Positions 1 to 30,389 of a stretch of 30,389 bases of DNA are shown here, piece by piece. This DNA comes from an uncultured Faecalibacterium sp. (GTDB lineage: Bacteria; Bacillota; Clostridia; Oscillospirales; Ruminococcaceae), in contig CAKSVD010000023.1 in NCBI GenBank assembly GCA_934503275.1, forward strand, positions 1 through 30,389, written 5' to 3'. A program made the translations under genes and the position numbers. The notes below the pieces were generated by a model. That model was not told where the DNA came from. It ran no database searches and worked only from the letters and a program-made list of their open reading frames with translations. Position 1 is the stretch's first letter; each line of letters begins with the position of its first letter.

Positions 1-70
1 GGCCGACGAGGCTCGAACTCGCTACCTCCACCTTGGCAAGGTGGCGCTCTACCAGATGAGCTACGGCCGC
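1..70 (-). tRNA. tRNA-Gly (GCC), 3' end cut by window edge
   Basis: Read on the minus strand from 70 to 1, the sequence folds into a tRNA cloverleaf: acceptor 5' strand GCGGCCG, D arm, anticodon stem CCACC/GGTGG with loop TTGCCAA, and T arm with TTCGAGC. The anticodon is GCC, for glycine. The last two acceptor bases, the discriminator and the CCA lie outside the window. It lies just downstream of tRNA-Phe and is probably cotranscribed with it. Confidence 0.95.
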
Positions 71-102
71 ATATTGGGAAACCCTGTTGGGTTTCCTTGA
101 CG

Positions 103-178
103 TGGTGCCTCCGATCGGAATCGAACCAATGACACGGGGATTTTCAGTCCCCTGCTCTACCGACTGAGCTACAGAGGC
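103..178 (-). tRNA. tRNA-Phe (GAA)
   Basis: The minus strand folds into a complete cloverleaf. Acceptor GCCTCTG pairs with CGGAGGC, the anticodon stem GGGGA/TCCCC encloses loop CTGAAAA, and the T loop is TTCGATT. The anticodon GAA reads phenylalanine codons. The 3' CCA is encoded. A promoter lies directly upstream on the same strand. Confidence 0.97.
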
Positions 179-194
179 GCACCGGACGATGATT

Positions 195-222
195 ATTATA
201 CCTGAAATTTCGATTTTGTAAA
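195..222 (-). promoter_or_regulatory. Promoter for the tRNA-Phe/tRNA-Gly transcript
   Basis: On the minus strand there is a -35 TTTACA (217-222), a 16-bp spacer and a perfect -10 TATAAT (195-200), about 17 bp upstream of the mature tRNA-Phe 5' end. Confidence 0.8.
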
Positions 223-352
223 GGGGTAAATGCAAACTTTTTTGAAAAAATTGAAAAGTTTTTGTTTTCCGGCGTCTCTGCGTGCAAAATAAGAACGACT
301 TTTTTCGCGGTTTTCGTGCCGGAGGCAGCACGGGAAAAGAGAGAAAGAATAT

Positions 353-381
353 TTGACAAGCTTTACAACCTATGGTTTAAT
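353..381 (+). promoter_or_regulatory. Promoter for parE
   Basis: A consensus -35 TTGACA (353-358), a 17-bp spacer and a -10 TTTAAT (376-381) lie about 130 bp before the parE start. A second AT-rich TATAAT at 435-440 has no good -35. The rest of the 335-bp gap (179-513) shows no other gene; the open frame running upstream of parE through this gap lacks a ribosome site and overlaps the promoter. Confidence 0.7.
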
Positions 382-513
382 AAAAGAAAAGAACACAGAC
401 GCCAAGGCTTACAGAGATGCTGTTATATTTCTTATATAATAGAAAGGGCAGGTGTCTGCTTTGATTACAGGACGTCCTGCGCGGCACAGCTGCGGCGGGA
501 CGGGAGGAGCAGC

Positions 514-2505
514 ATGGCAAAAAAACAGGAATATGGCAACGAGAGCATTACCTCGTTAAAGGGCGCCGACCGTGTGCGCAAGCGCCCGGCGGTCATCTTT
601 GGCTCGGACGGCGTGGAGGGCTGTGCCCACTCGATCTTTGAGATCGTGTCCAACTCCATTGATGAGGCCCGCGACGGCCACGGCGATACCATCAACGTGA
701 CCCGCTGCAAGGACGGCAGCGTCATCGTGGAGGACTTTGGCCGCGGTATGCCCGTGGACTGGAACAACGGCGAGGGACGCTTCAACTGGGAGCTGCTGTT
801 CTGCGAGATGTACGCAGGCGGCAAGTACGGCGAGGGCGAGGATAACTACGAGTTCAGCCTTGGCCTGAACGGTCTGGGTCTGTGCGCCACCCAGTACGCC
901 TCGGCGTGGATGACCGCCGATATCTACCGCGACGGCTACCACTATCATCTGGACTTTAAAAAGGGCGAGAATGTGGGCGGCCTGCAGAAGGAGCCCTACA
1001 AGGGACGCCGCACCGGCAGTATCATCCACTGGAAGCCGGACGATGAGGTGTTTACCGATATCGATGTGCCCGGCAGCTACTATAAGGATGTGCTGCGCCG
1101 TCAGGCTGTGGTCAACGCTGGGCTTACCCTCAACTTTACCGATGAAAAGGAAAAAGACCCCGCCACCGGCAAGCCGTGGCACGAAAGCTGGTGCTACCAG
1201 AACGGCATCGCGGACTATGTGGCAGAAGTAGCAGGGGAGGACACCCTGACCCCGGTGTTCGGCTGCGAGAGCGAGGCCGTGGGTCGGGACCGCGAGGACC
1301 AGCCGGACTACAAGGTGCGCATGAGTGCGGCTTTTTGCTTCTCTAATAAGGTACAGTTGCTGGAGTACTACCACAACTCCTCGTGGCTGGAGCACGGCGG
1401 CAGCCCGGAGCACGCGGTGCGCACCGCCTTTGTCTACCAGATCAACAAGTACCTGAAGGAAAAGAACCTGTACAAAAAAGGCGAGAGCGCCATCAGCTTT
1501 CAGGATGTGCAGGACTGTCTGGTGTATGTGTCCTCCAGCTTTTCCACCCGTACCAGCTACGAGAACCAGACCAAAAAGGCCATCACCAATAAATTTGTCT
1601 CGCAGGCCATGACCGATTTCCTCAAGCATTATCTGGAAGTGTATTTTCTGGAAAAGCCGGAGGAGGCTCAGAAGATCTGCCAACAGGTTCTGGTGAACAA
1701 GCAGAGCCGCGAGCACGCGGAAAAAACGCGCCAGAGCATCAAAAAGACGCTCTCTACGCAAATCGACCTGGCCAACCGCGTGCAGAAGTTCGTGGACTGC
1801 CGCACCCGGGACGCCGCCCGCCGCGAATTGTATATCGTGGAGGGCGACTCGGCTATGGGCGCGGTCAAGTCCAGCCGAGACAGCGAATATCAGGCCATTA
1901 TGCCCATCCGCGGCAAGATCCTGAACTGCCTGAAGGCGGATTATGCCCGCATCTTCAAGTCGGACGTCATTGTGGACCTCATCAAGGTGATGGGCTGCGG
2001 CGTGGAACTGGGCGGCAAGCACAACAAGGAACTGGCTACCTTTAACCTCGAAAACCTGCGGTTCAATAAGATCGTCATCTGTACCGATGCCGACGTGGAC
2101 GGCTACCAGATCCGCACCCTTGTGCTGACCATGCTCTACCGCCTTACCCCCACCCTGATCAACAAGGGCTATGTGTATATTGCAGAGTCGCCTTTGTACG
2201 AGATCAGCACGAAGGACCGCACTTATTTTGCTTATACCGAGCCGGAAAAGGCCGCTTTTCTGGAAAAGATCGGGGATAAAAAATACACCATCCAGCGCTC
2301 CAAAGGCTTGGGCGAGAACGACCCCGAAATGATGTGGTTGACCACCATGAACCCGGAAAGCCGCCGTCTTATCAAAGTAATGCCCACCGATGTGGTGCAG
2401 ACCGCGCAGGTGTTCGATATCCTGCTGGGCGACAATCTGGCAGGCCGCAAGGAGCATATCGCGCAGCACGGCGCAGAGTATCTGGATGATCTGGACGTGA
2501 GCTGA
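514..2505 (+). CDS. parE: DNA topoisomerase IV-like subunit B (GHKL ATPase)
   Basis: This 663-aa protein is the ATPase/TOPRIM subunit of a type IIA topoisomerase, which passes one DNA duplex through another using ATP. The GHKL ATPase domain is at the N-terminus: catalytic Glu43 and Mg-binding Asn47 in EIVSNSIDEA, Asp74 in VEDFGRGMP, and the lid glycines in GLNGLG (117-122). The TOPRIM domain has EGDSA at 443-447 and the acidic cluster DADVD at 525-529, followed by SKGLGE. The start at 514 was chosen because GGGAGGAG lies just upstream and the TIIA-type N-terminus begins there; the open frame extends upstream without a ribosome site. Its partner gene parC follows after 291 bp. The sequence is divergent from canonical GyrB (for example RPAVIFGSDG instead of RPGMYIGSTG). 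The ParE assignment rests on the partner lacking a recognisable GyrA box. Confidence 0.9.
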   Translation: MAKKQEYGNESITSLKGADRVRKRPAVIFGSDGVEGCAHSIFEIVSNSIDEARDGHGDTINVTRCKDGSVIVEDFGRGMPVDWNNGEGRFNWELLFCEMYAGGKYGEGEDNYEFSLGLNGLGLCATQYASAWMTADIYRDGYHYHLDFKKGENVGGLQKEPYKGRRTGSIIHWKPDDEVFTDIDVPGSYYKDVLRRQAVVNAGLTLNFTDEKEKDPATGKPWHESWCYQNGIADYVAEVAGEDTLTPVFGCESEAVGRDREDQPDYKVRMSAAFCFSNKVQLLEYYHNSSWLEHGGSPEHAVRTAFVYQINKYLKEKNLYKKGESAISFQDVQDCLVYVSSSFSTRTSYENQTKKAITNKFVSQAMTDFLKHYLEVYFLEKPEEAQKICQQVLVNKQSREHAEKTRQSIKKTLSTQIDLANRVQKFVDCRTRDAARRELYIVEGDSAMGAVKSSRDSEYQAIMPIRGKILNCLKADYARIFKSDVIVDLIKVMGCGVELGGKHNKELATFNLENLRFNKIVICTDADVDGYQIRTLVLTMLYRLTPTLINKGYVYIAESPLYEISTKDRTYFAYTEPEKAAFLEKIGDKKYTIQRSKGLGENDPEMMWLTTMNPESRRLIKVMPTDVVQTAQVFDILLGDNLAGRKEHIAQHGAEYLDDLDVS

Positions 2506-2506
2506 T

Positions 2507-2780
2507 GATTTTAAATTGCCTCCGCTTGCGCTCTGGCAATGAAAGAGGTAATGTTATTTTAATTTGGTGATTTGTCGCAGCCTGCGGGCTGCTCCAAATC
2601 ACGTTTTCACGAAGAAGGCCCCAACGGGTCACGGCATTTTAAGGGAAAAATGCAGAAAACCGGAACGGCTCCATCTGTGAAAGAGCAGCTCAGGATGGCC
2701 CGCAGGCCATCCTGAGCTGCAAAAATAAAAATATTTTCCGCTGAATATGGGCAGAGCGAGAGCGGCGCCCATTTAAAATC
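2507..2780. repeat. Mini-element A with terminal inverted repeats and two hairpins
   Basis: The parE-parC gap begins with GATTTTAAAT (2507-2516) and ends with its exact inverse ATTTAAAATC (2771-2780). The similarity extends inwards: 17 of the next 24 positions match in inverted orientation, around the shared core CGCTCTG. Inside are two strong hairpins: 2567-2602 (loop TGCG) and 2685-2720 (a perfect 16-bp stem with loop CGCA). No open frame with a ribosome site is present. The arrangement resembles a MITE or an intergenic structured element. A related copy lies at 5119-5286. Confidence 0.65.
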
Positions 2781-2796
2781 GTCAAGAGGTTAGAAG

Positions 2797-5046
2797 ATGC
2801 CTAGAAAATCGACCAAGAAAACCTTAAAGCCGGTGCGCCCGCAGCTGGGCGATGGCGTTGAAATCTTAAATGCAGGCAGCGTGCTGGAGGATCCCATTAC
2901 CCGCACGCTGGAAACGAACTATATGCCCTACGCCATGAGCGTCATCGTCAGCCGCGCTTTGCCGGAGATCGACGGCTTCAAGCCGGCGCACCGCAAGCTG
3001 CTGTACACCATGTACGAGATGGGGCTGCTCAAGGGCGCACGCACCAAATCTGCCAACATCGTGGGCAGCACCATGCACCTGAACCCCCACGGCGATGCCG
3101 CCATCTACGACACCATGGTGCGCATGGGCCGCGGCAACGAGAGCCTGCTGGTGCCCTTTGTGGACAGCAAGGGCAACTTCGGCAAGGCCTACAGCCGGGA
3201 TATGTCCTGCGCTGCCGCCCGTTACACCGAGGCAAAGCTGGAAAGCGTGTGCGAGGAACTGTTCCGGGATATTGACAAGGAGACCGTGGACTTTGTGCCC
3301 AACTACGACAGCACCACCACCGAGCCCACCTTGCTGCCGGTCACCTTCCCCACCATTCTGGCCAATAATACGCTGGGCATCGCGGTGGGCATGGCCTGCA
3401 ACATCTGCTCCTTCAATCTGGCAGAACTGTGCGCCACCACCGTGGCGCTGATGAAGGACGAACACCACGATATCGGCACCACCATGCCCGCCCCGGACTT
3501 TGTGGGCGGCGGCCAGATTCTGTACGATGAAGCGCAGATGCGTGAAATTTACGAGAACGGCCGCGGCAGCGTAAAGGTGCGTGCCCGCTACAGCGCAGTG
3601 CCTGGCGAAAATATGATCGAGGTCACCCAGATCCCGCCCACCACCACGGTGGAGGCCATCATGGATAAGATCGCGGAACTGGTCAAGACCGGCAAGGTCA
3701 AGGAAATCAGCGATATGCGTGATGAGACCGACCTGAACGGTCTGAAGCTGACGCTGGACCTCAAGCGCGGCGTGGATGCCGACAAGCTGATGGCAAAACT
3801 GTTCAAGGCCACCCCGCTGGAGGACAGCTTCAGCTGCAACTTCAACATTCTGGTGTCCGGCCAGCCCCGTGTTATGGGCGTGCGGGAGATTTTGAAGGAG
3901 TGGACGGCGTTCCGCGTCGAGTGCGTGCGCCGCCGCACCTACTACGACCTGCACGGCAAGGAAAAGCGGCTGCACCTTTTGCAGGGTCTTGCCGCCATTT
4001 TGCTGGATATCGACAAGGCCATCCGCATCATCCGCACTACCGAGGAGGAGACCGAGGTGGTACCCAACCTGATGATCGGCTTTGGTATTGACGAGGTGCA
4101 GGCGGACTATGTGGCAGAGATCAAGCTGCGCCATCTGAACCGGGAATACATCCTCAAGCGCACCGGCGAGATCGAGCAGCTGGAAAAGGATATTGCCGAC
4201 CTGAACGATGTGCTGGCAAAGCCCGCCCGCATCCGCCGCATCATCATCAACGAACTGAACGATGTAGCAAAGAAATACGGCAAGCCCCGCTGCAGCGAGA
4301 TCTTGTACGACCTGCCCGAGGAGGAGGCCGCCGCCGAGGAGGAGACCGTGCCGGACTACCCGGTGACCGTGTTCTTTACCCGGGAGGGCTACTTTAAAAA
4401 GATCCCGCCCCAGAGCCTGCGCACTGCCGGTGCGCATAAGCTGAAGGAGGGCGACGAGATCGTCCAGCAGCTGGAGACCCGCAACAACGTGGAGGCACTG
4501 TTCTTTACCGACAAGCAGCAGGTGTACAAGGTGCGTCTGGCAGAACTGGAGGACGGCAAGGTAGCCCAGATGGGCATTTTTATCCCGGGGCGGTTGGGTA
4601 TGGACGAGGGCGAAAATGTGCTGAGCATGGTCATTACCGGCGATTATAGCGGTTATATGCTGTTCTTCTTTGCCAGCGGCAAGTGCGCTAAAATTCCTCT
4701 CAGCTCCTACGCCACCAAGCAGAACCGCCGCAAGCTGCTGAAGGCTTACAGTGATAAGGAGCCGCTTGCCCTGATGCTCTACCTGCCGGAGGAGACCGAA
4801 CTTGCCATCCGCACCAGCGCCAGCCGGATGCTGCTGGTGGGTACGGCGCAGATCGCTGCCAAGACCACCCGCGACAGTCAGGGCGTGGCGGTGGTCACCC
4901 TGAAAAAGAATCAGACCATCGCCTCGGTGGTACCGGCGGATACGCTGGAGTTGGCGAACCCCCACCGCTACCGCGTGCGCAGTCTGCCCGCCACCGGTGC
5001 GCTGATCCGCGCCGAGGACGAGGGCGAGCAGATGAGCCTGCTTTGA
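2797..5046 (+). CDS. parC: DNA topoisomerase IV-like subunit A
   Basis: This 749-aa protein is the DNA-cleaving subunit that partners ParE. The catalytic Tyr143 sits in the ARYTEAKL motif after the winged-helix domain. The breakage-reunion core covers about residues 30-500, including a C-gate coiled-coil region rich in E and R (about 365-490). The C-terminal domain (about 510-749) carries several beta-propeller-type repeats, such as VTVFFTREGYFKKI. I see no QRRGGKG-type GyrA box, which favours a decatenating topoisomerase IV-like enzyme over a gyrase. At the quinolone-pocket position equivalent to E. coli GyrA Ser83 there is Ala101 (PHGDAAIYD); the Asp87 equivalent, Asp105, is kept. The start is preceded by AAGAGG at 2784-2789. 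It is probably cotranscribed with parE. Confidence 0.9.
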   Translation: MPRKSTKKTLKPVRPQLGDGVEILNAGSVLEDPITRTLETNYMPYAMSVIVSRALPEIDGFKPAHRKLLYTMYEMGLLKGARTKSANIVGSTMHLNPHGDAAIYDTMVRMGRGNESLLVPFVDSKGNFGKAYSRDMSCAAARYTEAKLESVCEELFRDIDKETVDFVPNYDSTTTEPTLLPVTFPTILANNTLGIAVGMACNICSFNLAELCATTVALMKDEHHDIGTTMPAPDFVGGGQILYDEAQMREIYENGRGSVKVRARYSAVPGENMIEVTQIPPTTTVEAIMDKIAELVKTGKVKEISDMRDETDLNGLKLTLDLKRGVDADKLMAKLFKATPLEDSFSCNFNILVSGQPRVMGVREILKEWTAFRVECVRRRTYYDLHGKEKRLHLLQGLAAILLDIDKAIRIIRTTEEETEVVPNLMIGFGIDEVQADYVAEIKLRHLNREYILKRTGEIEQLEKDIADLNDVLAKPARIRRIIINELNDVAKKYGKPRCSEILYDLPEEEAAAEEETVPDYPVTVFFTREGYFKKIPPQSLRTAGAHKLKEGDEIVQQLETRNNVEALFFTDKQQVYKVRLAELEDGKVAQMGIFIPGRLGMDEGENVLSMVITGDYSGYMLFFFASGKCAKIPLSSYATKQNRRKLLKAYSDKEPLALMLYLPEETELAIRTSASRMLLVGTAQIAAKTTRDSQGVAVVTLKKNQTIASVVPADTLELANPHRYRVRSLPATGALIRAEDEGEQMSLL

Positions 5047-5118
5047 TTGGTAGGCAGTGGGAAGCTTTCCTTCGCAAATGAGTCCGGAACCCCCTGTTCC
5101 GCCCCAGTGCTGCGCACC

Positions 5119-5286
5119 GGGGCCCCACTTCGCCGGAATTTGCTCAGGAAACTCCCCACCGCCTTTCCAAAAAGTCCCATCTTGTGAAGATAGGGAAACG
5201 GAGCGCCCGCAGGCGTGCCGTTTCCCCGAAAACAAAAATATTCTTTCCGCTGTTATTGTCAGAGCGAAGCGGAGACGATTTTAAAT
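5119..5286. repeat. Mini-element B, related to element A
   Basis: The parC-rlmH gap has the same right-hand architecture as the parE-parC gap: a CCATCTxxTGAA-like stretch, then a hairpin at 5193-5226 whose loop is CGCA, then an A-rich AACAAAAATATTCTTTCCGCT-like stretch and a terminus with AGAGCGAAGCGG and GATTTTAAAT. The hairpin stem sequence (GGGAAACGG/CCGTTTCCC) differs completely from that of element A, yet it still pairs. An upstream hairpin around 5119-5139 has CTGCG in its loop. No clear left terminal repeat was found. Confidence 0.55.
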
Positions 5287-5314
5287 CCTTTATCCTGAAA
5301 AGAGGAAAGCTGTC

Positions 5315-5800
5315 ATGCAAAATATCGACCTGATCTGTGTGGGCAAGCTGAACGCCAAATATTTTGCCGAGGGCGTGGCAGAGTACCAGAAGCGTCTGGC
5401 TGCTTTTGCCGCCTTCCGCATCATTGAACTACCGGAGGAAAAGATCGAGGAGAAAAACGCCTCGGACGCCGTGGTAAAAAAGGCGCTGGACAAGGAGGGA
5501 AAAGCCATCCTCTCCAATGTGCGCAAGGGTGCTGCCATCGTGGCCATGTGCATCGAGGGCAAGCAGATCTCCTCCGACGAGTTGGCGCAGTTTCTGGCGC
5601 AGCGCGCCGGCAGCGGGGCAGGGGATGTGGCCTTTGTTATCGGCTCGTCCCACGGCCTGTCCGATGAGGTGAAAAAGGCCGCTGCCCTCAAGTTCAGCAT
5701 GGGACGTATCACCATGCCCCATCAGCTGGCGCGGCTGGTGCTCACCGAGCAGATCTACCGCGCCTGCACCATCAATGCGGGCATGAAATACCACAAGTAA
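5315..5800 (+). CDS. rlmH: 23S rRNA pseudouridine-1915 N3-methyltransferase RlmH
   Basis: At 161 aa this is the usual length for RlmH, a SPOUT-fold enzyme that uses S-adenosylmethionine to methylate pseudouridine 1915 in helix 69 of 23S rRNA in assembled ribosomes. Family hallmarks are the SAM-binding knot FVIGSSHGLSDEV (about 107-119) and the C-terminal block RITMPHQLARLVLTEQIYRA ending in AGMKYHK. A GAGGAAAG ribosome site precedes the ATG. It follows parC after element B and is followed by a strong terminator, so it is probably the last gene of the parE transcription unit. Confidence 0.95.
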   Translation: MQNIDLICVGKLNAKYFAEGVAEYQKRLAAFAAFRIIELPEEKIEEKNASDAVVKKALDKEGKAILSNVRKGAAIVAMCIEGKQISSDELAQFLAQRAGSGAGDVAFVIGSSHGLSDEVKKAAALKFSMGRITMPHQLARLVLTEQIYRACTINAGMKYHK

Positions 5801-5822
5801 GGGCAAGAGCTGTTTGTCATTC

Positions 5823-5865
5823 TGGGCTTCCGGAGCGTCTGTGGATATTCCGGAGGCCCATTTTT
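5823..5865 (+). terminator. Intrinsic terminator after rlmH
   Basis: A 12-bp stem (TGGGCTTCCGGA at 5823-5834 with TCCGGAGGCCCA at 5849-5860, one G-T wobble) is followed by TTTTT. It lies 22 bp past the rlmH stop. Confidence 0.85.
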
Positions 5866-5967
5866 ACGGAAAAAATACCGTGGAAGCAATTTCCATCTTT
5901 TCTTTTTGGGCTGCTTTTATTATACTGATAACATGGAGCAGTGCGCTGCCCGATAAAACAAATCTTT

Positions 5968-6026
5968 GTCACCTGCGGTGACATTTCTCCCCGGCGCGGG
6001 GAGAATATGTCCCTTCCGGGGGAAGC
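5968..6026. repeat. Cluster of three short hairpins in the rlmH-glyS gap
   Basis: Three consecutive palindromes are present: GTCACC-tgc-GGTGAC (5968-5982), CTCCCC-ggcgc-GGGGAG (5987-6003) and CTTCC-ggg-GGAAG (6013-6025). Hairpin strings of this style occur as dispersed intergenic repeats in clostridial genomes. The 411-bp gap otherwise holds the rlmH terminator, the glyS promoter and the glyS leader; I see no gene in it. Confidence 0.45.
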
Positions 6027-6071
6027 CTTCAATCGGCTGATCGATTTCCGTGACTGAAGCATTTGCCGGGC

Positions 6072-6100
6072 TTTACAAGCGGGGCAAAACATGGTACAGT
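6072..6100 (+). promoter_or_regulatory. Promoter for glyS
   Basis: -35 TTTACA (6072-6077), a 17-bp spacer and -10 TACAGT (6095-6100). A transcript from here would have a leader of about 105 nt containing two tandem hairpins: GTGCTTGTG-caagc-CACAAGCAC, then CCGGCGG paired with CCGCCGG. The T-box antiterminator sequence expected for an uncharged-tRNA sensor is not seen. Confidence 0.65.
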
Positions 6101-6211
6101 AAATATACTGTGCTTGTGCAAGCCACAAGCACGCCCGGCGGTGGGAAAGCCGCCGGAACACAACACGATACGACACGGCAAACCAGCCGCGGACGGAAAG
6201 GATGTACTACA

Positions 6212-7633
6212 ATGGAACAGAGCGAAAAGACCCTTGACATGATCGTCAATCTTTGCAAGAACCGTGGTTATGTGTTCCCCGGTTCCGAGATCTACGGCGG
6301 TCTGGCCAACAGCTGGGACTACGGCCCCCTTGGCGTGGAGTTCAAGAACAACGTCAAAAAGGCATGGCTGAAAAAGTTTGTGCAGGAAAGCCCCTATAAC
6401 GTGGGTTTGGATGCTGCCATCATCATGAACCCGCAGACCTGGGTGACCACCGGCCATGTGTCCAGCTTCTCGGACCCCCTGCTGGACTGCCGCGCCTGCA
6501 AGGCACGCCACCGCGCCGACAAGCTGATCGGTGAGGAGCACCCCGAGGTGAACGTGGACGCCATGAGCTTTGACGAGATGGATGCTTTCATCGCAGAGCA
6601 CGAGGATATCGTCTGCCCCGTGTGCGGCAAGCACGATTTTACCCCCATCCGCAAGTTCAACCTGATGTTCAAGACCGCTATCGGCGTGACCGAGGATAGC
6701 TCCTCCACCTGCTATCTGCGTCCCGAGACCGCACAGGGCATCTTTGTCAACTTTGCCAACATCCAGCGCACCACCCGCCGCAAGCTGCCCTTCGGCGTGT
6801 GTCAGGTGGGCAAGGCCTTCCGCAACGAGATCACCCCGGGCAACTTCACCTTCCGCACCCGCGAGTTCGAGCAGATGGAGTGCGAGTTCTTCTGCAAGCC
6901 CGGCACCGATCTGGACTGGTTCGCTTACTGGAAGGACTACTGCGAGAACTGGCTGCTGAGCCTTGGCATCAAGAAGGAGCACCTGCGTCTGCGTGACCAC
7001 GAGCCCGCAGAACTGGCCTTCTATAGCCGCGCTACCACCGATATCGAGTATGCCTTCCCGTTCACCGACTGGGGCGAACTGTGGGGCATTGCAGACCGTA
7101 CCAACTACGACCTGACCCGCCATCAGGAAGCCTCCGGCAAGAGTCTGGAGTACTTCGACAGCGAGACCAATGAGCACTACATCCCCTACGTCATCGAGCC
7201 CTCTCTGGGCTGCGACCGTGTGGCACTGGCTTTCCTGTGCGAGGCTTACGACGAGGAGCACCTGACCGACAGCAAGGGCAAGGAGGATATCCGCACCGTG
7301 CTGCGTCTGCATCCGGCTCTGGCTCCCTACAAGTGCGCCGTGCTGCCCCTGAGCAAGAAGCTGGGCGAGAAGGCCATGGAGATCCGCAACGAGCTGAGCA
7401 AGTACTTCATGGTGGATTACGACGATACCGGTTCCATCGGCAAGCGTTACCGCCGCGAGGACGAGATCGGCACCCCGTTCTGCATCACCGTGGACTTTGA
7501 CACCGTGGGCGACGAAGCCAAGGGCATTGCTGCCGACAACTGCGTCACCGTCCGTGACCGTGACACTATGGAGCAGGTGCGTATGCCCGTCAGCGAGTTG
7601 AAGAACTACATCGAGAGCAAGATCGAGTTCTAA
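6212..7633 (+). CDS. glyS: Glycyl-tRNA synthetase, single-chain (homodimeric) type
   Basis: This 473-aa class II aminoacyl-tRNA synthetase charges tRNA-Gly with glycine using ATP. It is the single-polypeptide alpha2 form, also called GlyQS. An insertion carries two Cys pairs, CRAC (93-96) and CPVC (135-138), which suggests a zinc-binding module. Motif 2 lies in [20 protein letters not shown] (200-219) and motif 3 in [10 protein letters not shown] (about 333-342). The C-terminal anticodon-binding domain covers about residues 365-473. The start at 6212 follows GGAAAGG and matches the family N-terminus; an in-frame extension upstream runs through the promoter and is not used. A bidirectional terminator follows. 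Confidence 0.96.
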
Positions 7634-7650
7634 AAAATACGCTATCATGC

Positions 7651-7694
7651 AAAAAAAAGCAGCCCCGCCGGAGCACCGGCGGGGCTGCTTTTTT
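7651..7694. terminator. Bidirectional terminator between glyS and hisS
   Basis: A perfect 14-bp stem, AGCAGCCCCGCCGG (7658-7671) with CCGGCGGGGCTGCT (7676-7689), has a 4-nt loop, a preceding A8 tract and a following T run. It can therefore act on either strand and sits between convergent genes. Confidence 0.93.
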
Positions 7695-7710
7695 AGTGTT
7701 GTGACGGCTG

Positions 7711-7752
7711 AAAAAAGTGGCTCGGAAGCGTCCGCAGACGTTTCTGAGCCAC
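7711..7752 (-). terminator. Intrinsic terminator after hisS
   Basis: Read on the minus strand, GTGGCTCAGAAACGTC pairs with GACGCTTCCGAGCCAC around a TGCG loop, followed by TTTTTT (plus-strand A6 at 7711-7716). It lies 26 bp past the hisS stop. Confidence 0.88.
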
Positions 7753-7778
7753 AAAATTATAATTGTCAGGAGAGCAGC

Positions 7779-9020
7779 TTAATGCTGGGCGAAAATCTTT
7801 ACCTCGTCCTTGTCCATAAAGGCTGCGCCCGCAAAGCCTGCGGCTTCCAGCTGACCCAGCTGCTTGCCCAGCTTTTTGCCCTGCGGCAGCACGGTGACGT
7901 TGTACTGCTCGCGCAGCGCGGCGGCCTTGCTCAGCACGGCAGGGAAGTCAACGTCCTTGCCATACAGCAGGGCGATCTTCTGCTTTGCACCGGGGATCTG
8001 GTAGCCCTGCTCCAGCAGAATGCCGCACACCCGCTCGAAGCCGATGGAGAAGCCCACGGCGGGCACCTGCACGCCAAGGAACTTGCCCACCATGTTGTCG
8101 TAGCGTCCGCCGCCGGCCACAGCACCGCTGAACTGCGGGCAGGTCACTTCAAACACCATGCCGGTGTAGTAGCCCTGACCGCGCACCAGACTGGGGCAGT
8201 AGGCCACCTGATAGCGGCCGGCAGCCAGCGTATTGGCGGTGGCCAGCACATACTTCAGGTCATCGGCAATGGCGGGGTCGGCGCAGCGGGCAGCCACGGC
8301 GTCCAGCGTCACGTCCCCGGCGGCAATAAAGTCTGCCAGTGCGTGGATGGCGCTTTCCGGCAGCTGCTTCTCGGTCAACTCCGCCTTCACGCCCTCGGCA
8401 CCGATCTTGTCCATCTTGTCAAAGGTGATGCAGACGGAATCCAACGTGTCGGCGGCAAAGCCCATGCTCTCCAGCATTCCGCGCAGGATGCGGCGGTCGT
8501 TGATGTTGACGGTAAAGCCGGTAAAGCCGATGTTCAGCAGAGCGCGGGTGGTCACGTCGATCAGTTCCACTTCGGCGTTGGGGGAGGCATCGCCCAGAAT
8601 GTCGATATCGCACTGCACGAACTCCCGCAGACGGCCCTTCTGCGGGCGCTCGGCGCGGAACACCCGGTCGGTCTGGATGACCTTGAAGGGGCTGGGCAGC
8701 TTATCCTTGTTGGCGGCGTAGTAGCGGCTCAGCGGCAGGGTAAGATCGTAGCGCAGACCCATGTCGGACAGCTGCTTGGGGTCGCCGGTGTTCAGGGCTG
8801 CGGTCAGCTTGTCGCCGCGCTTGAGCACCTTGAAGATCAGGTTCAGGTTGTCGCCGCCGTCGGACTTGTCCAGATTTTCCATATCCTCCAGCATGGGGGT
8901 GGAGATGCGCTCGAAGCCGGCAGAGCGGTAGGTCTCCAGAATTTTGCCCTGAATGTAATCGCGCAGGGTCTGCTCAGCGGGCAGCAGGTCCCGCATACCC
9001 TTCAAAGCCTGTGTTTTCAT
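7779..9020 (-). CDS. hisS: Histidyl-tRNA synthetase
   Basis: This 413-aa class II synthetase charges tRNA-His with histidine. Motif 2 is at 119-140 (RVFRAERPQKGRLREF then QCDID), and the HisRS signature carries the catalytic arginine as LVRGQGYYTG (Arg280); many bacteria have LVRGLDYYT here. Motif 3 is AVGFSIGFERV (321-331). The short anticodon-binding domain covers about 347-413. The ATG is preceded on the minus strand by GAGAGGA. It has its own consensus promoter and terminator, so it is probably monocistronic. Confidence 0.95.
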   Translation of the reverse strand: MKTQALKGMRDLLPAEQTLRDYIQGKILETYRSAGFERISTPMLEDMENLDKSDGGDNLNLIFKVLKRGDKLTAALNTGDPKQLSDMGLRYDLTLPLSRYYAANKDKLPSPFKVIQTDRVFRAERPQKGRLREFVQCDIDILGDASPNAEVELIDVTTRALLNIGFTGFTVNINDRRILRGMLESMGFAADTLDSVCITFDKMDKIGAEGVKAELTEKQLPESAIHALADFIAAGDVTLDAVAARCADPAIADDLKYVLATANTLAAGRYQVAYCPSLVRGQGYYTGMVFEVTCPQFSGAVAGGGRYDNMVGKFLGVQVPAVGFSIGFERVCGILLEQGYQIPGAKQKIALLYGKDVDFPAVLSKAAALREQYNVTVLPQGKKLGKQLGQLEAAGFAGAAFMDKDEVKIFAQH

Positions 9021-9105
9021 AACAGTAATTCCTCTCTATCTGTAAATTGTACCCGCCCTCGATGCCTGAAAAGGGGCGGGAGCGTTTTTAACTCAGTACT
9101 TTATC

Positions 9106-9133
9106 ATTATAAAGGATAATGCCGGATTGTCAA
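9106..9133 (-). promoter_or_regulatory. Consensus promoter for hisS
   Basis: On the minus strand, a perfect -35 TTGACA (9128-9133), a 16-bp spacer and a perfect -10 TATAAT (9106-9111). The leader of about 80 nt contains one hairpin, CCCGCCC with GGGCGGG; no T-box was seen. Confidence 0.88.
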
Positions 9134-9182
9134 TCCAAATGGGCACACTATCGCAAATTGCACAAATCTTTGAGGTGAAGGT

Positions 9183-10376
9183 ATGAAACAGCAGTTTGCA
9201 GCAAAACACCCGTGGACGATTCTGGCTGCGGGGGCAGCCATTCAGGTGCTTACCGGCTTACCGGCGGCATGGGGCGTATTTCAGCAGCCGGTCATGGAGG
9301 AATACGGCCTTTCGGAGCAGGGGGCGGGCTACGCCTTTGCCTTGCTTATTGCCGCTTTTGGGGTGGGGTGTGTGCTGGGCGGCTTTTTGCAGGATAAAAA
9401 GGGCCCGCGCTGCGCGGCATTGTGGGGCACAGCTCTGCTTTGCGGCGGCTTTTTTGCAGCAGCTTTTCTGCCGGACTGGGCAGGGAGGGGGTTCTTTCTG
9501 GCATTCAGCATCCCGGCGGGGCTGGGTACGGCCTTTTTGTACCCCTCTATCCAGTCCTGCGCCCAAAAGTGGTACGCGGGGCGCAAAGGACTGGCGACCG
9601 GGGTCATCGGCGGGGCAGTGGGGCTTTCCGGTGCATTTCTTACCCTGTTCGTCCGAGCAGCGCTGCGGGGCTTTGGCCCGGTGCAGGGCATCCGGGGCGC
9701 CTTCTGGGCACTTGGCGCGCTCACCCTGCCGGTGTGCCTTGTGGGCAGCGCGGTGCTCAGCGACCCGCCGCAGCAAAAGCAGCAGCCAAGCGGCAAAAAC
9801 GGCATCGACCTCTCCCCGGGGCAGATGCTGCGCACGAGGCAGTATTGGCTGTGCGCGGGCGCAGTGTGCTTTTCCACCCCGGCAGTGCTGCTGTTCAGTC
9901 CCATCATCTTAAAGCTGGGCATGGAGCGCGGGCTGGACGAGACTGCCGCACTGTGGAGCATTGTGCTGGGCAGCGTGGGCAGCGCCGCAGGGCGGATGCT
10001 GATGCCCATGCTCAGCGACCATATCGGCCGCCGCGCCACCGACCTTGGGCTGTTTGCGGCCTCACTGGGTTTGTCGGCGGCGTTCTGGGCGGCGCAGGGC
10101 TGGTGGGTGGTGGTGTGCTACGCCGGGCTCACCTTCTGCTACTCGGCACTGGCGGCGGTGCTGCCTGCCCTTTCCACCGACCTGTTCGGCCTGCCTCATG
10201 CGGGGGTGAACTACGGCTTTCTGGCCTTGGGACAGAGCGTGGGCAGCCTTGCGTTCCCCTTTGCAGCCAATCTGCTGGCGCTGGAGAACGGGCGGCACCT
10301 GCTTGCCATGGCCGGTGCGGCGGCGGGTTTTGCGGCCATTTGGGCGCTGCATCCGGTGCAGAAAGACCCGCGCTGA
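9183..10376 (+). CDS. MFS transporter, oxalate/formate antiporter (OFA)-like
   Basis: This 397-aa integral membrane protein has about 12 hydrophobic segments, with a more polar central loop near residues 195-215. The major-facilitator loop 2-3 motif appears as GGFLQDKKGPR (about 66-76), and KWYAGRKGLATGV (about 128-140) matches the conserved stretch of the OFA family of monocarboxylate or dicarboxylate transporters. The equivalent motif in the second half is SDHIGRRATD. It probably moves a small organic anion across the cytoplasmic membrane; the substrate cannot be read from the sequence. A GAGGTGAAGG ribosome site precedes the ATG. It is divergent from hisS and is followed by the promoter of the next operon, so it stands alone. 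Confidence 0.85.
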   Translation: MKQQFAAKHPWTILAAGAAIQVLTGLPAAWGVFQQPVMEEYGLSEQGAGYAFALLIAAFGVGCVLGGFLQDKKGPRCAALWGTALLCGGFFAAAFLPDWAGRGFFLAFSIPAGLGTAFLYPSIQSCAQKWYAGRKGLATGVIGGAVGLSGAFLTLFVRAALRGFGPVQGIRGAFWALGALTLPVCLVGSAVLSDPPQQKQQPSGKNGIDLSPGQMLRTRQYWLCAGAVCFSTPAVLLFSPIILKLGMERGLDETAALWSIVLGSVGSAAGRMLMPMLSDHIGRRATDLGLFAASLGLSAAFWAAQGWWVVVCYAGLTFCYSALAAVLPALSTDLFGLPHAGVNYGFLALGQSVGSLAFPFAANLLALENGRHLLAMAGAAAGFAAIWALHPVQKDPR

Positions 10377-10525
10377 AACGCGCAAAAAGAAAAGACTGCA
10401 AAAAGTTTGCCGGTGCTTACGGCAGAATTGACAAAAACTTGACGACTGTTTTGTATAAAGCGGTGGAAATGACAGTTAGCGCCGGATGACCGTAAAACCC
10501 GGCTGTACTTTTTACAGGAAATGAC

Positions 10526-10554
10526 TTGCAAAATTCGTCCGTTTTCTCTATAAT
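10526..10554 (+). promoter_or_regulatory. Strong promoter of the scaffold/GGGtGRT operon
   Basis: -35 TTGCAA (10526-10531), a 17-bp spacer and a perfect -10 TATAAT (10549-10554). The predicted start near 10561 gives a leader of about 145 nt before the first gene. The remaining gap from 10377 to 10525 contains no gene; a weak stem GCCGG/CCGGC followed by TGTACTTTTT near 10484-10513 may terminate the MFS gene. Confidence 0.8.
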
Positions 10555-10560
10555 AAAACT

Positions 10561-10705
10561 ATGCGTGGTAGTACCGGTGCAGGCGCTGAAAGAGAGCAGT
10601 GCACCCGGTTCGGATGCAAGCAGCAGAGAGCAGCAGCTGTGCCGGCAGGGCGCGGCAGCGGCTTTGTGTTGCCAAAGCGACATTTGTCAAAAGGAGAGTA
10701 TGATT
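10561..10705 (+). other. Long 5' leader of unknown role
   Basis: This 145-nt transcribed leader can form at least one extended hairpin in which ACCGG-TGCA pairs with TGCA-CCCGGT. I could not match it to a riboswitch class I know. Short open frames crossing it have no convincing ribosome site. Confidence 0.4.
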
Positions 10706-11407
10706 ATGACCTATTCGCAGCAAGTACAGAATATGTGCCCGATCACCAAAGGTCCTAAGCATGGTCCGGCTCCCATCCCCGAAGAGGGCGCATGGGTCAA
10801 GGCCTATGAGATCAAGGACATCAGCGGCTACACCCATGGTGTGGGCTGGTGTGCACCCCAGCAGGGCACCTGCAAGCTGTCCCTGAACATCAAGAACGGC
10901 GTCATCGAAGAGGCTCTGGTGGAGACCATCGGCTGCTCCGGCATGACCCACTCTGCTGCTATGGCAGGCGAGATCCTGCCCGGCAAGACCATTCTGGAAG
11001 CTCTGAACACCGACCTGGTGTGCGACGCCATCAACGTGGCTATGCGCGAGCTGTTCCTGCAGATCGTCTACGGCCGCAGCCAGACCGCTTTCTCTGAGGA
11101 CGGTCTGCCCATCGGCGCAGGTCTGGACGACCTGGGCAAGGGTCTGCGCTCCATGACCGGCACCATCTTCTCCACCAAGGAGAAGGGCGTGCGCTACCTG
11201 GAACTGACCGAGGGCTACATCAACAAGCTGGCAGTGGACGCTAACGATGAGGTCATCGGCTATCAGTTCGTCAAGCTGGGCAAGATGATGGAGGATATCC
11301 GTCACGGCAAGACCCCCAACGAGGCTTACGAGAAGAACGTGGGTACTTACGGCCGCTTCAGCAAGGAGCAGGGCGCTGTGAAGTACATCGACCCGCGTGA
11401 GGAATAA
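10706..11407 (+). CDS. NifU/IscU-like iron-sulfur cluster assembly scaffold protein
   Basis: This 233-aa protein resembles the NifU N-terminal scaffold fold. A conserved block, LVETIGCSGMTHSAAMAGEI (about 71-90), is like the second cysteine region of IscU, where clusters are assembled. Further cysteines are at 11, 49, 56 and 106. Genes of this kind are known next to genes for GGGtGRT proteins, as here. The ATG at 10706 was preferred because AGGAG (10692-10696) is 9 nt upstream; the in-frame ATG at 10700 is too close. It is cotranscribed with the next gene (18-bp gap). Codon choice is strongly biased, which suggests high expression. The exact client protein is unknown. Confidence 0.75.
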   Translation: MTYSQQVQNMCPITKGPKHGPAPIPEEGAWVKAYEIKDISGYTHGVGWCAPQQGTCKLSLNIKNGVIEEALVETIGCSGMTHSAAMAGEILPGKTILEALNTDLVCDAINVAMRELFLQIVYGRSQTAFSEDGLPIGAGLDDLGKGLRSMTGTIFSTKEKGVRYLELTEGYINKLAVDANDEVIGYQFVKLGKMMEDIRHGKTPNEAYEKNVGTYGRFSKEQGAVKYIDPREE

Positions 11408-11425
11408 GAGAGGAGGAACAACTCA

Positions 11426-12424
11426 ATGGCAACTTTTGAATCTATGGATCGCCGTATGCCTAAAATCGAGGCATGCCTGAAGGCTAACGGTCTGGAGTCT
11501 CTGGACGCTTGCAACGAGATGCTCCTCGCTAAGGGCATCGACTGCGACAAGATCGTCCGCGGCGTGCAGCCCATCTGCTTTGATAACGCTGTCTGGGCTT
11601 ACACTCTGGGCACCGCTATCGCTGTGAAGCGCGGCCTGACCGATGCTGCCGAGTGCGCAGCTGCTATCGGTGAGGGTCTGGAAGCTTTCACCATCCCCGG
11701 CTCTGTTGCTGAGCAGCGTCAGGTCGGTCTGGGCCACGGCAACCTGGGCGCTCGTCTGCTGAGCGAGGACACCACCTGCTTCGCTTTCCTGGCAGGCCAC
11801 GAGTCCTTTGCTGCTGCTGAGGGTGCCATCGGCATCGCCCGCACCGCAAACAAGGTCCGCAAGACCCCCCTGCGCGTCATCCTGAACGGCCTGGGCAAGG
11901 ACGCAGCTTACATCATTTCCCGTATCAACGGCTTCACCTATGTGCAGACCGAGTACGATATCCCCACCCAGACCCTGAAGGTCGTCAAGGAGATCCCCTT
12001 CTCCGAGGGTGAGCGCGCAGCCGTTAAGTGCTACGGCGCTAACGACGTTATGGAAGGCGTTGCCATCATGAAGAAGGAGGACGTGCAGTGCTCCATCACC
12101 GGCAACTCCACCAACCCCGTCCGCTTCCAGCATCTGGTTGCCGGCACCTACAAGAAGTGGGCTATCGAGAACGGCAAGAAGTACTTCTCCGTTGCTTCCG
12201 GCGGCGGCACCGGCCGTACCCTGCACCCCGATAACGTGGCTGCAGGCCCCGCAAGCTACGGCCTGACCGACTCTCTGGGCCGCGTACACGGTGATGCTCA
12301 GTTCGCTGGCTCCTCTTCTGTGCCCGCACACGTTGAGATGATGGGCCTGATCGGCATGGGCAACAACCCCATGGTCGGTGCAACCGTTGCTTGCGCTGTT
12401 GCCGCAGCTCAGGCTAACGCCTAA
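11426..12424 (+). CDS. GGGtGRT family protein
   Basis: This 332-aa protein contains the family's namesake motif GGGTGRT at 259-265, within SVASGGGTGRTLHPDNV. A second glycine-rich patch, GLGHGNLGARLL, lies near residue 105, and the C-terminus is rich in Ala and Gly. It is predicted to be cytoplasmic, with no signal peptide. The biochemical role of the family is not established to my knowledge; its pairing with an iron-sulfur scaffold gene suggests a role in cluster handling or redox metabolism. An AGGAGG ribosome site precedes the ATG, and codon use is very restricted, as in abundant proteins. A strong terminator follows. Confidence 0.85.
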   Translation: MATFESMDRRMPKIEACLKANGLESLDACNEMLLAKGIDCDKIVRGVQPICFDNAVWAYTLGTAIAVKRGLTDAAECAAAIGEGLEAFTIPGSVAEQRQVGLGHGNLGARLLSEDTTCFAFLAGHESFAAAEGAIGIARTANKVRKTPLRVILNGLGKDAAYIISRINGFTYVQTEYDIPTQTLKVVKEIPFSEGERAAVKCYGANDVMEGVAIMKKEDVQCSITGNSTNPVRFQHLVAGTYKKWAIENGKKYFSVASGGGTGRTLHPDNVAAGPASYGLTDSLGRVHGDAQFAGSSSVPAHVEMMGLIGMGNNPMVGATVACAVAAAQANA

Positions 12425-12445
12425 GTCTTTCCTAAGTTTCAGCGA

Positions 12446-12484
12446 GGGGGAGCTGCTTTCCGAATGAGCAGTTCCCCCTTTTTT
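12446..12484 (+). terminator. Intrinsic terminator after the GGGtGRT gene
   Basis: The stem GGGGGAGCTGCT (12446-12457) pairs with AGCAGTTCCCCC (12467-12478) with one wobble and is followed by T6. Only about 50 bp then remain before the flavoprotein start, with no clear promoter, so partial readthrough into that gene is plausible. Confidence 0.88.
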
Positions 12485-12534
12485 GCTGATAGATATCCGA
12501 AAACAAGCTACCCGAAAATGAGAAGGAAGAAACA

Positions 12535-14451
12535 ATGAAAAAGAATCAGATCCGCAAGAGCGTGGCTGCGCTGGCCATGGCGGCTGTTGTAAGCGTCAGC
12601 CTGCTGGGCTACGGCTGTGGCAGCAAGCCTGCCTCCTCCACCGCAGGCGTGTCCGGCGAGTTCACCGGCACCGCCAAGGGCATGGGCGGCGATGTTACCG
12701 TCACTCTGACTTTGACCGACGGCAAGATCACCGGCTGTACCGCCGAGGGCAAGGACGAGACCCCCGGCATCGGCACCATGGCTCTGGAGCAGCTGCCCGG
12801 CGAGATTGCCGAGAGCGGCAGCATTGCCGTGGACGGCGTGGCCACTGCAACCATCACCTCCGACGCTATCAAGGAGGCTGCCGCTGCCGCTCTGGTCGCA
12901 GCCGGCCTGAACGCTGATGACTACAAGACCGAGGTCAAGGCTGAGGAGAACAAGGCCGAGGACTCTACCATTGACGCAGACATTGCCATCGTGGGTGCAG
13001 GCGGTGCAGGTATGACTGCTGCCATCACTGCTGCTGCCGAGGGCAAGAGCGTGGTCATTCTGGAAAGCCAGCCCATGGTGGGCGGCAACTCCGTGCGCGC
13101 TACCGGCGGCATGAACGCCGGCAAGACCGTGTATCAGGACGAGAACGAGTTCGGCGAGTCCGCAGGCGTGGAAAAGACCCTGAAGACCGCTGCTGAAAAG
13201 TATGCCGACAACGCTACCATCACCGCTCTGGCAAAGACTGTCTCTGAGCAGTGGGCTGCTTATCAGGCAGACCCCAAGGGCTACTTCGACTCTGTGGAGC
13301 TGATGGAGCTGGACACCATGATCGGCGGCAAGGGCATCAACGACCCCGCACTGGTGGAGACCCTGTGCTCCAACAGCGCTGACGCCATCGACTGGCTGGA
13401 CGAGCACGGCATTACCCTGCACAGCGTTTCCAGCTTCGGCGGCGCATCCGTCAAGCGTATCCACCGCCCCGTGAATGATGAGGGCAAGACCGTTTCTGTG
13501 GGCTCCTACATGATCCCCCTGCTGCAGGAGAACTGCGACAAGGCAGGCGTGCAGACCCTGCTGAATACCACCGCTACCGAGCTGCTGACCGATGCAAACG
13601 GCGCCGTTGTGGGCGTGAAGGCTACCGGTTCCACCGGCGAGACCATCACCGTGAATGCCAAGGCTGTGGTGCTGACCAGCGGCGGCTTCGGCGCAAATCT
13701 GGACATGGTCACCGAGTACAAGCCTGAACTGAAGGGCTTTATGACCACCAACGCCGCAGGCGCACAGGGTCAGGGCATTGAGATGGCTACCGCTGTGGGC
13801 GCTGACACTGTGGACATGGATCAGATCCAGATCCACCCCACCGTGGAGGCTAACACTGCTGCTCTGATCACCGAGGGTCTGCGCGGCGACGGCGCTGTGC
13901 TGATCAACGCCGAGGGCAAGCGCTTCATCGACGAAGTGGGCACCCGTGACGTGGTTTCCGCTGCCGAGATCGCTCAGACCGGCAGCTACAGCTGGCTGGT
14001 GGTGGATCAGGCTATGGCCGATGCCTCCAGCGTCATTCAGGGCTACATCAAGAAGGGCTACACCGTGACCGGCCAGACTTACGAGGAACTGGCAAAGGCT
14101 ATGGGCGTGGACGAGGCTGCTTTTGCCGAGACCATGAAGACCTGGAACGGCTACGTTGAGGCCAAGAACGACCCCGACTTTGGCCGCACCAGCTTTGCAA
14201 AGGCTCTGGATACCGCTCCCTACTACGCCATCAAGGTCACCGCAGGTGTGCACCACACCATGGGCGGCCTGAAGATCAACACCAACACCGAGGTGCTGAA
14301 GGCTGACGGCTCTGTGATCCCCGGCCTGTTCGCAGCAGGTGAGGTGACCGGCGGCGTGCACGGTGCAAACCGTCTGGGCGGCAACGCTGTGGCCGACTTT
14401 ACTGTTTTTGGCCGCATTGCCGGTGCAGCTGCCAGCAAGTATGCTGCATGA
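12535..14451 (+). CDS. Exported FMN/FAD flavoprotein reductase, fumarate-reductase type
   Basis: This 638-aa protein starts with a signal peptide (1-27) ending in GYGC, so Cys28 may be lipid-modified, although the lipobox is weak. An FMN-binding domain (about 38-125) follows, with DGVATATITS at 100-109, where Thr106 is the likely ApbE-type covalent FMN site. The FAD/fumarate reductase domain runs from about 148, with dinucleotide motif VGAGGAGM (153-160). Residues used by soluble fumarate reductases are present: HPTV, ITE, LRGDGA, TRD, HHTMGG and GANRLGGNA. It probably accepts electrons at the outer membrane face and reduces a small unsaturated acid; fumarate is a fair guess, but urocanate or acrylate-type substrates are not excluded. 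The stop overlaps the next start (ATGA). Codon use is highly biased. Confidence 0.85.
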   Translation: MKKNQIRKSVAALAMAAVVSVSLLGYGCGSKPASSTAGVSGEFTGTAKGMGGDVTVTLTLTDGKITGCTAEGKDETPGIGTMALEQLPGEIAESGSIAVDGVATATITSDAIKEAAAAALVAAGLNADDYKTEVKAEENKAEDSTIDADIAIVGAGGAGMTAAITAAAEGKSVVILESQPMVGGNSVRATGGMNAGKTVYQDENEFGESAGVEKTLKTAAEKYADNATITALAKTVSEQWAAYQADPKGYFDSVELMELDTMIGGKGINDPALVETLCSNSADAIDWLDEHGITLHSVSSFGGASVKRIHRPVNDEGKTVSVGSYMIPLLQENCDKAGVQTLLNTTATELLTDANGAVVGVKATGSTGETITVNAKAVVLTSGGFGANLDMVTEYKPELKGFMTTNAAGAQGQGIEMATAVGADTVDMDQIQIHPTVEANTAALITEGLRGDGAVLINAEGKRFIDEVGTRDVVSAAEIAQTGSYSWLVVDQAMADASSVIQGYIKKGYTVTGQTYEELAKAMGVDEAAFAETMKTWNGYVEAKNDPDFGRTSFAKALDTAPYYAIKVTAGVHHTMGGLKINTNTEVLKADGSVIPGLFAAGEVTGGVHGANRLGGNAVADFTVFGRIAGAAASKYAA

Positions 14452-14849
14452 GCATAAAACAAAAAAATTCTGACACCGCCGCCCCCAAGGACAGCGTGTG
14501 GAAGAAAAATGTGATCTTTGCACTGGTGGTGCTGGCGCTGGCCGCAGGTATTTTTCTTGCGGTGCGGGCGCAGCACCCCGCCAAGGGCAGCGGCTTACAG
14601 GCCGTTGTGGATTTCGGTGACGGCGTTACCGAGACCCTGCCCCTTGCGCAGGATCATGATTACCTGTACGAGGTAGGGGACTACCTTGTGCACCTGCAGG
14701 TGAAGGATGGCGCCATTGCGTTTTTGGACAGTCAATGCCCAGACCATGTCTGTGAGCAATTCGGCTGGCTGGACAAGGACGGTGCATGGGCCGCCTGTGT
14801 GCCCGCAGGGGTGTATGTGGTGGTAGAGCCCACCGCAGACGCAGGGTAA
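14448..14849 (+). CDS. Membrane-anchored NusG domain II protein
   Basis: This 133-aa protein has an N-terminal anchor (about 22-42, VIFALVVLALAAGIFLAVRA) and an extracytoplasmic NusG-II domain. The family cysteine pattern is visible as CPDHVCEQFGW (about 99-109) with another Cys in AACVP. Such proteins are not transcription factors; they recur near flavin-dependent electron-transfer genes in Firmicutes. It overlaps the flavoprotein by 4 bp, which implies translational coupling and a shared role, perhaps as a small redox or assembly partner. A terminator follows. Confidence 0.8.
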   Translation: MSIKQKNSDTAAPKDSVWKKNVIFALVVLALAAGIFLAVRAQHPAKGSGLQAVVDFGDGVTETLPLAQDHDYLYEVGDYLVHLQVKDGAIAFLDSQCPDHVCEQFGWLDKDGAWAACVPAGVYVVVEPTADAG

Positions 14850-14860
14850 ATCAAACAAAG

Positions 14861-14900
14861 AAAACGGCATCCGGAGGGAAACCTCTGGGTGCCGTTTTTT
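14861..14900 (+). terminator. Intrinsic terminator after the flavoprotein operon
   Basis: AAACGGCATCCGGAGG pairs with CCTCTGGGTGCCGTTT around a GAAA loop (14878-14881) and is followed by a T run ending at 14900. Confidence 0.9.
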
Positions 14901-14974
14901 GCTTGAATAAAGGCTGTTTTTTGTTAAAAAAGTCTGAAACTTTGTGGAAATGACGTGAAACGAAAAATGGACGC

Positions 14975-15003
14975 TTGTTTATCTGGGCAAAATGCGCTAC
15001 ACT
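14975..15003 (+). promoter_or_regulatory. Promoter of the MacB-like export operon
   Basis: -35 TTGTTT (14975-14980), a 17-bp spacer and -10 TACACT (14998-15003), about 70 bp before the membrane fusion protein start. Confidence 0.6.
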
Positions 15004-15077
15004 ACAAATAAGAGTTTCTGACGGGTGCTTTTGCAAAGAGCACCTTGTCATAAAAGAACCTAGGAGGAACGGCAAGA

Positions 15078-16871
15078 ATGATCTGGAACAAGTCTAAACA
15101 GCCCGCCGACCCGCAGCAGGGCACAGCAGCTGCACCGAAAAAAGGCGGTGCGGCAGCCTTTGCCCAAAAGAACTGGAAGTGGCTGGTGCCGGTGGCCATT
15201 GTGGTGCTGGCAGGCGGCTGGTGGCTGCTGAAGCCCAAGAGCGCAAAGCCCGCCAACGTGGATACTTCCTATACAGAAGCAGCGCCGGAGACCCGGGATG
15301 TCTCCAACACGCTCAGCGGCACCGGTACGCTGAAGCCCGCCAATACCTACAACGTTAAATCGCTGGTGGCTGGCAAGGTGCTGACCGGCAGCTTTGAAGA
15401 GGGCGATATCGTGGAGGAGGGCACTGTGCTGTACACGGTGGATTCCTCCGACGCCACCACCAAGGTGGAGCAGGCTGCCATCACCCTGCAGCAGGCGCAG
15501 CGCAGCTACGATAAGACCGCCGACCGTCAGTATGTGCGTGCCGAGGTGGCGGGCGTTGTCAGCAGCCTGAAGGTGAACAAGGGCGATGAGGTAAAGAGCG
15601 GTCAGGAAGTGGCCGTGGTGCGGGACAGCTCCAAGATGAATCTGGTGCTGGAGTTCCCGGCTGCGGATGCCGCCAACTTCTCGGCGGGGCAGACCGCCGA
15701 GGTGACGCTGGACGGTACCTTTGAGGTGCTGCCCGGCACCATTACCGCCGTGACCGGCACCGATGCCCTGAGCACCGGCAACCTGCTTACCCGCACCGTG
15801 ACCATCTCGGTGTCCAACGCGGGCGGCCTGACCACGGCACAGGCTGCAACGGCTACCGTTAACGGGGTCAGCTGCGTTGCAGCGGCAAACCTCCAGTATC
15901 AGGCCGAGCGCACCCTGACTGCGCTGGCCTCCGGTACCGTCACCGCCATCAATGTGCGGGAGGGCGGCAGCGTGAACAAGGACGACATCATCCTGACCCT
16001 CAACGGTGAGGAACTGACCGAGTCTATCCAGTCCGCTTCCGAGACCCTGCGCGGTGCGGAACTGTCCATGCAGAATATGCAGGACACCATGGATAACTAC
16101 ACCATCACCTCGCCCATCAGCGGCACCATCATCGAGAAAAATGCCAAGGTGGGCGATGCTCTGAGCACCGGCAGCGACCTGTGCACCATCTATGACCTGA
16201 GTTATCTGGAAATGACCATCAATGTGGACGAGTTGCAGGTCAGCAGCCTGAAGGTAGGGCAGTCCGTACAGGTTACCGCAGACGCCGTGAAGGATAAGAC
16301 CTACGAGGGTCTGGTCACCCGTGTGTCCATGAAGGGCGATACCAGCGGCGGCACCACCACCTACCCGGTGACCGTGCGCATTGACGAGACCGATGGTCTG
16401 CGCCCGGGCATGAACGCCAACGCCGAGATCGTGGTGGCGCAGGCGAAAAATGCGCTCACGGTGCCTAACGCTGCCATCGTGCGGGTCAATTATGTGCTGG
16501 TGCGGCAGGACTCGCCCAGCGCCGTGAACGCCGATGCCTCCATGAGCGCACCGGAGGGTTATGTGTACGTCAAGGTCAAGACCGGCGTCAGCGATGACAA
16601 CTATACGCAGGTGACCAGCGGCCTGTCCGAGAGCGATACCATCGCCTACGACCCCAGTTCCGTGAGCAGCGACAGCTACTATGACGACGGCGGCTACGAC
16701 TACTCTGACGGTGAAGTGATCGGCGGCGCCGGAAACGCCGCAGACCTCACTGAGGGCGGTGAGGAAGTGCTGCCGGAGGAGACGGAGAACGGTGAAGAAC
16801 CCGCAGCGGACGGCGAGAAGTCAGCAGACGGCATCGACCCTGCCGAGGCCGGCACAGTCGTGGTAGATTGA
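15078..16871 (+). CDS. HlyD/MacA-type membrane fusion protein with duplicated lipoyl halves
   Basis: This 597-aa protein is anchored by one membrane segment (about 34-51) and is otherwise outside the membrane. Four beta-hairpin half-motifs of the biotinyl-lipoyl type are visible: about 91-122, 152-183, 277-309 and 341-373 (each with a V/A-x-G-x-V/I core and a GD or GG turn). This is twice the usual number. A beta-barrel region (about 375-465, LRPGMNANAEIVV) follows. The last 80 residues are rich in Asp, Glu, Ser and Gly and are probably disordered. It is the adaptor of an ABC exporter with the next two genes (14-bp gap). AGGAGG precedes the ATG. The cargo is unknown; peptides, lipids or drugs are possible. 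Confidence 0.85.
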   Translation: MIWNKSKQPADPQQGTAAAPKKGGAAAFAQKNWKWLVPVAIVVLAGGWWLLKPKSAKPANVDTSYTEAAPETRDVSNTLSGTGTLKPANTYNVKSLVAGKVLTGSFEEGDIVEEGTVLYTVDSSDATTKVEQAAITLQQAQRSYDKTADRQYVRAEVAGVVSSLKVNKGDEVKSGQEVAVVRDSSKMNLVLEFPAADAANFSAGQTAEVTLDGTFEVLPGTITAVTGTDALSTGNLLTRTVTISVSNAGGLTTAQAATATVNGVSCVAAANLQYQAERTLTALASGTVTAINVREGGSVNKDDIILTLNGEELTESIQSASETLRGAELSMQNMQDTMDNYTITSPISGTIIEKNAKVGDALSTGSDLCTIYDLSYLEMTINVDELQVSSLKVGQSVQVTADAVKDKTYEGLVTRVSMKGDTSGGTTTYPVTVRIDETDGLRPGMNANAEIVVAQAKNALTVPNAAIVRVNYVLVRQDSPSAVNADASMSAPEGYVYVKVKTGVSDDNYTQVTSGLSESDTIAYDPSSVSSDSYYDDGGYDYSDGEVIGGAGNAADLTEGGEEVLPEETENGEEPAADGEKSADGIDPAEAGTVVVD

Positions 16872-16885
16872 CGCAGGAGGGATGA

Positions 16886-17635
16886 ATGAGCGCTCTGATC
16901 GAGTTTGATGCGGTGTGCAAGTATTACCAGATGGGCGATACCACGGTAAAGGCTGCCGACCACATCACCATGAAAATCGAAAAAGGCGAGTTCGTGGCCA
17001 TCGTGGGCCAGTCCGGCTCGGGCAAATCCACCTGCATGAACATCATCGGCTGTCTGGATGTGCCCACCTACGGCACCTACCGGCTCAACGGCCGGGATGT
17101 GGGCAAGATGAACCGCAACGAACTGGCCGCCATCCGTAACGAAATGCTGGGCTTTATCTTCCAGCAATACAATCTGCTGCCCAAGCTGAACCTGATGGAA
17201 AACGTGGAGGTGCCGCTGGTGTATGCGGGCATCTCCCGCGCCGATCGCCACATCCGCGCCCGGGAGGTACTGGAGCAGGTGGGGCTTGGCGACAAGCTGA
17301 AAAACCGCCCCAACCAGCTTTCCGGCGGTCAGCAGCAGCGTGTGTCCATCGCGCGGGCACTGGTGCGCAACCCGCCGGTCATTCTGGCGGACGAGCCCAC
17401 CGGTGCGCTGGACTCCCATACCGGTCGCGAGGTGCTGGGGCTTTTGCAGCAGCTGCACAAGCAGGGACACACCGTGGTGCTGATCACCCACGACAACTCC
17501 ATTGCCGTGCAGGCCGACCGCATCATCCGGCTGGAGGACGGTCAGGTGGTGTATGACGGCGACTCTCACGCACCGGAGGCCATGGTGCAGCCTACTTTGC
17601 TGCCCGAAACGCCGGAAAAGGAGGAACAGGCATGA
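16886..17635 (+). CDS. MacB/LolD-type ABC transporter ATPase
   Basis: This 249-aa ATPase has all core motifs: Walker A GQSGSGKST (41-49), Q-loop Gln93, signature LSGGQ (145-149), Walker B VILADE with catalytic Glu170, and the H-loop His202. It belongs to the MacB/LolD/FtsE-like group that powers mechanotransmission exporters rather than classical alternating-access pumps. It is followed by the permease with a 4-bp ATGA overlap, so the two products are made together. Confidence 0.93.
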   Translation: MSALIEFDAVCKYYQMGDTTVKAADHITMKIEKGEFVAIVGQSGSGKSTCMNIIGCLDVPTYGTYRLNGRDVGKMNRNELAAIRNEMLGFIFQQYNLLPKLNLMENVEVPLVYAGISRADRHIRAREVLEQVGLGDKLKNRPNQLSGGQQQRVSIARALVRNPPVILADEPTGALDSHTGREVLGLLQQLHKQGHTVVLITHDNSIAVQADRIIRLEDGQVVYDGDSHAPEAMVQPTLLPETPEKEEQA

Positions 17636-18843
17636 TCTTTGAAACCTTCCGGCAGGCCATCCAGAACGTGTGGAGCAACAAGCTACGCACCTTTCTGACC
17701 ATGCTGGGCATCATCATCGGCGTGATGGCGGTCATCGTCATCGTGGGTCTGGGCAACGGCATGACCAAAAGTATGCGGGACAGCTTTTCCGCACTGGGCA
17801 CAAACACCCTCAGCATTCAGGTGTGGGGCTACGGCTCCCGCACCGTGCCGGTGGAGGAGATGTACGATATCTGCCAGCGGCATTCCGACCTGATCAAGGC
17901 GGTGTCGCCCCAGATTGAAATGAGCGGCAAGGCCAGCGGCACGCTGAAGATCGGCACCACCAGCTACCGCTGGTCCAATATAAGCGGCGTGGACGAGAAC
18001 TACACCGAAATGAAAAACTACCAGCTTGCACAGGGACGCGGCCTGCAATACATGGATATGCAGGACAACAAGCAGGTCTGCATCATTGGCGATTACCTGA
18101 ACCGGGTGGCCTTTGGCGGCAACGGTGTGGGACAGACGCTTAAAATTGGTGCCAACAAGTTCCGCATCGTGGGCGTGCTGGCACCCAAGGTCAGCGACCC
18201 CACCATGCAGCAGGGCAGCGATGATGACTGCGTTTACCTGCCCTACACCACCGTGATGCGGCTCTCCAGCCAGAGTTCGGTCAACAACTATACGGCGGTG
18301 ATGACCGACGAAAACTTTGCTAACGAGGCCAAGACCACGATGGAAGAGGAACTGATGTCGATCCTCAAGACCGAAAACGGCTACTATGTGTACAGCGCCA
18401 GCGAGTGGCTGGAGGAAATGAACAAGATGATCAACATGGTCATCGTGATACTTACCGGCATTGCCAGCATTTCGCTGCTGGTGGGCGGCATCGGCATTAT
18501 GAACATCATGCTGGTGTCGGTGACCGAGCGCACCCGCGAGATCGGCATCCGCAAGGCGTTGGGCGCAAAGGAACGCACCATTCTGGCGCAGTTCGTGGTG
18601 GAAGCCGCCACCACCTCCGCACTGGGCGGCGTTTTAGGCATTGCACTGGGCTATGTGGTGTCCATGGCGGCGAACAGGGTGCTGCCCATGTTCATGACCG
18701 ATACCACTGTTACGGTAAGCCCCTCCCTCAACTCCATTGTGGTGGCCTTTGGCATCTCGGTGGGCATCGGCGTGCTGTTCGGCTATCTGCCGGCGCGGCG
18801 CGCAGCCCGGCTGAACCCCATTGAAGCATTGCGCTACGATTGA
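17632..18843 (+). CDS. MacB/FtsX-type ABC permease
   Basis: This 403-aa permease has one N-terminal membrane helix (about 17-42), a large extracytoplasmic MacB periplasmic-core-like domain (about 45-255), and three C-terminal helices (about 263-292, 317-345 and 363-388). The ends TREIGIRKALGAK and NPIEALRYD are typical of the family. It works with the upstream ATPase and membrane fusion protein as a tripartite system; in a monoderm cell this would move or extract a substrate at the outer face of the membrane. Confidence 0.92.
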   Translation: MIFETFRQAIQNVWSNKLRTFLTMLGIIIGVMAVIVIVGLGNGMTKSMRDSFSALGTNTLSIQVWGYGSRTVPVEEMYDICQRHSDLIKAVSPQIEMSGKASGTLKIGTTSYRWSNISGVDENYTEMKNYQLAQGRGLQYMDMQDNKQVCIIGDYLNRVAFGGNGVGQTLKIGANKFRIVGVLAPKVSDPTMQQGSDDDCVYLPYTTVMRLSSQSSVNNYTAVMTDENFANEAKTTMEEELMSILKTENGYYVYSASEWLEEMNKMINMVIVILTGIASISLLVGGIGIMNIMLVSVTERTREIGIRKALGAKERTILAQFVVEAATTSALGGVLGIALGYVVSMAANRVLPMFMTDTTVTVSPSLNSIVVAFGISVGIGVLFGYLPARRAARLNPIEALRYD

Positions 18844-18883
18844 TCGCGGCGGCGTGATAAACAAAGAACAAGAGGTACGACCA

Positions 18884-21031
18884 ATGAAAAAACGGATTCT
18901 CGCATTTCTGCTGGCGGTCAGCATTGCGGTGTCGGTGCTGGTGCTGCCGGTCTCGGCGGCCAGCATCAACAACACGGCCCTGCAGACGGCTATCACTCTG
19001 GGCGCTGTGCCCACCGGTCAGGAACTGGGCGCCAACATTACCCGCGGCGCCTTTGCCAAAATGCTGGTGTCCTTTTCCACCTACCGGGAGAGTGTAAGCG
19101 CACAGGGCACGGTGGGTACTTTGTACCGGGATGTGCCCGGCACCTCCCAGTGGGCACCCTACATCCGCATTGCAGTGCAGCAGGGCTGGATGAACGGCTA
19201 CACCGACGGCTCCTTCCGCCCGGACAACACCGTCACGCTGGAGGAAGCCTGCGCGGCGGTGCTGAAGCTGCTGAGTTATAAGACCACCGACCTGACCGGC
19301 TCCTTCCCGCAGGCACAGCTGAGCAAGGCGCAGCAGATCGGTCTGCGGGATCAGCTGACCTGTACGCAGGGACAGGCCATGACCTACGAGCAGTGCACCT
19401 TGCTGTTGTATAATGCCCTGCGTGCCAACACCGCCAGCGGCAGCGCCTACGGCAGTTCGCTGGGCTTTACGGTGTCCAACGGTCAGGTGGATACCTCCTC
19501 GGTGCTGCTCAAGAGCCGCAAGGGCCCCTTTGTGGCAGAGGAGGGTACCCAGATGCCCTTTACGCCGTTGAGCGTGTACCGCAACGATAAGGCCTCTGCC
19601 TCGGCAGAACTGAACAAGTACGATGTGTACTATTACAGCGAGAGCCTGCAGACGGTGTGGATCTACACCCGCCGCGCCGCAGGCCGCATCACGGCGGTAT
19701 CGCCCAGCGCCAGCGCGCCCACCGCGCTGACCGTGGCAGGTAGCACCTATACGCTGGGCAGTTCTGCCGTGGCGTCCAAGATCTCCTCTCTGAACGGCGG
19801 CGGCGTGGGTGAGGTAGTCACCCTGCTGCTGGGTATGGATAACGAGGTGGCCGATGTGATCACCGGCGAGGAGGCCGACAGCGTGTTCTACGGCGTGGTG
19901 CAGACCGCCACCCGCAGCCTTGTAGAGGATAACGGCGCCGATGTGCTGCAAAAGATCTCGGTGATGTGCACCGACGGCATCATCCGCACCGTGAACATCG
20001 ACAAAAGCCTGAACTACCCCACCGGCTGGCTGGTGGAGATCAGCGTGACCCCCGAGGGGGAGCAGGTGACCGCCATCGCGTCCAAATCGGTCAGCGGCAC
20101 CATCAACGACACCGCCACCGCGCTGGGAGACTATGCTCTGGCCGATGACGTACAAATTCTGGATACGACATCGGAGGGGTTGGCTGGGACGGTTCGTCCC
20201 GGCCGAATAGCGGGGACAGAACTGAATGCCCTGACCGTGCGCTACTATACGCTGAACGAACAGGGGCAGATCGACCGTCTGATTTTGAATGATGTCACCG
20301 GCGATCTGTGGAAATACGGTGTGCTGGACGATGTGAAGAATCTGGCCGTCAATGCCGGCTCCATTCTGGGCGGGCTGACCGGCAGCGGCTCCGGGAACAG
20401 TTCCTCCGGCTCCGGCAGCGGCTCCACCGGGGGTGGTTCCTCCGGCTCTACCGGCGGCAACACCAACAACACGACTGTGGCGGATGATCTGCGCAGTGTG
20501 CTGGTGCCCACCACCAGCGAGATATTGTGGGGCGTCATTGACGGCTCGCTGCTGAGCACGGTCTGGAACCGCATCACCAGCAGTTCCGGCTCGCTGCTGA
20601 GCATCGGTCTCAAGCAGCTGGCCGACATTACCGGCCAGCCCATGAGCACCATCCTCAACTTTGTGGGCGGTGGCGCTACTTATATCTGCTACGTCAACGG
20701 CAGTCAGGCCAGCTTTTCTACCTCCATCAAGTATCCGGTGCTGGCGGGCGGTCTGGCAGTACGGCAGAACGTGAACGGCACGGTAAAGGCCATGATCCAG
20801 CTGATGCCCATGAAGATCGACAGGGTGGGCGCAGCCTCGGTGATGAGCAACGGAACCCGCTACGAGACGGCAGATGATATGCAAGTGTATCTGTGGTACA
20901 AGGGCCAATACTACGCCACCAAACTCTCCGAAGTAAACTCCGAGGATTACTATCTGACCGGCTGGTATGATAACTTTGGCTGCGCAGCAGGCAAGCGCGT
21001 GCGTGTGATCGTGGCAGTCAAAAAGGACTGA
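18884..21031 (+). CDS. SLH-domain surface protein
   Basis: This 715-aa protein has a signal peptide (1-25, cleaved near VSA-A) and S-layer homology repeats in about residues 28-185; the clearest is FRDVP-like LYRDVPGTSQWAPYI...GWMNGYTDGSFRPDNTVT (80-118). SLH repeats bind cell-wall polymers, so the protein is probably displayed on the wall. The middle and C-terminal parts are beta-rich and unrecognised, separated by a Gly/Ser linker (about 498-530). AGAGGT precedes the ATG at 18884; the open frame upstream overlaps the permease gene and has no ribosome site. It lies 40 bp after the exporter genes and may be in their operon. The codons at 20182-20204 hold a 10-bp hairpin. Confidence 0.85.
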   Translation: MKKRILAFLLAVSIAVSVLVLPVSAASINNTALQTAITLGAVPTGQELGANITRGAFAKMLVSFSTYRESVSAQGTVGTLYRDVPGTSQWAPYIRIAVQQGWMNGYTDGSFRPDNTVTLEEACAAVLKLLSYKTTDLTGSFPQAQLSKAQQIGLRDQLTCTQGQAMTYEQCTLLLYNALRANTASGSAYGSSLGFTVSNGQVDTSSVLLKSRKGPFVAEEGTQMPFTPLSVYRNDKASASAELNKYDVYYYSESLQTVWIYTRRAAGRITAVSPSASAPTALTVAGSTYTLGSSAVASKISSLNGGGVGEVVTLLLGMDNEVADVITGEEADSVFYGVVQTATRSLVEDNGADVLQKISVMCTDGIIRTVNIDKSLNYPTGWLVEISVTPEGEQVTAIASKSVSGTINDTATALGDYALADDVQILDTTSEGLAGTVRPGRIAGTELNALTVRYYTLNEQGQIDRLILNDVTGDLWKYGVLDDVKNLAVNAGSILGGLTGSGSGNSSSGSGSGSTGGGSSGSTGGNTNNTTVADDLRSVLVPTTSEILWGVIDGSLLSTVWNRITSSSGSLLSIGLKQLADITGQPMSTILNFVGGGATYICYVNGSQASFSTSIKYPVLAGGLAVRQNVNGTVKAMIQLMPMKIDRVGAASVMSNGTRYETADDMQVYLWYKGQYYATKLSEVNSEDYYLTGWYDNFGCAAGKRVRVIVAVKKD

Positions 21032-21825
21032 TGGACTACTATGACCCCCGGCGCAGGGCTTTGCGGGCGGTGCGGCAGCTGCTCTACCCGCGCGAGTGCC
21101 CCTTCTGCGGCCGGGTGCTGGGGGATGTACGGGATTGCCCGGACTGCGCAGAGCAGCTGGAAGCGCTGCGCCGTAAGCCGGGCATCCGGCTGGACCCGGC
21201 GCAGCACTATATCAGCAATCTGGCCGGTGCTGCCGCGCCCTACCGCTACAGCGGCTGTGTGCGGCGCGGCATTCTGAACGCGAAATATCAAGGCAAGCCG
21301 TGGCGGGCTGTGGAGATGGGCAACCGTCTGGTGCAGCTGGCCTTTGGCGGGGAACTGACCGTGCAGTACGGCGAGCTGCTCCCGCAGTCGGTGCCGTGGG
21401 CAGCCATCGGGTACGACCTGATCGTGCCGGTGCCGGCTTCCGGCACAAGGCGCGGCTACAACGTGCCGGAGTTGATGGCGCTGCCACTGGCCAAGGCCAT
21501 GGAGGTGCCGTTGGCACCGCGGGCATTGGAGCGTACCCGGGCAAAACGGCATCAGGCCGGTCTGCCGCTGGAGCAGCGCATTGCCAACGTAGCAGGTGCT
21601 TTCCGGGCGGCACAGCCGCAGCGAGTGGAGGGCAAGCGCATTCTGCTGGTGGATGACGTCATCACCACCGGCACAACGGCTGCCGCCTGCGCGCAGGCGC
21701 TGCTCCATGCCGGGGCAGACAGCGTGTTCGCGCTGGCTTTTGCCACGGTGGAGTTTGGTACACCGCCGGACGACACCACTCCCATCCGCGAGGACAACGA
21801 GGAAGATGCGTATTGCGATTTTTGA
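21031..21825 (+). CDS. comFC: ComFC-like phosphoribosyltransferase domain protein
   Basis: This 264-aa protein has the ComF layout: an N-terminal zinc finger with CPFC (23-26) and CPDC (36-39), then a type I phosphoribosyltransferase fold with ILLVDDVITTGTT (about 205-217) as the PRPP-binding loop. ComFC/GntX proteins are linked to DNA uptake and are widespread also in strains not known to be competent. Its ATG shares one base with the stop of the SLH gene (TGATG), so translation is coupled. The acidic tail is unremarkable. Confidence 0.88.
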   Translation: MDYYDPRRRALRAVRQLLYPRECPFCGRVLGDVRDCPDCAEQLEALRRKPGIRLDPAQHYISNLAGAAAPYRYSGCVRRGILNAKYQGKPWRAVEMGNRLVQLAFGGELTVQYGELLPQSVPWAAIGYDLIVPVPASGTRRGYNVPELMALPLAKAMEVPLAPRALERTRAKRHQAGLPLEQRIANVAGAFRAAQPQRVEGKRILLVDDVITTGTTAAACAQALLHAGADSVFALAFATVEFGTPPDDTTPIREDNEEDAYCDF

Positions 21826-21912
21826 AAATAACGCTCTTTCGCGCATCTCTCCGGCGGGCATAAAACAGGACCGTAAAATGTAAAAACTGCATCAGAAATT
21901 TGGAAAAAGCGC

Positions 21913-21941
21913 TTGACAAAACAGGCAAAGTCGGGTATACT
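21913..21941 (+). promoter_or_regulatory. Near-consensus promoter of tRNA-Pro
   Basis: A perfect -35 TTGACA (21913-21918), a 17-bp spacer and -10 TATACT (21936-21941), 34 bp before the tRNA. Confidence 0.9.
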
Positions 21942-21975
21942 AATCAAGCTGTGAGCGACAAACGCAAACAGATAT

Positions 21976-22053
21976 CCGGGTGTAGCGCAGTTTTGGTAGC
22001 GCGCTTGAATGGGGTTCAAGAGGCCGTGAGTTCGATTCTCGCCACTCGGACCA
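21976..22053 (+). tRNA. tRNA-Pro (GGG)
   Basis: The acceptor CCGGGTG pairs with CACTCGG, the anticodon stem CTTGA/TCAAG holds the loop ATGGGGT, and the T arm is GTGAG-TTCGATT-CTCGC. Anticodon GGG reads proline codons. The CCA is encoded. It marks the left border of an AT-rich accessory region. Confidence 0.95.
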
Positions 22054-22057
22054 AACA

Positions 22058-22109
22058 AAAATAATCCGAACTTGTTTCCGATAGGAGATGGGTTCGGATT
22101 ATTTGTTTT
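22058..22109 (+). terminator. Terminator of tRNA-Pro
   Basis: AAATAATCCGAAC (22059-22071) pairs with GTTCGGATTATTT (22092-22104), then GTTTTC. The stem begins 5 bp after the CCA. Confidence 0.75.
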
Positions 22110-22140
22110 CTTCGGAAAATTAGCGTTTGCGAAGCAATGA

Positions 22141-22232
22141 AAGCCCCAGTGGGGCTTTTAAGCGACGGAACGATCTGCGCTAGCAGATGGAGGGGCTTTG
22201 CCCCGACAAGTTCCACGCAGGTGTCCGTGGAA
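22141..22232. repeat. String of four short hairpins
   Basis: Four palindromes in a row: AAGCCCC-agt-GGGGCTT (22141-22157), ATCTGC-gcta-GCAGAT (22173-22188), GGGGC-ttt-GCCCC (22192-22204, loop shared) and TTCCACG...CGTGGAA (22211-22232). They fill the gap between the tRNA-Pro terminator and the AT-rich gene. No open frame of interest is present here. Confidence 0.5.
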
Positions 22233-22299
22233 GATAAAATCCGAAATCATAGATTGACCGATAATTATATATGCAAATCGAAGGAGTTGATCAGGCACT

Positions 22300-23667
22300 A
22301 TGGATAAACTTGTATATCAATATATAAAACGCTACGAGCCTAATGTAGAAGCGGATGATTTGTCTAACTTGAAAAAGCAATTGGTTATATTGCTAAATAA
22401 GCTTCATGATAACAAATCGGTTTATAAAAACTTACCATTTGATTATATGCCAGTAGGTGAACAGTTAAAACTAATGCATCATCTCCGGACTTCGCCGGTG
22501 GCAGGAAGACAAATTATATCCAATATGACAAAAATCGATGCTGATAGATCTTTTTTAGAATTTGCTTGTCCGTCGTTAAATAATGTTTTTTCGAGCGATA
22601 GTGAACTTCGAGAAATTCGTGAGAACCTTTTAAGTCTGGACCAATGGGTTCTCGATACACGATTTCAGATTCGATCGACTAAAGACAGCCGTTTTCTTCT
22701 TTTGAATCTTATGAGAACTAATTCGAATATTTTACGATGCTATCAAGATGAAGATTGTAGATTGCTGATTATGGGAGTAGGGTTAGCAGGATTTGAGCGA
22801 TTGAGGAGCTATATTGACTATGTTGCGAATGCATTATTACAGTTCCTGGTATATCATATTGTAGTTAATAAAAAAGAAAAAGCACTTGCTATTATTTCTC
22901 AGCTATGCATAAAAGCAGATGATTTAGATAAAGTCATGGATAAGAAATTGGAACAGCAACATCAAAAATGGAAAATTAATCCAATTAAGTTGACGGCAGA
23001 GCTTGTTTCTGGTGGCTTTAGCGATTTTTTAACGCATCGCAGCCGTTTTGAAGAAGAAATCCATATCAAGCAGCTTCTGGTGGAAGAAATGAAAAATCGA
23101 CCGGATTTTTTTGGTGAAATTCCATCAAAATACATTTCATCCAAGCGACTCATACAACCTACAGAACTTCAAACTATTGAATCAATCATTACAGAAGGAA
23201 AACACGTCAACAATTATGGAAGAAAGCTTTTAAACACACAAAAATTTATTGATGTTTTTTCTTCATACGGTGGTCGAAGTTGCAATTCCCTGTGCTTGAT
23301 GGATCTGAAAGTCTATTTTCGAGAAATTTATCTTAGCCATGTATGTTATGCACGAAAGCAAGCTGCATCTATTGTTTCTGAATATCTATCGGACGTTAGT
23401 GCCTGTTCGCCAACATTCTCACTGGATTCTTTTCCACAATTTCGGTTGAAAAAGCAATACATTTTTCTTCGAGAAAAAATCAATCGTGGGTATTTTCGTG
23501 AAACGGGTTTATCCAAAGCGTATGTTTCAAAATTTTCATTTGAAGAAAAGCTCTACACGCTGCTGTTAAAACCGTATCTTTTTTACTCACTTTCTGACGG
23601 TGTGAATGCTGTATACGAGATATACTCTGAATTCCTGCAAGAATACTATGATTTGTTGGCCGAGTAA
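22300..23667 (+). CDS. Unrecognised 455-aa protein of AT-rich island
   Basis: I do not recognise this protein. It is predicted to be largely helical, soluble and rich in Lys, Leu, Ser and Glu, with no signal peptide or clear membrane helix (the most hydrophobic patch is near 170-195). No nucleotide-binding or nuclease motif is obvious. Base composition and codon choice (AAA, TTA, ATT, GAT) are far more AT-rich than the flanking housekeeping genes, which points to recent transfer. AAGGAG at 22281-22286 lies 13 nt before the ATG, rather far but the only candidate. A 66-aa gene follows 90 bp later on the same strand. Position beside a tRNA suits an island gene, possibly a defence or phage-related function, but nothing in the sequence proves it. 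Confidence 0.8.
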   Translation: MDKLVYQYIKRYEPNVEADDLSNLKKQLVILLNKLHDNKSVYKNLPFDYMPVGEQLKLMHHLRTSPVAGRQIISNMTKIDADRSFLEFACPSLNNVFSSDSELREIRENLLSLDQWVLDTRFQIRSTKDSRFLLLNLMRTNSNILRCYQDEDCRLLIMGVGLAGFERLRSYIDYVANALLQFLVYHIVVNKKEKALAIISQLCIKADDLDKVMDKKLEQQHQKWKINPIKLTAELVSGGFSDFLTHRSRFEEEIHIKQLLVEEMKNRPDFFGEIPSKYISSKRLIQPTELQTIESIITEGKHVNNYGRKLLNTQKFIDVFSSYGGRSCNSLCLMDLKVYFREIYLSHVCYARKQAASIVSEYLSDVSACSPTFSLDSFPQFRLKKQYIFLREKINRGYFRETGLSKAYVSKFSFEEKLYTLLLKPYLFYSLSDGVNAVYEIYSEFLQEYYDLLAE

Positions 23668-23696
23668 TTTTTTTGCAAAACTCATTCCTCGAAAAT

Positions 23697-23716
23697 TTTT
23701 ACAACATGCTGTAAAA
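23697..23716. promoter_or_regulatory. Inverted repeat before the 66-aa gene, possible operator
   Basis: TTTTACA-acatgc-TGTAAAA is a perfect 7-bp inverted repeat with a 6-bp spacer, 42 bp upstream of the ATG. It is too AT-rich for a normal terminator and resembles a dimeric repressor site. Confidence 0.4.
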
Positions 23717-23757
23717 TGAAGATGTTCGCAATATATCTCTCAGGAAGGAACTTTTTT

Positions 23758-23958
23758 ATGGCACAAAAGAATTTGATAGTATATGGAAAAAACGGAAAAC
23801 GAATCGGCGGTGGAGCTGCACAATTGAAGCAAATCAAAAATTATGGAGGCTGGGATGCATATAATCGCGAGGTTTTTAAAGCTGGATATGAATATGGTTG
23901 GAAAGGGGCATGCAGTTCATTTATGAAAAAGATGGATAGAAGTTCTTTTAAAAAGTAA
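23758..23958 (+). CDS. Unrecognised 66-aa basic protein
   Basis: This small protein is rich in Gly, Lys, Tyr and Trp, with a central block GGGAAQLKQIKNYGGWDAYN and a tail KKMDRSSFKK. I know no family for it. The start at 23758 was chosen because AGGAAGGAA precedes it at 23741-23749; the open frame extends 14 codons further but without a ribosome site. It shares strand and AT-rich composition with the 455-aa gene upstream, and a plus-strand terminator lies about 190 bp downstream, so the two may be one unit. A toxin, antitoxin or small regulator are all conceivable; none is shown. Confidence 0.6.
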   Translation: MAQKNLIVYGKNGKRIGGGAAQLKQIKNYGGWDAYNREVFKAGYEYGWKGACSSFMKKMDRSSFKK

Positions 23959-24016
23959 CAATTTAGACTGCTATAACTAAGATGGATTATCTAAGAATGT
24001 AGGAATTGATTTGTTC

Positions 24017-24048
24017 AAAAACAGGGTGCGCCCTGCGGACGCACCCTG
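24017..24048 (-). terminator. Intrinsic terminator of the recombinase transcript
   Basis: On the minus strand, a perfect 9-bp stem CAGGGTGCG/CGCACCCTG (24040-24048 with 24022-24030) is followed by TTTTTG. It overlaps the left copy of the 54/60-bp direct repeat. Confidence 0.8.
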
Positions 24049-24095
24049 CCAAAATCCACATACGATAGCGATATGTACAACAGGGCGTTCCCCGT
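24036..24095. repeat. Direct repeat, left copy (60 bp)
   Basis: Identical to 27683-27736 except for 6 extra bases (AGCGAT) in the middle. It starts with CGGACGCACCCTGCC and ends with CAGGGCGTTCCCCGT. It lies just beyond the 3' end of the recombinase gene. Confidence 0.9.
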
Positions 24096-24149
24096 AGCAG
24101 AGTTCCCATAAAACAGTATTTGCAAAAGTTCCCTAAATGGGGAAGATTT

Positions 24150-24178
24150 GGCGTGACTTCGGTCACGCCTTTTCTTTT
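24150..24178 (+). terminator. Plus-strand terminator with UUCG loop
   Basis: GGCGTGAC-ttcg-GTCACGCC (24150-24169) is followed by TTTTCTTTT. The T tract is on the plus strand, so it would stop transcripts from the 455-aa/66-aa genes; on the minus strand the same stem overlaps the recombinase stop codon. Confidence 0.8.
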
Positions 24179-25800
24179 GCTTCCAGTTCATCCAGAGGGA
24201 TGTACCCCAGCCCATCGTACTTGATATGGATGTGCTGCACCCGCTTTCCGCTGGACTTATCCGGGGCATCCACATAGATGGCCGACACCAGTTCACGGAG
24301 AGCATAAGGGGTGAGTTCTTCAATATGAACGTACTTGTGCGCGTTCTGGACGAACTTTTCAATATTCTCGATCTGCTGTTCCTGTACTTCAATTTCCTGC
24401 TGGATGGAGAGAACTTCCTCTTCCAGCTGCTTCTGTTCGGCATCGTAGCTCTGACTCATCATGTCGAAGCGGTCATCGCTAAGCTTTCCGTTAACATTGT
24501 CCTCGTAAATCTTCATGAACAGCCGTTTGAGGTCTGCGATCCGCTTCTCATTCCGGGCAAGCTGCTTCTTCAGGACAGTCAGCTTTTCGGTGCTTTCCAC
24601 CCGAAGCTGCTCCTCCATGACCTTGCGGAAGTAGTCCTCATGACGGAGAATGTAGTCCGTCACCCGCTGAACATGGCTTAGCACACGGCCCTCCAAAACC
24701 TTTACCCGGATGAAGTGTCCCTTGCACTTGCTCCCGTTCTTCTTGTGCAGAGAGCAATCAAAGAAGTCTTGACTGAAGTCCCTGTGATTGGACGAACCAT
24801 ATTGCATCTTGGAACCGCAGTCAGCGCAGTAGACCATACCGGAGAAAATGCTGCTCTTGCCTGTCCGGGTCATGCGGTGACGCTGGCTACGAATCTCCTG
24901 AACCTTTTCAAACACATCATCGTCAATAATGCGCTCATGTGTATCCGGAAAGATAGCCTGATTTTCCACGGGATTCAGATGTCTCTTTTTATCCCAGATA
25001 GAGTTAGTATAGGTCTTAAAGTTGACTGTGCAGCCAGTGTACTCCCGGCGTTCCAGAATCGAACTTACTGCTCTTTTATCCCAGCGATAAGGGTCTTCCG
25101 GGGCGGGTGAGTTCGTACTCAGGCCATGGCTCAACTTATAGGCGGTGGGAGTCAGAACTTTGTCCACCCACAGTTGGTTTGCAATTTGGGTCGGGCCACG
25201 GCCTTCCATGCACATGGAGAAGATGCGCTTCACGATTGCAGCCGCTTCTGAATCAACAAGCCAATGTTTCGGGTTCTCCGGGTCTTTCACATAGCCGTAC
25301 GGCACATTGACCGTCAGCGGTACTCCACGCTCTCCCTTGGCCTTCTGAACAGCCCGAATCTTGCGGCTGGTATCGCGAGCGTAAAACTCGTTGAACCAGT
25401 TCTTAATGCCCGCAAAATCGTTGTTTACGCTGTTCGGGTCAATGGTGTCGTAGTTGTCGTTAATGGCAATGTAGCGAACGCCATACTGGGGAAAGGTGAA
25501 GTTGGTGTACAGACCTGTCAAGGCAGAATTACGCCCCAGTCGGGACAGGTCTTTCGTAATAACGATTCCTACACGTCCTGCTTCGATCTCGGCCAGCATA
25601 CTCTGAAAGCCGGGACGGTCATAGTTCGTGCCGGAGTAGCCATCATCCACAAAGAATACCGGGTTCGGGAAGTGGTTCTTTTTGGCGTATTCCAGAAGGA
25701 TGGCCTTCTGGTTCTCAATGGACAGGCTTTCGCCGAGCCGTGCGTCCTCTTGCGACAGTCGGCAGTAAAGTGCGGTGATTTTATTCGTTGCTCCAGACAT
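24163..25800 (-). CDS. Large serine recombinase (TnpX-like)
   Basis: This 545-aa site-specific recombinase excises and integrates mobile DNA through a serine-linked intermediate. The resolvase-type catalytic domain is N-terminal: nucleophile Ser16 in YCRLSQED, with arginines in DLSRLGRN (84-91). The Recombinase domain covers about 160-290, a zinc ribbon has Cys325, Cys328, Cys349 and Cys359, and a long coiled coil spans about 395-495. AAGGAGG lies 8 nt before the chosen ATG (25800). A longer form starting at 25887 would add 29 residues and overlap the upstream stop as ATGA; it has a weaker ribosome site. Length and domain order match TnpX-like enzymes of clostridial elements. It appears intact. 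Confidence 0.93.
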   Translation of the reverse strand: MSGATNKITALYCRLSQEDARLGESLSIENQKAILLEYAKKNHFPNPVFFVDDGYSGTNYDRPGFQSMLAEIEAGRVGIVITKDLSRLGRNSALTGLYTNFTFPQYGVRYIAINDNYDTIDPNSVNNDFAGIKNWFNEFYARDTSRKIRAVQKAKGERGVPLTVNVPYGYVKDPENPKHWLVDSEAAAIVKRIFSMCMEGRGPTQIANQLWVDKVLTPTAYKLSHGLSTNSPAPEDPYRWDKRAVSSILERREYTGCTVNFKTYTNSIWDKKRHLNPVENQAIFPDTHERIIDDDVFEKVQEIRSQRHRMTRTGKSSIFSGMVYCADCGSKMQYGSSNHRDFSQDFFDCSLHKKNGSKCKGHFIRVKVLEGRVLSHVQRVTDYILRHEDYFRKVMEEQLRVESTEKLTVLKKQLARNEKRIADLKRLFMKIYEDNVNGKLSDDRFDMMSQSYDAEQKQLEEEVLSIQQEIEVQEQQIENIEKFVQNAHKYVHIEELTPYALRELVSAIYVDAPDKSSGKRVQHIHIKYDGLGYIPLDELEAKEKA

Positions 25801-25883
25801 TGTTGTGTCCTCCTTATTCTGTGGAGCAACTGTCAGTACAGGATTGGTTACCGGATCAAGTATAGCAGAATTGGACGCAGTTG

Positions 25884-26348
25884 TCATTCGTCTGCACCCT
25901 CATCTTCAAATTTTTGCTGGGCGTTCTTGGCAACAATGCGCTCCAGTTTCTTCAAAAAGGATTCCTTGCCCTCATAGCTGCCGGTCACGGTGTAGGTGGT
26001 GTGACCGACTTTCTCCGTGGTGGTCAGTTCAGGAATCCAGAATGCAGACAGGTTCTTGACATGAAGATTGCCGTTCTCATCTACATAGGAGCCGTGCTTC
26101 TTCTGCTCTTCGGTCAAGGGCTGCCGCTTGAAATAGATTTCGTTTTCGGAGATGCTCACGGTTTCGCTGGCTTGCTCCTTCGGGGCATCGTCATACAGCT
26201 GGGCAAAAAATGCCAGTGCATCTTCGGGTGAGTCTTCCTCCATGAGCTGCTCGAAAACTCGCTGTTCCTCTGCCGAGAGGTTGTTCCATGCGGCTTCCAA
26301 CTCCTGCTCGTTGGCTGCGTTGACAAAGGCTTCGATTTCTTTTTTCAT
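25884..26348 (-). CDS. TnpW-like C-terminal domain protein
   Basis: This 154-aa acidic protein has two parts. Residues about 1-50 are helical and Glu/Ala-rich. Residues about 113-145 (VGHTTYTVTGSYEGKESFLK onward) resemble the small TnpW proteins of Tn4451-type elements, which carry a similar G-x-T-x-Y-x-V stretch followed by a K-x-x-R/E-I helix. The similarity is recalled, not computed. The function of TnpW is unknown. AAAGGAGG precedes the ATG, and the stop overlaps a possible recombinase start by ATGA, so the two genes are probably coexpressed. It lacks a clear promoter of its own; 26349-26510 contains palindromes only. Confidence 0.65.
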   Translation of the reverse strand: MKKEIEAFVNAANEQELEAAWNNLSAEEQRVFEQLMEEDSPEDALAFFAQLYDDAPKEQASETVSISENEIYFKRQPLTEEQKKHGSYVDENGNLHVKNLSAFWIPELTTTEKVGHTTYTVTGSYEGKESFLKKLERIVAKNAQQKFEDEGADE

Positions 26349-26428
26349 GGTGCATCCTCCTTTGGCTGCGGAAAGCGTTTTTCAAAAAGTATGGGTTTTC
26401 GTGAGAGCAAGAATCGTCCCGTGGCCAC

Positions 26429-26451
26429 AAATTTTCAATTCTTGAAAATTT
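26429..26451. repeat. 23-bp palindrome upstream of the TnpW-like gene
   Basis: AAATTTTCAA-ttc-TTGAAAATTT is a perfect 10-bp inverted repeat with a 3-bp centre. A second, CTGTCC-ccttta-GGACAG, follows at 26453-26470. They may be binding sites for a dimeric regulator or the recombinase. Confidence 0.5.
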
Positions 26452-26509
26452 CCTGTCCCCTTTAGGACAGCTTCTTGTTGGGGCGTGCCTGCCCCAAACC
26501 CTGCCAGAT

Positions 26510-26535
26510 AAAAGCAAAGGGGCATTATCTGCCCC
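26510..26535 (-). terminator. Terminator at the end of yjdF
   Basis: On the minus strand GGGGCA-gataa-TGCCCC spans the yjdF stop codon and is followed by TTTGCTTTT. Confidence 0.65.
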
Positions 26536-26941
26536 GATGCTTTTCCTTTCGCTTCTGCTGTTTCAGTTCAAACTGACGTTGCTTTTCTGCTTCGCGTTGT
26601 TTACGGCTAAGTGCTTTTCGCACCAGCTTGTTTTCTTCTCGCTGCATTTGCAACGCCTGCTGTGACTTTGTACTGATTCCTGTGGCAACTGTTTCCTTTC
26701 GGATTTTCCGTTGCAATCGCTTTGGGTTCACAGACTCTTTCTTTACAACTGTCTCAACAGATGGACTGAAGTGCAGCCGACTGTAATTCTTGAGCAGATA
26801 CTCCCAGACTTCATAGTCCTTTGGTTCTGCACCAAACACGACTTTACACACTGAAAGCTTTCTTCTCTCAATACGTTCAAATACTCCGATCCAGAATGGA
26901 GCCTCAAAAAATACAGTCAGCTTTGTAGAATCAATGTCCAT
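26525..26941 (-). CDS. yjdF: YjdF family protein
   Basis: This 138-aa protein matches the YjdF (DUF2992) family: an N-terminal globular part with KLTVFFEAPFWIGVFER and KVVFGAEPKDYEVWEYLLKN, then a long basic helical tail (about 80-138) rich in Lys, Arg and Gln. In Firmicutes, yjdF genes are controlled by a riboswitch that binds azaaromatic compounds, and the protein is thought to help deal with such toxic planar molecules; its activity is not known. A CAGGAGGG ribosome site precedes the ATG. A long structured leader with its own promoter lies upstream. Here it appears as cargo of a recombinase element. Confidence 0.9.
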   Translation of the reverse strand: MDIDSTKLTVFFEAPFWIGVFERIERRKLSVCKVVFGAEPKDYEVWEYLLKNYSRLHFSPSVETVVKKESVNPKRLQRKIRKETVATGISTKSQQALQMQREENKLVRKALSRKQREAEKQRQFELKQQKRKEKHRGR

Positions 26942-27108
26942 AACGAAACCCTCCTGAAATAAATCCTTACAGGAACGGACAACCCGGAGGGGAAGGTTAC
27001 TTACCTACACCGTGCGGTGTAGACGGCTGGGCTACCTACCAGCTCTGGCATCTCTCAGAAAGAAATGCGTTGCGTTTTTATCCTGCTTTTATTATATAAA
27101 GCACATCC
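26942..27108 (-). ncRNA. Candidate yjdF riboswitch (azaaromatic-sensing leader)
   Basis: The leader runs about 165 nt from the predicted start (near 27108) to the yjdF ATG. It holds a stem TCTACACCG-CACGGTGTAG-like hairpin (about 27009-27030), a conserved-looking stretch GAGCTGGTAGGTAGCCCAGC, and the block AACCTTCCCCTCC. In the last of these CCCTCC (complement of 26986-26992) can pair with the yjdF ribosome site GGAGGG (26949-26955), a ready way to hide it. The family link to a riboswitch is established for yjdF genes; the match of this copy was judged by position and structure only. Confidence 0.75.
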
Positions 27109-27114
27109 CTGTGC

Positions 27115-27142
27115 ATTATATCTACCTTAATTGGTTTTCCAA
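27115..27142 (-). promoter_or_regulatory. Promoter of the yjdF leader
   Basis: On the minus strand, -35 TTGGAA (27137-27142), a 16-bp spacer and a perfect -10 TATAAT (27115-27120). Another TATAAT on the same strand is at 27091-27096 but has no good -35. Confidence 0.7.
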
Positions 27143-27160
27143 GTGAAGTATACCACACTC

Positions 27161-27176
27161 GTGGTCAAATGACCAC
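27161..27176. promoter_or_regulatory. Palindrome upstream of the yjdF promoter
   Basis: GTGGTCAAATGACCAC has perfect 7-bp arms around AA, centred about 29 bp upstream of the -35 box. It may be an activator or recombinase site. Confidence 0.4.
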
Positions 27177-27204
27177 CCATATATACGAGAATTTGGCTGT
27201 TTTA

Positions 27205-27245
27205 CTGCGTACGTGCGTACCAACCTTCCGTACGCACGTACGCAG
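27205..27245. repeat. Perfect 16-bp inverted repeat with 9-bp loop
   Basis: CTGCGTACGTGCGTAC (27205-27220) and GTACGCACGTACGCAG (27230-27245) are exact reverse complements around CAACCTTCC. Each arm contains two GTACG units. There is no T tract, so it is not an ordinary terminator. Nick sites, replication starts and recombinase sites can look like this. Confidence 0.85.
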
Positions 27246-27545
27246 CGATTTGTCCGAAACGCGCTCTATACAGCCGTTCCTCCTCGGAGAGCCCACTACA
27301 CTTTGCAGACCGCAGGGATGAAAGTGTTATAGTGGGTTATTACACTTCCGCAGAAGTGCCTTTTCCTCGCCGCAAACAGCCGGGGTGCGCCTTTGTGAGA
27401 GGCTTTCTATGCGGCGAATCCACATCGCCCACAAGCGATGTGAGCAGGGATTCTAAGGGGCGCAGCACCCTCTTGGCACACGACTTTGGTGCAAAGTCTA
27501 GTGTGTTACACCTTGCCAAAGGCGCACACGTTCCTGAAATGCAAA
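27246..27545. other. Hairpin-rich non-coding stretch
   Basis: I see no credible gene here. Paired arms include CCCACTA/TAGTGGG with CACTTT/AAAGTG (about 27290-27336), CGCCGCA/TGCGGCG (about 27368-27416), ACATCGC/GCGATGT (about 27423-27442) and CACAC-gACTTT/AAAGT-ctaGTGTG (about 27476-27507). The plus-strand open frame at 27332-27568 crosses these arms and has no ribosome site. The region could hold a transfer origin or a structured RNA. Confidence 0.45.
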
Positions 27546-27583
27546 AAACCCCATGCCCAACACCTTGACGGTGCAGACATGGG
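27543..27583 (-). terminator. Terminator of the ParB/82-aa transcript
   Basis: On the minus strand CCCATG...CACC-gtcaa-GGTG...CATGGG is followed by GTTTTTT. It is the first such signal downstream of the leftward ParB-like and 82-aa genes. Confidence 0.7.
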
Positions 27584-27674
27584 ACTTGGTGCTTCCTCGG
27601 CCTAGCCAGGTACTCGTAACCAATCCTGACAGGGCAGTTGCCGTGTCATTTCTCGAAAACTGTTTTACAGATAC

Positions 27675-27923
27675 CTAGCACCCGGACGCACCCTGCCAAA
27701 ATCCACATACGATATGTACAACAGGGCGTTCCCCGTCGGGAACGCTCTGCTTTTCTTTGCTGGGGATATGATGAGCCTGCTCCGCCTGCCATGCGGCAAA
27801 CTCCCGCTGGCCTTCCTCGCTGTTCCAGCAGGCAAGGATGGCCGGGTAGAATGCCCGCGCCAGACGTTCGATGGCTTCATCGGGATAGGGGGAAGTGTTC
27901 GTGGACTTTTTCTTTTTGTTCAA
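27675..27923 (-). CDS. 82-aa element protein with TTG start
   Basis: I do not recognise this small protein. It has a basic N-terminus (NKKKKS), an aromatic middle (DEAIERLARAFYPAILACW and REFAAWQAEQ) and a tail encoded by the direct repeat. The TTG start was chosen because AAAGGAG lies 7 nt upstream and the whole ribosome-site region (AAAGGAGYGTGCGTWTG) is nearly identical to that of the ParB-like gene. A longer ATG form at 27956 has no ribosome site. The last 20 residues lie in the repeat 27683-27736, so the original C-terminus may have been replaced. Confidence 0.6.
   Translation of the reverse strand: MNKKKKSTNTSPYPDEAIERLARAFYPAILACWNSEEGQREFAAWQAEQAHHIPSKEKQSVPDGERPVVHIVCGFWQGASGC
27683..27736. 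repeat. Direct repeat, right copy (54 bp)
   Basis: It matches 24036-24095 in the same orientation apart from the missing AGCGAT. It overlaps the 3' end of the 82-aa gene and is followed by a hairpin GCGTTCCC...GGGAACGC (27727-27746). Confidence 0.9.
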
Positions 27924-28066
27924 ACGCACGCTCCTTTGACTGTCCCACCATGGCAAAGCTGGGCGAGAAAATCAAAGTTCCAATTTTTATCAGGCGCAAG
28001 GGCGCGGATGCTTTCCGCCCTGCACTTGCGGCTGGTGGCTCGTTGATGGCTTACAAGTGCCTGTCG

Positions 28067-28942
28067 TTATGCGACTTTTTCATCATTCAGCATTTCTTCA
28101 AACTGTGCCATATACGCCTTGTGCTGCTTGAGGATCTTCGTGGTCTCCACTTTCACATAGGCATCATCAGGCACCTTGGGGAGATACTTCATCAGGAAAT
28201 CAACATCCTGCTGGATTCGCCGGACGGCAGCTTCCAGTGCAGAATAGTTGATTCCGTAGATTCGTTTCTGCGGAGCAGGGCGGTCCTCCGGGTGCAGAAT
28301 TTCGTGCACGATCTGCTTGCGGTTCGGAAAATCTGCTCTGGCAAGACGGTGCATATCGGCATCACGGACTTTGAACTGCCCGGACAGAATCTTCTCCTGC
28401 ATACCGGGCACCATCTGTTCCATGATCTCTACGCCCCGCATGAACTTTTCCGAGCGGGCAACATAGGATTCGCTAACGTTGTTCCGCTCTGCAATCTGCT
28501 TGCGGATACTTGTTTCCGCAGAGGTGGGAGGAATTGTGTCAATTTGACACAATTCCTCTTGAACAGCTTCCTGCGTGGCTGTCGTGTACTGATTGTTGCC
28601 GTTTCCACCGGGCTTTCGATGCTCCACACTGTACTGCTTTCCAATGAGGAACTTCTTCTGCTCCGGAGTGAGGTTGCGCCGCCCCAACTGGTTCTTACAA
28701 ATCCAAGCGAGAACTTCTTCTCTGCTTTCAAACGGGAGCGGCATCGTGGAGAAAGAGATTTCGGGATGCTCCTGAACGATCTCATAACGATTGTGGCCAT
28801 CAACAAGGGTGTTGTTCCAAACGATCAAAGGAGAGATCAGCTTGCCCTCTTTGAGGATGTTTTCTTCAAGCTGCTTAAATTCATCATCGGTCAGAGGAGG
28901 AATCTGGGACTGGAACTCCGGGTCGATTTTCAAGTTGATCAT
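28067..28942 (-). CDS. ParB/RepB-like N-terminal domain protein
   Basis: This 291-aa protein begins with a ParB/Srx-like domain (about 1-100) marked by LISPLIVWNNTLVDGHNRYE (the DGHNR motif at 48-52). A middle helix-turn-helix-like part follows (about 125-165, with IRKQIAERNNVSESYVARSE), then a helical C-terminus. Proteins of this type are common in clostridial integrative elements, where they may act in maintenance or regulation. The ATG at 28942 is preceded by AAAGGAG at 7 nt; a GTG two codons earlier is less likely. It lies 12 bp after the relaxase tail and was probably in its operon. Confidence 0.85.
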   Translation of the reverse strand: MINLKIDPEFQSQIPPLTDDEFKQLEENILKEGKLISPLIVWNNTLVDGHNRYEIVQEHPEISFSTMPLPFESREEVLAWICKNQLGRRNLTPEQKKFLIGKQYSVEHRKPGGNGNNQYTTATQEAVQEELCQIDTIPPTSAETSIRKQIAERNNVSESYVARSEKFMRGVEIMEQMVPGMQEKILSGQFKVRDADMHRLARADFPNRKQIVHEILHPEDRPAPQKRIYGINYSALEAAVRRIQQDVDFLMKYLPKVPDDAYVKVETTKILKQHKAYMAQFEEMLNDEKVA

Positions 28943-28954
28943 ACGCACACTCCT

Positions 28955-29233
28955 TTATCTCTCCTGCTGCGCCGATTCTTCCTCCCGGAAAAAGGACGCA
29001 ACATTCTGCTTTGCGATTTTCAGCTTGAGCAGTTCTTCCTTGGTTTCCTTGTACTGCTCGTAGAACTGCGCCTTTTCAGAGGCCAGCGCGCAGTATTCCG
29101 CTTCCAGCTTATTCGGACTGGGCAGCTTGGTGATGTTGTTTGCCTTGAGATAGGCTACTGCCGCCCGGTACGCTATCAGCTCTGCACGGTGCTGTTCTTC
29201 AAAGGTTGCGGAGCAATCTTTTTGGTATTTCTA
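28955..29233 (-). pseudogene. Relaxase (MobA/MobL type), 3' fragment
   Basis: Minus-strand frame ending with TAA at 28955-28957 encodes about 92 residues without a usable start; an in-frame TAG lies just upstream (about 29234). The translation includes AYRAAVAYLKANNITKLPS, then KLEAEYCALASEKAQFYEQY and KETKEELLKLKIAKQNVASF, which resembles the C-terminal coiled coil of clostridial mobilization relaxases. The catalytic N-terminus is missing from the window, replaced by the terminator of the DUF2812 gene. This shows the element cannot mobilize itself with this gene. The family call is from recalled sequence patterns. Confidence 0.7.
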
Positions 29234-29242
29234 TAAATAACA

Positions 29243-29280
29243 ATCAAGAGGGCGACAGCTTTTGTTGTCACCCTCTTGAT
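29243..29280 (-). terminator. Terminator of the PadR-DUF2812 operon
   Basis: ATCAAGAGGG (29243-29252) pairs with CCCTCTTGAT (29271-29280), with further GACA/TGTC pairing inside. On the minus strand it is followed by TGTTATTT. It sits exactly at the relaxase break. Confidence 0.8.
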
Positions 29281-29286
29281 TATTAT

Positions 29287-29874
29287 TTATTGTTCCCACG
29301 TTTTGGCTTTTTGTCGGACATTTATAATTTGGAGCTGGTATAGAATGCTGGGAATTGCAGAAGCCAATGAAAAAATACCCAAGACAATAGAATGCTTGAT
29401 AATGGCAAACAGTGCAAATAGGAGCAGCAGAAATAGCCATGGGTTACGCAAATTGCGGTAGTATTTTTCTTTATCGGCATAAGAAGTATGAAGTTCAAAA
29501 GGCTTTCCGTCGTTTGATTTTTCTACAATCAATAGTTCCCTGTTAAAAGTTGTTGCGTTTGTTGCAATACAACCGCCCATTTCCGCCCATGGACGCAATC
29601 GAACTTTTCCGACAGAATAGTTTAGATTGATATTTTTGAAAAATACCTTGTAGCCCATATCCTCCAAAAAATCAGCGTAGTCCGTTGCATCCTCTTTTGA
29701 TTTTTCTCCGATAAACTCTACACAATAGGTCACTTCATCAGGACTGCATTCTTCAAATTCATAGAGCACCCTCCCTGTCCGGACAAGTCGATAGCCTTTT
29801 TCGGACATTTTGTTTAACCATTTTGCCTGTGCATTTAGCAATCCACCAAAGAAGCGATAACATTTTTTACTCAT
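29287..29874 (-). CDS. DUF2812 domain membrane protein
   Basis: This 195-aa protein has a soluble N-terminal DUF2812 domain (about 5-115, with KWLNKMSEKGYRLV) and two membrane helices (about 145-158 and 161-180), with a short basic tail. DUF2812 proteins are typically encoded with a PadR regulator, as here, and their function is unknown; a role in envelope stress or toxin response has been suggested only by context. It overlaps the PadR gene by 4 bp (ATGA). Confidence 0.9.
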   Translation of the reverse strand: MSKKCYRFFGGLLNAQAKWLNKMSEKGYRLVRTGRVLYEFEECSPDEVTYCVEFIGEKSKEDATDYADFLEDMGYKVFFKNINLNYSVGKVRLRPWAEMGGCIATNATTFNRELLIVEKSNDGKPFELHTSYADKEKYYRNLRNPWLFLLLLFALFAIIKHSIVLGIFSLASAIPSILYQLQIINVRQKAKTWEQ

Positions 29875-30194
29875 ACGGCACCTCCAATAATTTCACTTGC
29901 AATGCTTACAAGTTCGGTTAGTCTTGCAAGCTCTTTTTCTGCAATTTCTTTTCCCTGTGCTGTAATGTGGTATTCTTTTTTTCTTCCCTCACTATCGCCA
30001 TAAGGTTCAATCCACTTCTTGTCCTGCAAAGAGTTTAATGCTCCATATAAAGTGCCTGCGCCTAGGGAAAGCCGTCCGTCTGTTTTTTCTTCAATAAACT
30101 GCATAACAGCGTATCCGTGTTTTGGTGTATAAAGAGAAAGCAAAATATAAAAGGTGACTTCTGTAAGCGCACCGCCTTTTGCATTATCGCGCAT
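29871..30194 (-). CDS. PadR family transcriptional regulator
   Basis: This 107-aa regulator has the PadR winged helix: LTEVTFYILLSLYTPKHGYAV, GAGTLYGALNSLQDKKWIEP and the wing GRKKEYHITAQGKE, followed by a C-terminal dimerisation helix. The ATG at 30194 is preceded by AGGAGG; the open frame extends through the promoter and is not used upstream. It probably represses its own operon, through the inverted repeat at 30209-30244, until a small molecule or stress releases it. Confidence 0.93.
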   Translation of the reverse strand: MRDNAKGGALTEVTFYILLSLYTPKHGYAVMQFIEEKTDGRLSLGAGTLYGALNSLQDKKWIEPYGDSEGRKKEYHITAQGKEIAEKELARLTELVSIASEIIGGAV

Positions 30195-30208
30195 GGTTTG
30201 CCTCCTTG

Positions 30209-30244
30209 TTACGGTTACTGTAATAAATATATCACTAACCGTAA
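30209..30244. promoter_or_regulatory. Probable PadR operator
   Basis: TTACGGTTA (30209-30217) and TAACCGTAA (30236-30244) are perfect inverted arms, 18 bp apart. They flank the -10 box of the PadR promoter, and the right arm lies within its spacer. Confidence 0.75.
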
Positions 30245-30254
30245 TATTCGTCAA
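30226..30254 (-). promoter_or_regulatory. Promoter of the PadR-DUF2812 operon
   Basis: On the minus strand, -35 TTGACG (30249-30254), a 17-bp spacer and -10 TATATT (30226-30231). The last 135 bp of the window show no further gene. Confidence 0.85.
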
Positions 30255-30389
30255 GCAGATTCATGAAAATTATTTAATGGGTGTGTGAAAGAAGAACGGT
30301 CTGCTCTCTATTCGTTTTGTTGTTCGGCGTGTCGTGGTGCTGGGAATTGCTAGGGGTCGATTGAACATTCGTTTTGGTCATTGTACCTC

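Follow-up and report, generated by a model that had tools for sequence, protein, structure and literature searches.

The two AT-rich genes that stand beside a tRNA-Pro gene in the window, by which we mean the whole stretch of 30,389 nt analysed here, belong to a rare and mobile accessory module that carries a conserved non-coding element directly against the promoter of its small gene. What is new here is the presence of this element in seven out of seven independent loci and the fact that it was found again out of sample.

At the window site the first gene of the module (22300–23667, forward strand) is an open reading frame whose translation gives a protein of 455 aa. The second one (23758–23958, forward strand), likewise an open reading frame with a translation, encodes a basic protein of 66 aa with a pI of about 10, and AGGAAGGA is located 8 nt upstream of its ATG. 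The tRNA-Pro (GGG) gene at 21976–22053, also on the forward strand, is a neighbour outside the module. Measured in 1-kb windows, the G+C content is 0.35–0.38 in the island vs 0.53–0.64 to its left. Open reading frames, base composition and the tRNA all agree with a preliminary description of this site, in which two AT-rich genes on the same strand had been placed next to a tRNA-Pro. The same description had called both products unrecognised, and indeed no usable match was obtained for them in Pfam, NCBIfam, PHROGs or PADLOC; a confident match to a housekeeping family was not found either.

The island is real and mobile. A contig from the IMG/VR collection (L008) is a 96.8% match to positions 22048–24095 of the window and diverges from it at the 3' end of the tRNA; the left side of this contig is viral according to the classification of the collection. 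In genome G004 the sequence at window position 22211 continues at 27804, and both the module and the neighbouring recombinase element are missing. A different region follows the tRNA in G007. In G001 the tRNA is followed by a tyrosine-recombinase-like gene, and G027 has similar DNA there, which is shortened as judged by eye. The viral DNA beside the module in L008 also contains a gene (L008:4374–4982) that matches phrog_3206, a phage Avd protein belonging to a diversity-generating retroelement.

Since L008 does not have the DNA from 24.04 to 27.68 kb, the serine recombinase/yjdF element to the right of the module is a separate insertion. It spans positions 24036–27736 (unstranded), is bounded by direct repeats at 24036–24095 and 27683–27736, and contains genes for a large serine recombinase (574 aa), a weakly TnpW-like protein (below the Pfam cut-off) and a DUF2992 protein (yjdF), the latter accompanied by an azaaromatic riboswitch (RF01764) at 26959–27091. 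We take the insertion to resemble a Tn4451-type element with a riboswitch-controlled yjdF. The terminator with a UUCG loop at 24150–24169, which had been thought to close the two-gene unit, belongs to this insertion and is absent from L008 together with it. Therefore it is not the end of the unit, and the recombinase, which had been counted as part of the module layout, does not belong there. In L008 a hairpin followed by a T-run is located directly 3' of the small gene; here it is found beyond the right repeat (27683–27745, by eye). Judged in the same way, the insertion seems to have come between the two.

The module is rare and accessory. An exact-pattern scan covering 84,980 species with a single genome each yielded 93 stretches, from which at least six loci were confirmed, and four contigs were confirmed in scans of viral sequences. 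The large protein family was found in none of 61 relatives of the nearest genome, including the 31 of its genus (one genome per species), and in none of 398 genomes of its phylum; as a positive control, the same profile detected six out of six carrier genomes. Searches centred on carriers gave 2 of 397, 2 of 299, 1 of 245 and 1 of 299 genomes, that is, the carrier itself and no more than a single additional match, distant or spurious. Seven loci were treated as independent: the window (with L008), L002, L003 (with L004), L005, L006, L007 and L009 (with L010 and L011). Left out were the near-identical loci L001 and L008 (97% like the window) and L004 (97% identical to L003 over 2955 bp), two loci of the same phage type as L009 (L010, L011), second copies (L012–L017, L020, L021, L053–L055, L070–L076), a distant subfamily (L018/L052) and the spurious L019. 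Within the listings searched, the gene pair was not found in the literature of the open PMC library.

For the large protein 119 homologues were obtained, and those at element-bearing loci are 33–41% identical to the window protein. Residues 316–350 and 386–420 form its best-conserved stretches, and K309, D335, K337, Y339, E342, K393, R396, Y398, E401 and K411 are invariant in 63 of 63 aligned sequences. A structure model predicts with confidence an all-helical protein, for which no convincing fold match was obtained. The best Pfam line for the window product had an E-value of only 0.27, PADLOC, PHROGs and NCBIfam gave nothing usable, and in PADLOC-DB 2.0.0 neither the large nor the small product has a match. 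When the 63 family members of alignment A1 were scanned against PADLOC, C3a162 was hit by three, JukB by two and REase_II by one of them, with a best E-value of 3.5e-4; ten divergent members, scanned against PADLOC again, gave no match. Against Pfam the 63 members hit 22 families at E ≤ 0.05, each family in one to three members. The strongest of these matches, DUF3991 at 5.2e-6, came from a single member (P0106), the N-terminal half of which is foreign. In these profile scans neither a recognised DNA-binding domain nor similarity to recombinases was found in the large protein.

The small protein, with nine homologues found, is characterised by the motif GKNGxxxGGGAAQLxxIKxxGGWD. At six of the seven independent loci the small gene follows the large one; therefore it is no chance open reading frame, and the pairing noticed at the window site recurs among the homologues. 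The exception is L007, where an unrelated 94-aa gene stands in its place, and a genome search in the carrier of this locus (G460) did not find a small-gene homologue. In five of six large-gene carrier genomes the sole strong match to the small gene adjoins the large gene, and scanning viral contigs with the small protein led to the same four contigs as scanning with the large one. What follows the element varies: 66 aa alone (window, L002), 64 then 168 aa (L003), 64 then 136 aa (L010), 123 then 65 aa (L005, so that here a 123-aa gene stands between the large and the small gene) or the unrelated 94 aa (L007). Out of 240 genomes of the family of G455, two have the small gene, G455 and G513. In G513 it is an orphan (locus L081), with no large gene in the 474 bp upstream, up to the contig end; G513 appears to be among the genomes covered by a large-gene search, in which no match is listed for it. 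The locus also lies beside DNA that looks like an insertion sequence by eye.

The conserved element, TTTTTTTGCAAAACTCATTCC at 23668–23688 (forward strand), begins directly after the stop codon of the large gene and is a putative operator or activator site. A version of TTTTTTGCAAAACTCATWCC occurs directly after the large-gene stop in seven out of seven loci, the one in L005 being the most diverged, and the element is kept at L007 without the small gene as well as at L081 without the large one. It lies hard against the promoter-like block of the small gene (23689–23717, forward strand), which consists of a −35 box TCGAAA (23689–23694), a spacer of 17 bp and a −10 box TAAAAT (23712–23717). A de novo motif search in the seven intergenic regions gave 18.7 bits vs at most 12.5 in 40 dinucleotide-shuffled sets, with 80 starting points for the real set and 25 per shuffled set. 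No such excess was observed upstream of the large gene (best motif 14.2, shuffle maximum 14.4) or downstream of the small gene (12.4 and 13.0, respectively). At a single spacing (6 + 17 bp) all seven loci match TATAAT at five of six positions, giving a match sum of 35 out of 42, and the next best among 60 spacings reaches 21. The −35 boxes are weak and variable, with three to five of six matches. Among seven sequences (L081 included, L009 left out) pairwise identity is 87% in the 12-bp core of the element, 72% in its T-run (8 bp), 75% in the −10 and 56% in the −35 box; outside the element it is 27–29% upstream, 26% in the spacer and 32% after the −10 box. An inverted repeat upstream of the small gene had been regarded as perfect and as a feature of this gene. 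With nine of ten pairs (90% complementary) the repeat TTTTACAACA/TGCTGTAAAA at 23697–23716 (unstranded) is imperfect, and it falls into the little conserved spacer and the −10 box and is not conserved elsewhere. The locus L081, which was found by the small protein alone, has this block too, with TATAAT at an unchanged distance. It reaches 35.8 bits, whereas no other site in its 10 kb exceeds 6.2 bits. Including L081, the element is tied to the −10 box at constant spacing in eight out of eight loci.

We interpret the element as a control site dedicated to the small gene. The most plausible explanation is that it is bound by a protein encoded by the module, given that it stands hard against a weak −35 box, is common to modules of Clostridia and Bacilli, and is strongest at the module in most carriers. 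If up to three mismatches were allowed, the module copy ranked first among the matches in four of six carrier genomes and shared the first place in G460; in the genome G458, which carries the diverged L005, it was not among the matches, and a copy with one mismatch was located elsewhere. Matches outnumbered those of a reversed control in five of the six carriers (17/5, 10/1, 29/11, 21/12 and 12/5, but 9/16 in G460), so some weaker host sites are possible. Both this excess and the position of the best copy in G458 could mean that a host regulator, and not a module protein, reads the element. Against this, 30 match stretches separated clearly once the −10 box was included in the score: the five at modules had 30.7–36.4 bits and the other 25 at most 16.5, as compared with 26–36 bits for the module loci as a whole, and the one-mismatch copy in G458 had 8.7. 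Over approximately 1.0 million positions of the collected loci (overlapping copies included) all sites above 17 bits are at module copies or at the orphan gene. In the distant subfamily (L018/L052) there is no site above 13 bits and no small gene.

The genomic surroundings differ between the loci. Three of the seven independent ones (L002, L003/L004 and L009/L010) are located within phage tail operons and are oriented as the tail genes. In L003 and L010 the module comes before the tape measure gene and is separated from it by a single gene of 168 or 136 aa, and in L002 it comes after a 120-aa gene that follows the tape measure. These slots accommodate other cargo as well: the slot used in L003 is occupied in L002 by a DUF4238/SEC-C gene, and the one used in L002 is occupied in L003 by a DJ-1/PfpI-like gene. 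Phage relatives have the same slots without the module. Locus L005 is found near complete QatA, QatB, QatC and QatD genes (with one phosphatase-like gene between) and TniB/TnsD-type genes, whereas L007 stands downstream of glmS, with a type I restriction system on its other side and a TnsD fragment beside it. No known defence neighbour was recognised in the window; nor was one at L006, where two neighbours were scanned against NCBIfam only, without a match. In a purely descriptive tally, three of seven loci are in phage cargo slots, two are next to known defence systems and two are in neither situation. Among Tn7-like transposons, 26% contain known innate systems (PMC8649781), which makes the two defence neighbourhoods supportive, not decisive. 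The DUF4238 gene with its SEC-C motif in the module slot of L003 (L002:5179–6477) is a candidate cargo gene itself.

From these contexts we tentatively suggest that the likeliest job of this mobile accessory module is to defend its carrier against phages or mobile elements other than the carrier, or to make the carrier immune to its own system. The large helical protein would then be the sensor or the effector, and the small basic protein its regulator or antidote, comparable to an antitoxin. One of the two proteins would bind the element and so set the level of the small protein, and an infection could upset this balance, upon which the large protein would stop phage growth. For the small protein the role of an antidote or regulator fits better than that of a lone effector, because an orphan gene with an intact promoter would be easier to explain for the former than for a killer; L081 may be a remnant. 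What speaks against defence is that the window and L006 have no recognised defence neighbour and that no defence model matches. Of the undescribed defence, immunity or toxin module proposed in the preliminary description, the unrecognised mobile pair and its defence-type surroundings hold, but the recombinase and the terminator lie outside of it.

Weak −35 boxes with a conserved site upstream are the look of activator-dependent promoters. A less probable reading takes the large protein for a DNA-binding activator or repressor which fires the promoter on infection, with the small gene, and perhaps the variable further gene, as the effector. The weak and variable −35 boxes with the conserved site right upstream would fit, as would the different genes after the element (although a shared transcript would be an assumption) and the position of the element after the large gene at all seven loci, even at L007 without the small gene. 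However, no DNA-binding domain was recognised in the large protein, and the orphan small gene has the promoter block but not the large gene. Rather doubtful appears to us the idea of a new kind of phage-sensing switch, in which a helical sensor without a known family controls exchangeable small output proteins through one private, strongly conserved promoter element, in prophages and Tn7-like islands across Bacillota.

A metabolic or phage-morphogenesis accessory without any role in defence is unlikely. The three loci inside tail operons, in the orientation of the tail genes, would be in agreement with it, but the module has also Tn7-like and tRNA-linked surroundings, and there are phage relatives in which the slots do not contain it.

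In BstA systems the protein is suppressed by aba, a short DNA element that lies at the bstA locus itself and overlaps the beginning of the gene; every BstA variant is paired with a cognate aba (PMC8585504). The likeness consists in a prophage protein with a short cis-acting DNA element at its locus. By analogy, the large protein could block the replication of foreign phages and the element could be the self-immunity site that spares the carrier prophage, since a short conserved DNA element adjoins an often prophage-borne gene here, too. We consider this quite improbable. The element here abuts a promoter, with a constant −10 spacing in eight out of eight loci that an immunity site would not need, and it occurs also outside recognised phages (L005, L007, window). 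Moreover, it is common to divergent relatives, with proteins 33–41% identical to that of the window, in contrast to the variant-specific aba (PMC8585504). Most improbable of all is a self-mobilising pair, in which the large protein would be an unrecognised recombinase or transposase and the element an end or attachment site: many unrelated locations and a conserved site beside the gene might suggest it, but the element is internal and not at an edge, no motif beyond the shuffles exists upstream of the large or downstream of the small gene, the module sits either in slots also used by other cargo or on vehicles that bring recombination genes of their own, and there is no recombinase similarity.

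Type II toxin-antitoxin systems are compact mobile pairs with a small partner and a conserved site at the promoter. The module resembles them as a compact mobile pair with a small basic partner and a conserved promoter site, and in six of seven independent loci the two genes are adjacent and co-inherited. It differs from them in the order, large then small, in the separate promoter of the small gene and in that no toxin domain was recognised. A further likeness, in location, is with Tab (PMC10884400) and Tai (PMC11364771), defences of prophages or satellites with counter-defence partners: these are prophage-borne accessory genes, some paired with a gene that prevents self-inhibition, and most Tai homologues are in phage moron loci (PMC11364771). 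Tai homologues are reported from Proteobacteria and Tab from Pseudomonas, whereas the module is from Bacillota and is found beside Tn7-type genes as well. Two of the seven loci, which have TnsD/TniQ-type genes and are adjacent to known defence systems, are similar to the defence cargo of Tn7-like elements (PMC8649781), but the gene pair is not a recognised system.

If the module serves defence, it would contribute both a protein family in which no domain is recognised and a conserved promoter element. Candidate defence systems are usually proposed on neighbourhood alone. A conserved control site before the partner gene would provide a handle on the silencing and firing of such a system, and should the small gene be an antidote, an orphan copy of it would confer resistance to the system. 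A defence module of this kind would be directly testable by means of one 20-bp element and two small genes, with clear predictions.

Some minor observations concern the distant subfamily and the flanks of the module in the window. In L052 (5832–8310) a distant relative of 523 aa is flanked by a pair of almost identical 110-aa genes, which by eye resemble HTH regulators, and recombinase-like genes, also by eye, are found further on. An intergenic repeat (AAAGCCCCAGTGGGGC ... GGGGCTTTGCCCC) at 22116–22210 has many copies in genomes of the genus of the nearest genome. At the right end of the window, positions 29287–30194 contain a DUF2812 gene and an adjacent PadR-type regulator.
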